This document shows, piece by piece, positions 1-64,000 of a stretch of DNA of 64,000 nucleotides; the first letter of the stretch is position 1; the number at the start of each line of letters is the position of its first letter. Origin of the DNA: Rhizobium sp. 007 (GTDB taxonomy: Bacteria > Pseudomonadota > Alphaproteobacteria > Rhizobiales > Rhizobiaceae); the NCBI RefSeq assembly GCF_015353075.1, contig NZ_CP064188.1, positions 1,488,001 through 1,552,000 on the forward strand, read 5' to 3'. Both the position numbers and the translations under genes were made by a program. The notes beneath the pieces were generated by a model. That model was not told the DNA's origin. It saw only the letters and a list, made by a program, of their open reading frames with translations, and did not search any database.

Positions 1-659
1 AGCACCACAGGCATGACAGCGACCAGTCCTATTATTGTGGCGGCAGAGAGCATCGCGCCGAAAGTGAAGCACAGCCCTACGAGGTTAAGCTTGACCAGTC
101 CCCGCTTTTCCTTTTCTTCATAGGCCACGTTCATCGCATCGAAGATCGCCAGCGTCCCGCTATGCGTGCTCCACAGGGCGATGGCAAGGCCAACGAAGAA
201 AGTGATGCCAAGCGTCGAATCGCGGCTTTCGGCGAGGCTCTTGATGCGATCGGCGATGAGATCGAACGCGCCCGGCGGAAGCAGTCCTGACAGTTCCCGG
301 AGGTGGCCAGCCATGGTGGCCGGATCTGCAATCAGCCCGTAAAGCGCGACGAGTGCCGACAGCGAGGGGAAAAGACCCAACAAGAGGTAGAACGTCACTC
401 CGGCTGCTATGAGTGTCACACGATCATCGATGACTTCGTGAACCACCCGCCAAAAGACATCGCGCAGGCCCTTCACGGGTATCGCCTCGGGGACGCTTGC
501 GTCCCTTCCTCGACCAGCCTCGAGCTCAGTCTCCACTGATCCGTCTGGCGTGGCTCCATGCGCGCCCTTCAGTGCGACGAGTACACCGCCCACCACGACA
601 AGGAGGGTGGCGACGCTCGACAGCTTAATGTGCGGACGACTGAGCATAGGTAATTCCAT
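1..659 (-). CDS. YihY/virulence factor BrkB family membrane protein (partial, C-terminus outside window)
   Basis: The minus strand is open from an ATG at 659 to the window edge, about 219 codons, so the 3' end is missing. After a hydrophobic N-terminal segment (about residues 12-30) comes the family core: a helix reading VTLIAAGVTFYLLLGLFPSL, then ALWSTHSGTLAIFDAMNVAY and a run rich in E/K before further membrane segments. These are hallmarks of the YihY/BrkB family (formerly called RNase BN), polytopic inner-membrane proteins of unsettled function. An internal ATG at 647 is an alternative start; neither has a strong Shine-Dalgarno. The family assignment rests on motif recognition and is fairly safe; no specific substrate can be given. 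Confidence 0.8.
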   Translation of the reverse strand, partial: MELPMLSRPHIKLSSVATLLVVVGGVLVALKGAHGATPDGSVETELEAGRGRDASVPEAIPVKGLRDVFWRVVHEVIDDRVTLIAAGVTFYLLLGLFPSLSALVALYGLIADPATMAGHLRELSGLLPPGAFDLIADRIKSLAESRDSTLGITFFVGLAIALWSTHSGTLAIFDAMNVAYEEKEKRGLVKLNLVGLCFTFGAMLSAATIIGLVAVMPVV

Positions 660-1176
660 TTCAGAGGGTAATTGCGGTTGGCCACGCTTCTTATTGGGAT
701 CGCGGTTCCCCTTGCTCACCCTAAGATTTGTCCCCCTCCTCGACCACCCGGCCTTGGAAGCACCATGAACGTCGGACGCGACTGAAACAGCCTTGTTAGA
801 GACGTCGGATGCAATCTTCGGTCATGATCCATCATCGAAGACAGCTGGGCCGCAACCGTGTTTTCTCCGCGTCGGCGGCTTCGCCAAGATGTTCGTGTTT
901 CGGTTTCAGTATGCGGCATGGCGGCCTACCGCATCTCATGAACCATCAATTGGAAGGTTTGTTCCTCTCCGGTGGTATGGTACGTGAAACCTCGCGCCTG
1001 CGACCCTCCCTGCGACCCTCTTTGTGTCGGCAGATAGTGAAGAATGGCAGCCATCAAGGAGGTAGCGACCCCACCGTCCCGGACTTTTCCGGTGCCGCGG
1101 AAGCACTGTCAGGGAGCCGGCACCAGAGGCGCCAGAATGAGCACAGCAGCGTGCGTCCTATCGGGGTGTGGCGGTT
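660..1176. other. Intergenic stretch, no gene supported
   Basis: About 0.5 kb. Several short overlapping open frames exist on both strands, but none has a convincing ribosome binding site, a recognisable domain or rhizobial codon bias. It presumably holds the promoter of the leftward membrane-protein gene that starts at 659. No clear terminator seen. Confidence 0.5.
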
Positions 1177-1425
1177 CTACTGCAGGGTCACGTGAGCGGG
1201 ATACGCACGAGCCATCTCTGGACGTTGCTCGAACGTCCGGCGGAGCAACCGCGCTGCGTCGTCCATGATGAAGACGAGGTCCGTAAGGCGCTCGATCTCC
1301 GTGTGAATTCGATATACCTCGACGTCGTCGAGACTTCCACTTCCGATCAGCCTTCTCGCCTTTTCGACCAAGCGTTCTGTCCGGTCGACGATGTCCAGGC
1401 TGCGGCGTATAATGACTTCGAGCAT
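1177..1425 (-). CDS. Small hypothetical protein, 82 aa
   Basis: Not recognised as a named family. The start at 1425 was chosen over one 18 codons upstream because a good Shine-Dalgarno (GAGAGGA) lies seven bases before it. The protein is soluble and predicted mostly helical, with evenly spaced Leu/Ile/Val and alternating Arg/Glu (for example RTERLVEKARRL and EIERLTDLVFIMDDAARLL), so a helical hairpin or small oligomer is plausible. It lies just downstream of, and on the same strand as, the DUF883-like membrane protein at 1493-1906 and may be cotranscribed with it. Function unknown. Confidence 0.6.
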   Translation of the reverse strand: MLEVIIRRSLDIVDRTERLVEKARRLIGSGSLDDVEVYRIHTEIERLTDLVFIMDDAARLLRRTFEQRPEMARAYPAHVTLQ

Positions 1426-1492
1426 GCGTGTCCTCTCGCTTGCATGACGCAGCGTGAGGGAGAATCGATCAACAGGCAATCCCTAAATGTGA

Positions 1493-1906
1493 CTAAAGAC
1501 GGCCGCGGATACGGTCGTAAAGATCGCGTACTTCGTCGAGAGCCCGGTCGTAGCGTGAACGAGGCGTCGATGATCGAAGACCGGCGATCGCAAAGGCAAA
1601 CGCACCGGCGACCGCAGCGGCGGCCAGGAGTGATGAAACAGGATAGAGCTTAACCGTTGCTTCAGTCTGACGTGCGGCTTGTCTTGCGCCACCCTTTACG
1701 GATTGCGCGGCGTCGGAAATCTGCTGCCGCAACGCCTCCATCTGCTTGCGCAGGGCGCCGATTTCTTCGCGAGGATCATAGTCCGGCTGAGGCGGAATGC
1801 CTACCGCGGCGGTGTTGGTGTCGACAATCGCCTTGGGGACGGGCTCGCCGATCTTGGCACCTTTGGCAACCAAGGGCGCGGTGTCGGTTCGTTTGCGAGG
1901 CGGCAT
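1493..1906 (-). CDS. DUF883/ElaB-YqjD-like membrane-anchored protein, 137 aa
   Basis: The order of elements matches ElaB/YqjD-type proteins. A charged disordered N-terminus is followed by an amphipathic helix (about residues 46-85: REEIGALRKQMEALRQQISD, then AAQSVKGGARQAARQTEATV). Next is one hydrophobic segment (about 88-110, LLAAAAVAGAFAFAIAGL) and a short basic tail. E. coli relatives are inner-membrane proteins that bind ribosomes in stationary phase; whether the rhizobial versions do the same is not established. A GGAGA ribosome binding site precedes the ATG at 1906. The tail of about 25 residues after the membrane segment is longer than in E. coli YqjD. The annotation is structural rather than functional. 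Confidence 0.65.
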   Translation of the reverse strand: MPPRKRTDTAPLVAKGAKIGEPVPKAIVDTNTAAVGIPPQPDYDPREEIGALRKQMEALRQQISDAAQSVKGGARQAARQTEATVKLYPVSSLLAAAAVAGAFAFAIAGLRSSTPRSRYDRALDEVRDLYDRIRGRL

Positions 1907-2368
1907 GGGCGGTCTCCGTGATGTGGTCTTTCCACGTTAACTGGAGCAGCCGGTCCTGCGTTCAAGCGCACTAGCCTGTGGACCTCGCAGTCGAATTGCT
2001 GATGACGGAGCGTTTATGCCGCGCAGTCCAGACGGCCCACGAAGCTTCGATCAGCTTCGCGGCGACGTCATTAACCTTCGTGGTCGAGTCCAACGGCTGC
2101 GCTGTAGAACGTGTCGTCAGGCAGAACCTCGTAGTAGCGGATCTGCAATGTACCGCTTCGGTAAGGATTGCGACATCCGGCCCTGTCCGACATATACAGC
2201 AGCTGTGGCTTTCCAGGTCCTCAACCTGTCGAGATCCTCGCTAGTTGGTCCTTGCGGACCAGCTCCACTTCAATCAGGTTCGTTTGGTGATGGCCCGTTA
2301 TAAGGGGCGAGCGAAACACCCTGGCCAGTCCACTCCCTGAGGAGTGGCCTCTGACAGCTCACTTATGC
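1907..2368. other. Intergenic stretch, no gene supported
   Basis: About 460 bases. Short plus-strand open frames overlap here in different phases, but none shows a family motif or start signal. It may contain lost 5' sequence of the LysE-type relic that follows; I could not find the missing N-terminal membrane segments in any frame. Confidence 0.45.
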
Positions 2369-2825
2369 GTGGACTTAAGAACGTGGCTGACGCTATCTGA
2401 GCGCCACTTCCACGTGTTGGATTTCTCGCTCCGCGTCGCAGGCGGCGCCTATCTGTTGTGGATTGGGATCAAGATCTGGCGCGCCGCCGCCGACCCTGTC
2501 GCCAACGACATGCCGACACATCAAGGCTCATCGCGGAGAGCCTTTGTCCGAGCGCTTTTGGTACAGCTCGCGAATCCGAAAACCGCAATCTTTTATGCAT
2601 GGATGTTTGCGGCGATGCTTCCGGCGTCCCCACCCTTTTGGATGCTGATCGTCCTGCCGCCTTTGCTCTTCTGCAACGAATTCGTCTGGTACGCGATTGT
2701 CGCTTTCGCTTTCTCGTCCAGAAAGCCGCGTTCCGTTTACCTGCATTCCAAGCAATGGATCGACCGGGCAACAGGGGCCGTTTGGCGTGAAGCTGGTGAT
2801 AGAAGGTATGGGGGCTGCGCGATAG
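2369..2825 (+). pseudogene. LysE/RhtB-family amino-acid exporter remnant
   Basis: The central and C-terminal half of a LysE/RhtB translocator is readable: RVAGGAYLLWIGIKIWR, then the family signature LANPKTAIFYAWMFAAMLP, then two more hydrophobic helices and the typical ending WIDRATGAV. The first 50 or so residues, which carry the first membrane helix and the conserved PGP motif, cannot be found upstream. At 2781-2783 the frame also slips. Restoring one T in that run continues into FGVKLVIEGMGAAR and a stop at 2825, as expected for the family C-terminus. The unshifted frame instead runs on to 2971 with non-coding-like sequence. Both defects point to a dead gene. Intact members export amino acids such as lysine, threonine or homoserine lactones. 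Confidence 0.65.
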
Positions 2826-3022
2826 ATAATGGAGCGTCAGCGACGGGCGTTCGTTCAATAAATATCCGGCGTTCAGCAAGTTGCCGAAAGCGCATTTTTG
2901 GTGAGCACCGCCGTCACGGGCTCTTTGTCGCCGAACGAAGAACCGGTCGCCCGGTAGAGCCAGCGGACTGAGAGACGCAATTGCAAGTACCGAACGGAAA
3001 CGGGATGGGAGGACAGTGAAAC

Positions 3023-3802
3023 TCAGCGGTTGAACAGGTCCTGCCACTGCTTCTCGCCAATCATGCAGTCGGTAGCCGGTATGTCGCCGGCAATTTTTTG
3101 CATCACCGCCGACGGGGTAAGGCCACTGATCTCCATGACTAGCTTACGGCGCACAGCAACGGCGAAATCCTCGATCTTGCGAACTGGCAGCATGAAGGAT
3201 CCGGGGCCGCCGATTACGCAATCCGCATAATATTTGTCGAGCCCGCTCGAAGCCTCGGCAGGTCTCAGCATAATTGCGAGACCATTGATCACGATGCCTG
3301 CCCTTAACGCCTTGTCCCGGGTGGACATGACCGGATCGCCGGAATTGTTTGGCCCGTCCCCGGAAACATCGATCACCTTCCTCATGCCGTCATAGGGGCT
3401 GGAGACTATCATTGTGGCGCCTTGGGCTATCGCAGCGGAGATCGATGTACGACGCTGCGTGCTGATCGGTCGCGCTTCCAGCTTATCGGCGAAATCGATC
3501 GCATCCTGCTGCGTCTCGATTACCTGCCACTCGATCACGGAATCGGGCACAACATAGCCTGCCCATTCAAAATAGCTGATGACGATGCGGCCGGTGAGAC
3601 CGCCCTTCACCGCGTCGATGAATTCCTTGTGCTTGAGCGCTTCGATATAGCCCTCACGCTGGATGCGAACTTCCTCATAATCCATGGACCGTGAGGTATC
3701 GACAGCAAGGACAAGCTCGACATCGACCTCGCCTTCCGAAGCTTGCGCCACTGTCGAGGCGAGACCGGAGAGGCTGATGAGAACCGCAAGCGTCGTAAAC
3801 AT
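3023..3802 (-). CDS. DUF1194 domain-containing (von Willebrand A-like) exported protein
   Basis: The protein of about 259 residues begins with a cleavable signal peptide (residues 1-22, ending near AQA/SEG). It is followed by a vWA-like fold with an intact metal-site motif DTSRS (about residues 35-39) and the DUF1194 block ending in VSGDGPNNSG. DUF1194 proteins are common in Rhizobiales and are thought to be periplasmic; their partners are unknown. I use the ATG at 3802 rather than a TTG two codons upstream. It stands alone between a LysE relic and a diverging diguanylate cyclase, so the neighbourhood gives no functional hint. Cysteines near the C-terminus (YADCVIGG, TDCMIG) could form a disulphide. 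Confidence 0.85.
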   Translation of the reverse strand: MFTTLAVLISLSGLASTVAQASEGEVDVELVLAVDTSRSMDYEEVRIQREGYIEALKHKEFIDAVKGGLTGRIVISYFEWAGYVVPDSVIEWQVIETQQDAIDFADKLEARPISTQRRTSISAAIAQGATMIVSSPYDGMRKVIDVSGDGPNNSGDPVMSTRDKALRAGIVINGLAIMLRPAEASSGLDKYYADCVIGGPGSFMLPVRKIEDFAVAVRRKLVMEISGLTPSAVMQKIAGDIPATDCMIGEKQWQDLFNR

Positions 3803-4114
3803 CGTCAACCAATCACTGCGTTATTCACGCAAAGGACTGTAACACAGCTTGGTCCGAGAATGACCCTCGACTGCCTGCGTCCCTTCAACTTTCAGTGAGA
3901 GAGGGAAATCTGGCTCTGTCGCCGACATCCGACGCGTGATCAGTCCCGATCTCGACGACCGGGATCGACACGAACTGCAAAGTTGTCGGGTGTACAGCGG
4001 CACTGATCGCACGAATTTGCGGCTGAACACGAAAATGGTTGCGATCATGGCAATCCATTTTCAGGGCGCCCTGCCATGCTTGCCTGCGGCAGATATTCCG
4101 CTAGTTGGGTTCAA

Positions 4115-5395
4115 ATGGATGTCCAGGAGAATGCAGTTCCCATCGGTTCGTTGAATACGTCCAAACAGGTGCCGCTTCACGTGCAGGACCCAGCTGCCAT
4201 GGCGGAAGTTGAACGGCTTCTCACACGCCGTACACGTGACATCCGTCTCAAAGGCGAGCTTCGTCGCCTGTTTCGGGAGCGCTCCTGGTCGCGAACGGCC
4301 AAGATCGTTCGCGCCTGGATGATATGGGTAGCTTTGTTGGATGTGCTGACGCTGTCGCTCAACATGTTGATGCTTCCAAGAGCCGTCACCCTGCCGATGC
4401 TCCCGCCGAGCAGCATCCTCCCGGCAGTCGCTATGGCGATCGCCGTTGTTTGGCAAAGGCCGCGCGCGCCCTGGCTCCAAGGGTTCTCGCTGATTGCCGG
4501 CATGTTCCTCATTCTCTTGTCGATCGCATTGGTGGGTGTGAGCGCGGGTGGCGAGTTCTACGAGCGGCACTTGAACATCATGCTGTTCGTGGCGATTACA
4601 GCCATCATCATCTTTGGCATACCATTGGCTTGGACGGTGACGATCGCCGTTTTGGCGCTCGGCCTTTATCTCGTTTTTCAGTTGCTGAACCCGGGCCTTG
4701 AAATCGGGAGCGCCGTGGCTGCGACGCTGTTTTTCGCCAGTGGTATCATTGCAACGGTCGTTGCCAGACGGACCATGACGATTCTTGCCCAGAAGACTTT
4801 CCTTCTTGAGCTTCGAGACCGCAGCCGTGTCGCCGAACTGGCCGACGCAAATGGCAAACTTGAGCATCTCGCAAGAACCGATCCCCTAACCGGGATCGCA
4901 AACCGGCGCTGGATGATGGAAACACTCGATCGCCTCTGGGGCGGCGGCACCAAATGCCCTGCAGGCGCAGCCATGCTGATGTGCGATATCGATGAGTTCA
5001 AGAACCTGAATGATCGTCTCGGCCATGCCGAGGGCGATCGCTGTCTCGTCGAGGTTGCCGATATTATCCAGGACTGCGTGAGGCGCGATCGGGATCATGT
5101 GGCGCGCTACGGCGGCGAAGAGTTCCTTGTTCTGCTTCCAGGGGTGGACGCGCGCGGAGCCATCGCTGTGGCTGAACAAATTCGCAAGAGCGTCGAAGCC
5201 GGCACCTTTGCCAATCCTGGATCGCGCGTCTCCCGTTACGTCACCCTGAGCATTGGAGTGGCGGTACAGGCTCCAGCCGCAGAGGCGGCATCGCCCGAGC
5301 AGCTTCAGCGTCAGGCCGATGCGGCGCTTTACCTTGCGAAACAGGCCGGTCGCAATCGCGTGATGCTCCATGGACCGGTTTCATCGAGCATCTAA
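4115..5395 (+). CDS. Membrane-bound diguanylate cyclase (GGDEF)
   Basis: The N-terminal part holds about five or six hydrophobic helices (residues about 65-215) with no recognisable sensor domain, followed by a short coiled linker and a C-terminal GGDEF domain. The active-site motif is GGEEF (residues 333-337) and the upstream RDRD matches the RxxD inhibitory site for c-di-GMP, so an active, product-inhibited enzyme making c-di-GMP from two GTP is predicted. No EAL domain is fused. The reading frame opens at 4076, but the first 13 codons look non-coding, so the ATG at 4115 is preferred; neither start has a clear Shine-Dalgarno. c-di-GMP would promote sessile behaviour and polysaccharide production; the specific target is unknown. 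Confidence 0.88.
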   Translation: MDVQENAVPIGSLNTSKQVPLHVQDPAAMAEVERLLTRRTRDIRLKGELRRLFRERSWSRTAKIVRAWMIWVALLDVLTLSLNMLMLPRAVTLPMLPPSSILPAVAMAIAVVWQRPRAPWLQGFSLIAGMFLILLSIALVGVSAGGEFYERHLNIMLFVAITAIIIFGIPLAWTVTIAVLALGLYLVFQLLNPGLEIGSAVAATLFFASGIIATVVARRTMTILAQKTFLLELRDRSRVAELADANGKLEHLARTDPLTGIANRRWMMETLDRLWGGGTKCPAGAAMLMCDIDEFKNLNDRLGHAEGDRCLVEVADIIQDCVRRDRDHVARYGGEEFLVLLPGVDARGAIAVAEQIRKSVEAGTFANPGSRVSRYVTLSIGVAVQAPAAEAASPEQLQRQADAALYLAKQAGRNRVMLHGPVSSSI

Positions 5396-5531
5396 GCTCG
5401 CCTGTCCCGATACGGAGTGGAATCTCGGTCAGTAATGTTCAATCATAGTCTCGTCTTCGCGGTCACGCTGGTTTTAGAAGACAGCCGCGGCCGCTCCACC
5501 GGGAACCGAGCCCGATTCCCGCGTGTCGGGA

Positions 5532-6566
5532 TTAAGCCGCCGCTGTCGCGGCGTCACGAAATGAAACGAGTTTCTGGCGTCGATCATCCCATAGCACAAG
5601 CCCGACGCATTGCAGGCTTTGCCAAAGTGTAATGCGCCCGATTCCAGCAAGTTGCGGATAGTCGCGCAGCACTTCGGGCAGCCGGTAATAGGGTATGCGG
5701 CTCGACAGGTGATGGATGTGGTGGATGCCGATGTTGCCGGTCATCCATCGCAGCACCAGCGGCAAGTCGTAATGGGACGCACCGTGAAGGGCAGCTTCCG
5801 GAAACCGCCAGTCGTCGCCCGTTGACCAGTGCGTATCCTCGAACTGATGCTGGACGTAGAAGAGCCATATGCCGGCCGCACCCGACACCAGCACGATCGG
5901 CAGGTGGATCAGCAGGAACGGCCAGACCCCCACAATCCACATCATCAAGCCTGCGAGTGTGGCGACGGCAAGGTTTGTGCCCATTGTCGACACCCAGGGA
6001 AGCGCTCCGGAATTCATCATTCCGATTGGCAGGCGCTGCTTGAAGAGGAAGAGCCAGGCCGGGCCGATGCCGAACATCACGAGTGGATGCCGGTAGAGGC
6101 GATAGCCGAGCCGTCTCATGGGCGAAAGGGCACGGTATTCTGCAACCGTCAGGGTCGTAATGTCGCCAACACCCCGCTCGTCCAGATTGCCAGCCGATGC
6201 ATGATGGGCGGCGTGCGCACGGCGCCAATAATCGTAAGGGGTCAGCGTAAGCACGCCAATGACACGCCCTGTCCAATCGTCGATGCCGCGACGGGCGAAG
6301 AACGAGCCATGGCCGCAATCGTGCTGGATCATAAACAGGCGCAGCAGGAAGGCTGCAGCCGGAATGACTGCGGCCAGCCCGTACCAGAATCCGTAAGCGA
6401 GGGAAAAATAGGCGACAGCCCAGCACCCTGCGAACGGGATGACGGTGACAATCAGCTCGAAGGCGCTGCGACGAACCCGCGGCTGACGGTATTTCGCCAG
6501 GGTTTTCAACCAAGCTGCGACATTGTCTTCAGCAAGTGAGGCAGGTGTATAGACATTTGCATTCAT
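5532..6566 (-). CDS. Membrane fatty acid desaturase (acyl-lipid type)
   Basis: The 344-residue integral membrane enzyme carries the three histidine boxes of the di-iron desaturase/hydroxylase superfamily. They are HDCGH at residues 82-86, HAAHH at 118-122, and HHIHH in the segment GNIGIHHIHHLSSRIP. The boxes are spaced by paired membrane helices as in DesA-type acyl-lipid desaturases. It would introduce a double bond into membrane lipid acyl chains using O2 and an electron donor; regiospecificity cannot be read from sequence. The open frame extends 77 codons upstream, but an AGGAAC ribosome binding site nine bases before the ATG at 6566 decides the start. A role in cold adaptation is suggested by the cold-shock gene close by, but this is inference. 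Confidence 0.9.
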   Translation of the reverse strand: MNANVYTPASLAEDNVAAWLKTLAKYRQPRVRRSAFELIVTVIPFAGCWAVAYFSLAYGFWYGLAAVIPAAAFLLRLFMIQHDCGHGSFFARRGIDDWTGRVIGVLTLTPYDYWRRAHAAHHASAGNLDERGVGDITTLTVAEYRALSPMRRLGYRLYRHPLVMFGIGPAWLFLFKQRLPIGMMNSGALPWVSTMGTNLAVATLAGLMMWIVGVWPFLLIHLPIVLVSGAAGIWLFYVQHQFEDTHWSTGDDWRFPEAALHGASHYDLPLVLRWMTGNIGIHHIHHLSSRIPYYRLPEVLRDYPQLAGIGRITLWQSLQCVGLVLWDDRRQKLVSFRDAATAAA

Positions 6567-6648
6567 CAAAAGCAGTTCCTGTTCGCGCATCTTGCACCAT
6601 CTGTGCGCGCATGACCCGTTTGCGCCCATTAACGCAGTGGTTTGCGCG

Positions 6649-7059
6649 TCAGGCTTGACGAGCCTTGCGTGCGGCATAACGGCGATCGCGTTCGGCCTTG
6701 CGTGCGGCTTCGGCGGCCGCGGCGCGTGAAACCTGATCGGCAATTTCTGCCTGACGAGATTCGGCTTCTGCCTTTTCCTCGGCCGCCGCGTCGGCAAGAA
6801 TTCGCCGGTTCTGTGCCGCCTTCAATGCTTCCCGTTCGGCACGACGGAGCTCACGGGCCTGGGTCACCGCATCACGCGCGGCAAGTCGCTCCTGCATGGC
6901 GGGATCAGCCGATTTCGGTGCGGAGGCAAACTTTGCCAGAAGCTCTCGTTTGGCATCAGCCGCAGCATTGCGGCGCTCGGCAAAGCCGTTGTCGGTGGGA
7001 CGTCTCAACAGATATTCCTTTGGATCTCGTAAGGTAGCATGCGTGGAATGAATGCGCAC
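6649..7059 (-). CDS. DUF6481 family protein
   Basis: A very Ala/Arg/Glu-rich, almost entirely helical small protein with the DUF6481 opening FAERRNAAADAKRELLAKF and long charged repeats of the RRAEREALKAAQNRR type, predicted to form a coiled coil. The family is found mainly in Alphaproteobacteria, often beside cold-shock genes, as here (a csp gene lies 140 bases upstream on the same strand). Function unknown. The frame opens with GTG at 7059, but a TTG at 7008 is an alternative start: it is preceded by AAGGAA at good spacing and places translation right before the conserved domain. The true N-terminus is therefore uncertain by 17 residues. Confidence 0.75.
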   Translation of the reverse strand: MRIHSTHATLRDPKEYLLRRPTDNGFAERRNAAADAKRELLAKFASAPKSADPAMQERLAARDAVTQARELRRAEREALKAAQNRRILADAAAEEKAEAESRQAEIADQVSRAAAAEAARKAERDRRYAARKARQA

Positions 7060-7196
7060 CCAAAGAAGGCCGGTGGCGCGCTGGTATCGTGCGCTCCTGA
7101 AGGAGCCTCATTACGGAAAGAGGCCAGACACGAGCCTGGCCCCTTGAAGCTTCGTGCCGCCGTACCGGTACATCCGCGGTCATCGGCGGCTAAAGC

Positions 7197-7406
7197 TCAG
7201 GCGGCCCTGAGCTGGCTGGCAGACATCTTGCCCGACTTGCTGTCGCGCTCGAGCTCGAAACCGAGCTTCTGGCCCTCGACGATCGAATTCATCCCTGCAC
7301 GTTCGACAGCCGAAATATGAACGAACACATCGGCGCTGCCATCATCAGGCTGGATGAAGCCGAAACCTTTGGTGGAATTGAACCATTTAACCGTGCCGGT
7401 CGTCAT
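7197..7406 (-). CDS. Cold-shock protein (CspA family)
   Basis: A 69-residue single cold-shock domain with both RNA-binding motifs intact, KGFGFIQPD (RNP1) and [10 protein letters not shown] (RNP2). It binds single-stranded RNA or DNA and acts as an RNA chaperone in the cytoplasm. The ATG at 7406 was chosen because AAGAAAGGG precedes it; eight further in-frame codons upstream are probably untranslated. The 200 bases upstream are unusually A/T-rich for this window, consistent with a strong promoter and a long structured leader as in other csp genes. A close relative lies at 9040-9249 on the other strand. Confidence 0.93.
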
Positions 7407-7652
7407 AACGAACCCTTTCTTTAGCAACATTGTTCACCGCTGAGCGATGCACAGCGGGTTTTCGACTTTTGAGAGAGGGAAGTTCGTCACGAAGCGCGAG
7501 GCGCAGCAAAAACAAATATCGGCAAACAAAGTATCGATTGTGCGAGTATAGACGCTTTGATCGTCACGTCAACTTCTTGTTTTGGCACCTAAAGGTGATA
7601 CTACTTTTGATAGAATAGGACGAGACCAGTCGCGCCAGCCAGGTTGAGGGAA

Positions 7653-7913
7653 TCATACGCGCTTCAGTTCTTCCTTCCGCCTGGGCAGAGGATATGCATC
7701 GGCTTCGTAAAACGTCTGCATCTGCTGACCATCGAAGCGGGCTTCCTCAACTTCCAGAACGGAACCGCGAAGCATCGAGACAGGCATGTCCTCTATCGCA
7801 AAGCGGAGTGCTTCAGCGGCTGAATCAAACCTTTTGTATCGAAGGTGGCTCGTTCTCCTTACCGTCTTGCAGGGATAAAGTCCTGCAGCAGCACTGTAAT
7901 CAAACGGCGCCAT
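7653..7913 (-). CDS. Conserved hypothetical protein, 86 aa
   Basis: Begins MAPFDYSAAAGLYP, followed by RRTSHLRYKRFDSAAEALRF and a C-terminal half reading DMPVSMLRGSVLEVEEARF. I recall this as a small protein of unknown function in rhizobial genomes, but it has no named domain. The start at 7913 is set by a strong AAGGAGC ribosome binding site seven bases upstream. The gene overlaps the end of the gene at 7900-8118 by 14 bases, so the two are almost certainly translationally coupled. It is soluble, with no signal peptide or membrane helix. Confidence 0.7.
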   Translation of the reverse strand: MAPFDYSAAAGLYPCKTVRRTSHLRYKRFDSAAEALRFAIEDMPVSMLRGSVLEVEEARFDGQQMQTFYEADAYPLPRRKEELKRV

Positions 7914-8118
7914 GCGTGGGCTCCTTACGGGCAAATAACGTCACGAGGTTGGCGCTCCTTGTGCGATTTTCGAGCCGCTGCTGCCTTTCAACGGGCCTGC
8001 GTTCTTTCATTCTGAGGATCTGCCTGGCGCGTATGGCCTCTAGCTTGGCAGCATTCGAACCTTCTGGCGCTGCGCGCCGGAACAGGCTTTCCGCCGTGTG
8101 GCGGGTCGTGTCTATCAT
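7900..8118 (-). CDS. Small basic hypothetical protein, 72 aa
   Basis: Arg- and Glu-rich helical protein (AAKLEAIRARQILRMKERRP, then VERQQRLENRTR) with no recognised domain. An AGGAT motif precedes the ATG. It overlaps the downstream gene (start 7913) by 14 bases, which supports both as real and coupled. Strong positive charge would allow nucleic acid binding, but there is no direct evidence. Confidence 0.6.
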   Translation of the reverse strand: MIDTTRHTAESLFRRAAPEGSNAAKLEAIRARQILRMKERRPVERQQRLENRTRSANLVTLFARKEPTHGAV

Positions 8119-8394
8119 AAAGGTATCCTAAAACGTGGATGCGCGAGGCAATAGCGTTCAGCGCAATTATCTTCCGCCAGGGCGGAATTCGGGACGTTCG
8201 CAGTTCTCGGATAGCCAAGCAGCCGGCCGAGCCGGCGAGATCAGGAAGCCGAAAGGCTGAAAGCGTAACAATGACATGGTGACGCGGGCCGCCCCTTTCA
8301 AGGCGCCGCCACAGCGTATCTTCGCAACAAGCACCTCCGGCGCCAACCACCACGACCATTTATAAAGTCATCGGCCGGAGTTCACGAAAGGCAG

Positions 8395-8721
8395 TCATTT
8401 GGGCTTTCGCGTCCGGCGTCGTTTTCGCACGCTCTGCAGACTTGGTTCGTCCCCGGCTCCCACTTCTCCCGTCGAGGGCTTTGCCTCTTCTTCGGGCACC
8501 GCAGGATCCGGACGAACAGATAGTCCTCGCTCGCGACGGGACTGTTCCCGCTCTTTCAGCACTGCAAGATACCGCTCGCGAGCTTGTGGCATGGTCAATT
8601 CACCCGTGACCCAGCATTCGATCAAGGCATGAAAGGCTGGATCGGCATCAATTTCGAGACCGAGCCTGCGCGCGCGCCCAAATGCTTTTGTGACAGCCAC
8701 CCGACGGCTTTCTATGCTCAT
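8395..8721 (-). CDS. Hypothetical protein with antitoxin VbhA-like helical segment, 108 aa
   Basis: The N-terminal half (MSIESRRVAVTKAFGRARRL, then a segment ending ALIECWVTGELTMPQARERY) resembles the short three-helix VbhA-type antitoxin module, which in other bacteria neutralises a Fic-domain toxin. The second half is disordered and ends in a basic RKRRRTRKPK tail. No Fic gene lies next to it, so an antitoxin role is doubtful and the similarity is only a shape-level impression. The start at 8721 has a GGAG site seven bases upstream; a longer frame to 8757 is possible. Monocistronic. Confidence 0.6.
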   Translation of the reverse strand: MSIESRRVAVTKAFGRARRLGLEIDADPAFHALIECWVTGELTMPQARERYLAVLKEREQSRRERGLSVRPDPAVPEEEAKPSTGEVGAGDEPSLQSVRKRRRTRKPK

Positions 8722-9039
8722 GCAGAACTCCGATTCGTATCGAGCCAACCATGCCACGATCCTTTATAACGGCTATGTGTCGACTCACCAACATGAGGTA
8801 GTCCGGGCTAGCCGCAGGGAGTTGGCGGATGGCCGCACCTAGACCCGACGATGTCTGATGCAGCCGGGATTTTTCGTGGAGGTCTGCCGCCGCCGGCGAT
8901 ACGAGTAGGTCGTTGGTACCGGCAGGCGATCTCAGCAGAAAGGGACTTCGACAACCGGACGGACTGAAGTTGCCACTTGTCAACGCATGAGCGTTCTTCC
9001 AATGTATTTGAATGAGTTTCCAAAGATGAGGATCGGAAA
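8722..9039. other. Divergent intergenic region between a hypothetical gene and a cold-shock gene
   Basis: About 320 bases separating divergent genes, so it should contain promoters for both. Open frames across it lack start signals or known motifs. The GAGGATCGGAAA just before 9040 is the ribosome binding site of the cold-shock gene. Confidence 0.45.
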
Positions 9040-9249
9040 ATGCCGACGGGGACAGTGAAGTTCTTCAACCAAACCAAGGGCTTTGGCTTTATCCAGCCCG
9101 ATGATGGCTCAACCGACACATTCGTTCATATTTCCGCCGTCCAGCGGTCGGGTCTTACCAACTTGAGCGAAGGCCAGAAGATCAGCTACGAGATCGTCCA
9201 GGATCACCGGTCAGGCAAATCGTCCGCCGAGAACCTGAAGGTACTATAG
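9040..9249 (+). CDS. Cold-shock protein (CspA family)
   Basis: A 69-residue cold-shock domain with RNP1 KGFGFIQPD and RNP2 [10 protein letters not shown] intact. It is clearly paralogous to the csp gene at 7197-7406 but differs at many codons and at the C-terminus ([13 protein letters not shown]), so it is not a recent copy. It is predicted to be a cytoplasmic RNA chaperone. The ATG follows GAGGATCGGAAA. No inverted-repeat terminator is evident directly downstream. Confidence 0.93.
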
Positions 9250-9739
9250 ATAAAGGAAGACAGGCACCCCAGGAAGAAGCGTTTTGGCTCGAACGGTGCC
9301 CCGTACGCCACCATCGCCTGCGGCCGAAGCGAGGCGTGCATGCCAAAGCAAATCGCCGGATCGTATTGCTTGCTTCACTGGCGGCTCTTTTCTTCCTCTG
9401 CGTCCGACCAGGTGAATCTCGACCGGGGCAAGCTCTGCGACGGCGGGCGCAAGACGTCGACTCAAAGTAGCTGGTCCTGCTTCACCGCCTTAAGAATGAG
9501 TACACCAGCATATTCTACACCTATGAGAACCTTCTCGAAGCCATCAGGGCAGCGGCACCGCGCAACGACGAATGAGCGAACACTTTCGCCCTCCGCTGAT
9601 GACTGGGACCCTCCACGTCAACAATCGCCCGTCCAGGAGAAGCGTTTGGGACTTGCTGCACCGAAGAGGCGCAGCAGGGCAGCCCGCGACCTTGAGCGAC
9701 CAGCCGATGGCCTTTCGATCGCGGATCAATTCTAACCGC
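9250..9739. other. Intergenic stretch with a possible coding remnant
   Basis: About 490 bases without a supported gene. One segment, 9471-9575 on the plus strand, is open for 34 codons between a TAG and a TGA and reads protein-like (LLHRLKNEYTSIFYTYENLL) but has no ATG or GTG start. It may be the tail of a decayed small gene. Nothing else stands out. Confidence 0.4.
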
Positions 9740-11287
9740 CTAGCGCGGCGCGTCGTTTTCATCGATAGCCCCGCTTGCATACACGTTGCGAGCGACGGCG
9801 GCCAAAATCAGCAGCGTAACCGAGGCAAGGGCGCAGCAGGCAGCAAAACCGAGCGCGAAGCCGCGTTTCGCCGTCTCGAGCCAAGGAAGCTCCGCTGATT
9901 CGCCCAATGTCCTTGCGATCTCCACCGCTCCAGCGAGCGTCGCGGAGATCGCCACGACCTGTGCCTCGTTGAAACCGCTTAAGTTCACTTGGTCCATCGT
10001 CATGCGATAGACCAGCGTTCCAAGACTGCCGAGTAAGGCGACACCGAGCGCGCCGCCGAATTCCGCACTGGTTTCCGAAATGGCAGAGGCAGATCCAGCA
10101 CGTTCGGGCGGCGCGGTGCTGACGATCAGCCCCGTCGTCGTGAGGATAACCGGCACGAAGCCCAGTCCAATAAGCATGCTTGCCATCAGGATTCCAATGA
10201 GACTTTCAGCGTATGCCGCAGCCGCCATGGCAGTTGTTCCGACAGCATTGACGATCAGACCCCCGATCACGGTACTGACCGGACCGAACCGGTTGGTGAA
10301 GCGATAGGCCTGAAAAGACATAACGGTAAAGACCAGCGCCGATGGCACCGACCACAACGCCGCTCCCAGGGGCGAAAGCCCGAGCACCAGTTGCAGAAAC
10401 AGGTTCTGGAGCAGGAAAATACCGAAGACGAAAAATACACCGGCGAGATTGACCATCAGTGAAGCCGTGAAGGACGGAACGACAAAGAGACCAAGATCGA
10501 TCAAGGGGTGAACAAGATGCTTCTGGCGACGCACGAACACGATGCCGACCAAAACGCCAACAACGATTGGAAGCAGCTGGCCCGGTTTGAAACCATCGGC
10601 GGCCATATGCTTGAAGCCGTAGATAATCGGCAGAACGGTTGCAAGGGACAACAAGACACTCGGAAGATCGAGTTTGCCGCCCTCGTCATTTCTATACTCC
10701 GGCAGGAGAAAGGGAGCTGCGATCAGCAAGGCCATCATAACCGGAATATTGATCAGGAAGACCGACCCCCAATGGAAATACTCCAGTAACGCGCCTCCTA
10801 AGAGCGGGCCAACGAGGCCACCAATTGCGAAGGCCGTGCCCCATATACTGATCGCCCGGTTGCGCTCGGCCTCGTCCTGGAAAAGGTTGACTACAAGTGA
10901 CAACGTGGAAGGAGCGATCGTGGCACCGGCGACACCAAGCAGAGCACGTGCAATGATCAATTGTTGAGCGGTGCTGGCTGCCGCCGCAAGCGAGGAGGCG
11001 ACGGCGAAGGCGAAAGCACCGATTAGCAGCACCCGTCTTCGTCCTATCCGATCTCCAAGTGTGCCCATGGTCACCAAAAATCCCGAAACCATGAAGCCGT
11101 AGATATCGTTTATCCAGAGCAGTTCCGATGCGGATGGATCGAGATCTGAGACAATCGCCGGCATCGCGAGAAACAGGACGGACAAATCCATCGAATAGAT
11201 AAGGCAGGCGATCGACAGAACATAGAGGCCGATCCATTCGCGGCTGCCGGCGGTGGGCTGGGGTTTTTCTGCAAGATGTTCCTGCAC
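9740..11287 (-). CDS. MFS multidrug exporter, DHA2 (EmrB/QacA/SmvA-like) family
   Basis: The 515-residue protein has about 14 hydrophobic segments, the expected number for DHA2 transporters. Motif A appears as GTLGDRIGRRRVLL (loop 2-3) and the antiporter motif C as GGLVGPLLGGALLEYFHWG near residue 160. The early acidic residue in SIACLIYSMDLSVLFLAMP matches SmvA/QacA-type exporters of cationic drugs. It would exchange protons for toxic cations or dyes across the inner membrane. GTG start at 11287 with GGGAGG eight bases upstream. It stands alone; no TetR-type regulator gene is adjacent. Confidence 0.9.
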   Translation of the reverse strand: MQEHLAEKPQPTAGSREWIGLYVLSIACLIYSMDLSVLFLAMPAIVSDLDPSASELLWINDIYGFMVSGFLVTMGTLGDRIGRRRVLLIGAFAFAVASSLAAAASTAQQLIIARALLGVAGATIAPSTLSLVVNLFQDEAERNRAISIWGTAFAIGGLVGPLLGGALLEYFHWGSVFLINIPVMMALLIAAPFLLPEYRNDEGGKLDLPSVLLSLATVLPIIYGFKHMAADGFKPGQLLPIVVGVLVGIVFVRRQKHLVHPLIDLGLFVVPSFTASLMVNLAGVFFVFGIFLLQNLFLQLVLGLSPLGAALWSVPSALVFTVMSFQAYRFTNRFGPVSTVIGGLIVNAVGTTAMAAAAYAESLIGILMASMLIGLGFVPVILTTTGLIVSTAPPERAGSASAISETSAEFGGALGVALLGSLGTLVYRMTMDQVNLSGFNEAQVVAISATLAGAVEIARTLGESAELPWLETAKRGFALGFAACCALASVTLLILAAVARNVYASGAIDENDAPR

Positions 11288-11578
11288 AGGCTGCCTCCCG
11301 AGTTATGAGTTTGCAAATCTCGCCTCCCCTCGAGATTTTGGCAACCAGCGCCAACCGCCCATAAGTCTACCGAACCGCAATAAACGTCCCGCACAGACCG
11401 GAATGCAGGGTTAAGCCAGACTTTCAACGGCTATTGGTTTGACGGGTTTCATCCCAGACGCGCGCAGGACCGACGGAGGACTGGACAAGACAATACCACG
11501 GCAGCGGCGCACGCCCTCCTCTCCCGACGGTGACGTTCGCCGTCAACTCTATGCGGTCATTCAGGCCTGGTACTCCGG

Positions 11579-11808
11579 TCACAACCTTGCCACCCCAAAG
11601 GCCGCAAGGGCCAAGGCTATTCTCTCACCTGGTTTAAAAACTGCCATCGCTCCGAATAGTCCCGCCGGATACTTCCCGCCGTCTCGATATCATGGGGAAC
11701 GGCAATCGCGGCTAACGTCTCCTTCATAGGCACGTTCACCGTGAATGTGAGCAGCAGTCCGAAAACCAGATAGACGACCGCGGCAGCGGCAAACCAGAGC
11801 GCGGGCGC
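11579..11808 (-). pseudogene. DUF1772 (anthrone oxygenase-like) membrane protein remnant
   Basis: Readable C-terminal part of a DUF1772 protein: a membrane helix (ALWFAAAAVVYLVFGLLLTF), then the typical TVNVPMKETLAAIAVPHD and YSERWQFLNQVR. The frame then hits a stop after RE, but a shift of one base continues as IALALAAFGVARL and stops at 11579, matching the last membrane helix of the family. The N-terminal 80 or so residues are absent. Both defects make it a relic. The start codon of an intact gene is not visible, and the small gene at 11852 lies where the missing part would be expected. Confidence 0.6.
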
Positions 11809-11851
11809 CTTGCGCGACCGACTTGTCGGGTGCGTGCCGTGCGAGGTCTCG

Positions 11852-12061
11852 TTAATGCATCGAATGCATGTCTTCCTGGCGTAACTGGTCGATGGCATCC
11901 AACGCCTCTTCGGCAGACCAGCCCGCTCGAAGTGCGGCCGCGATCAGACGCACTTCAGCTTCCTGCTCAAGCTTCAGATAGAGCCCCTCAAGAGCTTCTC
12001 TTGCAGTGACGACATGTTCGTCGTGGGGCACGACATGGGGAATTCTTTCAAGCTGTGGCAT
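11852..12061 (-). CDS. Small hypothetical protein, 69 aa
   Basis: Starts MPQLERIPHVVPHDEHVV and continues with an amphipathic helical stretch (EALEGLYLKLEQEAEVRLIA) and a UBA-like looking segment, LRAGWSAEEALDAIDQL. A GGAGAT ribosome binding site is five bases before the ATG. I recall similar short proteins in Rhizobium, without function. A coding remnant ends 11 bases upstream (12073), so it may once have been the second gene of a small operon. Confidence 0.65.
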   Translation of the reverse strand: MPQLERIPHVVPHDEHVVTAREALEGLYLKLEQEAEVRLIAAALRAGWSAEEALDAIDQLRQEDMHSMH

Positions 12062-12508
12062 GTTGATCTCCGCTAATAGCTGCTGCTCCTCTTGAAGCCT
12101 TGCCCGTCCGGCGGCACGTTGGCGTTCTTTCCATTATCGTCGCGAAGGGCGGCAGTCTCCTTGAGAATGAGCTTGACGCCCGCGCGATTGTTCGCGCGTC
12201 TAAAATGATCCTTCGAAGGGCATTGCCATCTTCTTCACTTTGATGCCCTCAACCGTCAGCTAGGGCGTAGGCTAAAGGCGTCAACTGAAAATGTTAGCGG
12301 GATAACAACTTCGGATGAGCGGAGCAGGCGGCGCGTCACAGCCGACCGGGCGGTGGCTCGCTGCGTTCGACTGGCGCTGGAGCAGATCATCGTTCAACGC
12401 GTTAAGCGACTCGGAGACAGTCAGGACGCATCGATATCGGAAAGGACCAATGCCTGCGGCGAAGGCAAAGCGAAAACGACTGACAATCATGCGCAATCAA
12501 TCCTGCCC
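12062..12508. other. Intergenic stretch containing a coding remnant
   Basis: About 450 bases. On the minus strand, 12206 to 12073 reads as a protein-like open frame (RAGVKLILKETAALRDDNGK, then a tail ending FKRSSSY) directly before the gene at 12061, but it has no start codon. A second frame a little upstream ends KKMAMPFEGSF. This looks like one or two small genes broken by frameshift. The rest contains nothing I can assign. Confidence 0.4.
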
Positions 12509-14293
12509 TTAGGAAGAGAGGGTTGCGTGCTCGTAGAGTTGGTCCATGCTTAAAGTCGCGATTTCGGCAAACGGGGTCTGGTTCCTGACGCGGCCGCCAT
12601 CAAGGATCACAACGTCGTCGCAAAATGAGATCGTGCTGCGGTGATGGCTGATGACGATCGTCGCACGACGACCAGCTCTTGATTTCAAGGTCTCCACGAT
12701 CGCTGCTTCAGACAATCCGTCCATGGCGTTCGTGGCCTCGTCCAGGATGAGGATTTCCGGATCGCGCACGAGGGCCCTTGCCAGGGCGATCCGCTGCCGT
12801 TGACCAGCCGAAAGGCTGGCTCCCCTATAGCCGACGATCGTCTCATATCCGTCAGGAAGCTTCTCGATGAACTCATGCGCCTCGGCAAGCTTTGCTGCGC
12901 TCTCCGCCTCGGCCAACGAGGCGTTGTGACCATAGGTAATATTCTGGAGAATAGTGCCGTCGATCAGCTCAAGGTCCTGGCTGGCGAGCGCAATTTGCCT
13001 TCGCCACAGGACGGGATCGATTTGATTAAGAGGGGTGCCATCGGCCAGAATGTCTCCTTCATCGGGCTCCACAAATCGACACAGAAGATTGACAATTGTC
13101 GTTTTTCCAGCACCCGACCGTCCGATAATGGCCGTCGACCGACCTTGGCGAATTTCGAAAGTCGCGGCGCGCAGCACGACGGGTCGCGAGCCAGACCCCG
13201 GATATTTGAAAGTCACGCGATCAAATTTGATTCGCTGAACAGGCGCATGAAGCTGGCCGTCGCCTGCAGGCGGCGGCGGCTTGTCAGACGAATCCAGAAG
13301 CCATCTGACCTCTTCCAAAGAGCCGCTCCAGCTCTGCACTTGGCTCCATGCCATTTGCAATGAACGGACGTGTGGCTGCAGCCGATAGAGTAGGACCACG
13401 AAAGCCACGATAATCGGAAAACTCACTCCCCAAAGCCAGGCGCCGACCACGACTGCTAGAAACAGACCCGAATGAAGCGTCTCGGTCAGCGGCGGCAGTG
13501 CAGCCTGGCGGGATTGGAGGACGAAACCCGCTTTTCGTACGGCATCTGAAGCGAAACCAAAGACTGCTTTTTCTCGCTGCTCCTGTCCGAATGCACGAAT
13601 CAGCCGTCCGGCATGTACGAGATGAAGCATCCTGGCGGCGAGCTCACCGTTGAACGAAGTGACATTGCGGCTCGGGGCTTTCAGACTGGCTGACAAGATC
13701 GCATGAATGGCCTGGATCAGAACAAGCCCCAATGCAACACACAGCGTCATCTGCCATGAAAGAAGCAGGAGAAAGGCGAGCAAAATGACGACGGCCGAGG
13801 CGGACACGATCGAAGCGAGCATAGTTTGTATCGCATCCGAAGCCCGCCAGGATTCGTTGGAGATGATATTGAGCAGCCGCCCAGGGCTTTGCTGGAGAAA
13901 AAACGGGTACCCGATCGTCAAAAGCTGCCCCGCAAGAGAGCTGCGGATCGCATGGCCGGCTTTGCCGTAGATGAAATTGGCAAGCACGGCGTTGGCGAAC
14001 GCCAGCACATTCTTCAGGGTGATCAATCCAAGGATGGCGGCAGCGATCGCGATCAGCCTTGCGCGGTCATCCAGGCCGGCGCCCACTTGCTGGAAGACGG
14101 CTGAGAACCCGGCCATTCCTGAGGGATCCTTCTCGCCGGCAATGATGCCGAGCATGGGAATAATAAGGCCAATGCCAGTGCCTTCAAGGACAGCGCTGCT
14201 GAGCCCAAGAACGACGACAACCGCAATGAGGCCGATCTTTTTGCCCAGAGCCTGACGCAATAGCCGAAAGCTCGACATAATGAATTCTAGCAT
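12509..14293 (-). CDS. ABC transporter, fused permease and ATPase (MsbA/lipid or glycan exporter type)
   Basis: About 594 residues from the ATG at 14293. The N-terminal membrane domain has six helices; the C-terminal nucleotide-binding domain has Walker A GRSGAGKTT, a Q-loop, signature LSAGQRQ, Walker B ILILDEAT and an H-loop in VISHHRST. This is a half-transporter of the ABCB/MsbA type that works as a homodimer and moves lipids, glycolipids or peptides outward. The open frame extends 82 codons further upstream, but that part overlaps non-coding-looking sequence. It lies downstream of a glycosyltransferase and an acyltransferase on the same strand, suggesting that it exports a glycan or glycolipid those enzymes make. 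Confidence 0.85.
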   Translation of the reverse strand: MLEFIMSSFRLLRQALGKKIGLIAVVVVLGLSSAVLEGTGIGLIIPMLGIIAGEKDPSGMAGFSAVFQQVGAGLDDRARLIAIAAAILGLITLKNVLAFANAVLANFIYGKAGHAIRSSLAGQLLTIGYPFFLQQSPGRLLNIISNESWRASDAIQTMLASIVSASAVVILLAFLLLLSWQMTLCVALGLVLIQAIHAILSASLKAPSRNVTSFNGELAARMLHLVHAGRLIRAFGQEQREKAVFGFASDAVRKAGFVLQSRQAALPPLTETLHSGLFLAVVVGAWLWGVSFPIIVAFVVLLYRLQPHVRSLQMAWSQVQSWSGSLEEVRWLLDSSDKPPPPAGDGQLHAPVQRIKFDRVTFKYPGSGSRPVVLRAATFEIRQGRSTAIIGRSGAGKTTIVNLLCRFVEPDEGDILADGTPLNQIDPVLWRRQIALASQDLELIDGTILQNITYGHNASLAEAESAAKLAEAHEFIEKLPDGYETIVGYRGASLSAGQRQRIALARALVRDPEILILDEATNAMDGLSEAAIVETLKSRAGRRATIVISHHRSTISFCDDVVILDGGRVRNQTPFAEIATLSMDQLYEHATLSS

Positions 14294-14402
14294 GGCGGTT
14301 GTGACCTCAGCAGACGAGTTATCTGGTCGATCGGGTTTACCACTGACAGCTCCCGTCGTACGAAGGTGACAGGAGGTGCAAGCGCGGCAGCACCCCCCGC
14401 CA

Positions 14403-15506
14403 CTATGCGAGCCCCTGAAGCGGCGGGACCATTTTGACCGGCACCGACTGGCAGTAACGCGCCAGCGCATCCGCCCGCCGGGTGGCCCCATCTGAAAAGC
14501 GGCACAACCACGGGGCATGAACGGCGGAGCGAAGTCCATATCGCTCCCGCCGTCGAATGACCTGCCACTTTCCGGTTCGCGTGAGAAACTCGTGGGTTAG
14601 TTCGGGACGCTGCTCATCGGCAATGAGCTGATAGAGGAAATAGAAGAAACACAAGGCTCCGTCCGCATAGCTGGAGGACGCCGGCGCAGCTTGCTTGGCA
14701 ATTTTTCTTTCCAGCGTGAGAATGCAATCTGCCACACGGCGTACCGTGTCCAGTGTGACGTCTGCGCCGATCTCATGAAGAGCGTCGGGGTCGTCGTTAA
14801 GAGATTGCCGCTCGAGGTTCTCTGCAACGATCTTCAGATGGGTTCGACGCATTTGGTGCTTATGTCTGCTCGTGACACTGTCGGAGTGAATACGATAGGC
14901 GACCAGGCTATCATCGATCATTGCCGCGGGAAACTCTCGTGCGATTCGCCTGAAAAGATCGAAATCCTCCGCATGCACATAACCGGCGTCATATACCAGC
15001 ATGTCTTCGGGAACGACCCTTCGGTTAAACATCACGGTCGAGTGCAAGAAGATCGTAAAGAACAGCGACAGTATGTGCCAATCCCCGGACTGATAGATCG
15101 GATTTGGCTTGCCGCGCACAACGCGATTACCGAGAAGCTGATCGATGCCCGTTCCACTCATGGCGAGCTGGGGCTGCTGGGCAAAAAGTGCCACCTGGCG
15201 TGAAAAGCGGGACGGATAGGAAATGTCGTCTGCATCCATCCTGGCGATTAGGTCGCCCCTCGCCAAGGCGATGCCCTCATTCAAGGTCGCAACGAGCCCG
15301 CGGTTCTCCCGCGAAACGATGCGCACGCGATCGTCGACTTTTCGATACCGTTGGAGAATACTCAACGATCGATCGGTCGAGCCGTCGTCAAGTGCAATCA
15401 CTTCAAAGCGCCCATAGTCCTGGCGCAGAATGCTTTCCAGCGCTGCAGCAACGTAAGGTTCGCCGTTATAGACAGGCAGCACAACAGAGATCAATGGAAC
15501 AGACAT
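14403..15506 (-). CDS. Glycosyltransferase family 2
   Basis: A GT-A fold enzyme of 367 residues. It begins PLISVVLPVYNGEPYV, has the nucleotide-sugar motif ALDDGSTDRS at residues 39-47, and the metal-binding DxD as ARMDADD near residue 90. A second half (HAEDFDLFRRIARE) carries the ED acceptor-site motif, and the C-terminal 120 residues are not recognisable. There is no transmembrane segment, so it is cytoplasmic or peripherally attached. It would add a sugar from a UDP- or GDP-donor to a lipid-linked or oligosaccharide acceptor. Only three bases separate its start from the end of the acyltransferase gene, so the two are one transcription unit. Confidence 0.88.
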   Translation of the reverse strand: MSVPLISVVLPVYNGEPYVAAALESILRQDYGRFEVIALDDGSTDRSLSILQRYRKVDDRVRIVSRENRGLVATLNEGIALARGDLIARMDADDISYPSRFSRQVALFAQQPQLAMSGTGIDQLLGNRVVRGKPNPIYQSGDWHILSLFFTIFLHSTVMFNRRVVPEDMLVYDAGYVHAEDFDLFRRIAREFPAAMIDDSLVAYRIHSDSVTSRHKHQMRRTHLKIVAENLERQSLNDDPDALHEIGADVTLDTVRRVADCILTLERKIAKQAAPASSSYADGALCFFYFLYQLIADEQRPELTHEFLTRTGKWQVIRRRERYGLRSAVHAPWLCRFSDGATRRADALARYCQSVPVKMVPPLQGLA

Positions 15507-15509
15507 CGT

Positions 15510-16688
15510 TCAGCTCGCATGTTCATCGGAAATGCCGCGATTGGCATAGCTGCGGCGATAGGCTGAAGCATCATATTCCCGTCCCCCAGCCTCACTTTGC
15601 TTGATAGACGACGGGAGGTAGGCGAAGCTTCCGGAGCGGACGTAGGGAAAGTAGCGTTTGAGCTGGTTGAGCGGTCTTTCGAAAGCCAGCCAAGAGATTG
15701 AAGCGACCATCAAGGTGGCTGTTGTTCCAATCACAAAGCGTGAAGGACCCTGTTCTGAGACATTCACCGGAATCCAGGGTTGAGCCTTGACGATCAGCGA
15801 AAGGACAATTGGATGGAAAAGATAAACGCCGTAGCTTATGCGCCCGATGGCGACAATCGGCGAGAGCTCCAACAGGCGGCCGAAGGCGCCTCGCAGGCCT
15901 GACGAACAACATCCAACCAGCAATACGAATGGTACGAGGGGAGTAAGCTCGCGACCGATCCATGCCAGCCATTCAAGCGCCGGCGGCATGGCGGCTGATT
16001 TCAGCCAGAGGAAAATGACGGCGACGACAGTTAAGGGAACCCAGCTAAGCCGTATCCATTGTGGCCAGACATCGGTTCTGCTTCGATGGACTGCAAGGAA
16101 CGCGCCTGCGACGAGCGCATCCATCGACGCTGGAGGAAGAAGGTCACGCGCGAGAGACGGTGTGCCTGTCAGTGGCCAGTAGAAACGATACCCCAGCGAA
16201 AATGTGATGACGGCGATGCAAATCGGTACGATCAACCGGCGCGGCGCGAACAGGATGACCAGCGGCCAAGCGATGTAAAACTGCTCCTCGATGCTTAGGC
16301 TCCAAGTGTGGCACAACACCCACGGCGTCCATTCATCACGAAGGGCATACCAGAAATTTGAGAGATAGAGCGCGTGCCATTTGAGGCTGCCCCGAGCACC
16401 TTCAAGGTCGACAAACCAGACGAAGCCTAGGACTGCGAAGTACGGGGGAAATATCCGAAGTGCGCGGCGAAGATAGAACGATTTCAGCGCATTGCCTGGC
16501 TCATATTGGATTGCCGAGCGCGCTTCTAAGAGAAGCCGCGTTATCAAGAAGCCGCTGAGTACAAAGAACAGTCGGACGCCCAGATGGCCCAAAACTGATC
16601 CTTCGGCTGCCAAGAAATGGTCGTACAGCACCATTGAAATGGCAAAAGTCCGAAGACCATCCAGTTGCCGATCGCGTGCATGAAACAT
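15510..16688 (-). CDS. Acyltransferase 3 family integral membrane protein
   Basis: The 392-residue protein has about ten membrane helices. Its family signatures include the N-terminal RQLDGLRTFAISMVLYDHF, a histidine that is usually catalytic, then RLFFVLSGFLITRLLL and WSLSIEEQFYIAWPLV. Such proteins O-acetylate or acylate surface polysaccharides, Nod factors or lipid A at the membrane. It is first in an apparent three-gene unit with a glycosyltransferase and an ABC exporter. The exact acceptor cannot be inferred. A near-perfect 28-base palindrome lies 157-184 bases upstream of the ATG and could be its operator. Confidence 0.88.
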   Translation of the reverse strand: MFHARDRQLDGLRTFAISMVLYDHFLAAEGSVLGHLGVRLFFVLSGFLITRLLLEARSAIQYEPGNALKSFYLRRALRIFPPYFAVLGFVWFVDLEGARGSLKWHALYLSNFWYALRDEWTPWVLCHTWSLSIEEQFYIAWPLVILFAPRRLIVPICIAVITFSLGYRFYWPLTGTPSLARDLLPPASMDALVAGAFLAVHRSRTDVWPQWIRLSWVPLTVVAVIFLWLKSAAMPPALEWLAWIGRELTPLVPFVLLVGCCSSGLRGAFGRLLELSPIVAIGRISYGVYLFHPIVLSLIVKAQPWIPVNVSEQGPSRFVIGTTATLMVASISWLAFERPLNQLKRYFPYVRSGSFAYLPSSIKQSEAGGREYDASAYRRSYANRGISDEHAS

Positions 16689-17468
16689 GGATCCCCCTCA
16701 GTCTCGTGGGCCCCTCGTCGCCGAAGCAACGCCCGGCTGCACTCCTGCAGCCTGCTGCTATTATTCCGTTCCCGATGAGGCGGATCGAAGTATCAAAGCG
16801 CTTCCTAAAAATTCGGGGGAATCGGGCCAAACTGTGACGCTAACGCCATATCAGACTTTAGTCCGATATGGCTCCGTAGCGCCTGCCTCGACTTCGACTG
16901 TGTTCTGCGCACCATGCCCTCGGGCAAACAAGCCGGTGCGACGCCACCTCCAAGGAAGTCGGCGCAACCGGTCGCCGCTATGCTGTGGCCGCCATTGTGC
17001 CCGTCAATTAAGAGCTCCGAGCATTTCACGTGGGTGGCCGCATCCTGCCTGTCGCCGAGAGCGGACGGCCCTTCCGAGCACGTTCCAAGACTGCCTGGAA
17101 GGACGGCAGTTTCGTGAGGGTGCCGAACCCATCGGCCAGCAACCAGCGGCAGGTAGCCGGAACATCTGGTGGTCACTTGTCAACGAGGACGATTTTGCAT
17201 CACATCTGCGAGCGCCTGTACCACGTCCATTCATCATGGTGCGATTGTCCGGGCCAGCAAGCCGCAAGCGGCTTTCGGCCTGAAATTCCTCGGTCGCGCA
17301 CACGTATAAACAGCTCTCGGCGCGGTGAACGGAATTGCAGACTTCGTCATTTAAGTTTCACGGAAGTTAACGCTGACTGTCACATTGGACTGCTAGCTGA
17401 AGCAGCGAACGAACCATGGCCACCTAAGGCGCCAGCGGTCATCTTTATCCGTGCAAGGAGCATTTGCG
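16689..17468. other. Divergent intergenic region, no gene supported
   Basis: About 780 bases between divergent operons (surface-glycan module leftward, ugp-like importer rightward). Several open frames of 60-200 codons overlap in all phases without start signals or known motifs; I treat them as chance. The region must hold both promoters. It contains one near-perfect palindrome (16845-16872). A weak Pho-box-like pair of heptamers, TCGTCAT and GTTTCAC, spaced by four bases, sits at 17344-17361. Confidence 0.5.
16845..16872. promoter_or_regulatory. 28-base near-perfect palindrome (candidate operator)
   Basis: Arms GCCATATC and GATATGGC are exact inverted repeats, and inner arms GACT and AGTC extend the symmetry, giving 12 of 14 paired positions. 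No T-tract follows on either strand, which argues against a terminator. Its place 157 bases upstream of the acyltransferase start makes a dimeric repressor or activator site the simplest reading. The cognate protein is unknown. Confidence 0.4.
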
Positions 17469-18812
17469 ATGAGACTCACTGTTCTTCAATCAGCTCTGGC
17501 GTCCATCCTGGCCGCCACCGCATTTGGTGCTGGTCCGGCCCATGCAGAGAAGACCAAATTCGAATTCTGGTACGGCCTGTCGGGCGATCTCGGGGAGCGC
17601 GTGCAAGACGCCTGCAAAAAGTTTAACGACATGCAGGCTGACTATGAAATCGTCTGCACTTCGCAGAACAGCTATGACACGACGCTTCAGAACACGATTG
17701 CCGCCTATCGTGCCAAGAAGCAGCCGGCGATCACCCAGATCTACGACGCCGGAACGCTCGACATGATGCTCTCCGGAGCGTTCGTACCGGCCAAGAAACT
17801 GATGGCCGACAACGGCTACACGATCGACTGGACCAACTATTTCAGCGGCATCGCCAATTACTACGCGACAGCTGGAGGGGAGTTGAACTCCTTCCCGTTC
17901 AACTCTTCAACCGCCATGTTCTATTACAATGTCGACGCTTTCCAGAAGGCCGGCATCGACTTCAAGCCGGAAACCTGGGAAGAGGTCGAGGAAGCCGCTC
18001 GCAAGCTGAAGGCGGCGGGTTTCGATTGCCCGCTCGGCTTTAACTTCGATACATGGCAGATGATGGAGCAATTTTCCGCCATCCACAACCAGCCGATCGC
18101 AACCCAGGGCAACGGCTACCAGGGGCTGGACGCCGAACTGGTCTTCAACAAGACCAAATTCGTCGACCATGTGAAATTCTTCAAGAAAATGGTCGACGAG
18201 AAGCTGTTCGTCGTCAAAACGAAACAGCTCGGGATGGACATCGTCCCCGCGTTCACCTCGCAGACATGCCAGATGATTCAGACCTCGATCGCTGACCATG
18301 GCACGATTGGCAAGACGCTGCCGGAAGGCGTCAAGTGGGAGGTTGCGATGCTGCCGGTCTGGAAAGGCACGCAACGACAGAACTCGCTGGTCGGCGGCGC
18401 CTCGCTATGGGTCATGGCCGGCCGTCCGGAAGCCGAGTACAAGGGCGCATCCGCTTTCCTGAACTTCCTCGCCACGCCGGAAATGGCGCAATGGTGGTCG
18501 ACGGTCACTGGCTACATTCCGGTCACCAAGACCGGCTTTGAAGCCATGAAGGCCAATGGCTTCTACGACAAGGCTCCTTACAAGGGCCGCGAGCTCGCGA
18601 TCGCCAGCCTGACCTACACGCCGACCTCGCAGAATACCCGCGGTATCCGCCTCGGTGGTTTCACCCAGGTCCGCAAGGAGGTCTCTACGGCGCTGGAGGC
18701 GATTTTCATGCAGAATGCCGACGTGCAGGCTGAACTCGACCAGGCCGCCGATCGAAGCAACGCCGTGCTGCGCCGATTTGAAAAAACCTATGCCGGTCAG
18801 AAGCTGAACTGA
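17469..18812 (+). CDS. ugpB: ABC transporter substrate-binding protein, glycerol-3-phosphate type (UgpB-like)
   Basis: Exported periplasmic protein of 447 residues with a signal peptide (ending AGPAHAEK near residue 21), followed by the family-1 solute-binding fold. The mature start EFWYGLSGDLGERVQ and later motifs such as NSFPFNSSTAMFYYN and GGASLWVMAG match the UgpB group, which binds sn-glycerol-3-phosphate or glycerophosphodiesters. AAGGAG nine bases before the ATG at 17469 fixes the start; an in-frame GTG at 17451 is less likely. It heads ugpBAEC and an isomerase gene. A strong hairpin follows it, as is usual for highly expressed binding-protein genes. Substrate is inferred from family, not proven. 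Confidence 0.85.
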   Translation: MRLTVLQSALASILAATAFGAGPAHAEKTKFEFWYGLSGDLGERVQDACKKFNDMQADYEIVCTSQNSYDTTLQNTIAAYRAKKQPAITQIYDAGTLDMMLSGAFVPAKKLMADNGYTIDWTNYFSGIANYYATAGGELNSFPFNSSTAMFYYNVDAFQKAGIDFKPETWEEVEEAARKLKAAGFDCPLGFNFDTWQMMEQFSAIHNQPIATQGNGYQGLDAELVFNKTKFVDHVKFFKKMVDEKLFVVKTKQLGMDIVPAFTSQTCQMIQTSIADHGTIGKTLPEGVKWEVAMLPVWKGTQRQNSLVGGASLWVMAGRPEAEYKGASAFLNFLATPEMAQWWSTVTGYIPVTKTGFEAMKANGFYDKAPYKGRELAIASLTYTPTSQNTRGIRLGGFTQVRKEVSTALEAIFMQNADVQAELDQAADRSNAVLRRFEKTYAGQKLN

Positions 18813-18824
18813 GTTTCTCGTCAG

Positions 18825-18858
18825 CAAGAGCCTGCCGGTCGCATATGGCAGGCTCTTG
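18825..18858 (+). terminator. Intercistronic hairpin after ugpB
   Basis: Perfect 12-bp stem (CAAGAGCCTGCC at 18825-18836 pairing with 18847-18858) around a 10-base loop, between the binding-protein gene and the first permease. No T-run follows, so it probably acts as a 3' stabiliser or partial terminator that keeps ugpB mRNA above permease mRNA. Confidence 0.6.
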
Positions 18859-18888
18859 TCCCTGAAGTACTTTTGGTTTGATTGATCC

Positions 18889-19779
18889 ATGGAAAAGCGG
18901 GCCGTTTTCAAAAGCTGGTGGCTGCCAATTCTTTTCGCCCTGCCGCAGATTCTTCTGATCCTTCTCTTCTTCTACTGGCCGGCAATCGCGGTGATGAAGT
19001 GGGCTTTCACACTTGAGCCTCCCTTTGGCGGGGTAGCGGAATTTGTCGGACTGACGAATTTTGACGAGGTGTTCGCCGATCCATTCTATTGGAATTCCGT
19101 CGCCGTCAGCCTCATCTTCGCCCTTTGCGGGACTTGCTTCACTATCCTGGTCGGTCTCGTGCTGGCGATTGCAGTGGATCGGCGGCTGCCCGGTTCTGGG
19201 CTATTCCGGTTCCTCTATATCCTTCCATATGCAATCGCCGGACCGGCAGCCGGCATGGCCTTCCGGTTCATTCTGTCGCCAGAACGCGGGCTGATGGCCT
19301 CGGTCAATGCCGCGTTCCCTGATTTCTGGAACCCGGCAAAATACGGTGCCCACGCTCTCATCCTCGTCATCGTCATCTTTGCCTGGAAATGGACCGGTTA
19401 CACGTTCATCTTCCTGTTGGCCGGCCTGCAATCCGTGCCGCGCTCTCTGACGGAAGCCGCCGCGATGGACGGCGCCGGACCGATCCGTCGCGCGATCGAT
19501 ATCCAAGTTCCGCTGCTGGCGCCGACGCTGTTCTTTCTGCTCGTCATCATGATGACGGAGGGGTTTGTCGGTTCGGACACCTTCGGTATCGTACACAGCA
19601 CGACTGGCGGCGGACCAAATCACGGCACCGAGGTGATGGTTTTTCGCATCGTGGACGAAGCGTTCAAGGGGCTCAACTACTCTGGCGCTTCCGCGCAGAG
19701 CATCGTCCTGATCGGCCTGATCATGCTCTTCACGTTCATCCAATTTCGCTTCATCGAGAAGCGTGTGCACTATAAGTGA
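18889..19779 (+). CDS. ugpA: ABC transporter permease (UgpA-like)
   Basis: Inner-membrane permease of 296 residues with six hydrophobic helices of the MalF/UgpA type. The cytoplasmic EAA loop that contacts the ATPase reads EAAAMDGAGPIRRAIDIQVP. It forms the translocation pore with the second permease that starts seven bases downstream. The first helix follows a short basic N-terminus (MEKRAVFKSWWLP). The order binding protein, UgpA, UgpE, UgpC is the classic one for sn-glycerol-3-phosphate importers. No Shine-Dalgarno is striking, so translation may rely on the leader between the ugpB hairpin and the ATG. Confidence 0.87.
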   Translation: MEKRAVFKSWWLPILFALPQILLILLFFYWPAIAVMKWAFTLEPPFGGVAEFVGLTNFDEVFADPFYWNSVAVSLIFALCGTCFTILVGLVLAIAVDRRLPGSGLFRFLYILPYAIAGPAAGMAFRFILSPERGLMASVNAAFPDFWNPAKYGAHALILVIVIFAWKWTGYTFIFLLAGLQSVPRSLTEAAAMDGAGPIRRAIDIQVPLLAPTLFFLLVIMMTEGFVGSDTFGIVHSTTGGGPNHGTEVMVFRIVDEAFKGLNYSGASAQSIVLIGLIMLFTFIQFRFIEKRVHYK

Positions 19780-19786
19780 GCCCGCC

Positions 19787-20674
19787 ATGATCCAGCGCAC
19801 GCCGATCGCCGATGCACTGACCTATCTGCTGATGGTCTTGGGCTTTATCCTGCTGATTGGCCCCTTTCTCGTCATTCTGGCCGGTGCCAGTCAAACGCTG
19901 CAACAGATCAACAGCGTGCCGTTCCATTTCCTTCCCCAGGACCGCTTCCTCGAAAACGCCTCCGCTGCCTGGTCGCGCGCCAATCTCGGCTCGGCCATGA
20001 TCAACAGCTTCATCATGGCCTGTCTCGTCACCGTCGGCAAAGTGGCCCTTTCGGCCTGCACGGCCTTCGCCATCGTGTTCTTCCGCACGCCACTCAAGCA
20101 TTTTTTCTTCTGGATCGTGTTCATCACGCTGATGCTACCGCTCGAAGTTCGCGTGGTGCCGACCTATGCCGTGGCCGCCGACCTTTTCCAGCCATTTCGA
20201 TTACTGATTTCGGCACTGACCGGCATCGAGGTATCGGTCGAATGGAACCTGCTGAATTCCTATGCGGGCCTCACCCTGCCGCTGATTGCCACCGCAACAG
20301 GCACATTCCTCTACCGGCAATTCTTCATGACGCTGCCAAATGAGCTCGCCGAAGCCGCCCGCATGGACGGTTCCGGACCAGTGCGCTTTTTCGTCGACAT
20401 GCTGATACCTCTTTCGCGCACCAACATGTTAGCGCTCACCACGATCATGTTCGTCTACGGTTGGAACCAATATCTTTGGCCGCTGCTGATGATCACAGAC
20501 CCGGCCTACAAGACGACCATGATGTCGCTGAGCGCGCTGCTCCCTTCGGAAAACAGCCTGCCCGACTGGAATGTCACGCTGGCAGGTTCACTCATCATCA
20601 TGGCGCCGCCGCTCGTCGTCGTTGCGGTGCTGCAACGCTGGTTCGTGCGTGGCCTGGTCGCCACCGAAAAGTGA
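19787..20674 (+). CDS. ugpE: ABC transporter permease (UgpE-like)
   Basis: Second permease, about 295 residues, six membrane helices, with the EAA motif ELAEAARMDGSGPVRFFVDM. It belongs to the MalG/UgpE group and pairs with the preceding permease. The frame opens with a GTG inside the end of ugpA, but the ATG at 19787, seven bases after the ugpA stop, gives the usual N-terminus (MIQRTPIADALTYLL). The close spacing indicates coupling with ugpA. Confidence 0.87.
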   Translation: MIQRTPIADALTYLLMVLGFILLIGPFLVILAGASQTLQQINSVPFHFLPQDRFLENASAAWSRANLGSAMINSFIMACLVTVGKVALSACTAFAIVFFRTPLKHFFFWIVFITLMLPLEVRVVPTYAVAADLFQPFRLLISALTGIEVSVEWNLLNSYAGLTLPLIATATGTFLYRQFFMTLPNELAEAARMDGSGPVRFFVDMLIPLSRTNMLALTTIMFVYGWNQYLWPLLMITDPAYKTTMMSLSALLPSENSLPDWNVTLAGSLIIMAPPLVVVAVLQRWFVRGLVATEK

Positions 20675-20704
20675 CCTGGCGATTTTAAGAAACGAGGTTC
20701 AAAT

Positions 20705-21835
20705 ATGGCTGACATCGATATCCGCGCCGTGCGCAAATCCTATGGTAAGACCCAGACGCTGCACGGCGTCGACCTGTCCTTTGGCTCGGGCGAATTTGTC
20801 GTCATTCTCGGTCCCTCTGGCTGCGGAAAGTCGACGCTTCTACGCATGATCGCTGGACTCGAGGAGATTACCGCCGGCGAAATCGCAATCAACGGTCGCG
20901 TCGTCAACAGGCTCGAGCCGCGCGAGCGCGGCTGCGCCATGGTGTTCCAGAACTATGCGCTTTATCCGCATATGACCGTGGCCCAAAATATCGGTTACGC
21001 GCTGAAGGTAGCCGGTGTGTCGAAGGCCGAGCGCGAAACGCGTATCGAGGAGACGGCGAAGATCGTCGGGCTTTCCGAGTATCTTGCGCGCAAACCAGCA
21101 GCATTGTCCGGCGGCCAGCGTCAGCGCGTGGCGATGGCGCGCGCCATTATTCGTGAGCCGCAGGTGTTTCTCTTCGACGAGCCACTGTCGAATCTCGACG
21201 CCAAGCTGCGGGTGACCATGCGGGCGGAAATCCGCAAACTGCACCAACGTCTTTCAGCAACATCCGTCTTCGTCACCCATGATCAGATCGAGGCGATGAC
21301 GCTTGCCGACAAGCTCGTGGTAATGAATAAGGGGCATGTCGAGCAGGTCGGTCAGCCGCTCGACATCTATCATCGGCCGGCAAGCATATTCGTCGCATCC
21401 TTCATCGGCTCTCCCGCGATGAACCTCTTCAATACACGCGTCGAGGTCGAGACTGCGTCGGTGCGTTTCGGCGGCGTGCAGGTCCCCATCGACCCTGCAC
21501 TTGCGGCCGGCTTGCGCGGAAGAGATGTCACGATCGGTATTCGACCGGAGCAATGTGCCGTTTCACTGGACGGCAGCGGCGTGCGAGCGACAATAGACTT
21601 CGTCGAGGAACTTGGCTCCGGTCGGGTCGCCCATGCCGAGATCGATGGCGAGCCATTTGCAGCCGTCATCAGCGAACACATGAGCGTGCGTCCAGGCGAT
21701 CGAGTAGGCCTGGAGTTACCCTCGTCCCAACTGCATGTCTTCGAGCGCGATAGCGGTCGCCGGATAGATATGAAGATCAATTCCAGCTCCCCGCATCCGG
21801 CGGCCGCCACCTCGACGCTGGCGATTGTTCACTGA
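20705..21835 (+). CDS. ugpC: ABC transporter ATP-binding protein (UgpC/MsmK-like)
   Basis: Cytoplasmic ATPase of 376 residues. Walker A is GPSGCGKST (36-44), the signature LSGGQ lies at 134-138, and Walker B is VFLFDE (154-159), followed by the D-loop SNLDAKL. A C-terminal OB-type (TOBE) regulatory domain starts near residue 240, as in MalK/UgpC proteins. It powers the two permeases encoded just upstream. GAGG seven bases before the ATG. The last 20 residues after the TOBE domain are Ser/Ala/Pro-rich and not conserved in the family. Confidence 0.9.
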
Positions 21836-21865
21836 TTTTTGAGAGTTCCCAGGAGGAACACCCGC

Positions 21866-22798
21866 ATGAACGACATCATTTCCGCCGTCGGATTTTGCAA
21901 CCGGACCGGCAAGGGCGACCTCAGTGCGCTTGACACTTCGCTGCGGGAAATCGCCGAAACGGGGGCCGACGCCTGCGAAATCGGCATCTATGCCGAGGAA
22001 ATCATCAGCGGCGGCCGCATCATCGAGGATCGCACGCGCCGCGTCGCCGACATCGTTCGCCAGCATCCTTTCAAGAAATTGTCGCTGCACGGCCAGATCC
22101 TCTCCAACTTCATGGACCGCGAGCATTTGCAGCTGCAAAAGAAGGTCGTGCGGTCGATGCTCGAACTCTGCAACCGGCTTGGTGCAGGCATACTCGTCCA
22201 TCATTCAGGTGCCGGACAGCTTGCCGATGGCGAAAATGGCGCCGATCTTGACCGAATGGAGCGCGAGGCACTGGCCGAGATGGGCGATATCGCGAAGGGC
22301 TACGGCGTACGCATCGCACTTGAAAACATCTTCACCACAGAAAGCGGCCAATACCGCCAGACGCCGAGCGAAGTGGCCGCGACTGTCAGGGCTATCGGAT
22401 CGGACAATGTTGTTGCGCTGATCGACTTCTCGCATGCCTATATCGAATCGACCTACCGCAATCTCGATTTTCTCGAAGAATTGCGCGCAATGGCGCCGGT
22501 TACCGGTCACCTGCATGTCCATGACAGCTTTGGCCTTCCCTACTCCATGACGCGCTTTTACCATCCGGCCGAGGCAACGGCCCTCGGCATCGGCGATCTC
22601 CACTTGCCGATCGGCTGGGGCGACATTCCTTGGGAGGGTATTTTCGGCGAGCTCACGTTCCTTCCGGATACGTCGCTGATCATGGAAATTAACGCGGAGC
22701 GATTTGGTGACCAGCAGCCGGCCTGCCTGGAAAGGGCAAGACGTTTGGCGACATTGATGGGGATGGCGGGGAAAGCGGAAAAGCGGCAGCTGTCGTAG
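21866..22798 (+). CDS. Sugar phosphate isomerase/epimerase-like TIM-barrel protein
   Basis: The 310-residue protein belongs to the xylose isomerase-like/AP endonuclease family 2 TIM-barrel superfamily (IolE/Hyi type). Likely metal or substrate residues appear at strand ends: HGQILS, LVHHSGAG, ALENIFT, ALIDFSHAY, HLHVHDSFG and IMEINAERF. AGGAGG eight bases before the ATG at 21866 sets the start. As the fifth gene of the ugp-like operon it probably acts on the imported compound or on a sugar derived from it, but the reaction cannot be named. Its presence is the main reason to doubt that the importer is simply for glycerol-3-phosphate. Confidence 0.8.
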   Translation: MNDIISAVGFCNRTGKGDLSALDTSLREIAETGADACEIGIYAEEIISGGRIIEDRTRRVADIVRQHPFKKLSLHGQILSNFMDREHLQLQKKVVRSMLELCNRLGAGILVHHSGAGQLADGENGADLDRMEREALAEMGDIAKGYGVRIALENIFTTESGQYRQTPSEVAATVRAIGSDNVVALIDFSHAYIESTYRNLDFLEELRAMAPVTGHLHVHDSFGLPYSMTRFYHPAEATALGIGDLHLPIGWGDIPWEGIFGELTFLPDTSLIMEINAERFGDQQPACLERARRLATLMGMAGKAEKRQLS

Positions 22799-22805
22799 CT
22801 GCCGC
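22783..22805 (+). terminator. Hairpin at end of ugp-like operon
   Basis: Perfect 9-bp stem (GCGGCAGCT at 22783-22791 with 22797-22805) and a five-base loop, overlapping the stop codon of the isomerase gene. There is no T-tract, so it is an imperfect intrinsic terminator, but it is the only candidate after the last gene of the operon. Confidence 0.45.
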
Positions 22806-23126
22806 CCTGACCTGATTGGTCGTTAGAAGCGGTGACCTACCCCAATACAGCAAACGGCTGAATGCTCTCCTTGACGATCGCCATCCTTGGCATCGCCGAG
22901 CAGCAAGCCGGCACCAGGAGCTCCTTTGCCGTCCCAGTTCCCGGTCCTTCCAGATCGACGCGCTTGATGCCCCCTTCGCTTATCTCTTATCGCCGGCTGC
23001 GTTGGAAGAACGACTGGAACATATTCAGGGGCTCGTCCTGGGTTGCGTGACCGCCACGTAAGAGTGTTGCCTATATCGAAATTCGGTTATCATCTATTCG
23101 ACCGAAGTCGTATAGCATCGTGTGCC
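22806..23126. other. Intergenic stretch, no gene supported
   Basis: About 320 bases with two overlapping plus-strand open frames that look non-coding. It separates the ugp-like operon from a small membrane protein gene and presumably holds that gene's promoter. Confidence 0.4.
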
Positions 23127-23327
23127 GTGTCTAGAATCCTCATCATAGTTGGGCTTTTTGTCGTCGCGGTCGGTATTCTCTGGCCGTGGCTTGCACGCAT
23201 CGGCTTGGGGAGGCTGCCGGGCGACTTTCTCATCGAGCGCGAGAATTTCTCCATCTATATCCCAATTACCACCGGCCTGCTCTTCAGCATTTTGCTATCC
23301 GTGATGCTCTGGCTCCTCAGTCGTTAA
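23127..23327 (+). CDS. DUF2905 family small membrane protein
   Basis: A 66-residue protein with two membrane helices flanking the family signature GLGRLPGDFLIERENFSIYI. DUF2905 proteins are widespread, tiny and functionally uncharacterised. The start is taken as GTG at 23127 because homologues begin MSR(I/L)LI just before the first helix; the frame itself is open from 23043. No obvious Shine-Dalgarno. Monocistronic, with no informative neighbours. Confidence 0.8.
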   Translation: MSRILIIVGLFVVAVGILWPWLARIGLGRLPGDFLIERENFSIYIPITTGLLFSILLSVMLWLLSR

Positions 23328-23702
23328 AAAGCTATGCCCGTTGTAAGGATCGCACATCCTTGCCCAAGAAAGAGGGGGGTCATTCTGCGGCTTGATATGC
23401 GCCGACGTTCGAAGAATGTCAGTGAAGATCGCCGTCACATCCCTTTGCGGGAAAGCGGCCCGCTCGACCCATCACGATAGCCAGAGCATCGTTGCGCAAC
23501 GCCCACGCGGTTCAGACCCCGGAGGTTTGCGCTTCAATGTGCGTGCGCGCTGCGGCTTCGTCAGCGATGCCGTCGGAATAGCGCCACACTTGTTACTCCC
23601 CCTGTTCGCTTTCCGGTGCCAAACTATCTCACGGACACCACGAGCGAACCGAACGTCAGCAAGCAGGCGCGGAAATTCGCCCAAATCAGGAGATTTGAAG
23701 CC
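23328..23702. other. Intergenic stretch, no gene supported
   Basis: About 375 bases. The plus frame of the following DUF899 gene is open back to 23616, but that extension lacks conserved sequence; CAGGAGAT just before 23703 marks the true start. Nothing else is recognisable. Confidence 0.4.
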
Positions 23703-24497
23703 ATGACGAGATCAACTGAAAATGGTCGGAAAGGCAGACAGCCTGGCATGCACACTCCACCGGTCGTGTCGCCCCAGGCCTGGGAGGCGGCCCGCCAGCA
23801 GCTGCTTGTGAAAGAAAAGGCACTGACACGCGCCCGTGACGCTCTGGCCGCCGAGCGCCGGCGAATGCCGCGGATGGCCGTGGAGACAGCGTATGCGTTC
23901 GAGGGACCTGAGGGTAAGGCAAGCCTGCTGGACCTGTTCGATGGTCGGCGACAGTTGATCGTCTACCGCGCCTTCTTCGAGTCGGGCGTGTTCGGCTGGC
24001 CCGACCACGCATGCCGGGGCTGCTCCATGGTGGCCGACCAAGTCGCCCATGTCGCGCACCTGAACGCGCGTGACACCACCCTCGTCTTCGCCTCGCGTGC
24101 GCCTCAGTCCGACATCGCGCGCCTGAAGGCGCGGATGGGCTGGGAGATGCCGTGGTTCACTCTCACCGATAGCTTCGACGCCGACTTCGGCGTGGACGAG
24201 TGGCATGGCACGAACGTGTTCTACCGTGACGGCGACCGCGTATTCCGCACCTACTTCGTCAATAATCGCGGCGACGAGCAAATGGGAGGCACTTGGAACT
24301 ACCTAGACATCACGCCATTGGGCCGGCAGGAGGTCTGGGAGGACTCGCCCGAAGGCTATCCTCAAACCCCGACGTACAAGTGGTGGAACTGGCATGACAG
24401 CTACGTTGCAAACGCAATACCCGACAAGAAATGGGTCGAGGTGTCGGACGCTGGAGAGGCGGCGTTCCGGAGCCAACAAGCGAGCACGAAGCCCTGA
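23703..24497 (+). CDS. DUF899 family thioredoxin-fold protein
   Basis: The 264-residue protein matches the DUF899 family of atypical thioredoxin-like proteins: YRAFFESGVFGWPDHACRGC supplies a conserved Cys pair (CRGC). It is followed by the blocks LVFASRAP, MGWEMPWFTL, a Tyr-Phe-rich strand (FRTYFVNNRGDE) and the typical end YKWWNWHDSY. Members are cytosolic and suspected of redox or peroxide-related function, without proof. Base use is slightly more GC-rich than its neighbours, compatible with recent acquisition. Start at 23703 from the SD CAGGAG; monocistronic. Confidence 0.85.
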   Translation: MTRSTENGRKGRQPGMHTPPVVSPQAWEAARQQLLVKEKALTRARDALAAERRRMPRMAVETAYAFEGPEGKASLLDLFDGRRQLIVYRAFFESGVFGWPDHACRGCSMVADQVAHVAHLNARDTTLVFASRAPQSDIARLKARMGWEMPWFTLTDSFDADFGVDEWHGTNVFYRDGDRVFRTYFVNNRGDEQMGGTWNYLDITPLGRQEVWEDSPEGYPQTPTYKWWNWHDSYVANAIPDKKWVEVSDAGEAAFRSQQASTKP

Positions 24498-24710
24498 GCC
24501 ATGACCTGCCAGGTGCTGGAGGGGTGAGGAACAGGTCGCGGAGAATATGGCGTCCGCACGAAGCGGTTCTTTAATATAGCGCCAGCGGACCCGCACAGGC
24601 ATCCGATCTTTTCTGACCTGCTCCGGATCGCCGACGAGGACGGGCATTGTGCCTGCCCTCGTCGAAGGCCACCGCATCCGAAAAGACGCGGACTGCAGTG
24701 CGACAACAAT

Positions 24711-24733
24711 GTGCCGGGCCTTGCGGCCCGCAC
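24711..24733 (-). terminator. Hairpin downstream of the MHS transporter gene
   Basis: Inverted repeat with stem parts GTGC/GCAC and GGGCC/GGCCC around a short loop, 13 bases beyond the stop codon of the leftward transporter gene. On the minus strand it is followed by a moderately T-rich ATTGTTGT. A probable intrinsic terminator. Confidence 0.55.
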
Positions 24734-24745
24734 GATGTGGCCTTG

Positions 24746-26074
24746 TTACAGTTCCGCTTTAGGCTCAATCGGGTCCCAGATGCTTATGTTGCGGGTCTCA
24801 GGCATCAAGAAAAGGGCGAGCAGGAAGCATACGGCAGGAACCGCGATCGGGTAGATCAGCGCGTAACCAATGCTGCCAGTGGCCGCGAACGCCGCCGAGG
24901 TGATGAACGGCACCAATCCGCCACCCCAACCATTGCCAATGTGATATGGCACCGACACTGACGTGTACCGGATCCTGCCGGGGAAGTATTCAGCAAGGAA
25001 CGCACCAACCGGGCCATATACCATCCCGACGTAGCAAACCAGGATGAAGATGATGAAGATCGCGATTGGATAATTGATGTTGCCAGGCTGCGTGACTGAT
25101 CCCAGCCACAAGTACAGCGGATAATACGTTATCGAGGCGAGCAACATGCCTCCCAGGATCACTGGCTTGCGGCCGATAATGTCTGACAGCCATCCAAAAA
25201 AGATCAAACTCGGCGTTGCAATGAGCAGCGCGGCTCCCACGATATAGGACGAGGTCAACGAGTCTACCTTGGAAACCTGCTGCAGGAAGTACAATGCCCA
25301 GAACTGACCGCTATACCAGACCACTCCCTGCCCGATCAGCACGATGGTGGCGATCCCGACATATTGGATGTTGGAGCTGAGGAAGGCTTCCTTCCATGGA
25401 TTTCGGGTCGTCTGCCCCTTAGCCTTGATCTCCTCGAAGATCGGTGTCTCCTGAAGCTGAAGCCGGATGTAGATTGCAATGGCTACCAGCAGGAAGGAGA
25501 CCAAAAACGGAATGCGCCACGCCCATTCGTCGAAGACCTCGTTGCCGAAATAGGTGCGCGTCGCGATGATCACGGCCAGCGATACGACGATTCCGAGCGT
25601 CGGAGAGGTCTGAAGCCACCCGGTGTAATAACCACGGCGTTCGTCGGGGACATGCTCGGCGACATAGGTGATGGCGCCGCCATACTCGCCGCCCAAGCAC
25701 AAGCCTTGGATCATCCGCAGGCCGAAGAGAAGGAACGCAGCGGTCAGCCCGATCGACGCGTAGGTCGGCATCAAGCCGATCGCACCGGTGCCCAACCCCA
25801 TGCCGCTGAGCGTAATGAGAAACGTGTATTTGCGGCCGACCCGGTCACCCATCCAGCCAAAAAGGAACGCCCCCAGTGGACGGATAAGGAATCCTGCGGT
25901 GAACAGCGCAATCGTACTCAGCAGCGCTGCGACTGGATGGGATTGCTCAAAGAACTTCACCGAAAGAACCGCGGCCAAGCTTCCGAAGATATAGAAGTCA
26001 TACCATTCGATGACGTTTCCTACCGACGCGGCAATGATCACACGGCGGAAATCCCTTGGAACTTGAGTGGGCAT
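24746..26074 (-). CDS. MFS transporter, metabolite:H+ symporter (MHS) family
   Basis: The 442-residue, 12-helix protein of the MHS group (KgtP, ShiA, ProP relatives) begins with the hallmark SVGNVIEWYDFYIFGSLA and has GRMIQGLCLGGEYGG-type sequence in helix 4 (here LRMIQGLCLGGEYGGAITYV). Motif A is GWMGDRVGRKYTF. It would take up an organic acid, betaine or aromatic acid with protons; the substrate is not deducible. The ATG at 26074 has GGGAGGAAG upstream at ideal spacing. No catabolic genes are adjacent. Confidence 0.9.
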   Translation of the reverse strand: MPTQVPRDFRRVIIAASVGNVIEWYDFYIFGSLAAVLSVKFFEQSHPVAALLSTIALFTAGFLIRPLGAFLFGWMGDRVGRKYTFLITLSGMGLGTGAIGLMPTYASIGLTAAFLLFGLRMIQGLCLGGEYGGAITYVAEHVPDERRGYYTGWLQTSPTLGIVVSLAVIIATRTYFGNEVFDEWAWRIPFLVSFLLVAIAIYIRLQLQETPIFEEIKAKGQTTRNPWKEAFLSSNIQYVGIATIVLIGQGVVWYSGQFWALYFLQQVSKVDSLTSSYIVGAALLIATPSLIFFGWLSDIIGRKPVILGGMLLASITYYPLYLWLGSVTQPGNINYPIAIFIIFILVCYVGMVYGPVGAFLAEYFPGRIRYTSVSVPYHIGNGWGGGLVPFITSAAFAATGSIGYALIYPIAVPAVCFLLALFLMPETRNISIWDPIEPKAEL

Positions 26075-26746
26075 GTTTCTTCCTCCCATTTAACATCGCC
26101 CCCCAACTTCTTGTATTTTAGCATGAAAGCAGCCTGATCCAAACCGGGCACCCACTCAGATCGGCGGCGCGCGACAATCAGCCGGTCGCCGGTGAGGCAA
26201 GCGGCGCGAAATCAAGACCGACAAGCATGCTCGCCTCGCGATGCCGATGAGACGTTCACAGTATGTCCGCCCGAGCCCTATGCCGTGCCTCAACGGTTTC
26301 GATCGAGCCGCGCGCGCAATATGGAATTCCTCCTGCGCGCTCCGCGAAGCTCCTGAGAAGAAGCGGAAAAAAATTCCGCATCGCCGGTCGAGACAACAAT
26401 GATCTCCTCCTTGGAGAACCGCTACAGTCCTACCTGCAGCGTGTTGTTCCGTTCGAGATCATTACCCCTGAAAGTGTTCAGCCAATCCGTGACCGGGCGT
26501 TGGTGAGAAGCTTTGGGCTGTCCCACTTGCGCCTTCGCCACCCATTCGTCACGCGCCCTTGCGATATCCAATCGATCTTGTTCGCTGGCCAGCCGCGCGA
26601 GATCAAAGACGGCGCGACGACCATGCCGCAATAGGCAGCTCCGCATGAAACACGCCCATGGTGATGTCGTCTTAAGTGGGCCCGAAGGAGAAGGTCAGCG
26701 TCCTTGTCCAGAACGCTGACAGATTTCATCAACTCCGTCTGCTCGA
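26075..26746. other. Intergenic stretch, no gene supported
   Basis: About 670 bases upstream of the MHS transporter. Short open frames lie on both strands (for example 26422-26646 minus, containing DWLNTFRGNDLERNNTLQVGL), but none has a clear start and none is recognised. It may contain decayed coding sequence. The promoter for the leftward transporter should be near 26080-26150. Confidence 0.4.
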
Positions 26747-27322
26747 TCAACCCGCAATAGCACCGGATTTCTTTGCGACCCAGGTGGCGACATAGTCCAT
26801 CAGTGCTGGCGATAGGCAGTCATATGGCTCCAATCCAAGCTCCCGCAAGCGGGCCCGTATGTCGTCCATTCGACTGGGATCGACGCCCGACTCGATAATG
26901 GAGGAAACAAAGGCTGCAAATTCCGGTGGAGCCCAGCCTGGTTCCTGGAAACGCTCGGGGTGAACGAAGTCCAGCCCCTGGAACGCATGCTCCCGCTCGA
27001 CCGGTCCATACATGTGCACGCCGCATTGCTTGCAGGCGTGACGTTGGATCAGTGCACTCGGATCGACCACCTGCAACTTGTCGCCGTTCTCCAGCACAGT
27101 CACCTTGTCATGCGGGACGACCGCGACAATGGAGAAAGAAGTACCTCTGGGCTTCCAGCATTTGGTGCAGCCGCAAACGTGGTTGTGGGCGACCTGCCCC
27201 TCGATCCTTACCTTGACCGGCCGGTCCGTGCAGGCACAAACAAGCGTGCCACCGGCAAAGCCGGGGTTGGCGGGTTTTAAACCATCGTCGACTGCCGGAT
27301 GAATATGAACTGCACTTTCCAT
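26747..27322 (-). CDS. gfa: S-(hydroxymethyl)glutathione synthase (glutathione-dependent formaldehyde-activating enzyme)
   Basis: The 191-residue zinc protein of the Gfa family binds glutathione and accelerates its addition to formaldehyde to give S-hydroxymethylglutathione. Zinc ligands are visible as CACTDRP (near 29-31), CGCTKCWK (near 50-55) and [10 protein letters not shown] (near 97-100). Length and the C-terminal helical region match Paracoccus-type Gfa. It lies 90 bases downstream of the class III alcohol dehydrogenase gene on the same strand, so the two steps of formaldehyde oxidation are encoded together. Confidence 0.92.
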
Positions 27323-27412
27323 CGCATGTTCCTCCCCTGTTGCGCCGAAGCCCGTCCGGGTCTCCGGATATTGGCCTACTTCGGCTTTCGTCCGAACGCC
27401 CGGCGGACACGT

Positions 27413-28540
<1,128 letters not shown>

Positions 28541-28597
28541 CTTTTTATCCCCTTCTAACGCTCATTCCTCATCGTATTGGTTGCCGCGCGCGCCATG

Positions 28598-28793
28598 TCA
28601 TCCACCGATACAGTTGGCCTCGTGGTCTTTCGCCGGAGGCTTGTCAGCCTTCTTGGGCGGACAACCGCGTGGCGCGTCGCCGAAGGCCCGCGCGCGCAGA
28701 TAGACGTAGATGTCGTCGAGGTTGCGGTAGACGTTCTTGTTTTTCGCCGAACGCCGGCATGACGTTTTCCTTGCCGCCGTTGATGTCGAGAGC
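28598..28793 (-). pseudogene. C-terminal remnant of a methanol-metabolism-type cytochrome c
   Basis: Two frames together read as the end of a c-type cytochrome: ALDINGGKENVMPAFGE (with the haem-ligand Met) in one, then NKNVYRNLDDIYVYLRARAF and a tail ending CIGG in another. The shift is at the T5 run 28740-28744 (A5 on the coding strand); one base fewer restores FGENKNVYRNL. The haem-binding CxxCH and the whole N-terminal half are missing. The Asp-Ile-Tyr-Val-Tyr-Leu-Arg-Ala helix and Pro/Lys tail are typical of the cytochrome that accepts electrons from PQQ methanol dehydrogenases. It lies 57 bases upstream of frmA. Confidence 0.65.
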
Positions 28794-29396
28794 ATAAACC
28801 CTATGGGGAACGGCGCATGGACATACATCACGTCGCCGATTACCCGACCTCGGGAGACCACAAGGCCGACCCAAGCGCTCAACTTGTTGTCTATGATGGG
28901 ACGTTCGCTTCCGTCAGCGTGTCACAGTTCGCCAGGCGGGCAGTAGGCACTATTGTTGCCCGTCCTCGTACCTACGAGACTCTGCCGCTCCCATTCGGCA
29001 AAGCCTTGAAGCCGGAAACCAACAAATACGATAAGCCTTTCAAATGACGTAGGCAATAATAAATAAATTGGGCAGTACAGAGCGATAGAGGAAATGTTGC
29101 TCTGCAATATTCTCTATTGCAGACGGTGCAACCATCACCAGGTATTTATTGCGATGCCGCACCGTCCTACGAGCCGCGGAATTCATCCACGGCACTCGTA
29201 GACGCGATCGTGAACCACGGCTATGCCTGCAAGCGGGCGCGGTATTCTCGCAGAATGCGCAGGCGAAGTCTGCAACCACGGAACCAAGGCGCGCTCAGGC
29301 GGCGGCAGATGTCCACTGGTTCTGACAGTGCATACGGGGCCGCCCCACCGTGACTGCAATCGGCCTGATAAGAGCTAAACTGGCGGGGCTGCAAAG
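28794..29396. other. Intergenic stretch, no gene supported
   Basis: About 600 bases between the cytochrome relic and the ABC importer genes. Part of the lost cytochrome or methanol dehydrogenase genes might have been here, but I recognise no such sequence in any frame. Several short open frames lack start signals. Confidence 0.4.
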
Positions 29397-30137
29397 TCAG
29401 CCGGCGTCCGGAAACTTCGTCCGGAAATCCGACACCAGATCGTCCAGCGCCTGGACGTGGCGGGCTTGACGCGAGATCTCAACATCGAAGATGCCTCGCA
29501 CATGGGCCGGCCGCGGTGACAGCACGATGACACGATCTGCCAACAGAAGCGCTTCCCGCAGATTATGCGTCACCATCAGGGCAGTGGTGGGCCTCGCCGA
29601 CCACACCGTCATCAGAAGACGCCGCAATTTGTCAGCCGTCCGTTCGTCGAGCGAGGCGAAAGGCTCGTCCAGCAAAAGGATCGCAGGTTCTGTGGCAAAG
29701 GCACGCGCGAGGGCAGCGCGACGCGCAAGGCCGAGCGAAAGTTCTGAAGGATAGAGCGACCGCATTGAGGACAAGCCCAGAATGTCGAACAGCCCGTCCA
29801 AGTCGATGTCCCGCGTGCCTGGAGACAACGCAAGGCGGACATTCTGCTCCACCGTTCGCCAAGGCAAAAGCACGGGCTCCTGGAATACCGCAGCGATGCG
29901 ATTGGAGCCGCCCTTGGGCAACTGGTAGCTGCCGTAAAACGCCTGATCGAGCCCCAGCAGAATGCGCAAGGTCGTGGTTTTGCCGCAGCCGGACGGCCCG
30001 AACAAACAGGCAAATTCCCCCTGCCGCACCTCGAATGAAAGTCCGCGCAGGGCATCAATAGTCACGCCCTCAGCCGACCGGAACGTCTTCTCTGCAATGT
30101 CGACCTTAAGCGGGGCGGCGGCGCCAGCGTGTTGCAT
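29397..30137 (-). CDS. ABC transporter ATP-binding protein, nitrate/sulfonate/bicarbonate type
   Basis: About 246 residues of the TauB/SsuB/NrtD group: Walker A GPSGCGKTT, Q-loop FQEPVLLPW, a degenerate signature (LSLGLARRAALARA in place of LSGGMRQR), Walker B AILLLDEP, and H-loop MVTHNLREA. The altered signature is common in this subgroup. The ATG at 30137 overlaps the end of the permease gene by about 30 bases. With the permease and binding protein it forms a complete importer in order binding protein, permease, ATPase. Confidence 0.87.
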   Translation of the reverse strand: MQHAGAAAPLKVDIAEKTFRSAEGVTIDALRGLSFEVRQGEFACLFGPSGCGKTTTLRILLGLDQAFYGSYQLPKGGSNRIAAVFQEPVLLPWRTVEQNVRLALSPGTRDIDLDGLFDILGLSSMRSLYPSELSLGLARRAALARAFATEPAILLLDEPFASLDERTADKLRRLLMTVWSARPTTALMVTHNLREALLLADRVIVLSPRPAHVRGIFDVEISRQARHVQALDDLVSDFRTKFPDAG

Positions 30138-30924
30138 GTCGTTCAAATGGCTGCACCAGGAGGAGTTCGATCAATAGCATAATGGCAACGAAAGCCAGCG
30201 AATAGGCAAGGATGGCGGCGACATCGAATATCTGGAAGTGAAGATAGATCTGGAAGCCCACCCCATTTGAACGGCCTAGCAACTCGACAACGAGCACGAT
30301 CTTCCAGATCAGCGCAATACCGGATCGCGATGCAGCTGCAAAATAAGGCTGCAGCTGCGGCATCAGAATATGGCGGATCCTGTCGAGCGGGCTGAGGCGA
30401 TAGACTTTTGCCATTTCGGCGTAACGCGGATCGAGCGCCCGCGCGCCCTCGCGCATGGTGACGACAACATTGGGTATCTTGTTGATCGCCACTGCGCTGA
30501 TCGCCGCCGCTTCCGTCAGGCCGAACCAGATGTAGGCGAGAACGATGACGACCAGTGCCGGCAGATTGAGAAAAAGAACAAGCCACGGATTGAAGAAAGA
30601 ATCCGCTCGCCGGTGCACGCCGAGCAAGACGCCGATGACCGATCCGACCAGCATCGCAACAACATAGGCGGCGGCGACCCGGGACAGCGTCATGGCGAGA
30701 TGATAGGCGAGATCGCCGCTTGCCGCCTCCTTGACCAGCACACGCCAGACGTCGATCGGCGGCGGAAACGCCCGGCTCGGCCAGATTCCCGCCGCGAGGT
30801 TCCAGAGCAGGCATAGTCCGAGAAGGGACGCCAAAGCCGTTGCCGCCGGCAGAAGACCACGAGAAATGGCAGTCGCTCGTCGGGCCTCAACAGCCGCTTT
30901 TTCCCGTCCGCGTCCTGCTGTCAT
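30106..30924 (-). CDS. ABC transporter permease, nitrate/sulfonate type
   Basis: The 272-residue inner-membrane protein has about six helices and the binding-protein-dependent transport EAA-like loop (ALDPRYAEMAKVYRLSPLDR, then IRHILMPQLQPYF). It resembles SsuC/TauC permeases. Its ATG overlaps the stop of the binding-protein gene (ATGA), so it is translationally coupled to it, and it overlaps the ATPase gene downstream. The basic N-terminus (TAGRGREKAAVEARRAT) precedes the first helix. Confidence 0.87.
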   Translation of the reverse strand: MTAGRGREKAAVEARRATAISRGLLPAATALASLLGLCLLWNLAAGIWPSRAFPPPIDVWRVLVKEAASGDLAYHLAMTLSRVAAAYVVAMLVGSVIGVLLGVHRRADSFFNPWLVLFLNLPALVVIVLAYIWFGLTEAAAISAVAINKIPNVVVTMREGARALDPRYAEMAKVYRLSPLDRIRHILMPQLQPYFAAASRSGIALIWKIVLVVELLGRSNGVGFQIYLHFQIFDVAAILAYSLAFVAIMLLIELLLVQPFERHATRWRRRPA

Positions 30925-31910
30925 GTCTTTAAGGCCCAGAACGTTCCCGGAGCCATCTGGCGCGCCTCACCGACAAGCTTCTCCCCACCCAGTTCGGCCA
31001 GGATTCCGTATAGCTTGGCGGCATCTTTCTCCTCCTCTGCGAGCGGCCTGTTCGGAATGCCTTCGCGGTAGCGATCGCGAAGCATCTCGAGTTCCCTGCC
31101 TTCGGCTCGCACGATCGGCGCCAGCCGCTGCCATTCTGCGTCGGACTGTGCCAGGAGCTTCTTGGCCCCGCCACTTGCCCGCAGGAAGCTCATGGCGACG
31201 TCCGGGTTTTCGTTTGCCCATTTGTCATGGAAAACATAGCCGAGCGCCGAAACCGGCCCCGATGCCCCGAGCGCCTTGGCGGCATCGTCGGCACCCACGA
31301 GTCGGCGGAAACCATTTGCCTCCAGCCGGGCACAGAAATGCCAGAAATTCAGCACAGCATCGAGTTCGCCGGAAACGGCCTTTTCCGACAGCAGGGGCGG
31401 TGCGCCGAAAACGATCTCGCTTTCTCTGGTCAGGTCCATCTTGTGATCACGCCGGGCCAGGCCCTGGATCAGGAGCCAGCTCTTGTCGAGCGACCCACCG
31501 GTCACGCCGATTTTCTTTCCGGCGAGATCGGGAATGGCACGAATGGGCGCATCCTCCTTGACCATGATGGCGCCAACCGCGGTCGAGTAAGGTGCGAGCG
31601 TCAGATCCGCACCCTGCGAACGCTGGCGCGACACCCACAGCCAATCGGAAACGATGATGTCGAGATCGCCCGCCAACATGGCGACATTGCTGGCGTCTTC
31701 CCCCGCGAAGTAGACGATCTCCACGTCGATCCCGTTGGCCGCGTCAAACTTGTGGTGCTTAATGGTGTCGAGTTCCCAATTCACTGTCCCGAACTTCAAG
31801 ATGCCGACCCGGATCTTCGGCGCGGGCGGTTTGGCCACTGCATGGAAGCTCAGGAGACTTGTCGCAGCCAGAACGGCTGTTCCGCAAAGCGCGCGCCTCG
31901 ATATGTTCAT
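30921..31910 (-). CDS. ABC transporter substrate-binding protein, nitrate/sulfonate (NMT1/SsuA-like) type
   Basis: The 329-residue exported protein has a signal peptide with an RR-containing n-region (MNISRRALCGTAVLAATSLL) and cleavage near VAKP. The NMT1/THI5-like fold is shown by KIRVGILKFGTVNWELDTI, LAGDLDIIVSDWLWVSRQRS and GKKIGVTGGSLDKSW. The substrate is not deducible; sulfonates are the family default, but related transporters often sit in PQQ-alcohol oxidation loci, and a methanol-type cytochrome relic is nearby. GGGAGAT precedes the ATG at 31910; the long upstream open frame is not coding. Confidence 0.85.
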   Translation of the reverse strand: MNISRRALCGTAVLAATSLLSFHAVAKPPAPKIRVGILKFGTVNWELDTIKHHKFDAANGIDVEIVYFAGEDASNVAMLAGDLDIIVSDWLWVSRQRSQGADLTLAPYSTAVGAIMVKEDAPIRAIPDLAGKKIGVTGGSLDKSWLLIQGLARRDHKMDLTRESEIVFGAPPLLSEKAVSGELDAVLNFWHFCARLEANGFRRLVGADDAAKALGASGPVSALGYVFHDKWANENPDVAMSFLRASGGAKKLLAQSDAEWQRLAPIVRAEGRELEMLRDRYREGIPNRPLAEEEKDAAKLYGILAELGGEKLVGEARQMAPGTFWALKT

Positions 31911-32297
31911 GATGCCATCTCCCGGCCAAATGTTTGCAGCGGCGTCATATTTCCCGGCTCCTGCTGGGGCAGACGCATGTCCAACGGATGAACTTCTGTG
32001 ACGGATGGCTTCCCGACCACTTTGCGATCGGTCAGGACGAGATCGACGAGGTTCAATTGAGCACCTTTCACTGCACGAATGCGCACGCAATAACGCCAAC
32101 CGACATGCTTTGCATGCCGTCCGGTTGCCGGCTTTCACAAGGTGCCCGATGGAGAGCCGACCTAAAGGATACGCGTGCCACAAAGAAGCGTCAATCATTC
32201 CGCGAGGAACCGCGCCTGCCTGTGCGTTGAATGTGCGGCCCATGTTGACGTGCCTCCGACATGATCGCCGCCCCAGCAGCAGTTCGCGAGATAGAGG
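31911..32297. other. Intergenic stretch upstream of the ABC importer
   Basis: About 390 bases. It should hold the promoter of the leftward importer operon. Overlapping open frames are non-coding in appearance. The VOC-family relic begins directly after it on the plus strand. Confidence 0.4.
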
Positions 32298-32468
32298 CAT
32301 GGCCACTGGTTGTTCGATGATGCCGATGCGGCCTATGCACGGGCAAAAATAGCCGGCGCCGAGATTCTGGAGGAATCAACCGATCGCCACTATGGCAGCC
32401 GCGAATTCATCTGCTGCGATCCGGAAGGCAATGTCTGGTCCTTCGGCACCTGCTGGCCGAAAAACTGA
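32298..32468 (+). pseudogene. VOC/glyoxalase-family C-terminal fragment
   Basis: An open frame of 56 codons after a TAG reads HWLFDDADAAYARAKIAGAE, then ILEESTDRHYGSREF and the typical VOC ending CCDPEGNVWSFGTCWPK with a stop. This is the last half-module of a glyoxalase/bleomycin-resistance family protein. No start codon or N-terminal half is present, so it is a truncated relic. It faces the molybdenum hydroxylase operon tail. Confidence 0.65.
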
Positions 32469-32559
32469 CGAACCCGGCGGTTATGGTCCAGAGCAAAATC
32501 GCCGCAAACAGCGCCACATCGCGCTGAAAAATGATGATTTGATGCCACGGTGGGCCTCT

Positions 32560-33213
32560 TTATTCAACGGGGCAAGCCGCGCCGGTTTCCACCCAGGCTT
32601 TGATAAGCTCGCCGAACTCGGCCTGCGTGCCCGGCACGGGCTCGCGGCCCTCGCCTGGGTTCCAACCCCATCCGACGAGGCCGTCATGGGCCATGTGCTC
32701 GGCGATCTCATTCAGGTCCTTGCCGCCGTTGCGCTCCGGGTCCTTCAACTGCTGACAGATTTCGCCGAGAGATTTGCCGACCCAGGCCATTTCGATCGGC
32801 GCCAGATGCCAGGCCGCATTGCCGGGTATGCTCCGCAACGTCGGCGACTGCCCGACGACGGTTGCGTTTTCGGCGCCGTGACAGGTGTTACACATCATGC
32901 CGGGAACACCCATACCGCCCTCGCCGCGCGTGACCGGCGGCTCATGCGGCTGCATGCTCATCCTCTGCAGCGGCCGGTCCGTCGCCGGGTGGCAGTTGAC
33001 ACAGCGCGGATGCTCGATGACCTTGCCCGCTTCCTCGAACAAAGCCACCGATCGCGCCTTCGCATCGGCAATCGACAAGAAGGAGGCAGCCGGCTTCAAG
33101 GATGTCCTGTCCGCGCTCGAGGCCCCTTGCGCGAGTGCCATGAAGGATGCCGGCAGGGCTGCCAGGAGCGAAATGCCGCCTGCAATGCAGGCAAGAGCCA
33201 ATCTGCTTTTCAC
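32560..33213 (-). CDS. Di-haem c-type cytochrome partner of molybdenum hydroxylase
   Basis: The 217-residue exported protein has a signal peptide (residues 1-28) and two haem-attachment motifs, CVNCH and CNTCH, about 40 residues apart. The 11-base gap to the upstream IorB-like gene and its position as the third gene of the operon indicate that it takes electrons from the periplasmic molybdenum hydroxylase and passes them to the respiratory chain. This arrangement is known from aldehyde or isoquinoline oxidoreductases in Proteobacteria. Met ligands are plausible in MSMQPHEPP and GVPGMMC. Confidence 0.82.
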   Translation of the reverse strand: MKSRLALACIAGGISLLAALPASFMALAQGASSADRTSLKPAASFLSIADAKARSVALFEEAGKVIEHPRCVNCHPATDRPLQRMSMQPHEPPVTRGEGGMGVPGMMCNTCHGAENATVVGQSPTLRSIPGNAAWHLAPIEMAWVGKSLGEICQQLKDPERNGGKDLNEIAEHMAHDGLVGWGWNPGEGREPVPGTQAEFGELIKAWVETGAACPVE

Positions 33214-33224
33214 CGTGATCTCCC

Positions 33225-35381
33225 TCAGCTCGTCGCAGCACTGACGATCGGCAGGCTCCGCACCGGGTTGCCGGTCAGGCGCCGCCAGGCATTGGCCACG
33301 GCCGGACCGACAGGCGGAACCCCCGGCTCTCCGACGCCCGTCGGAGCTGCAGCGGACGTGATCACCGCAACCTCCACATCCGGCATCTCGTTGATCCTGA
33401 TCGAGCGATAGTCGTGGAAGTTCGACTGCACGATGGCCCCGCCCTTTCCAAGCGTCACAGCGTCAAAGAGGACGGCCCCGAGACCATAGCCGATGCCGCC
33501 CTCCATCTGTGCCTTGACGACATTGGGATTGATTGCAACACCGCAATCGACCGCACACCAGACCTTGTGCACACGCGGAGCGCCGTCGCTGCCGACCGAG
33601 ATCTCGACGACCTGGCCGACATAGGTTCCGAAGCTCTTGACGACGGCAACGCCACGCTGCCGCCCTTCTGCAGGCTTCGCGCCCCAATTGGCGATCTCGG
33701 CCGCCCTCCTCAAGACCCCCGCATAGCGCGGATCTTCCGTCAATAGCGCGAGGCGTCCTTCGACAGGATCCTTGCCGACCTTCTGGAGAAGCTCATCGAG
33801 GAACGTCTCGACCGCAAAGCCTGTATGGGTATGGCCGACCGATCGCCACCAGAGCGGCGGCACGGCGAGCTTCACGTTGTGCGACATCACACGCAGGTTT
33901 GCCACGTTGTAGGGGAGATTGGACGCACCCTCGACGGAAGTCTCGTCGAGGTCGGCCTTGCCCATGATCGACTGGCCGACGATCGTCTGATCCCAGGCCA
34001 CAATCTGGCCGTTCTTGTCGATCGCACCACGCATCCTGTGGAGATACATCGGCCGGTAATAGCCGCCGCGGATATCGTCCTCGCGCGTCCACATATGCTT
34101 GACTGGGCGAGATTGGTCAGTTGCCGCGAAGACGGCGGCCGCCTCCTGCATATAGGGCGAGCCGAACTGGGCCCGGCGCCCGAAACTGCCCCCCGTGATC
34201 TGGGTATTGATCCTGACCTTGGAGGGATCGAGACCGACGGCCTTTGCGGCCACCGTCTTGTCCATGCCGGGAAATTGCGCCCCGGTATAGACGTCGAGGC
34301 TGCCGTCCGGTGCCTTTAAGAACACCGCGTCAAGCGGCTCCATCGGCGCGTGGGCAAGGAACGGGAAGACGACCTCCGCTTCCAGCGTCTCAAGGCCTTC
34401 GCCGGCAAAGGCCCTGTCGACGTCGCCCTTGCTGGCGGCACTCAAGCCAGTCTCTTTGGCCGTATTGGCGTAATCGGCGGCAAGCTCCTCGCTTGAACGC
34501 GTCTCGGCGTCGGAAAGGTCCCAGTCGACCTTCAGCAGCGAGCGCCCTTTGAGGGCTGCATAGGTGTGTTCGGCATAAACGGCCACGCCCTGAGTCATCT
34601 GTTTCACATCGATGACGCCCGTCACCTTGCGCGCCTGGCTGTCGTCAAAGGACTTGACGGTCGCGCCGAAGTGGTCGGGATGGGCAACGACGGCGACCAG
34701 AAGGTTGTCAGGAATGACGTCCAGCGTAAAGATCGCCGCGCCGTTGGTCTTGGAAACAGTGTCGAGCTTCGGCAGTTCCTGGCCGATCAGCACGAATTTC
34801 TCCGGATCCTTGAGGCTCACCTCCGCCGGTGGCGCTATCGCGGCAGCCTTCGCGGCAAACGCCCCGAAGCCGCTCTCCTTGCCCGTGGCCGAATGGCGGA
34901 TGCGGCCCTTTTCGACGGTGATTTCACCTGCCGGAACCTTCCATTCATCCGCCGCCGCCGCAACCAGCATGGCGCGCGCCGTGGCGCCTGCCTTGCGGAA
35001 CTGCTCGTAGGAATTGGCGATCGACGACGAGCCGCCAGTACCCTGCACTCCGAAAGCGAGATTTGCGTATACCTTGTCATCGGCGAGTGAATGCACCGCG
35101 CGCATCTGCCCCCAATCAGCATCGAGTTCTTCAGCGACCAACGTCGCAAGGCCGGTAAACGGCCCCTGGCCGAATTCGATATGCTTGGAGAGGACCGTCA
35201 CCGTGTCGTCGTTGCCGATCTTCACGAAGGTGTTGAGCATCGCAAGCGCATCATTGCCGCCGGCCTGAACGCCCGTTACGGCCGCAAGGGCAGGCATTCT
35301 CGGCGTTAGCGCAAATCCGATAACAAGGCCGCTGCCGGCAAGAAACGCCCGGCGGGTCGTGGAAATATGCTGGAGAGTCAT
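33225..35381 (-). CDS. Xanthine dehydrogenase-family molybdopterin-binding subunit (IorB-like, Tat-exported)
   Basis: The 718-residue large subunit begins with a twin-arginine signal (STTRRAFLAG, then a hydrophobic stretch), so it is folded in the cytoplasm and exported. Molybdopterin-binding and active-site blocks include EFGQGPFTGLATLVAEELDA, GTGGSSS, ITGGSFGRRA and the C-terminal TGVGEPGVPPVGPAVANA with the expected catalytic Glu in GVGEPG. It resembles isoquinoline 1-oxidoreductase beta subunits and membrane aldehyde dehydrogenases. It would hydroxylate an N-heterocycle or oxidise an aldehyde with water-derived oxygen. It lacks an adjacent XdhC/MocA-type maturation gene. It starts three bases after the small subunit ends. 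Confidence 0.9.
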   Translation of the reverse strand: MTLQHISTTRRAFLAGSGLVIGFALTPRMPALAAVTGVQAGGNDALAMLNTFVKIGNDDTVTVLSKHIEFGQGPFTGLATLVAEELDADWGQMRAVHSLADDKVYANLAFGVQGTGGSSSIANSYEQFRKAGATARAMLVAAAADEWKVPAGEITVEKGRIRHSATGKESGFGAFAAKAAAIAPPAEVSLKDPEKFVLIGQELPKLDTVSKTNGAAIFTLDVIPDNLLVAVVAHPDHFGATVKSFDDSQARKVTGVIDVKQMTQGVAVYAEHTYAALKGRSLLKVDWDLSDAETRSSEELAADYANTAKETGLSAASKGDVDRAFAGEGLETLEAEVVFPFLAHAPMEPLDAVFLKAPDGSLDVYTGAQFPGMDKTVAAKAVGLDPSKVRINTQITGGSFGRRAQFGSPYMQEAAAVFAATDQSRPVKHMWTREDDIRGGYYRPMYLHRMRGAIDKNGQIVAWDQTIVGQSIMGKADLDETSVEGASNLPYNVANLRVMSHNVKLAVPPLWWRSVGHTHTGFAVETFLDELLQKVGKDPVEGRLALLTEDPRYAGVLRRAAEIANWGAKPAEGRQRGVAVVKSFGTYVGQVVEISVGSDGAPRVHKVWCAVDCGVAINPNVVKAQMEGGIGYGLGAVLFDAVTLGKGGAIVQSNFHDYRSIRINEMPDVEVAVITSAAAPTGVGEPGVPPVGPAVANAWRRLTGNPVRSLPIVSAATS

Positions 35382-35384
35382 GGC

Positions 35385-35843
35385 TCAACCCTCCATCGCT
35401 GCGGCGGCATTGTGGATTGCCTGACGGATCCGGTGATAGGTGGCGCATCGACAGATATTGCCGGCCATCGCACCGTCGATATCCTCGTCGGTCGGCTTCG
35501 GAATGTTCTGCAGAAGTGAGACAGCCGACATGATCTGGCCGGATTGACAGTATCCGCATTGCGGGACATCGATGGCAACCCAGGCCGCCCTTACGACCTC
35601 GGCCTCCTTGCCCTCCACACCTTCGATGGTGAAGATTTCCGAGCCCTCGGCAGCCGAGATCGGCGTAATGCAGGAACGGCGCGTAAAGCCGTCCATGTGA
35701 ACGGTACAGGCCCCGCATTGCGCCACGCCGCAGCCGTATTTCGTTCCGGTGAGTTTCTCGAAATCGCGGATGAACCAGAGCAGCGGCGTATCCGGATCAC
35801 CGTCGAAAGTCTTCGTCTGTCCGTTGAGCGTGAAAGTAACCAT
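35385..35843 (-). CDS. (2Fe-2S)-binding small subunit of molybdenum hydroxylase (IorA-like)
   Basis: The 152-residue protein has a plant-type ferredoxin cluster site (C38, C43, C46 in [15 protein letters not shown], then C58) and a second helical-domain cluster ([10 protein letters not shown] and [12 protein letters not shown]). This two-domain subunit shuttles electrons from the Mo site to the partner cytochrome. It is the first gene of the three-gene operon and would be co-exported with the Tat-bearing large subunit, as it has no signal of its own. No ligand is missing. Confidence 0.92.
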
Positions 35844-35999
35844 GGCCGAGCCTCCCGGTTTGCTGGATCCGAAAGGGCTCCAGCGAGCATCGCAGCATCT
35901 TCACGGTGCCCAAATTACGGCAGAGTTTGCCTGTTGGCCATGGACGCACCGGTAACACCTCCGTTACCCGGAGGCGGCTCCGTTTAAGAAAACCGGGCA

Positions 36000-36727
36000 T
36001 CAGGCAGCCAGCGCCCGCGCTTTCAACCAAAGAAACAAGGGAAATCTGCTCCAGCGGCTCATGTGATCCCGCCCTTCTGTCAGGCCCGCAGTAGGCTCTC
36101 GAAGAGAGGTAATCGCAAAGCCTGCTGATTCTAGACCACCGACATAAGCCTCGAGCGGCTGCGCCCAACCAGCGAAATGCATCGTCAGCCCCCTGCTCTC
36201 GATTTTTGTCTCGAAACGGCGCCGATCAAAGTACGTCGCGCGGGGCTCCGAAGGCGCATTAGGCGCGGTCTCGGCGAGGAGCTCCAAATCCGCCAGCGGG
36301 TGAACGATCGAAATGAAAAGCGTCCCCTCCTTTCGCAACACGCGCCTGATTTCCCTAAGCGCCCCAGGAACATCGACAACGTCCATCAGAACATTGTAGG
36401 CCACGACAAGATCGAAGCTCTCGTTCTCGAACGGCAGTTCGCTGGCCGGTGCGATGGCATAATCATGAGCAGATTGGGCTTGCACTGCGGCCTTTAGCAG
36501 TTCCGCAACAGGATCGATTGCTGTCACCTGGTAGCCGCAAGTTTTTAGGATCCGGGAGACGCGACCCTCCCCACACCCGACGTCAAGCGCTTGGCCGCCC
36601 CTGTGCCAAGATAGTCAACGAGCGCGTCTCGATAAGCCCAAAAGGCATCGTGGTTTGGTGCACGCGCCCACGCTATCCATTGCGCTGCGGCTTCCGTCCA
36701 ATGTTCGCTATCGCCCCTTGCAGCCAT
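36000..36727 (-). pseudogene. Class I SAM-dependent methyltransferase, frameshifted
   Basis: The gene starts well (GGGAGG before the ATG at 36727; MAARGDSEHWTEAAAQWIAW) but leaves frame in the run CCCC at 36598-36601. In the next frame the sequence continues as ALDVGCGEGRVSRILKTCGY and QVTAIDPVAELL, the SAM-binding motif I region, and runs intact to a stop at 36000 (LPFENESFDLVVAYNVLMDV, VLRKEGTLFISIVHPLADLE). A single inserted or lost base in the homopolymer explains it. The rest of the protein is well preserved, so the mutation is recent or a sequencing error. The methyl acceptor is unknown. Confidence 0.75.
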
Positions 36728-36756
36728 AAACCAAACCTCCCTTGCGAAAACTGCCT

Positions 36757-36784
36757 TATAAACCGGCGCGCTGGCCGGTTTATA
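36757..36784. promoter_or_regulatory. 28-base inverted repeat upstream of the methyltransferase
   Basis: Arms TATAAACCGGC (36757-36767) and GCCGGTTTATA (36774-36784) are exact inverted repeats around a six-base centre, starting 30 bases upstream of the methyltransferase ATG. The position in the promoter region and the absence of a T-run favour an operator for a dimeric regulator over a terminator. Confidence 0.45.
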
Positions 36785-37018
36785 CCCCTTGCGTCCTGTT
36801 CAGTGCCATTGCACCGGCGGTGCCGCTACGGGCGCTCCCAAGAACCTGCCGATACAGCTGCGTCAATGCAGGAGCCGACTATAACATTCATGGATTAGGC
36901 TCACGCGATTTGAACCGAGGCCACGTGTAGAACAGCAAACAGAAGCCCAACATTTGAGCACCGGCCTTTGCGCGCACAAATTGAAATTCTCTCCAACCAT
37001 TTGACTATAATGCGGAAA

Positions 37019-37861
37019 TCACGCGGTCGCCGTCAGTTCTTCCACTCGCTTGAGGTTGAGAACCGCCTTGATCGGCAGGTGGTCGGAGGCGACGCGGGCA
37101 AGCGGTGTATCATGCGCCTCGACATTCGTCAGCACACCCTTGCGGTTCGACATGATGCGATCGAGCGCCAAGATCGGCAGGCGCGCCGGAAAGCTTGCAA
37201 CGGCCGGGGGCTGGGCCTCAAAAGCGGATTGAAGCGTGTTGAGTGAGGAACGGTCGCCGAGCCGCCATTCGTTGAGGTCACCAAGCAGAATGGTCGTCGC
37301 TTCGCTTCGATCGGCCATCAGCTCGACCAGCATCTGCGCCTGGCGCGCCCGCGAGTGGCGCAGAAGTCCGAAATGGGCAGCGATGATACGGAGCTCTCCG
37401 CCATTTTCCAGTTCGAGTTCTGCAACAAGCGCCCCGCGCGGTTCAAGGCCCGGCAATTTAATCTGGTGCACGTCGCGCACCAGCCCTTTCTTGAAGAGAA
37501 CGACATTGCCGTGCCAGCCGTGTGCCTTCGACATGCCCGAAACCGGAACCGGAATAAGCCCCGTCTCGCGCTCCAGGCGCGTCAGGTCAAGAATCCCGGT
37601 TCGCTCTCCGAAGCGCGTATCAGCCTCCTGCAGGGCGATCACGTCAGCGCCGATTTCGTGGATAACCCGGCTCGTCCGCTCGGGATCACAGCGCCTGTCG
37701 CCGCCGACGCATTTATGGACGTTGTATGAAGCAATCAGCGTGCCTTCGGCCCGCGGCTTTGCCGCAGCCAGCACGGCCTCCAGCCGTTTTTTCCGGTTGC
37801 GGATCGAGGCGAGAATGCTGGCGGGAAGGCTGTCTTTCCTGGCATGCATCGAAGTCAACAC
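37019..37861 (-). CDS. Endonuclease/exonuclease/phosphatase family protein
   Basis: About 280 residues with the EEP (DNase I/exonuclease III-like) fold: IASYNVHKCVGGD (Asn ligand), DVIALQEAD (metal-binding Glu), AAHFGLLRHSR (His), LLGDLNEWR (DLN motif) and VASDHLPIKAVL (catalytic Asp-His). All key residues are present. It may act on DNA, sphingolipids or phosphoinositide-like substrates. It is followed on the opposite end of the same strand unit by a phospholipase D gene, as is common in rhizobia, so a membrane-lipid substrate is tempting but unproven. The start is GTG at 37861 or TTG one codon later, with GGAG just upstream. Confidence 0.85.
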   Translation of the reverse strand: MLTSMHARKDSLPASILASIRNRKKRLEAVLAAAKPRAEGTLIASYNVHKCVGGDRRCDPERTSRVIHEIGADVIALQEADTRFGERTGILDLTRLERETGLIPVPVSGMSKAHGWHGNVVLFKKGLVRDVHQIKLPGLEPRGALVAELELENGGELRIIAAHFGLLRHSRARQAQMLVELMADRSEATTILLGDLNEWRLGDRSSLNTLQSAFEAQPPAVASFPARLPILALDRIMSNRKGVLTNVEAHDTPLARVASDHLPIKAVLNLKRVEELTATA

Positions 37862-37940
37862 GCGCTCCGTTGATCGAAAACGGCTCCGGTTCGGAGTATA
37901 GGCCCACGGGTAAAACTTGCCATGCTTCTATCCGAGAAAA

Positions 37941-39440
37941 TCAAAGATAAGGCGAACCCAGCCACAAGATCTTTTCAACAAGCCGCACCGGGAAAGGCCG
38001 CGACCACAGGCTCTCCAATGTCACCGGGGCTGCAGATTTCAGCATCTCGTCGATATGCTCGTCGATCTCCGCCGCAAACCCCTCGTTCAGAACTTCGAGA
38101 TCCACCTCGAAATTCAACCTGAGCGAACGCGGATCAAGATTGGACGAACCGACATAGGTCCAGACGCCATCGACCGTCAGCAGCTTCGAGTGGCTGAAGC
38201 TGCCGGTCGAACGCCAGATGCGGCAGTAATTCTTGAGGATTTGGTCGAACTGTGCCGTCATCGCCCGGTCGACGAGGACAAGGTTGTTGACGGCCGGGAC
38301 GATGATATCGACCTCGACGCCACGCCGTGCGGCTGTCGTCAGCGCGCTAATCAGCTCACGATCCGGCAGAAAATAGGGCGACATGATGCGGATCGATTGC
38401 CGCGCAACGGAAAAGGCACCCATCAGCATCTTGTGATTGGTCTCGACGCTGCGGTCCGGTCCGGAGGCGACGACGCGCATGAGGACCGGATCGCCGGGCT
38501 GGCGTTCAGGCGCTTCGATCCGCCACGCCTCTGCGTTCAGAACCTCGCCTGTCGTGAAGCGCCAGTCCTCGGCCGCGACATCAAAGAGATCGGCAACGAC
38601 CGAACCCGTTACGGAGAAATGGGTATCGCGCGCAAAATCATCGCCCGTCATCGCCTGGCTGAAGCCCTGGCGTATATTCATGCCGCCCGTCAGTGCCACA
38701 CGCCCGTCGACGATGATGATTTTCCGGTGCGTGCGGAGATTTGCATATGGCAACCGCAGGCCCATGATGACATTGCCGTTGAAGACTGAAACCGTCACCC
38801 CGCCATCGGCGAGATATCCGAGGATACTGGGCACCGAGTATCGAGCCCCGACGGCATCGATCAGCACGCGCACCTCAACGCCGCGTTTTGCCGCCGCAAT
38901 CAGCGCATCGGCGATGCGCAGGCCGATCTTGTCGCGATCGAAAATATAAGTCTCAAGCAGAACGCTCCGCTCAGCCCCGTCGATCGCGGCCTTCATGGCT
39001 GCGTAGGCATCATCGCCCGTTTCCAGCATGTCGATCGAATTGCCGGTCGTCAGCGGATAGCGAGCGACGCGATCGCCGAGCGTTTGCAAAGCTGCAAAGC
39101 GCCGCCCATAATTGCTGATGATCATCTCCGGCTCCGCATCGAAACTTTCAAGCTCATCAAGGTCGGCTGCCGGCAGCAAGGCATCGCGGCGCAGGCTCAG
39201 GGATTTGCGGCGGATGCGGTTGATCCCGGCGATCGCGTAAAGTACCGCGCCGATAATCGGAGACAGGATGATGACGCCGACCCAGCCAATTGCGGCGCGT
39301 ACCTCTTCCTTCGTCATGGCCGCATGGATTGCCGCGGCGGTCCCCATGCCAAGGGATATGACGAAAAGGATATGCGGCCAATAGGTCGATATGAGATAAA
39401 ACATTGGAGGAAGATATAGCTGGAAAACGGCGGCGTTCAA
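37941..39440 (-). CDS. cls: Phospholipase D-type cardiolipin synthase
   Basis: The 499-residue protein has two N-terminal membrane helices and two HKD catalytic motifs: HRKIIIVDG at residue 238 and HSKLLTVDG at 417, each followed by the usual GG/GSSN block (LTGGMN and YVGSSNLD). These are diagnostic of bacterial cardiolipin synthases, which join two phosphatidylglycerols or use related donors at the inner membrane. The start is TTG at 39440 with GAGGGAG upstream; an ATG at 39404 lacks a ribosome binding site. It precedes the EEP-family gene by 80 bases and is likely cotranscribed with it. Confidence 0.9.
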   Translation of the reverse strand: MNAAVFQLYLPPMFYLISTYWPHILFVISLGMGTAAAIHAAMTKEEVRAAIGWVGVIILSPIIGAVLYAIAGINRIRRKSLSLRRDALLPAADLDELESFDAEPEMIISNYGRRFAALQTLGDRVARYPLTTGNSIDMLETGDDAYAAMKAAIDGAERSVLLETYIFDRDKIGLRIADALIAAAKRGVEVRVLIDAVGARYSVPSILGYLADGGVTVSVFNGNVIMGLRLPYANLRTHRKIIIVDGRVALTGGMNIRQGFSQAMTGDDFARDTHFSVTGSVVADLFDVAAEDWRFTTGEVLNAEAWRIEAPERQPGDPVLMRVVASGPDRSVETNHKMLMGAFSVARQSIRIMSPYFLPDRELISALTTAARRGVEVDIIVPAVNNLVLVDRAMTAQFDQILKNYCRIWRSTGSFSHSKLLTVDGVWTYVGSSNLDPRSLRLNFEVDLEVLNEGFAAEIDEHIDEMLKSAAPVTLESLWSRPFPVRLVEKILWLGSPYL

Positions 39441-39480
39441 TTCGCCACCGCTCCCTCAAAACGTGAAAATTTCCGCGCTG

Positions 39481-41307
39481 CTAATTTACCAGCCGAGGAT
39501 CGATCGCAAACACCACAGAACGGGCTGCAAGCTCGCCATCCCCCGGCTGAGCAGCGTTGCGGCCCAGGCGATTAAAGATTGCCGCACCGTCGAAAGCCGG
39601 CACGGCAAGCGGGGTGTCGGCGAGGTTCGCCCGAAGCTCCAGCGTGCTGGTACCGAAGGTCCAGTCGATTGCCAGCGCGCCATCGACGCTTTCGAATGCC
39701 GTGCTTGCGACGCGTTCCGGTTTCTTCAACAACGGCACGACATAGCTGTGCCGCAGGCCGACGAGCTCGCGTACATAGGTCTTCCAGCGTATGCCTTCGT
39801 CACTGTCGAACCGCTGCCATTGAAGCTTTGAATGCGCGAAGGTCGAGACTGCGTTCGGATCCGGCAAATCGTCCAGCGTCTTGCCTTCCTTCAGACCGCC
39901 GAAACCTTCCGCTTCCGCCGCCCGCCCTTTGCGGACAATCTCGCCAAGCTCGCCGGCGTAGTCGCTGAAGAAGTGGAACGGCTGCGTCTCGCCATATTCG
40001 TCCCCCATGAAGAGGAACGGGACCTGCGGCGAGAGAATCAAGATCGCGGCCAGCATCTCGACCATGTCGGGCCCTGCAAGGCTGACCAAGCGCTCGCCGA
40101 AGGCACGGTTACCAACTTGGTCGTGATTCTGGAGAAAGTTGATGAAGGCCTGCGGCGGGAGATAAACCCGCTCATCCTTCGGCACTTCAGGCGGATTGCC
40201 ACGGTCTGGAAACACAAAGCCGTGCTGCATCGCGAGCTTCGTCTTTTCCCAGAGATCGGATGCAAAGGGCCGATAGTGGCCGTCGGTTTCGCCGGTCGCG
40301 ATGATGTGAGCGACGTGATGGAAGTCATCGTTCCATTCCGCTGTAAAGGTCTTGACCCTTCCGCCGCCGTCCCGCTCGAGCAGGCTCACGAGATTGCGCT
40401 GATCCTCGACGATCAGATGCACCGCGCGATCGGCAAAGGCGTTGCCGACTTCCGCCGACAGCTGCTCGAGGATGTGCTGCTTCGACGTATCGCAAATCTG
40501 CTCCACCGCATCGAGCCGCAGGCCATCGAGCCGGAATTCACCGATCCAATAGAGCGCATTTTCGACGAAGTAGCGGCGTACCGGCTCCTGTCCGAAATCG
40601 ATCGCCGCACCCCACGGCGTATTGCGATCGAAGCGGAAGAACTCGGGCGCATACCCGTGCAGGTAGTTTCCATCCGGGCCGAAATGGTTATAGACAACAT
40701 CGAGCAGCACCATGAGGCCGTGGCCATGTGCTGCGTCGATGAATGCCTTGAAGTCGTCCGGCGTTCCGTATGCTGAATGCGGCGCATAGTGCAGGACGCC
40801 GTCATAGCCCCATCCGCGCGTGCCTGAAAATTGCGCGACGGGCATGACTTCGATTGCCGTATAGCCCATCTCGGCGAGATGGCCGAGTTTTTCGGCGGCC
40901 GCCTTGAAGGTGCCCTTCCCTGTGAAGGCGCCTATATGGATTTCGCTGATCACCGCCTCTTCCCAGGGCCTTCCCTTCCAGGCGTCATTCACCCACTGAT
41001 AGGAAGGCTCCACGATCAGCGACGGACCGTGCACATCGCCGGCCTGCGCCCGAGAAGCAGGGTCGGGCACGGCGCTGCCATCTCCAAGAACGAAGGCATA
41101 TGCGTCGCCCACCTTCGCCTCTGCAACCGTCTGCTCAAACCAGCCGCCGGCGGACCGGTTCATAAGCCTGTCTTTGCCGCAGGAACGGAGTGTCATCTCC
41201 TTTTGCCCCGGCGCCCAGATGCGAAAATCGACGCAGTTCGCCCCGATCTTAGGACCCCAGCTTTTTTGGCCTTGCGCGGCAGAGCCTTCTTTCGAAACGC
41301 GATGCAT
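39481..41307 (-). CDS. treZ: Malto-oligosyltrehalose trehalohydrolase
   Basis: The 608-residue GH13 enzyme releases trehalose from maltooligosyltrehalose, the second step of the TreY-TreZ route. Visible are the N-terminal carbohydrate-binding fold (VDFRIWAPGQKEMTL), GYTAIEVMPVAQFSGTRGWG, the nucleophile region FRLDGLRLDAVEQI, the acid/base region HLIVEDQRN and the transition-state Asp in FLQNHDQVGNR. No treY or glgX gene is adjacent, so the partner must be elsewhere. Trehalose accumulation protects against osmotic and desiccation stress. AGGGGC precedes the ATG. It is divergent from udgX. Confidence 0.93.
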   Translation of the reverse strand: MHRVSKEGSAAQGQKSWGPKIGANCVDFRIWAPGQKEMTLRSCGKDRLMNRSAGGWFEQTVAEAKVGDAYAFVLGDGSAVPDPASRAQAGDVHGPSLIVEPSYQWVNDAWKGRPWEEAVISEIHIGAFTGKGTFKAAAEKLGHLAEMGYTAIEVMPVAQFSGTRGWGYDGVLHYAPHSAYGTPDDFKAFIDAAHGHGLMVLLDVVYNHFGPDGNYLHGYAPEFFRFDRNTPWGAAIDFGQEPVRRYFVENALYWIGEFRLDGLRLDAVEQICDTSKQHILEQLSAEVGNAFADRAVHLIVEDQRNLVSLLERDGGGRVKTFTAEWNDDFHHVAHIIATGETDGHYRPFASDLWEKTKLAMQHGFVFPDRGNPPEVPKDERVYLPPQAFINFLQNHDQVGNRAFGERLVSLAGPDMVEMLAAILILSPQVPFLFMGDEYGETQPFHFFSDYAGELGEIVRKGRAAEAEGFGGLKEGKTLDDLPDPNAVSTFAHSKLQWQRFDSDEGIRWKTYVRELVGLRHSYVVPLLKKPERVASTAFESVDGALAIDWTFGTSTLELRANLADTPLAVPAFDGAAIFNRLGRNAAQPGDGELAARSVVFAIDPRLVN

Positions 41308-41435
41308 AAATTGCCCCTGACTGACATGAGTGCTTAAAACTCCTCTTCAAAGTCATGAAGGGCGCCACTTGTTCCCAGGCTGGAACAAACACCGCGTGGA
41401 TCGGTTGCAGATGAAGACGAAAGAAGGAGGCCTCC

Positions 41436-42077
41436 ATGACCATCGTGCCCAAATTCGGTCCGGCCTTCACACTTGAGAATGCAGAGGCCAAAGGCCTCGA
41501 TCAATTGAAACGGCAGGCCGAGCACTGCACGCGTTGTGACCTTTACAAGAACGCCACCCAGCTCGTCTTCGGCGAAGGCCCGCCAACGGCCGAGATCGTG
41601 CTGGTTGGCGAGCAGCCCGGAGACAGGGAAGACCTGGCGGGCAAGCCCTTTGTCGGCCCCGCTGGACGCCTGCTCGATCAGTGTCTGGAAGAGGCGGGCC
41701 TCGACCGCTCCCGCTGCTACGTCACCAATGCCGTCAAGCACTTCAAATTCGAGCTGCGCGGCAAGCGCCGTATGCATTCCAAGCCAAATGCCGGAGAAAT
41801 CCAGCGCTGCGCGTGGTGGCTCGGCGCCGAGCTCGATATTCTCCAGCCGAAACTCGTCGTTGCGCTGGGTGCCACAGCACTTTATTCGCTGCTCGGCCCT
41901 AAAGTGAAGGTCACCGACGAGCGGGGCCATGTTCTTCAGCCGGCAAACCATCCTCCGGTTCTGGTGACCATTCATCCTTCTTACCTTCTGCGCATTCGCG
42001 ACGAGGAAGATGCCCGCGCGAACCGCGAGCATTTCGTGCAGGATCTGGCAAAGGCCGTAGCATTTCAGGTCGGTTGA
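41436..42077 (+). CDS. udgX: UdgX-type uracil-DNA glycosylase
   Basis: The 213-residue protein of the uracil-DNA glycosylase superfamily has [4Fe-4S] cysteines (C31, C34 in HCTRCDLY plus later ones), the motif GEQPGDRED (58-66), and the distinguishing loop KRRMHSKP with a histidine at 114. In the characterised mycobacterial enzyme the equivalent histidine of a KRRIH loop attacks the deoxyribose and leaves the protein covalently bound to uracil-containing DNA. All these elements are preserved, so suicide-type uracil capture is predicted. The second active-site block IHPSYLLR is intact. AAGGAGG fixes the ATG at 41436. Confidence 0.85.
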   Translation: MTIVPKFGPAFTLENAEAKGLDQLKRQAEHCTRCDLYKNATQLVFGEGPPTAEIVLVGEQPGDREDLAGKPFVGPAGRLLDQCLEEAGLDRSRCYVTNAVKHFKFELRGKRRMHSKPNAGEIQRCAWWLGAELDILQPKLVVALGATALYSLLGPKVKVTDERGHVLQPANHPPVLVTIHPSYLLRIRDEEDARANREHFVQDLAKAVAFQVG

Positions 42078-42209
42078 CCGGCATTGTATGCTGCAGTGCA
42101 AATAATATTTTGCATCGTGTCAAAATTCTTCTTGAATATCCCCGATTCCTCTGGAACCATCTCCCCAGTCTAGCGTTTGACTGCGGGATGATGTGACTGG
42201 AGATCAGCG

Positions 42210-42464
42210 ATGACAGAAACTCGGGAAGAGTGGATTAAAAAACGTGCATACGCCCTCTGGGAAGAAGAGGGACATCCTACCGGACGAGATTCCATACATT
42301 GGGAGCAGGCAAAGAAAGAGCGTGAAAAGCTCGAAGGTTCTGCTGCGTCGAAGGACGGCAAGGAAGTCAAGACCAGGGGCAAACGCACCGCACCCCCCGG
42401 GACGAAAAGCAACGGCGCTGCAAAGCCGGCTCCGAAGCGTGCCGTCAGCCGCAAGTCTGCCTGA
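42210..42464 (+). CDS. DUF2934 domain-containing small basic protein
   Basis: 84 residues with the DUF2934 core (EEWIKKRAYALWEEEGHPTG, then RDSIHWEQAKKE) followed by a Lys/Ala-rich low-complexity tail. The family is common in Rhizobiales and has no known role; the tail suggests nucleic-acid contact. A good start region (AGATCAGCG) precedes the ATG. It sits in a stress and repair neighbourhood. Confidence 0.82.
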   Translation: MTETREEWIKKRAYALWEEEGHPTGRDSIHWEQAKKEREKLEGSAASKDGKEVKTRGKRTAPPGTKSNGAAKPAPKRAVSRKSA

Positions 42465-42705
42465 ACGCATTCGATATTTAAGTTTCAAGATGCGGACGCT
42501 GCGCCAGCTGCGCCCGCAGCTGTTGTCATATGGTTGAATTACTTGCGCTTTAGGGTGTTTGTAACGCGTGGAACGTTCTGACGTGAGGATAGATCGGCCG
42601 AATGACCTTAAAGCGGTGTCCGCTTCAAAAAAAGGCTGCAAAACGGCCAGCAATGGCGGAACCAATTTTTTCGTCGGCTGTTAGTGGCGAAATGGGAGGC
42701 TTGCC

Positions 42706-42783
42706 ATGAATAGGGGTTACTTCGACACCATTCTCGTTTCGCTTATCGTGGCGGGTTGCTACATTTTGATCGCGCCTTTGTGA
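42706..42783 (+). CDS. Tiny single-helix membrane protein, 25 aa
   Basis: Open frame of 25 codons whose product is essentially one membrane helix (DTILVSLIVAGCYILIAPL). GGGAGG lies six bases before the ATG, and another small membrane protein gene begins eight bases after its stop, which together argue for real translation. No homologue is known to me. It is too short to be found by standard ORF calling. Confidence 0.5.
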   Translation: MNRGYFDTILVSLIVAGCYILIAPL

Positions 42784-42791
42784 GGGCGGAG

Positions 42792-42962
42792 ATGCTGATT
42801 TTATCACTCGCCGCGGTTCTCTACCTCGTCCTTGCGCTCGGTCTCGTCGTCGCAATCGACAACATGGTTGGCCTTGTCTTCCGCGAAACCCGCTCGCAGT
42901 CCGGCCGCCTGTTTAATTTCGGCAAGGCATTGTCCGGTTTCCAACGGCTTTCTCGCAAATAG
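42792..42962 (+). CDS. Small membrane protein, 56 aa
   Basis: A hydrophobic N-terminal helix (MLILSLAAVLYLVLALGLVV) is followed by a polar tail (FRETRSQSGRLFNFGKALSG). GAGG six bases before the ATG sits over the stop of the preceding 25-residue gene, so the two should be coupled. Function unknown; single-pass inner-membrane topology with cytoplasmic basic tail is predicted. Confidence 0.55.
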   Translation: MLILSLAAVLYLVLALGLVVAIDNMVGLVFRETRSQSGRLFNFGKALSGFQRLSRK

Positions 42963-43125
42963 CACAGGCGAAAGTCCAGATCGGTAGCCTTGCTTCTTCC
43001 AACGTTAAGGTTATTTCCAAAATCCTCTTTCCGAACGCCCCAAGGTCTCTATTTTGCCGTTGGCAGATGGCCTGAATTCCCGAGCGAATTCGCCTCGTTG
43101 CGGTCCGATCATGAAGGCGGTTTGA

Positions 43126-45849
43126 ATGACCCGGCGCGAAGACGGCGTTTGGCCGAAGGGTGGCGGAAATATCGGCGACATACTGCGCAATGCCGACTTC
43201 AGCGTTTCAGGCCTTGGGCCTGTGAAGGGCTGGCCTGTTTGCCTCAGGTATATTGTCGAAGTTATATTGAATTCGCGCCAGCCGAAATTCGTCGCCTGGG
43301 GGCCCGACCTTGCCTTCATCTACAACGACGCCTACGTGCCGATTTTCCCGGATCGTCATCCAAGCGCGCTGGGCAAACCCTTCACTGAAGTCTGGAGCGA
43401 TATCTGGCCGCAATTCGAACCGATCGTCCATGCCACGCTCAAAGGCGAATCTCATATCTTCGAGGAATTGCTGATTCCGATGCGGCGGGACGGACGCACG
43501 GAGGACACCTGGTTCACCTTTTCCTATACGCCGCTTCGCGACGAAACAGGCGCAATTGGCGGTCTGCTTTGTGCGACCATGGAGGTTTCGGCGCAAGTCA
43601 TCGCCAAGCGGCGCGAGCGTCACGCGCTTGAAGAGCTGCGGTCGAAATCCGACGCACTTTCGATCGTCAATGCAGCCGGTGCTGCAATCACGGCCGAACT
43701 CAATATCGACCGTTTGACACAGATTGCCGTTGATGCCGGCGTGGCACTGACGGGAGCGGAATTTGGCGCGTTCTTTTATAACGTCGATGACGGAGAAGGC
43801 GGAAGCTACATGCTCTACGCGCTTTCGGGCGTCGAGCGGAAGAACTTCGAAAAGTTTCCGATGCCGCGCAATACAAAGGTCTTCGCGCCGACCTTCAGCG
43901 GCGAAGGTGTCGTGCGTTCCGACGATATCCTGCTTGACCCCCGCTACGGGCACAACGCTCCTTATGCCGGCATGCCAAACGGCCATCTGCCGGTACGAAG
44001 TTATCTCGCAGTGCCGGTAAAATCCCGCAGCGGGGCAGTCATCGGCGGCCTCTTTTTCGGCCACGCGCAGCCCGGCCGCTTCACCGGCGCGGCGGAGGCG
44101 AGTCTTGTCAGCCTTGCCGGTCAGGCGGCTGTCGCAATCGACAATGCCCGGCTGCTGCACGCTGCCGACATGGAGATCGCCCGGCGCAGCAGCATCGAAA
44201 GCCAACTGCGTAGACTCAACGAAACGCTGGAACTGCGCGTTGCCAATGAGATCGCCGAGCGCCAACAGGCCGAGGCTGCCCTCCAGCAATCACAGAAAAT
44301 GGAGTCGATTGGCAAGCTCACGGGCGGTGTCGCCCATGATTTCAACAATCTGCTGCAGGTCATCTCGGGCAATCTCCAACTCCTGGGAAAGGACGTCCCG
44401 AACGATGGTCGCGCCAAGGAGCGGATTTCAAACGCGCTTGCCGCCGTGGAGCGGGGCTCACGGCTGGCAAACCATCTGCTCGCCTTCGGCCGCCGTCAGG
44501 CGCTGGAGCCGAAGGTCATCAATATGGGCCGTCTCGTGACCGGCATGGATGATATGCTTCGCCGCGCGCTGGGCGAGGAGGTCGAAATCGAGACCATGGT
44601 TTCCGGTGGCCTCTGGAACACCTTTGCCGATCCGGTCCAGATTGAAAATGCGGTTCTCAACCTCACCATCAATTCGCGGGACGCGATGGAAGGATCCGGT
44701 AAGCTGACAATCGAGGTGGGTAATGCATTTCTCGACGATTCCTATTGCCGGATCCATCCGGAAGTGACTGCTGGTCAGTATGTCGTGCTCGCCGTTACCG
44801 ATAGCGGGTGCGGGATGCCTCCGGAGGTCATGGTGCAGGCCTTCGAGCCCTTCTTCACCACCAAGCCCGAAGGCAGGGGCACTGGCCTCGGGCTTTCGAT
44901 GGTCTACGGCTTCGTCAAGCAATCCGGCGGGCATGTGAAGATCTACAGCGAGGTTGGAGAAGGAACGACGATCAAGCTCTATCTGCCTCGCTCGTTCCAG
45001 ACCGAGGACCGCGTGGCCAGCAACGAAGCACCACCATCGGTCGGCGGCACGGAAACCATCCTCGTCGCGGAGGACGACGAGGGCGTGCGGGCCACCGTCG
45101 TCGAGATGCTGACCGATCTCGGCTATTACGTGTTGAAGGCCCGCGATGCGCAGAGCGCACTCACCGTCATCGAAAGCGGTGCGCATATCGATATGCTATT
45201 TACGGACGTCGTCATGCCAGGTCCGTTGAAGAGCCCCGAGCTCGCGCGCATGGCGCGCCAACGCCTGCCGAACATCGCAGTTCTCTATACCTCCGGCTAT
45301 GCGGAAAACTCGATCGTCCATGACGGCCGCCTCGATCCCGGCCTCGAACTTCTCTCCAAGCCCTATACGCGAGAGGCGCTTGCGCGGAAGATCCGCCTGG
45401 TGCTTGCCCACAACGCCCAACGCCTCCATGCCCCGGCCGGACCGGCCGACATCCCAGGTACCACGCCGCCGGAGATCATGCATGCCAAACTCAAGCTGTT
45501 GCTGGTGGAGGACGATGCATTCATCCGTATGGACACGACGGAAATACTTCACGACCTGGGTTATGAGGTGATCGATGTCGAAAGCGGGGAACAGGGTGTC
45601 GAGATCCTGGTGCATACAAAGATCGATATCATCGTCGTCGATGTCGGCTTGCCGGGCATGTCTGGCCCCGCCTTCGCTGCCAAGGCAAGAGAAGTACTAC
45701 CATCCGTTGGGTTGGTATTTGCCACAGGAAACAGCCAGCTTCCGGACGCCAGCCGTTTCTCCGGCTCGGTCCTGCTGTCGAAACCCTTCAGCAGCAGAGC
45801 CCTCGACCTGGCGGTGAAGACCGCGGCTGAGCAAAGGCCGATCGCTTAG
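43126..45849 (+). CDS. Hybrid sensor histidine kinase (PAS-GAF-HisKA-HATPase-REC-REC)
   Basis: The 907-residue soluble kinase has, in order, a PAS-like domain (about 25-165), a GAF domain (about 190-350), a short coiled coil and a HisKA dimerisation domain with the phospho-histidine at 404 ([12 protein letters not shown]). The HATPase domain follows (N-box [11 protein letters not shown]1 TDSGCGMP, G2 [14 protein letters not shown]), then two receiver domains (phospho-Asp in LFTDVVMPG and in VVDVGLPGM). The second receiver is atypical for classical hybrids and suggests a phosphorelay ending in a diffusible partner. No response-regulator gene is adjacent. Lack of membrane helices implies sensing of an internal cue. 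Confidence 0.9.
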
Positions 45850-45951
45850 CTGCACCAAGCACGCTCCTCCTGCGTCAAAATCCAGGCATGACTCCGGAAC
45901 TTTTTGCAGTGCCTCGCGGTTCAATCTCTTTGCAAACAAGAGGAGGAAAAT

Positions 45952-46266
45952 ATGCCAAGAGGTGACAAATCCACCTATACGGGCAAGCAGAAACGCAAGG
46001 CAGAGCACATCGAGGAAGGCTACGAGGGACGTGGCGTTTCCGAGAAAGAGGCAGAGCGCCGGGCCTGGGCTACCGTCAACAAGGAAAGCGGCGGCGGCAA
46101 CAAGTCCGGTTCGGGTCGCGGAAAGAAAGACACGCACGAAGCCTCTGAAAAAGGCGGCCGCAAAGGCGGCGCGGCATCGGCATCCCGCACCGCAGCCGAG
46201 CGTTCGGCATCCGCCAAGAAGGCAGCCGCGACGCGCAAGCGCCACGAACATCAAGCCCATCACTGA
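45952..46266 (+). CDS. Small basic Gly/Lys-rich protein (plasmid-stabilisation/KGG-like)
   Basis: 104 residues: a conserved N-terminal part (PRGDKSTYTGKQKRKAEHIE, then RGVSEKEAERRAWATVNKES) followed by Gly/Ser/Lys- and Ala-rich low-complexity sequence. In rhizobial genomes such proteins are often labelled plasmid stabilisation protein, with no mechanism known. The start at 45952 is fixed by GAGGAGGAAAAT; the open frame begins 16 codons earlier. Confidence 0.75.
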   Translation: MPRGDKSTYTGKQKRKAEHIEEGYEGRGVSEKEAERRAWATVNKESGGGNKSGSGRGKKDTHEASEKGGRKGGAASASRTAAERSASAKKAAATRKRHEHQAHH

Positions 46267-46337
46267 TCTTTGGAATGGCCCGCCAAAGTGCGCCGTTCCT
46301 GATCGAGGAGGTTCTGATGACCAAGGCGAAAAGGAAA

Positions 46338-46594
46338 TGGTCGCAAGAGGCGACGCCATGGACCTCAAGGAAAGCGTTTTCAAATCCGACGATCCGAAGA
46401 AGATCGTCGCTTCGATCAAACACTCCGCGGTGGCGAGCCGCCGCCGAAAATCGAGCCCCTTTCGCTCGGCCATGTCGATGCTGAGCTTCTATATCAACCG
46501 CGCCGGCGACCAGTTGACGAAGAAGAAAAAGAACACACTTGAACAAGCAAAGGATGAACTGCGAAAAGATTTCGGTCGCAAAACCAAGCGTTGA
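46338..46594 (+). CDS. DUF3175 protein, N-terminus disrupted
   Basis: The DUF3175 body is intact: DAMDLKESVFKSDDPKKIVA, then SPFRSAMSMLSFYINRAGDQ and the helical end ELRKDFGRKTKR. The expected N-terminus is encoded just upstream in another frame (ATG at 46317, MTKAKRKWSQE), so a small deletion near 46345-46360 has put the two parts out of frame. Translation might restart at ATG 46338 or 46359; the latter has AGAGG upstream. The product would lack about 15 residues, so it may be non-functional. Confidence 0.6.
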
Positions 46595-46602
46595 GGGAAT
46601 GG

Positions 46603-47334
46603 ATGGCATACGAGCTTTATTACTGGGACGGCATCCAGGGACGGGGGGAATTCGTCCGCCTGTCGCTGGAGGAGGCGGGCGCCGAGTATGTCGACGTCGC
46701 GCGCGAATCCGGTAGCGGCCGGGGAACCAGCGCAATGATGAGCCTCATGCGGAGCGGCTCAGAACCGCATATCCCGTTTGCGCCTCCCTTTTTGAAAGAT
46801 GGCGACCTTATCATGCCGCACGTCGCCAATATCCTGCTTTATCTCGGGCCGAAGCTTGGCCTGGCGCCTAAGGAGGAAGGCTTGCGCTACGTGTTGAACG
46901 GCTTGCAACTCACGATTACCGATTTCGTCGCTGAGGTGCATGACTCGCACCATCCGATCGCCACCTCGCTCTACTACGAAGATCAGAAGGACGAGGCAAA
47001 GGCGCGCTCGGCCGAATTTATCAAGGAGCGCATCCCGAAATACCTCGGTTATTTCGAACGCGTGCTTCAGCAGAACCCGCAAGGCCCGCAACATATCCTC
47101 GGCGATGCGCTTACCTATGTCGACCTTTCGCTCTTTCAGATCATTGAGGGCCTGAACTATGCCTTCCCCAAGGGCATGGCAGGTTATCGGGCGAGATACC
47201 CGGCGCTATCGGCCCTGCATGATGCAGTGGCCAGGCGCCCGAACATCGCCGCCTACCTGAAATCGGAGCGGCGCATCGCTTTCAACGAGGATGGCATCTT
47301 CCGGCACTATCCGGAACTCGACAAGGCGGCTTAA
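46603..47334 (+). CDS. Glutathione S-transferase family protein
   Basis: The 243-residue protein has a thioredoxin-like N-terminal domain (YELYYWDGIQGRGEFVRLSL, with a catalytic-type Tyr region) and an all-helical C-terminal domain (DALTYVDLSLFQIIEG and FPKGMAGYRARYPALSALHD). Length is typical. The first dozen bases before the ATG at 46603 contain GAGGGAATGG. It lies ten bases before the ku gene and so is probably in one unit with ku and the upstream DUF3175 gene. Substrate unknown; conjugation or peroxide reduction with glutathione. Confidence 0.87.
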   Translation: MAYELYYWDGIQGRGEFVRLSLEEAGAEYVDVARESGSGRGTSAMMSLMRSGSEPHIPFAPPFLKDGDLIMPHVANILLYLGPKLGLAPKEEGLRYVLNGLQLTITDFVAEVHDSHHPIATSLYYEDQKDEAKARSAEFIKERIPKYLGYFERVLQQNPQGPQHILGDALTYVDLSLFQIIEGLNYAFPKGMAGYRARYPALSALHDAVARRPNIAAYLKSERRIAFNEDGIFRHYPELDKAA

Positions 47335-47344
47335 GGAGACGGCC

Positions 47345-48160
47345 ATGGCGCGGCAGACTTTCTGGAAAGGCTATCTCAAGCTGTCGCTCGTCACGGCGTC
47401 AGTCTCGCTGACGCCGGCCACGACCGAGAGCAACAAGGTCCGCTTCCATGTTCTCAATCGCAAGACCAGCAACCGGGTCGAAAGCCGCTATGTCGACAGC
47501 GTCACCCATAAGGCCGTGTCCGCAAAGGAACAGGTCAAGGGTTATCCGAAGGGCGAGGACGATTACGTCATCCTCGAAGACGACGAGATCGAGGAGGTCG
47601 GGCTCGAAAGCACCCGTACCATCGACATCGACACGTTCGTGCCGCGCGGCTCGATCGACTGGATCTGGTACGACAAGCCGCATTTTCTGGCGCCGGAGGA
47701 TAAGGTCGGTACAGAGGCCTTCTGCGTCATTCGCGAAGCGATGAGGGCAAACAACGTGGTCGGCATCGCAAGGCTGGTGCTTTATCGCCGTGAAAGGGCG
47801 GTGCTTCTCGAGCCTCAAGGCAAGGGCATCATTCTCTGGACGTTGCATTACGGCAACGAGGTCCGAGAGCCGGTCGCGCACCTGGATATCGACACCAAAG
47901 TCGACAACAAGGTGCTCGCCATGATGAAGCGCCTTGTCAAGGAAGAGACGAAAGAGTGGAATGTCTCTATGGTGCAGGATCCGATTCAGAAGCGGCTGAA
48001 AACAATGATCCGCAACAAGACGAAGAGCCTCAAGCAGGCTGCGCCCGCAAAGAAACGGCCCGCTGTCAAATCGACCGGCAATGTCATCAACATCATGGAC
48101 GCCCTGAAGAAGAGCTTGGCCGCCGAAGGCGAAAAACCGAGGTCGCCAAGATCTCACTGA
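47345..48160 (+). CDS. ku: Non-homologous end-joining protein Ku (first copy)
   Basis: The 271-residue bacterial Ku has the core bridging domain: ARQTFWKGYLKLSLVTASVS, then LNRKTSNRVESRYVD, IEEVGLESTRTIDIDTFVPR and LVLYRRERAVLLEPQGKGI. The C-terminal part is Lys-rich (KSLKQAAPAKKRP). Homo- or heterodimers of Ku ring DNA ends and recruit LigD. AAGGAG before the ATG at 47345. A second, distinct ku is at 51116-51961, next to the damaged ligD. Rhizobia often carry several ku copies that can form heterodimers. Confidence 0.92.
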   Translation: MARQTFWKGYLKLSLVTASVSLTPATTESNKVRFHVLNRKTSNRVESRYVDSVTHKAVSAKEQVKGYPKGEDDYVILEDDEIEEVGLESTRTIDIDTFVPRGSIDWIWYDKPHFLAPEDKVGTEAFCVIREAMRANNVVGIARLVLYRRERAVLLEPQGKGIILWTLHYGNEVREPVAHLDIDTKVDNKVLAMMKRLVKEETKEWNVSMVQDPIQKRLKTMIRNKTKSLKQAAPAKKRPAVKSTGNVINIMDALKKSLAAEGEKPRSPRSH

Positions 48161-48296
48161 GGGCAGCGGCCATTTCCGGCCCCAAATCGTCGTAAACGGA
48201 ACGGCGCGCCCGCCATTCTGCACTAATCTGTTCGAAGCAGCCGGCATGGAGAGGAGCCATGCTCGGTTGGTCACATTTTCAACGGAGGAGATGAAA

Positions 48297-49487
48297 ATGA
48301 GCAAGAACCGAGGCGTCGTCTATTTGCGGCCCGGCAAGGTCGAGGTCCGCGACATCGACGATCCGAAACTGGAAGCGCCGGATGGCCGCCGCATCGAGCA
48401 TGGCGTCATCCTGAAGGTAATCTCCACCAATATCTGCGGCTCCGACCAGCATATGGTCCGCGGCCGCACGACAGCCATGCCCGGTCTCGTTCTCGGCCAC
48501 GAAATTACCGGTGAGATCATCGAGAAGGGCGTCGATGTCGAAATGCTGAGCATCGGCGATATCGTTTCCGTGCCCTTCAACGTTGCCTGCGGCCGCTGCC
48601 GCTGCTGCAAAGCCCAGGACACCGGCGTCTGCCTGACGGTCAACCCTTCGCGCGCTGGCGGGGCTTATGGCTATGTCGACATGGGCGGGTGGATCGGCGG
48701 CCAAGCCCGCTACGTCATGATCCCCTACGCCGATTTCAATCTGCTGAAACTTCCCGATCGCGACAAGGCAATGGCGAAGATCCGCGATCTCACCATGCTT
48801 TCCGATATCCTTCCGACGGGTTTCCACGGCGCAGTGCGCGCCGGCGTCGGCGTCGGCTCGACGGTCTATGTCGCAGGCGCCGGTCCGGTCGGCATGGCCG
48901 CTGCCGCTTCTGCCCGCATCCTCGGTGCGGCCGTCGTCATGATCGGCGATTTCAACAAGGATCGTTTGGCCCATGCCGCCAAGGTTGGCTTTGAACCGAT
49001 CGACCTTTCCAAGAGCGACCGCCTCGGCGACATGATTGCTCAGGTCGTCGGCACCAATGAGGTGGACAGCGCCATCGACGCCGTCGGCTTCGAAGCCCGC
49101 GGTCATTCGGGCGGCGAGCAGCCGGCAATCGTGCTCAACCAGATGATGGAGATCACCCGTGCGGCCGGTTCGATCGGAATTCCGGGCCTCTACGTCACCG
49201 AAGATCCAGGCGCCGTCGACAATGCCGCAAAACACGGCAACCTCTCGCTCCGTTTCGGCCTCGGCTGGGCAAAGGCCCAATCCTTCCACACCGGCCAAAC
49301 GCCTGTCCTGAAATACAATCGTCAGCTGATGCAGGCGATCCTCCACGACCGCCTACCGATTGCCGACATCGTCAATGCCAAGGTGATCTCACTGGAGGAA
49401 GCTGCGCAAGGCTATGAGAGCTTCGACCAGGGAGCCGCCACCAAATTCGTGCTCGACCCGCACGGCGAAGTTGCGAAGGCAGCCTAG
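48297..49487 (+). CDS. fdhA: Formaldehyde dehydrogenase, glutathione-independent
   Basis: The 396-residue zinc-dependent medium-chain dehydrogenase has NICGSDQHMVRGR (catalytic Zn Cys), VLGHEITGEI, structural zinc ligands in NVACGRCRCCKAQDTGVC, and GAGPVGMAAAASARILGA for NAD. The long insertion and the sequence HSGGEQPAIVLNQMMEITRA are typical of the FdhA family that oxidises formaldehyde directly (dismutase-type, with tightly bound NAD). GGAGG eight bases before the ATG at 48297. With gfa-frmA this window encodes two independent formaldehyde-removal routes. Confidence 0.93.
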   Translation: MSKNRGVVYLRPGKVEVRDIDDPKLEAPDGRRIEHGVILKVISTNICGSDQHMVRGRTTAMPGLVLGHEITGEIIEKGVDVEMLSIGDIVSVPFNVACGRCRCCKAQDTGVCLTVNPSRAGGAYGYVDMGGWIGGQARYVMIPYADFNLLKLPDRDKAMAKIRDLTMLSDILPTGFHGAVRAGVGVGSTVYVAGAGPVGMAAAASARILGAAVVMIGDFNKDRLAHAAKVGFEPIDLSKSDRLGDMIAQVVGTNEVDSAIDAVGFEARGHSGGEQPAIVLNQMMEITRAAGSIGIPGLYVTEDPGAVDNAAKHGNLSLRFGLGWAKAQSFHTGQTPVLKYNRQLMQAILHDRLPIADIVNAKVISLEEAAQGYESFDQGAATKFVLDPHGEVAKAA

Positions 49488-49506
49488 TTGCTGGAAGCAA
49501 CGCATT

Positions 49507-49536
49507 GTCAGTCTCTCCTCCACGGGAGAGGCTGAC
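49507..49536. terminator. Bidirectional terminator between fdhA and ligD
   Basis: Hairpin with a 12-bp stem (49507-49518 with 49525-49536, one G-U pair) and a six-base loop in the gap between the convergent fdhA and ligD genes. A smaller hairpin (GGCAG/CTGCC, 49537-49550) follows. T-tracts are weak. Confidence 0.6.
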
Positions 49537-49555
49537 GGCAGGCCACTGCCAGGCG

Positions 49556-51113
49556 CTAACGCTTCTTCTTTTTCTCAAGCGGCTTTGCTGCCGCAAAGAA
49601 CCCGTCCCACGGGTCTTTCGGCAGCGCGTCGAGCCGCGGCGGCGTGTTCTCGATGGTGAAATAGGCCGGGCCGAGGTCGGCGGTGAGTTCGGTCCATTCC
49701 AGCGGCATCGAGACGGCCGCTCCCGGCCGGGCACGCGTCGAATAGGCGGCGACTGCGGTGTTGCCGCGGCCATTGCGCAGGTAGTCGATGAAGATCTTGC
49801 CGGTGCGTTCGGCTTTCGTCGCCTTTGCGATGTAGCGGTCCGGGCTTTCTGCGGCCATGGTGTCCGCCAGCCGTTTCGCAAAGGCCTTCACCTCCGCCCA
49901 ACCTGCTTTTGGCTTCAGTGGCGTGACCACATGCAGGCCCTTGCCGCCGGAGGTCTTGACGAAGCCGGCAAGTCCTTCGGCCTCCAGGCGCTCTTTGATC
50001 TCGCGGGCGGCAGCGATGATACTATCCCACGCAACCTCGCCGCCCGGATCGAGGTCCATGGTTATCATGTCCGGTTTTTCCCAATTGTCCGTCGTCGCGC
50101 CCCAGGGATGAATTTCGAGCACAGCCGATTGCACGAGGGCCACCAAACCATCGAAATCGGCAATGCGCAGCAACTTTTCTCCGCCCCTGTCCTTCGGATC
50201 CGTGATCTGTTCGATATTCTCGTTCATGCCCTTCCAGGCGTGTTTCTGGAAGAAACGCTGATGTCCTTCAATGCCGTCTGGCAGACGCAGCAGAGCCAAA
50301 GGACGATTGACCACGTAAGGCTCCATGAAGCGCCAGACCTGCGCGTAATAATTGGCAAGTCCTTCCTTGGTAACGCCTTCATCCGGCCAGTAAATGCGAT
50401 CCGGATGGGTCAGCGTCACTTGCGATTTCGGCAGGCTTTTTGCGGTCGTCTTATCCATCTCGCGCACCACGTCCTTCGCCAGTTTGTCCTCGCGCAAACC
50501 GCGGAAAGCGGCATGCCGCAGGTTACCATCGGCGGACCACGCGCGAAATTCCACCTCCGCGACAAGCTCCGGCTTCACATAAATAAGCCCGCGCCGTTCC
50601 TCCGACGTCAGCTTACCGTCAAAACAACTCCCCTTCTCTTCGATTTTGGAAAGCCGCTCATAGAGATCCTGGGCCACCGTGGCTGTGTAGCCGGTGCCGA
50701 CACGTCCGACATGCTTCAGCTTGCCATTATCATAGTAACCCATCGCCAACGAGCCGATCGCATTCTTCATGGAGGTCGATGGCACATAACCACCAATGAC
50801 AAGCTCCTGTCGGTGCGAGCACTTGGCCTTGATCCAATCGCCATTGCGGCCGGACGTATTCGAAATCGCCGTAGGAAAGGGGGTGATCCTCCACGTGGAC
50901 GGCGAGACGCTTGTCCTCCGGATTGAGGCTTGGTCCCCGGGTCACGGCCCAGCTTTTCAGGACCCCGTCTATCTCCAGCCGGTAGTCATAATGCAGCCGC
51001 GTGGCATCGTGCTTTTGAGTGACAAAACTGTTTCTAAGACTGCGGCCTTTGGCGTCACGCGGTTCAGGGGTGATCCTGAAGTTGCGTTTTGCCTGATAGG
51101 TCTCGAGCGCCAT
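49556..51113 (-). pseudogene. ligD: DNA ligase D with large internal deletion and frameshift (polymerase domain intact)
   Basis: The gene opens as a normal LigD: phosphoesterase domain from MALETYQAKRNFRI through LHYDYRLEIDGVLKSWAVTR to SYGDFE (85 codons). Near 50858 it jumps, out of frame, to the end of the ligase domain (SGRNGDWIKAKCSHRQELVI, then GSLAMGYYDNGKLK). The missing part of about 300-330 codons (estimated from usual LigD length) includes the adenylated lysine. The downstream frame (ORF 49556-50785) keeps the OB fold and a complete primase/polymerase domain with MITMDLDPGG and FVKTSGGKGLHV, so a free polymerase module could still be made. It follows ku by two bases. Confidence 0.85.
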
Positions 51114-51115
51114 GG

Positions 51116-51961
51116 TCAGCCAGCTTTCTTGCGGCGGCTATCAGAGGCAGGGCGTTGCGCCGTCCCTTTCGCAGGCGCTTTCTTTTCACTCAACTTGGCA
51201 CTCTGGCGCAGCGCCTCCATCAGATCGACAACCTTGCCCTCCGGCTTCGGCTTCCTCTTCGGCAGTGCCCTTCCCTCGACCTTGGCCTTCACCAATTCGG
51301 TCAGCGCCGCCTCGTAGCGATCCTCGTATTCGCTCGGCTCGAACACGCCCTTCTTCGTACCGATGATATGACCGGCAAGCTCGAGCATCTCCTTGTCGAA
51401 CTTGATGTCCGGAATGTCCTTGAAGACCGGATCGGCAGAACGGACCTCGTAGTCGAAGTTCAACATCGTCGCGATGACGTAGTCCTCACGCGGGCGGATC
51501 AGCAGGGTCCGGTTGCGCCGGAAGAGCACGGCCTCGGCAAGCGCTGCCACCTTGTTTTCACGCATGCTCCTCGCAATCAGGCGCAGCGCCTCTTCGTCAT
51601 TCTCATCGACAGGTCCAAGATAGTAAGGACGGTCGAAATAGAGCTTGTCGATTTCATCGAGAGCAATGTAGCTCTGGACATCCATGACCTTGTCGCTCTC
51701 GGGCATGACATTTGCAATCTCGTCGCCTTCGATGACGATGTATTCGCCATTGTCCATCCGGTAACCCTTGACCTGATCCTCGCGCTCCACAGGCTTGCCG
51801 GTCTCGCTGTCCACGAACTGACGCTCGACGCGATGGCCGGTCTTCCGGTTGATGATATTGAAGGAGAGCCGGTCCGATGCGGAAATTGCCGTATAAAGCC
51901 CGACGGCGCAGACAAGGTCGCCAATCTTCAGATGACCCTTCCAGCTTGCCCGCGCTGCCAT
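51116..51961 (-). CDS. ku: Non-homologous end-joining protein Ku (second copy)
   Basis: The 281-residue Ku has the bridging core (ARASWKGHLKIGDLVCAVGL, NIINRKTGHRVERQFVD, AEAVLFRRNRTLLIRPRED) and a basic C-terminal tail (KKAPAKGTAQRPASDSRRKK) typical for the DNA-binding extension of rhizobial Ku. It is clearly different from the copy at 47345. GGAGGCGGGG before the ATG; its stop is two bases before the ligD start, giving the usual ku-ligD operon. A heterodimer with the first copy is possible. Confidence 0.93.
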   Translation of the reverse strand: MAARASWKGHLKIGDLVCAVGLYTAISASDRLSFNIINRKTGHRVERQFVDSETGKPVEREDQVKGYRMDNGEYIVIEGDEIANVMPESDKVMDVQSYIALDEIDKLYFDRPYYLGPVDENDEEALRLIARSMRENKVAALAEAVLFRRNRTLLIRPREDYVIATMLNFDYEVRSADPVFKDIPDIKFDKEMLELAGHIIGTKKGVFEPSEYEDRYEAALTELVKAKVEGRALPKRKPKPEGKVVDLMEALRQSAKLSEKKAPAKGTAQRPASDSRRKKAG

Positions 51962-51981
51962 CCCCGCCTCCTGCGTATCGA

Positions 51982-52212
51982 TCAGAGCCTGCTTCCGCTC
52001 TTATCCGTTTCAAGCGGCACAAACCGCCAGCCGCCGTCCGGAGCCGGAAAAGCCAGCGTAGCGTCGCCGTCGCCGATCTTCTGGCGGGACGCTGCGCGTT
52101 TGGCGTGATTGATCGCTTCTTCGACGGTCGCATAGGTTTCGGAAAGCGTGCCGCCGAGCTTGTATGCCCAGCCTTCGTCATGCGGCACAATCTGATAGGT
52201 AATGTCGACCAT
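51982..52212 (-). CDS. DUF2188-like small protein, 76 aa
   Basis: Compact fold suggested by ITYQIVPHDEGWAYKLGGTL followed by a helix (EEAINHAKRAASRQKIG) and a final strand (GGWRFVPLETD), resembling DUF2188. GAGGACAGGAAT precedes the ATG. It lies 20 bases upstream of ku on the same strand, so it is probably in the repair operon. Function unknown. Confidence 0.7.
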   Translation of the reverse strand: MVDITYQIVPHDEGWAYKLGGTLSETYATVEEAINHAKRAASRQKIGDGDATLAFPAPDGGWRFVPLETDKSGSRL

Positions 52213-52227
52213 ATTCCTGTCCTCTCT

Positions 52228-52494
52228 TCAGTCGTCATCGCGTGGCGCTGCTTTGCGGCGCTCATCCAAGGCGATAATCTTTTCGACGGATGCGATATCG
52301 TCGCTGGTAACGGGCCGCACGGGGTCCGCGGCGATCGCTTCGAGCACTTCGTCTGAAAGCGCGCCGTTGCGGATTGCCCATTCCAATGTTTCACGCGTTT
52401 CCCGCTCTGCCTTCAGCTGCGCATAGAGTGCCACGATCAGCCGGTCGCGAGGATCGAACCCGCTCTTCGGCGCCATGTTCCGGATGTTCGGCAT
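52228..52494 (-). CDS. Hypothetical protein, 88 aa
   Basis: Helical protein beginning MPNIRNMAPKSGFDPRDRLI with a charged middle (YAQLKAERETRETLEWAIRN) and a DDIASVEKIIAL stretch. First gene of the likely operon leading to DUF2188-like protein, ku and ligD (15 bases to the next start). AAGGGCC lies upstream of the ATG at 52494; ATG 52476 is an alternative. The open frame extends far upstream without coding character. No known domain. Confidence 0.6.
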   Translation of the reverse strand: MPNIRNMAPKSGFDPRDRLIVALYAQLKAERETRETLEWAIRNGALSDEVLEAIAADPVRPVTSDDIASVEKIIALDERRKAAPRDDD

Positions 52495-53068
52495 GCAGGT
52501 GGCCCTTCGCGATTTCTCCTGATCAAAGCTTTTCAACTGATTACAGCCCGAAAAGTTCCGATATTTCAGCACCAAAGCGCGACTGGGCGATGCTTGCCTA
52601 CGAATGACCTGTCCTTGGAAGGGCAGGTGCCATGAGCAAAGTCCATGATGAAACCGAGTTTTCCCGCGAAAAGTCACATCACAGCAGCATGCTCGGAAAC
52701 GAATGGAGCCGGGATGCGATTTGTTACCTAGCTCGGCTTCTGATTTGAGTCCTGCCATCCTTCGGACTCTGCCCGACACGCAACCGGGTCCTGAGCGGCA
52801 CCCTGAGGCTGAGGCGCTGCAGTCCAGGACCTGGAAGTCGTCGAGGCGCCGAAATCGTGGCAACAACCAACGTTTTTCGTGAACGCAAAGCCGATCAATG
52901 TTCAGTCCGAGGGGCTGCACGATCTGGCAAGCCCAAGCCAGAAAATGGAGACGATATTCGCGTTTGAAAAGCTGGCCGTCCTCGGATGGCCCCGCTGCCT
53001 CGATTCACCGAGCCTAAGCATCCGTCTGTTAGGAATTTGTTGACCATAAAGTGGTTCTACTGAGCGCG
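52495..53068. other. Divergent intergenic region, no gene supported
   Basis: About 570 bases between the leftward repair operon and the rightward DUF882 gene. It must contain both promoters. Long chance open frames span it on the minus strand, but with no start or motif. Confidence 0.45.
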
Positions 53069-54475
53069 ATGGATGCGGACGTTCCCGCACGTCGTCGAGT
53101 GTTTCTGTGTGAGACGGGATTGTTCGTGTCGAAATATCCAGTGAAAGGGTTCTGGGGTGCAGCATCGGACGGCGCGGTCGCCGCACTCTTTTCGCGTGTG
53201 GGACGGCTCGTCGCGCAGACCATCCTGCGAACTCTGCTCGCGCTCCCCGCGCTTATCGGTTCTGCATCTTTTGCCTCCGCGGAAGATCGTACGCTGAAGC
53301 TGTTCTTTACCCATACGGGCGAGAGGGCCACGATTACCTACAAGCGCGACGGAAGGTTCGATCCAAAGGGCCTGTCCCAGATAAATCGGTTTCTGCGCGA
53401 CTGGCGAAGGAACGAGCCGACCCGGATGGATCCCCGGCTGCTTGACCTGGTCTGGGAAGTGTACAAGCGCAGCGGCGCGAAGGACTACATCCACATCGTC
53501 TCCGCCTACCGTTCTCCGGCCACCAATAACATGCTCCGCAACCGTTCGCGCAGTACGGGCGTCGCCAAGAAGAGCCAGCACATGCTTGGCAAGGCGATGG
53601 ACTTCTACGTTCCAGGTGTGAAGCTTTCGACGCTGCGTACCCTTGCAATGCAGATGCAGGCCGGTGGTGTCGGATATTATCCGACATCGGGATCGCCGTT
53701 CGTGCATCTCGACGTCGGCAACGTCCGGGCTTGGCCCCGCATGTCTCGGCAAGAACTTGCTCGAATATTCCCGAACGGGCAGACGATGCATCTTCCAGCC
53801 GATGGCCGGCCGCTGCCGGGATATAACCAGGCGGTTGCCAACTATAGGAAGCGCGCCGGCGCCGCCTCCATCCAGATCGCCAGCACCGCTGGAGAAGACG
53901 ATGACGCAGGAACGTCGGGCCGCGACGCGATAGACAATAGCCTCGTGACGGCGCTCCTGCCCACGCCGCGAAGCCGCGCATTGAATGCGCTGGCCTTGCA
54001 GACCGACGCGGCCGAGCGGGACGACGAACGGTCCTCCCTGGATCTTTCATCGTTCCCGATCCCGATACCGGCAATGCGGCCAGCCGACTTGGGGGCCGAC
54101 GCCAAGCTGGAGATTGCTTCGATTGGCCCAATCGGCATGCTTCCGGATAAACGGACATCTGCATTGCCGACCTATAGCGGCTTCAAACCTTTCGCTGCCG
54201 CACATCGCGCCTCACAAGAGGACGCGAACGTGATCGCCTCCCTGCCAATGACTGCCTCCTGGGAGGAGGCAGATCTATTCGGATCGATTTCAGACACGGC
54301 GCTGATGAATTGGGCGCTGCATCCCCCGGGCGCGGTGATTGGAATGAGAGCGCCTCGCGTTTCCCGCCGCACGGTTCAGCATAATCCGGATGCCGCATCC
54401 GGTACGAACATCATTCCGGTCGCCGCCACTGACCGGTTCGACGCCGACCGGTTTGCCTCACCCCCCGAGGGCTAA
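53069..54475 (+). CDS. DUF882/peptidase M15-type (YcbK-like) cell-wall protein
   Basis: About 468 residues: an N-terminal hydrophobic region (LRTLLALPALIGSASFASAE) that serves as a signal or anchor, then the DUF882 zinc-peptidase-like domain. The latter has HIVSAYRSPATNNMLRNRS, KSQHMLGKAMDFYVPGV and SPFVHLDVGNVRAWPRMSR, supplying the His/Asp/His ligands of the M15 fold. The last 200 residues are disordered and unlike known domains. Members are thought to trim peptidoglycan or anchor the outer membrane. The start is uncertain: GTG 53051, ATG 53069 or GTG 53126 are possible. Confidence 0.85.
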   Translation: MDADVPARRRVFLCETGLFVSKYPVKGFWGAASDGAVAALFSRVGRLVAQTILRTLLALPALIGSASFASAEDRTLKLFFTHTGERATITYKRDGRFDPKGLSQINRFLRDWRRNEPTRMDPRLLDLVWEVYKRSGAKDYIHIVSAYRSPATNNMLRNRSRSTGVAKKSQHMLGKAMDFYVPGVKLSTLRTLAMQMQAGGVGYYPTSGSPFVHLDVGNVRAWPRMSRQELARIFPNGQTMHLPADGRPLPGYNQAVANYRKRAGAASIQIASTAGEDDDAGTSGRDAIDNSLVTALLPTPRSRALNALALQTDAAERDDERSSLDLSSFPIPIPAMRPADLGADAKLEIASIGPIGMLPDKRTSALPTYSGFKPFAAAHRASQEDANVIASLPMTASWEEADLFGSISDTALMNWALHPPGAVIGMRAPRVSRRTVQHNPDAASGTNIIPVAATDRFDADRFASPPEG

Positions 54476-54709
54476 GCGCATTCGTCATCGCGGCGGCTTT
54501 GATCCTCCGCAGGTCTTCCCCGTCGGCCCTTACTGCGGAGATCAGGCCCGCCCTCTCGAACTGCAGGAAGGCCGACATCCATATCCTTTGTCCACCTTCC
54601 CCGTCGAATTCCGAAACGGACTGGGATAAGAAGTGACTGCCGCTGTCTTTGTCTTCCCGGCAAAGAGCCACCTCGAGGCACCGCGCGATGCCGCCCCGGA
54701 AGACAAGAC

Positions 54710-55759
54710 ATGAATGATACCAAACTCTGTCGCAGTCCTCTTGACCGCCTGTCACGCCTGCGAGGCGTCGTGCCGGCTGCCGTGATGATCCTGATCGCGA
54801 CTGCGACCAGCGGCTGCGTGCAGACGGCGCTGGACGATCTCGGCGACGCTGCTCCTCAGATCTCAACCAAGACAATGGCGGAGATGCGTAAGAAGAAAAT
54901 GTCGCCTCAAAGCCCGGTGCTCGTTCGAACCTTCAAGGAGGAAAGCGAGCTCGAGGTGTGGAAGCAGGACGCCACGGGGCGTTATCGCCTGCTGAAATCC
55001 TTCCCGATATGTCGGTGGTCGGGCAAGCTCGGACCCAAGAAGACCGACGGCGACCGCCAAGCTCCCGAAGGCTTTTATTCGGTCAGCAAGAGCATGCTGA
55101 ACCCTAGGTCCCAGTACTACCTTTCCTTCAACCTGGGTTATCCCAACAGGCTCGAATCCGCCCTTGGATATAGCGGCACGGCGCTCATGGTGCATGGTGC
55201 GTGCTCCTCCGCCGGCTGCTACGCGATGACTGACCAGGGCGTCGGCGAGATCTATGCAATCGTCAATGCCTCGCTGGGCGGCGGCCAAACATCATTCCCG
55301 GTTCAGGCGCTCCCCTTCCGTATGACGGCGAAAAACATGGCCAAACACAGAAGCGACCCCAATTTCGCCTTCTGGAAGACATTGAAGTCGGGATATGACG
55401 CCTTCGAGGCGACGAGGACAGAACCCAGGATTTCCGCATGTGGGGGAAAATACGTCGTTAACGCCGAATTTCAGGGAGGCGATCCAGACGATCCGTTGGC
55501 CGCGTGCCCTGCGCGCATCGACACCCCCGATCCTGCAGTCGCCGCCAGGATAAAGACGGAAGATGCCGAGCTTGCCGCGCTGCTCGAAAAGGACGGCCCT
55601 TCTCATCTGACAGCCTATGTCGACGGCGGCATGCACCCAAGCTTTCGGGCGCTTCTCAAGCAGAACGGCCCTAAGAAGCTGGCAGAGAAGATTTCCAACA
55701 TCGACTATCCCGTAAGCCAGCCAGATGCAGCGCTGGCTGACCCTTACGAAAAGGAATGA
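54710..55759 (+). CDS. L,D-transpeptidase family lipoprotein (YkuD/YafK-like)
   Basis: The 349-residue protein has a lipoprotein signal (hydrophobic AVMILIATATSGC, lipid-attached Cys at about 36), then a YafK-type YkuD domain. The catalytic motif reads MVHGACSSAGCYAMTD (His, Ser, Gly and nucleophilic Cys present). The C-terminal 120 residues are Ala/Asp-rich with no named domain. It would form or cleave 3-3 or protein-peptidoglycan links in the periplasm. GGAAGA precedes the ATG. It faces the same direction as the DUF882 protein and may share its cell-envelope role. Confidence 0.87.
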   Translation: MNDTKLCRSPLDRLSRLRGVVPAAVMILIATATSGCVQTALDDLGDAAPQISTKTMAEMRKKKMSPQSPVLVRTFKEESELEVWKQDATGRYRLLKSFPICRWSGKLGPKKTDGDRQAPEGFYSVSKSMLNPRSQYYLSFNLGYPNRLESALGYSGTALMVHGACSSAGCYAMTDQGVGEIYAIVNASLGGGQTSFPVQALPFRMTAKNMAKHRSDPNFAFWKTLKSGYDAFEATRTEPRISACGGKYVVNAEFQGGDPDDPLAACPARIDTPDPAVAARIKTEDAELAALLEKDGPSHLTAYVDGGMHPSFRALLKQNGPKKLAEKISNIDYPVSQPDAALADPYEKE

Positions 55760-55938
55760 TTTCAGCCGCAGTCTCGCTTGTCATGCCCGCGAAGTATTGC
55801 CCAACGGCGAACGGCCTCTTTCGTCGCTACGTCCGAGGCTTGTCTCGTTTTGGACGAGATGGATCCACGGCCTTTAGGAAAGCGGTAACGCTATCAGGCG
55901 TTCTCTAACTCTTGTAGCAATCGGTCATTGAAGGCGCT

Positions 55939-55967
55939 GTTGACGCTGCAATCACTGCTGGTTATAG
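55939..55967 (+). promoter_or_regulatory. Predicted sigma-70 promoter of the siderophore operon
   Basis: TTGACG (55939-55944), a 17-base spacer, then TATAGC (55962-55967): close to the consensus housekeeping promoter and correctly oriented, about 70 bases before the first gene. The expected transcription start near 55974 falls inside the palindrome at 55972-55998. Confidence 0.65.
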
Positions 55968-55971
55968 CGGC

Positions 55972-55998
55972 CATATCTTGAGTCATAGACTCAAGATA
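55972..55998. promoter_or_regulatory. Perfect 27-base palindrome containing TGA-N9-TCA (RirA-type iron-responsive operator)
   Basis: Twelve-base arms (ATATCTTGAGTC at 55972-55983, exact complement at 55987-55998) around the centre ATA. The core is TGA (55978-55980), nine bases, TCA (55990-55992), which is the published IRO-box pattern for RirA, the Rrf2-family iron regulator of Rhizobiaceae. It overlaps the predicted transcription start, so iron-replete repression is expected. Binding by another dimeric regulator is the alternative. Confidence 0.7.
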
Positions 55999-56037
55999 TA
56001 AAATGCGATGCAAAAAGCGAGCATGAGGCCGGACCGC

Positions 56038-56469
56038 ATGGAATATTGCCTTCTCTCCCCAGCACGATTGATCCCAACAGAAGAGGTGAATTTCGACAGA
56101 GTCGACGCATTACAAGCCAAAATCCTGAAAGCAGGTGCATGGACCGCGCCAATAACGGCAGAAAAAGATGCCCTGTTCGTCATGGACGGCCATCACCGAC
56201 TGACGGTTGCACATCGCCTAAAGCTCGCCAAGATACCCGTGGTCCTTCTCGACTACAATTCAGTGCGGGTGGAAAGTTGGCGCCCGGGTGAGGAGATCAC
56301 CCCTGCGGAAATCTTCGAAATGGCGCGCAGCGGCCGCAAGTTTCCCTACAAAACAACACGGCACATCTTTGCCCAGGGCGTGCCGACATGCGATGTCCCT
56401 CTTGAGCTTTTGTGCAAGCCCGCTTCGTCAGAAATGGCGCCTCTACGCGCTTCCGGGGCGCTGTCATGA
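56038..56469 (+). CDS. SbnI-like ParB-domain protein (putative free-serine kinase of siderophore pathway)
   Basis: About 143 residues. The N-terminal ParB/Srx-like fold is indicated by the acidic [16 protein letters not shown] loop and the block [20 protein letters not shown], where the DGHHR motif is the usual ATP-contacting region. In staphyloferrin B biosynthesis the similar SbnI phosphorylates free serine to O-phosphoserine for SbnA. Here it heads an operon with an SbnA-like gene, so the same role is proposed; DNA binding is the older alternative. ATGs at 56008 and 56023 are also possible; GAGG nine bases before 56038 favours that start. Its stop overlaps the next ATG (ATGA). Confidence 0.75.
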
Positions 56470-57839
56470 CGTTGCATTGCCACAAGATCGACTCTGACCT
56501 GCCGCCGATTTTACGATCGGCGACTGCAGACCTTCTCACCCGGCACGATCCTCTTCTTCTCGACTGGGTTGCCCGTTTCGGCTCACCGCTCAATTTGGTC
56601 TGGCCGGACGCGTTGCAGGACAACTTTGCGGCGTTAAGAACCGTGCTGACGGAGGGCGGCGTCGAGCATGCGATCTATTATGGAGTGAAAGTCAACAAAT
56701 CGCCCGGCCTCATGCAGGCGGCGCTCAGCTCAGGCGCTGGACTCGACGTCTCCAGTCTTTATGAACTTCGCGACGCAAGGCGGCTTGGGGCCAATGGCAC
56801 CAGGCTCGTGGCGACCGGGCCGGCGAAAACGGGCGCATTCCATCAAGAGCTCATTGATTGCAACGCGCTGATATCGGTGGACTCGCCCGAGGAGCTGGAA
56901 GAACTGGTCGTTCGCTTGCCGGCACATGCCAGTCCGCACCCGATCCTCCTGCGGCTTCGGCCGAGGGATCAGAGCAAGAGCCGTTTCGGCATGCCGGCGG
57001 AGACCGTCATTCCTTGCCTTGCCCGTATTGCACGGGAAAGCAGATTGCGCTTCGACGGGCTACATTTCCATCTCAGCGGATATGGCTGGGAGACCCGCTT
57101 GGCAGCACTGAACGAGGCCGCTGAACTCATTGCCGAAGCGCGGGCCATGAGACTTTCTCCGCGCATGATCGACATCGGTGGGGGCTTGCCAGTTCAATAC
57201 GTCGATCAGTTGAAGTATCAGGCGCATATCGCAGCCCAGACGCCTGAGGACTATCGTACCGGAAAAATACCGGGCTCGTTCTATCCCTACGGCAGCGCTC
57301 TCGCAGCGCCGGATTGGCTGCGCCGCCTCTTGCAGGCTGAGATGAGCGAAGGCCGCAGCGTCGCGACCTATTTTAGGCAGGAGCAGCTCGTTCTGGCAAT
57401 GGAGCCGGGTCGCGCCTTGGCGGACCAGGCGGCCATTACGGTCGTTCGGGTAACGCGCGTGAAATCCCTCGATGCGGGCACGTACGTCATCTTCGTTGAA
57501 GGCAGCAGCTTCAGCGCCTGCGAAACCTGGTTTGCCTCCGAGTTTCTGGTCGATCCGATTCTCGTGCCAGCCGCCAGACCACTCTCCGTGTCTTCCCCAA
57601 TCCGGGCCTATCTCGCCGGACATAGTTGTCTCGACGAGGACGTTCTCAGCAACAGGTGGCTGACCTTCCCCGTCACCCCGCAAGCCGGAGACCTCCTGGT
57701 CTTCGCCAATACTGGCGGTTACCAGATGGATCTTCTCGAAAACGAATTCCACCGCCACCCGATGCCCGCCCGCCTATGCGTCGTCGGGGACGCTAAAGGG
57801 CATCCCATCCTCATTCCCGACGCAGACGAAGAGGTTTAA
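56466..57839 (+). CDS. Y4yA-family PLP-dependent decarboxylase (fold type III)
   Basis: The 457-residue enzyme of the diaminopimelate/ornithine decarboxylase group has the PLP lysine at 75 ([11 protein letters not shown]). Further blocks are [44 protein letters not shown] and a C-terminal region with [21 protein letters not shown]4yA is an NCBI-named family first seen on the NGR234 symbiotic plasmid. In SbnH-type roles it decarboxylates a siderophore precursor; here it could convert an amino-carboxyethyl intermediate to its ethylenediamine form. Overlaps the preceding gene by four bases, and the next ATG directly abuts its TAA. Confidence 0.87.
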
Positions 57840-58850
57840 ATGCTGCACACGACCGTAACGCAATTGATCGGCCAAACTCCGGTAATGTCGATTGACGTGC
57901 CGAGCCGCGAAGCCGTCTTGGTATTGAAGATAGAGAAGAACAATCCCGGCGGCTCGATGAAGGACCGCATGGCACGCAGCATGGTTGTCGCCGCTCTCGA
58001 AGATGGGCGCCTCGCGCCGGGAGGCACCATCGTCGAATCATCCTCCGGCAATACTGGCACCGGCCTTGCGCTCGCTGCACTGGAGTTCGGGCTGCGCTTT
58101 ATCGCAGTGGTGGACCATCATGCGGCACCCGACAAGGTCCGCATGATGCGGGCGCTCGGCGCCGAGATCCGCTACGTCGAAGGCGATTTTCGCGAGGACG
58201 AAGTTGCCGTCGTCGAGCGACAAAGGCTGGCCGCACAGCTAGGAGCCCAGCTTCCAGGCGCGTTGTTCATGAACCAATCCGATAATCCGGCAAATCCGGA
58301 AGGCTATGCCGGTCTCGTCGACGAGTTGCTGACCCAACTCCCGGACGGCATTGATGCCTTTGTCGGTTGCGTCGGGACAGGCGGCTCTATGACTGGGATC
58401 TCCCAGCGCCTCAAGCGCCACAACCCGGCCGTGCGCACGATCGCGGTCGAGCCGGCAGGATCGATTGTCTTCGGCAAGCCTGGGCATCCCTACTATCAAT
58501 CCGGAACGGGAACGCCGGCAGGTGACGAGGTCGGTAAAGTGCTGGACTATGGCTGCATTGACGAGGGCGTCCAGGTGACGGACACCCAAGCCTTCGAGAC
58601 GGCGCGCTACATCGCACGCAGCAAAGGACTGCTGGTGGGCGGTTCAACGGGCGGCGCCATCTACAAGGCGCTGGAGCTTATCGCCGCCGGCAAGCTGACA
58701 GGCACGGTCGTGACGACGGTCGCGGATGGCGGAGAGAAATATCTGGGTTCGATTTTCGACGACGAATGGATGGCAAAGCGCCGCCTTCTCGACCCGGCAA
58801 TCGCCGTCCAGCTGGATGGCTGGCTCTCCGGACGGGCGCGCGCAGCATGA
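57840..58850 (+). CDS. SbnA-like PLP-dependent synthase (cysteine synthase family)
   Basis: The 336-residue fold-type II PLP enzyme has the internal aldimine lysine at 41 (NNPGGSMKDRMARS), the substrate loop ESSSGNTGTGLAL and the phosphate-binding loop GCVGTGGSMTGI. It is related to SbnA, which joins O-phosphoserine and glutamate to give N-(2-amino-2-carboxyethyl)-glutamate, and to y4xP of NGR234. The preceding SbnI-like gene would supply O-phosphoserine. If lysine replaces glutamate as nucleophile, the product fits rhizobactin assembly. Starts right at the previous stop (TAAATG) and overlaps the next gene by four bases. Confidence 0.88.
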   Translation: MLHTTVTQLIGQTPVMSIDVPSREAVLVLKIEKNNPGGSMKDRMARSMVVAALEDGRLAPGGTIVESSSGNTGTGLALAALEFGLRFIAVVDHHAAPDKVRMMRALGAEIRYVEGDFREDEVAVVERQRLAAQLGAQLPGALFMNQSDNPANPEGYAGLVDELLTQLPDGIDAFVGCVGTGGSMTGISQRLKRHNPAVRTIAVEPAGSIVFGKPGHPYYQSGTGTPAGDEVGKVLDYGCIDEGVQVTDTQAFETARYIARSKGLLVGGSTGGAIYKALELIAAGKLTGTVVTTVADGGEKYLGSIFDDEWMAKRRLLDPAIAVQLDGWLSGRARAA

Positions 58851-59986
58851 AGGTGACCATTTGTGGCGCTGGCCGCACTGGCCACTTGAACGCGGTTCTT
58901 TTCAAGCAGGTTCCAGGCATTGAGGTTTCTGTCCTGACCACCTCCAACACGGTCGCCGGGCGATGGGCAAGTGGCGACGATCTCTGGCAAGCACAGACCC
59001 GGGACGATCACATCTTGAGCGCCAGGCCCGACCATGTCGGAACCGATCCTGCCAAGGCGCTTGAGAATGCCGATATGGTCGTCATCACGCAGCCAGCCCA
59101 GGCGAGACCGGCACTCTTGCATCGAATCGCGCCGCATTTGCCTCGGGATAAGAGCGTGTATGTCGGAGCAATTCCCGGCTTTTGTGGCTTCGATTGGCTC
59201 GCGGCAAAAGCGCTTTCAGGATGCGAGAATGTAGTGATCTGGGGCATGAAGGACGTGCCCCACATCGCCTTCGACCTGGTCGCGGGGCAGAAGGTGCGAA
59301 TGGGTGGGGCCAAAGCAGAACTCTTTGTCGCTCTTCATCGTCGCGAAAGCGCTGCCAGCGGCGCCGGACTCACGGCAATGTTGAATCGCCTCTACGTGGC
59401 GCCCGTCACCCTTTTGCGAGACTACCTTGAGATCACTTTGACGCCGGGCAACGCACTGATGCATCCCGCCATCCTTTACACTCTCATCGGCCCTGGCGCA
59501 CCCTTCGAGAACAGGCCATTCAACGAACCCCTGTGCTGGTGGAGCGATTGCCCTCAAGCAGGCGCCGAGCTCCTGGAAGCTTGCGACGCGGAGAATCAAG
59601 CGATCCGGCAAGCGAGTGAGGCGCGTCTCAGCATTGATTTGAGTTCCGTAAAGCCGCTTCAGCAGGAACTCGTGGAGGCCTATGGGAACCAGATCGCGGA
59701 CGACCGGACTCTGTACACGCTTCTGCGCACAAATCGCGCCTATGCGGGCATCCGTGCGCCCCTCGTTGCCAACCCATACGGTCCGGGACTCATCGTCGAT
59801 CGCGAAAGCCGCGCCTTCCATGAGGATATCGCCTTCGGACAGGCCCTGCTCGTCACAATGGCGGAACGGCTCAATGTGGCGGTTCCCGCCATTGCCAAAA
59901 CCTATCAATGGGCGCGCGACTATCATGGCGGATTGGCCGACGGAGCGCTCGACTATGTACCATCTGACTGGCCGGAGGCAGCTTAA
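58847..59986 (+). CDS. Opine dehydrogenase-like NAD(P) oxidoreductase
   Basis: The 379-residue protein has an N-terminal Rossmann fold (KVTICGAGRTGHLNAVLFKQ, dinucleotide motif at 7-12) and an octopine/nopaline dehydrogenase C-terminal domain, recognised by NALMHPAILYTLIG with the catalytic-type His. Such enzymes reductively condense an amino group with a 2-keto acid (commonly pyruvate or 2-oxoglutarate). In a siderophore operon it could add a carboxyethyl group from pyruvate. Run in reverse, it could open an amino-carboxyethyl-glutamate to diaminopropionate, the job of SbnB. No SbnB homologue is present in the window. ATGA overlap with the SbnA-like gene. Confidence 0.85.
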   Translation: MKVTICGAGRTGHLNAVLFKQVPGIEVSVLTTSNTVAGRWASGDDLWQAQTRDDHILSARPDHVGTDPAKALENADMVVITQPAQARPALLHRIAPHLPRDKSVYVGAIPGFCGFDWLAAKALSGCENVVIWGMKDVPHIAFDLVAGQKVRMGGAKAELFVALHRRESAASGAGLTAMLNRLYVAPVTLLRDYLEITLTPGNALMHPAILYTLIGPGAPFENRPFNEPLCWWSDCPQAGAELLEACDAENQAIRQASEARLSIDLSSVKPLQQELVEAYGNQIADDRTLYTLLRTNRAYAGIRAPLVANPYGPGLIVDRESRAFHEDIAFGQALLVTMAERLNVAVPAIAKTYQWARDYHGGLADGALDYVPSDWPEAA

Positions 59987-61872
59987 TGGACGAGAAAATT
60001 TCTTCTGCAACAGATCAAATTGCGACAGGTGAGACAGAGCTTCTGGAGAAGGCGGCGTGCAATGCGATCAGCCGCCTGGTCCGCTGCCTGTTCGCGGAAC
60101 GTCTGTTGGATCCGAATGCATTGTTGTGGGCTCATGACGGCAGGCAGGCTTGGTTTCCCCTTTGGGTTTCGCGGCGTGTGCTGCACTTTACCGACCTGTA
60201 CCTTGCGCCGGCCGGAACATTGCAAAATCGCGGGCAAATCGAAGTGCTGGACGGAACAGGCATCCGATACAGGATCGATGGTCCCGCCGCCCTGATGCGG
60301 GAGGTTGCGCCGTCTCTCGCGCTTACGCCTGCGCCCGACGGACTAGAGCACCTGCTCCGCGACGTAGACGATAGCATGCGCAACGACGTTCTCGCACGGC
60401 GCCATCGGGAACGCTGGAGCGCCGAACTACGCCAGAAAATCGCTGAGGCCGATGCATCAGGCTTCCTTGCCTATCTCGAAGGAAACCTGCCCCCGCACTT
60501 GGCTGCCATGACCCTCGACCAATGGGGTGCGCTTGAGGGCCACCCCTTCTATCCGACATGGAAGGCAAAGCCCGGCCTGCCGCCCGAAGACGTTATTGCA
60601 CTATCACCGGAGTTCGGCGCCCGTGTGCGGCTTCGCATTGCCGCGTTGCGCAACGACTGGGCCTATGTGGAGAAGATGCCGCATGTGGAAAGCTATTCGG
60701 GATGGTTTTCGAAGAACTTCCCCGACCTCTGGCAGCACTGGACCGATGGCCTGAGAGAGCGCGGGAAACTACCCGAAGACTGGCTTCCTTTCCCTGTCCA
60801 CGCATGGCACCTGAAGAATTTTGTGCATCGCGAATTCGCGCCCGAGATCTCGGCGGGTGTTTTCGACCCGGAAGGCCCGGAGATCGTCACGCTGGCGTCC
60901 ATGTCGTTCCGCACGATGCTGCCGGAGACAGAGGCACCGAGACCTTTCATCAAGCTGCCGGTAGCAATCTGGATGACGAGCGAGCAGCGCACGCTGCAGG
61001 CCAAATCGATCCATATGGGGCCTCGCCTCAGCGCGCTGATTTCCGACATTCTGTCGAAGGAGGAAGATCTCAAAAATGAGCTGGAGATTTTCACCGAAGA
61101 GCTGGGCGCCATTCTGCATCATCCGGACACGGGCGACGAGCATCCCGGCCGTTTCCTGTCGGTGGTCTATCGCAGCACCGGTGCCTTGGCACGCGGCGAT
61201 GGCATGTTGCCCGTAACCGTCGCGGCGCTGCTGACGGCAAGCCCGCTGGACGGCAACCCTCTCATCTGCGAGCTCATCGCCAGAAATGGCAACGAGAGCG
61301 AGGCGGCGGTTGCCGCATTCTTCCGCGCCTATGCGCGCACCGTCGTCCGGCCGGCGCTCGCCATGTACCTTCTCTACGGAATTGCTTTCGAGGCGCATCA
61401 GCAAAATAGTACGATTCTCTTCGACGATCGCGGCCAGCCGCGGAAACTGCTGATCCGCGACTTCGGCGACGGCCGCAGTTTCGTGCCACTCTTCAAGGAG
61501 CGCGGTTACGCGCTGCAGCCGTTCAGCCGCAAGGGGATTCTGCCGACGACGTTCGACGACGACATCAGTCTCGTCCGCTCCTTCGTCATCGATGCCTGCT
61601 TTGTCTGCCACCTTCATGAGATCGCCCTTTGCCTCACCGAGCACTATAAGCTTTCCGCCGACCGTCTGTGGCGCATCCTGCGGGAGGAGACAGAAGAGGC
61701 GTTCCAGACGCTGCGGCCCCGGATGCTGTCTGATGCGTTCTGGCTTGCGGAGCGCGAAGCTTTTCTTGAACTGCCTTGGCCGACCCGTTCGGTTCTGCGG
61801 ATGCATCTGGAACGCTATCGCGACTATCGGCTCGAACACCAATTGCCCAACCCGCTGGTGGGGGCGCAATGA
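59986..61872 (+). CDS. NRPS-independent siderophore (NIS) synthetase, IucA/IucC family
   Basis: The 628-residue enzyme of the IucA/IucC superfamily activates a carboxylic acid with ATP and forms an amide with an amine. Family marks: [35 protein letters not shown] (ATP-binding SxR-type block), EAHQQN (469-474) and RDFGDG (491-496). Length is typical. Being the only NIS enzyme in the operon, one condensation is expected, as in rhizobactin (one hydroxy-acid amide), in contrast to three synthetases for staphyloferrin B. Its ATG overlaps the previous stop by one base (TAATG). Confidence 0.92.
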
Positions 61873-63098
61873 CCAGTGCAGTCGCCGTCCTGCGCGGCTT
61901 CGGACCTGTCTTCGCGCTGCTGTTCGGCCTGCAATTCATTTCCATGGGCGCCATGGAAATGAGCGGCCCCTTCTGGCCGATCCAGATCAAGGCGTTGAGC
62001 ACTTCCGGAAGCATGTTCGGTCTCGCCGGAATCGGCGTCTATGTATGTCCGATGCTCGGCGTATCGCTGACGAGCGCCTTTTGGGGGCGCATGGGCGACC
62101 GCTACGGCAATCGGCTGATGATGGTCCGCGCCTTGGCGGGCCTGGCGGTCACGCAACTACTTGTCGCCTTTGCGAACGACGTGTGGACCATTCTGGCTCT
62201 GCGCTTCCTGCAGGGGGCGTGCGCCGGCTATATCGCCCCGTCCCAGGCCTATAGCGTGCAGGTCACAGGCGGGCGCGATCGCGCGCGTCTCTTCGCCTGG
62301 CTCCAGGTGGCAACCAATGTCGGCTCTCTTGGTGGCGCCTTCCTGGGTGGCCTTATCCTTGATGCCTTGCCGTTCGCGGCCGTCAATCTCACCGCCGGCG
62401 TGATCTGTGCGCTCTGCGCCATTGTTGCCTGGGGTAGCTTGCCGGTACCGCCAGGAGGTGCGGGCTTCAAGGGTCCGGCAAAGCGGAGCACGGCGGGTCT
62501 TGCGCCATCGGCCGGCTTATCCGTGCCCGGACTCCTGGCACTGATGGGGATACTGCTGACAAGCAGGATGGTCCTGCAGGTCCCGTTTTCGCTCTTCATG
62601 TCGGAGGTCTACAGCGCTCATCATTGGATCACCGGCTTAAGCTACGGGCTCATGGCGCTCGGTTTCGTGGTCACCGCGCCCCTATGGGCACGGCTCTTCG
62701 AGGATCGCGCGCCGTCCTTTGTACTCGGATGGAGCGTGTTGATCGCAGCCGGCTGCCTCGCGGTCACCGGTTTTGCCGGCTCGACCCGTGCCATCGGCCT
62801 TTTCGCTGCGCTCTATTTCGCTTGGGGCGCGCTCCTTGGAGGAACGACGCCGGTGCTGCTGTCCCTCGTTTCGGCAGCCACGCAAAGCGACCGGCAGGGA
62901 TCGGTCCTGGGGCTCGCGCAGAGCTGCCAGCAGATTGCTTCGGTCGTCGGGATCATCGCCGGCGTTGTTGCCACGCAACGGTACGGTCTCGAAATCGCAT
63001 TCCCGCTCGTTGCGAGCCTTTATGGCCTATCTTTTTTAGTGGCGCTTGGCCTATGGCTCAAATCGCGCCCGTCATCCGACAAAGGAGAATTATCGTGA
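61869..63098 (+). CDS. MFS transporter, likely siderophore exporter
   Basis: The 409-residue, 12-helix major facilitator protein of the drug-H+ antiporter type has [14 protein letters not shown] (motif A) and [16 protein letters not shown]. The open frame extends upstream within the NIS gene, but ATG 61869 overlaps its stop (ATGA), so it is coupled. In NIS operons such MFS proteins usually secrete the finished siderophore; here y4xM on the NGR234 plasmid is the analogous gene. Import of the ferric complex would instead use the adjacent binding protein. Confidence 0.87.
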
Positions 63099-64000
63099 GG
63101 AGAGACCGTTCGGCCTTGCGTGCCGTGATCGCGGCTTTTGTGTTGATTGCAATGGGCCCGGCGATCATATTCGCCGGCGAACAGGCAACGCAAGCACCGA
63201 TCACTGTCACCGACATCGCCGGCCGTGAGGTGACAGTGAACGCGCCGGTCAAGCGGATTCTCCTTGGAGAGGGGCGGCAGCTTTATCTCATCGCCTCGCT
63301 CGACAAGGAAGACCCGTTGGCCCGCGTCGTCGGATGGCGCAACGATCTGGTCGAGGCCGATCCCGCCACCTACGCCCAGTATCTCGACGCCTTTCCCCAA
63401 CTGGCGAAGCTTCCGGCCTTCGCAGGAAAGGAGAATGGGCTGATCGACATCGAATCGACCATCGTCCAGAAGCCCGATGTGGTCCTGCTCAATCTCGAAG
63501 CGATGAGGGCCAATCAGGACGTCAACTATATCGAGAGGCTGGCGGAGCTGAAGATTCCGGTGCTCTATATCGACTTCCGTCATGCCCCGCTGAAGAACAC
63601 CGAACCGACCATTCGCCTCCTTGGCAAGATCATGGCGCGCGATACGCGTGCGGAAGAGATTATCGCTTTCCGGCATCAGGCCATGTCCCGCGTGACTGAT
63701 GTGCTCGCCCGTGCCAAGCCGCAACGCCCGAGCGTGTTCGTCGAACGGATCGGCGGGTATGCCGATGATTGCTGCCTGTCATTTGGTGCGGAAAACTTCG
63801 GCAAATATGTCGAACTTGCCGGCGGCCACAATATCGGCAGCGACTTGCTTCCCTCCACCTTCGGACAGATCAACCCCGAGCAGGTGATCGCCGCCGATCC
63901 TGAGCAGGTGGTGGTTACCAGCGCCGACTGGGAAGCCTATGTCCCAGGTGGCAAGTGGATCCAGCTTGGCCCGGGCGCCGATCCCGAGGTGACCCGCAAG
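63095..64000 (+). CDS. Periplasmic ferric-siderophore-type substrate-binding protein (partial, 3' end outside window)
   Basis: Open from GTG 63095 (overlapping the MFS stop as GTGA, with AAAGGAGAA upstream) for at least 302 codons. A signal peptide ([20 protein letters not shown]) is followed by the FecB/FhuD-like binding-protein fold: [54 protein letters not shown]. These proteins deliver ferric siderophores or haem to an ABC importer, whose permease and ATPase genes would be expected beyond 64000. Two neighbouring cysteines (YADDCCLSF) are unusual for the family and could form a disulphide or contact metal. Confidence 0.88.

Follow-up and report, generated by a model that had tools for sequence, protein, structure and literature searches.

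Rhizobactin is an iron-scavenging molecule that was described from rhizobia in the 1980s. A serine kinase, a PLP beta-replacement enzyme, a decarboxylase and NIS enzymes occur together in the sbn cluster (staphyloferrin B) of Staphylococcus aureus, which has several NIS synthetases; two NIS synthetases belong to the rhizobactin 1021 (rhb) genes, and zincophore clusters of the staphylopine (cnt) type combine a nicotianamine-synthase-like gene with an opine dehydrogenase. Another siderophore, proteobactin, comes from the urinary pathogen Proteus mirabilis. Rhizobactin and rhizobactin B consist of lysine, an ethylenediamine bridge, an alanine-like unit and either malate or, in rhizobactin B, citramalate in its place; the original producer, Ensifer meliloti DM4, makes the malate form, and Pseudomonas sp. 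FEN makes rhizobactin together with a larger amount of rhizobactin B (PMC7676072). The title of Blanco Nouche et al. (2023, AEM 89:e00453-23) ascribes the NIS siderophore rhizobactin to Caballeronia mineralivorans PML1(12), and, judged from this title, the kind of operon considered here is apparently already in print for Caballeronia. It apparently entered print earlier still, without a structure, as the proteobactin cluster pbtA-I (Himpsl et al. 2010, via the review PMC11026637); according to the review this cluster is repressed by iron and accounts for part of the CAS activity, and its PbtA falls into one clade with Y4xN.

Here we analysed a 64 000-nt stretch of the genome of Rhizobium sp. 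007 (the window), whose last part carries the following features:

55940 to 55967, forward strand: sigma-70-like promoter TTGACG-N17-TATAG, 5' of y4yB (sequence pattern)
55979 to 55993, no strand assigned: RirA-type iron-responsive operator (IRO) TGA-N9-TCA, between the promoter and the y4yB start (sequence pattern)
56008 to 56469, forward strand: y4yB-like gene, short protein of the SerK/SbnI kind, 153 aa (PDB and NCBIfam matches)
56466 to 57839, forward strand: y4yA-like PLP decarboxylase, Orn/DAP/Arg decarboxylase family (PF02784, 4.6e-22)
57840 to 58850, forward strand: y4xP-like PLP synthase, PALP family (PF00291, 2.3e-67)
58847 to 59986, forward strand: y4xO-like opine dehydrogenase, octopine dehydrogenase family (PF02317, 2e-27)
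59986 to 61872, forward strand: y4xN-like NIS synthetase, IucA_IucC and FhuF (PF04183, 8.6e-45; PF06276, 1.5e-37)
61869 to 63098, forward strand: y4xM-like MFS exporter (PF07690, 3.5e-48)
63095 to 64000, running on to 64258, forward strand: periplasmic siderophore-type binding protein (PF01497, 2e-10)

The initial annotation had proposed seven genes joined by overlaps of four bases or fewer, and the junctions read in the sequence bear this out (overlaps of 4, 0, 4, 1, 4 and 4 bases); its start of the operon at 55939 lies about where the promoter begins. ORF and family calls give the order y4yB-y4yA-y4xP-y4xO-y4xN-y4xM, followed by the binding protein gene, which crosses the window end and stops in the genome at window coordinate 64258. 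Beyond the window, at 64518-66659 and opposed to the operon, lies a gene for a TonB siderophore receptor of 713 aa that scores above its NCBIfam cut-off. Family calls and locus comparison likewise confirmed the proposed gene set and its likeness to y4yA-y4xM.

The roles of the single proteins were approached via their nearest families. The y4yB product had no match in the Pfam search; it aligned with the PDB Free serine kinase over its N-terminal part (E=5e-8), more weakly at the C-terminal KTTRH stretch, and reached 46.7 bits with the NCBIfam SerK model (cut-off 380). For the y4yA product the best NCBIfam model was LysA (104.9 bits, cut-off 297.9). The SbnA-like synthase of the initial annotation could be upheld as a member of the PALP family, but SbnA and cystathionine beta-synthase (CBS) were not separated by their models (237.3 bits at a cut-off of 349.95 and 237.1 bits, respectively; both far below cut-off); as these scores are equal, 'SbnA-like' is a choice for y4xP and not a result, and a search for a family that would serve better as an SbnA reference gave no match at the curated score. 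The y4xO product matched the PDB octopine dehydrogenase at 3.7e-33, with His212, Arg324 and Asp329 of the latter, which we take to be functional residues, aligned to identical ones. FslA, a rhizoferrin enzyme that uses citrate, was the best NCBIfam model for the y4xN product (276.3 bits, cut-off 1000), which is the sole IucA_IucC match in the whole genome. The y4xM product scored best with the rhizoferrin exporter FslB (124.5 bits, cut-off 600) and the binding protein reached 241.8 bits with the ferrichrome/ferrioxamine periplasmic transporter model (cut-off 374).

By these family and PDB comparisons, every bond of rhizobactin can be assigned an enzyme type of its own, with one NIS synthetase, and the decarboxylase, PALP, PF02317 opine dehydrogenase and IucA/IucC genes stand together as in a rhizobactin-type opine-NIS cluster. 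Very probably, as far as sequence can tell, the operon makes and exports rhizobactin, or a variant differing in at most one building block, and re-imports it with the aid of the binding protein and the TonB receptor. In the route that we infer, including every substrate (lysine, malate, O-phosphoserine) and the order of steps, Y4yB would convert serine to O-phosphoserine, from which Y4xP would eliminate phosphate and then add the alpha-amine of lysine to the resulting aminoacrylate. Y4yA would decarboxylate the serine-derived unit to N2-(2-aminoethyl)lysine, leaving the ethylenediamine bridge; Y4xO would condense the amine of this intermediate with pyruvate and reduce the product; Y4xN would join malate to the lysine N6 as a malyl amide, and Y4xM would export the product. 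The calculated [M+H]+ values are m/z 378.19 for rhizobactin (C15H27N3O8) and m/z 392.20 for rhizobactin B (C16H29N3O8). The openly licensed PMC literature yielded nothing that joins rhizobactin with an opine dehydrogenase or with proteobactin, which does not imply absence from print. Like the sbn cluster, the Rhizobium operon holds the four enzyme types in one place, but it has a single NIS gene, and its opine dehydrogenase would retain the amino acid adduct and build on it. Staphyloferrin B was ruled out on account of the one NIS gene and the SbnA score below cut-off, and rhizobactin 1021 because the genome as a whole has a single IucA_IucC match.

We compared the operon with 83 alpha-, beta- and gammaproteobacterial loci, 80 of them retrieved by the opine dehydrogenase alone and three by the NIS protein. 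y4yA, y4xP, y4xO and y4xN occur together in all 83; among the other genes, the count falls from y4xM (82) through y4yB (78) and the receptor (77) to the binding protein (71). Gene order is reshuffled between lineages, and the co-occurrence of the core four despite altered order argues that the grouping is not due to chance. The y4xP product, 67-96% identical to 12 homologues picked from other loci, is the most conserved of six (66-72% identity to beta- and gammaproteobacterial loci). A lone y4xN paralogue on pRgalIE4872c of R. gallicum was set aside, as no other operon gene gave a match in the surrounding 25.9 kb.

Sequences upstream point to control by iron. The pattern TTGAC-N16-18-TATAG is present in the window and, for 15 of 37 other loci, in the upstream region (up to 300 nt); as a control, random stretches of nine such loci contained it in 31 of 9000 cases at a length of 130 nt and in 80 of 9000 cases at 300 nt. 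An IRO of the consensus quoted in PMC6386902 and PMC8822346 precedes y4yB at a distance of no more than 130 nt in 22 of the 35 loci from alphaproteobacteria, the window counted (673 of 17 000 random stretches of equal length), and its N9 core differs between loci. Elsewhere a convincing Fur box, i.e. a match reached by at most 7 of 200 shuffles, was found in 12 of 41 other loci examined and was not convincing in the remaining 29; this shuffle-scored scan covered 41 of the 49 loci outside the 34 loci L004-L035, L084 and L085, namely all but L041, L058, L076, L078, L056, L044, L062 and L069. For Irr ICE-like sites, no exact-pattern match was seen in the upstream stretches examined. From promoter and IRO we infer an iron-responsive operon, which RirA would repress under plentiful iron.

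The distribution of the operon agrees with the claim that its product is rhizobactin or a close relative, as do the whereabouts of a citramalate-type gene. Pseudomonas batumici UCM B-321, the nearest type strain to FEN (ANI 90.56%; PMC7849696), has the operon, with no second IucA_IucC match, and, though another species than the producer, would fit the link between operon and rhizobactin; so would S. meliloti, to which DM4 belongs and where the whole operon is found on accessory plasmids. Against this, the FEN authors pointed to homologues of rhbAB, genes of rhizobactin 1021 (PMC7676072). A CitE-like (PF03328) gene, whose two scanned copies come closest to the citramalyl-CoA lyase RipC, accompanies 29 of the 83 loci, all of them from Pseudomonas, Pectobacterium, Samsonia, Proteus or Bosea and none rhizobial. 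On the NIS tree (no outgroup; L056 and L058, with NIS matches below 1500 nt, left out) its carriers, including P. batumici, lie on one side and the rhizobia, the window and Caballeronia on the other, with 2 changes vs 23.1 in shuffles. By tblastn, neither the PF03328 gene, which would mark a rhizobactin B sub-type, nor a pbtI-type citrate-lyase-beta gene was found in the window or in L003, the stretch that follows it, and the PF03328 gene had no match in the 34 loci L004-L035, L084 and L085. Its distribution matches the citramalate of rhizobactin B, a link that is new here.

A betaproteobacterial Caballeronia locus (L046, from another genome than PML1(12)) contains all eight genes, like the Rhizobium operon with its receptor, in the order TBDT-yA-xP-xO-xN-xM-SBP with yB about 2 kb further, and has a Fur-like match of 13/19 (reached by 3 of 200 shuffles). 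Five of 58 genomes of its genus have an IucA_IucC match; two are of this operon's kind, and in the other three the match, partial in one case, does not correspond to the NIS protein of L046. These counts are a point against the assignment, and the rhizobactin locus of C. mineralivorans is presumably of the same kind. P. mirabilis also has all eight genes (L086, 44-66% identity). Its NIS protein is 47.9% identical to that of the window over the full length, which places the latter in the PbtA-Y4xN group; NIS proteins outside the family reach at most 28% among the 60 plasmid records listed. The proteobactin cluster includes a citrate-lyase-beta-like gene (L086:10936-11772; pbtI in the review PMC11026637). 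For proteobactin itself no structure was found in the literature searched (titles, abstract starts and that review).

Substrates are not readable from sequence, and the nearest named NIS model is the citrate-using FslA; the CitE-like gene, moreover, suggests a change of acid between clades. The operon might thus make a different opine-NIS siderophore by the same logic, using ornithine or diaminobutyrate as the amine, or citrate, citramalate or oxaloacetate as the acid, and indeed the review proposes that PbtA of P. mirabilis is of type B and takes oxaloacetate instead of malate or citramalate (PMC11026637). We regard this as unlikely, since the window NIS protein groups with rhizobia and Caballeronia on that side of the tree which lacks the CitE-like gene, and the chemically known rhizobial producer makes the malate form (PMC7676072). 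A metallophore for zinc or another metal is highly improbable, even though opine dehydrogenases are typical of the staphylopine and pseudopaline zincophores (PMC7438024): the operators upstream (IRO, Fur) are of the iron type, receptor and binding protein are siderophore-type, the pbt homologue is repressed by iron, and the operon's proteins have no nicotianamine-synthase-like match, which also rules out a cnt-type system. Hardly any credence can be given to Y4xP as an ordinary cysteine synthase in a mixed iron-and-sulfur stress operon instead of one pathway. The S. fredii y4xP has been so reported (Lorio 2006, via PMC3973906) and the family scores are compatible (cysteine synthase A model 222.7 bits, cut-off 387), but y4xP keeps company with y4yA, y4xO and y4xN at every locus in varying order, and its conservation exceeds that of the other five genes.

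The initial annotation had suggested a comparison with y4yA-y4xM of NGR234, and in the T3SS region of Sinorhizobium fredii/NGR234 we indeed found the same six genes, y4yB-y4yA-y4xP-y4xO-y4xN-y4xM, in identical order and with 76-94% identity (L085). Unlike the Rhizobium operon, the T3SS copies have no promoter of the above pattern (none of nine, included among the 37 other loci), complete IRO, binding protein or receptor, and the genes there, which follow tts box 8, are induced by apigenin to levels 53- to 83-fold higher (PMC10970691). The T3SS y4yB-y4xM looks like a captured copy of the operon, cut through its operator and missing the uptake genes. As y4yA is broken in six of the nine copies, it is doubtful that every strain has in this copy a functional source of siderophore driven by flavonoids. 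Depending on which operon copies the strains carry, it may speak against a rhizobactin product that CAS activity was absent from S. fredii HH103 as well as from a rirA mutant of it, and was seen in only two of 40 S. fredii strains (PMC6386902). A nodulation effect of a y4xP mutant, together with the oxaloacetate proposal, counts slightly against the rhizobactin explanation and somewhat more against the wider picture that follows.

Taken together, we lean slightly towards a wider picture in which rhizobia and Burkholderiales use the operon with malate, while Pseudomonas, Pectobacterium and Proteus add a citramalyl-CoA-lyase-like enzyme that leads to the citramalate form, proteobactin being rhizobactin B or a near twin; the S. 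fredii T3SS genes would be the operon captured by a cut through the iron operator, which would have brought siderophore synthesis, but no uptake, under the control of flavonoids, and would now be decaying (six of nine copies examined). The Rhizobium operon is a further example of a kind of gene cluster apparently known from Caballeronia, and offers a candidate locus in rhizobia themselves for a siderophore first isolated from a rhizobium. In S. meliloti, its place on accessory plasmids may explain why rhizobactin would be produced by some strains and not by others, and for proteobactin, the siderophore of P. mirabilis, a testable structure can be proposed. If true, capture and decay would explain 'enigmatic' genes in a symbiotic secretion cluster, and the pathway would suggest a natural route to an ethylenediamine chelator from serine and lysine.

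The host genome (7.60 Mb) is in five contigs, with the window on contig 2 (1488001-1552000). The seven genes that the initial annotation had described as a tight array do form one, starting at 56008 on the + strand with successive overlaps of 4, 0, 4, 1, 4 and 4 bases. The following features mark its two ends:

Features at the ends of the operon
55940-55967, upstream of y4yB: promoter TTGACG-N17-TATAG (sequence pattern)
55979-55993, after the promoter: RirA-type iron-responsive operator (IRO) TGA-N9-TCA (sequence match to the consensus)
64258, past the window edge, + strand: 3' end of the binding protein gene (downstream sequence)
64518-66659, past the window edge, strand opposite to the operon: TonB siderophore receptor (downstream sequence)

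Pfam matches of the operon proteins were decarboxylase, PALP, octopine dehydrogenase, IucA_IucC with FhuF, MFS and Peripla_BP_2; the scan gave no match for the first gene, y4yB. The latter encodes a short relative of SerK, the free serine kinase: the alignment covers its N-terminal part, which retains Glu30 and the DGHHR stretch, and, as a weak second match, its C-terminal KTTRH stretch, and the middle of SerK is absent. The retained residues (Glu30, DGHHR, KTTRH) have roles in SerK. The opine dehydrogenase keeps His212, Arg324 and Asp329 of octopine dehydrogenase. The closest named relative of the window's NIS synthetase in our tree comes from Rhizobium mongolense subsp. loessense (94% identity; its opine dehydrogenase is 99% identical), and the NIS gene is also present, at 95-98% identity, on R. 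gallicum plasmids of ~2.4-2.5 Mb. Upstream of the operon, the stretch 49556-51961 contains a gene for Ku and an ORF for the ligase-C/polymerase part of LigD, both on the - strand; by eye, a separate LigD-like N-terminal ORF (50730-51113) stands apart between them, so that ligD is possibly truncated. A ligD gene is likewise close upstream of the operon on Sinorhizobium chiapasense pB.

Rhizobactin is built from lysine and malate, with an ethylenediamine bridge and an alanine-like unit; in rhizobactin B citramalate takes the place of malate (PMC7676072). As proposed initially, the five enzyme types of the operon fit the bonds of this molecule one for one; the substrates would be lysine, malate, pyruvate and O-phosphoserine. 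For y4xP, a PALP-family protein called SbnA-like in the initial annotation, family scores do not tell SbnA-type from CBS-type activity; y4xP has been published as a cysteine synthase (PMC3973906). Two rhizobactin producers fit the distribution of the operon. Pseudomonas sp. FEN is reported to make both forms, more of B, and its authors pointed to homologues of rhizobactin 1021 genes (PMC7676072); Pseudomonas batumici, the nearest type strain, carries the operon (L065), and no other IucA_IucC match was found there. The source strain of rhizobactin is given as S. meliloti DM4 (PMC7676072), and accessory plasmids of S. meliloti and S. medicae (L084, L124, L125) contain the complete operon with receptor, binding protein and IRO. 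CAS-negative S. fredii strains (reported in PMC6386902) call for caution in a siderophore reading; the operon copies in these strains may differ.

Searching the genome collection with the opine dehydrogenase as sole query yielded 92 relatives, of which the best 80, together with three loci from the plasmid collection, make up our set of 83 loci; as the 80 are best matches to an alphaproteobacterial query, distant forms are undersampled. Every one of the 83 loci holds y4yA, y4xP, y4xO and y4xN. The counts for the other genes are 78 for y4yB, 82 for y4xM, 77 for the receptor and 71 for the binding protein, and 64 loci have the full set of eight; some absences reflect contig ends, and L010, L011 and L085 are copies in type III secretion (T3SS) regions. 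Gene order varies by lineage, e.g. the NIS gene leads in Pectobacterium and Proteus loci and the receptor precedes y4yA in many betaproteobacterial loci; thus, the association of these genes has outlasted rearrangement. In a sample of 120 genomes from the genus of the window, 13 had a NIS match (11 near full length at 67-100% identity, the window counted; one a fragment of 211 residues at 75%; one giving just remote matches), and the operon's NIS gene is therefore an accessory trait. R. gallicum pRgalIE4872c carries a solitary y4xN paralogue (L112:12001-13884, 76% identity), and the 25.9 kb around it gave no match to any other gene of the operon; ectB and the genes for aspartate-semialdehyde dehydrogenase and alanine racemase are close by.

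The pattern TGA-N9-TCA is described as the RirA operator consensus (PMC6386902, PMC8822346). An IRO lies ≤130 nt upstream of y4yB in 22/35 alphaproteobacterial loci (window counted), as against 673/17000 random stretches; across loci its ends are constant and its core variable. In the window's genome the receptor gene, too, has an IRO in front of it. The 13 alphaproteobacterial loci without an IRO upstream of y4yB comprise seven from Bradyrhizobium, whose family is said to be without RirA (PMC8822346), two from Leisingera, L024 and three T3SS copies. For 41 of the 49 other loci we examined Fur boxes, counted when ≤7 of 200 shuffles reached the match score. By this measure 12/41 have one (10/18 in a mainly betaproteobacterial group, plus those of P. 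mirabilis and P. batumici), and none was seen in 14/15 Pseudomonas and 7/7 Pectobacterium-group loci. In 18/19 Pseudomonas loci the operon has neighbouring ORFs that group with FecR (L067 tested) and with a FecI-like sigma factor (L065 tested).

Clustering of unassigned neighbour ORFs revealed one family in 29/83 loci, carried by Pseudomonas, Pectobacterium, Samsonia, Bosea and P. mirabilis and transcribed divergently from all or part of the operon. All four members scanned are PF03328 (CitE-like); tblastn confirmed the gene in the 29 loci, with no match in the remaining 54, nor in the window and the stretch downstream of it. The top NCBIfam model in two members scanned is RipC (137.9 and 154.6 bits; cut-off 375), and among solved structures the P. 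mirabilis member is closest to proteins named as acyl-CoA or citrate lyase beta chains. RipC is a C-C lyase of itaconate degradation, and a lyase of this kind run in the joining direction could give citramalate or, with glyoxylate as substrate, malate. In a tree of 82 NIS proteins, 2 changes suffice to place the 27 carriers, vs 23.1 with shuffled labels, a test that near-copies inflate; L037 and L069, without the gene, fall among the carriers on long branches, and the opposite side holds the window, the rhizobia and Caballeronia. Genotype agrees with the known chemistry of the two sides, malate in S. meliloti and mostly citramalate in FEN; this is a prediction rather than proof, since it is post hoc and concerns two chemically known strains with genotypes read in relatives.

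In Bosea sp. Tri-44 (L062:692-13026) the CitE-like gene separates two divergent halves of the operon. Serratia marcescens plasmid pE28_003 (L115:732-14395) has a CitE-type operon with an IS903B-family element inside the 5' part of y4yA. A class V aminotransferase/desulfurase-like gene (e.g. L080:14304-15488, L065:14226-15488; two members tested) adjoins the operon in 17/83 loci (15 Pseudomonas, L054 and L063) and is present also on the Serratia plasmid.

In S. fredii-type rhizobia six operon genes lie between nopX and nopL. The suggested comparison with y4yA-y4xM of NGR234 bore out the six genes; the binding protein, receptor, promoter and an intact IRO were not found there. We compared nine T3SS copies (L085, L010, L011, L116-L121; seven annotated beside nopX and nopL, L010 and L011 assigned by identical upstream sequence) with 12 hand-chosen complete copies. 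All nine share one junction, which leaves the y4yB start and the right half-site of the IRO palindrome in place; the left half-site and the promoter have given way to other sequence; binding protein and receptor were found in none of the nine. IRO, binding protein and receptor are present in 12/12 complete copies, one of which (L123) has a stop within the y4yB match. y4yA is broken in six T3SS copies (L010, L011, L118-L121) and open in NGR234, CCBAU 05631 and CCBAU 83666. As the nine are closely related, they probably descend from a single capture. A tts-box-like site (17/18 to the tts-box consensus) lies upstream of nopX at L085:5861. For these T3SS-region genes, 53- to 83-fold apigenin induction is reported in NGR234 (PMC10970691), and mutating three of them had no symbiotic effect in USDA257 (PMC4881576). 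Capture explains the copies in part: it accounts for their location and decay, but alone leaves unaccounted for the raised nodulation of one soybean cultivar reported upon y4xP inactivation in USDA191 (PMC3973906).

The pbt cluster of P. mirabilis, with opine dehydrogenase, PLP enzyme and decarboxylase, is described as the iron-repressed NIS siderophore system proteobactin, with a CAS defect only in the nrp/pbt double mutant; the same review groups PbtA with Y4xN and reads pbtI as a citrate lyase supplying PbtA with oxaloacetate (PMC11026637). A NIS rhizobactin is ascribed, by title, to Caballeronia mineralivorans (Blanco Nouche et al. 2023). One Caballeronia locus of our set has all eight genes of the window operon and its receptor, and a second genome of that genus has a 97% identical NIS; among 58 genomes of the genus five have an IucA_IucC match, two of the operon kind and three not matching (one partial). 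The 2023 work of Blanco Nouche and colleagues reportedly used mutants and LC-MS/MS. This kind of operon thus appears to be known already, from proteobactin and probably from Caballeronia rhizobactin, and the window operon is a further member.
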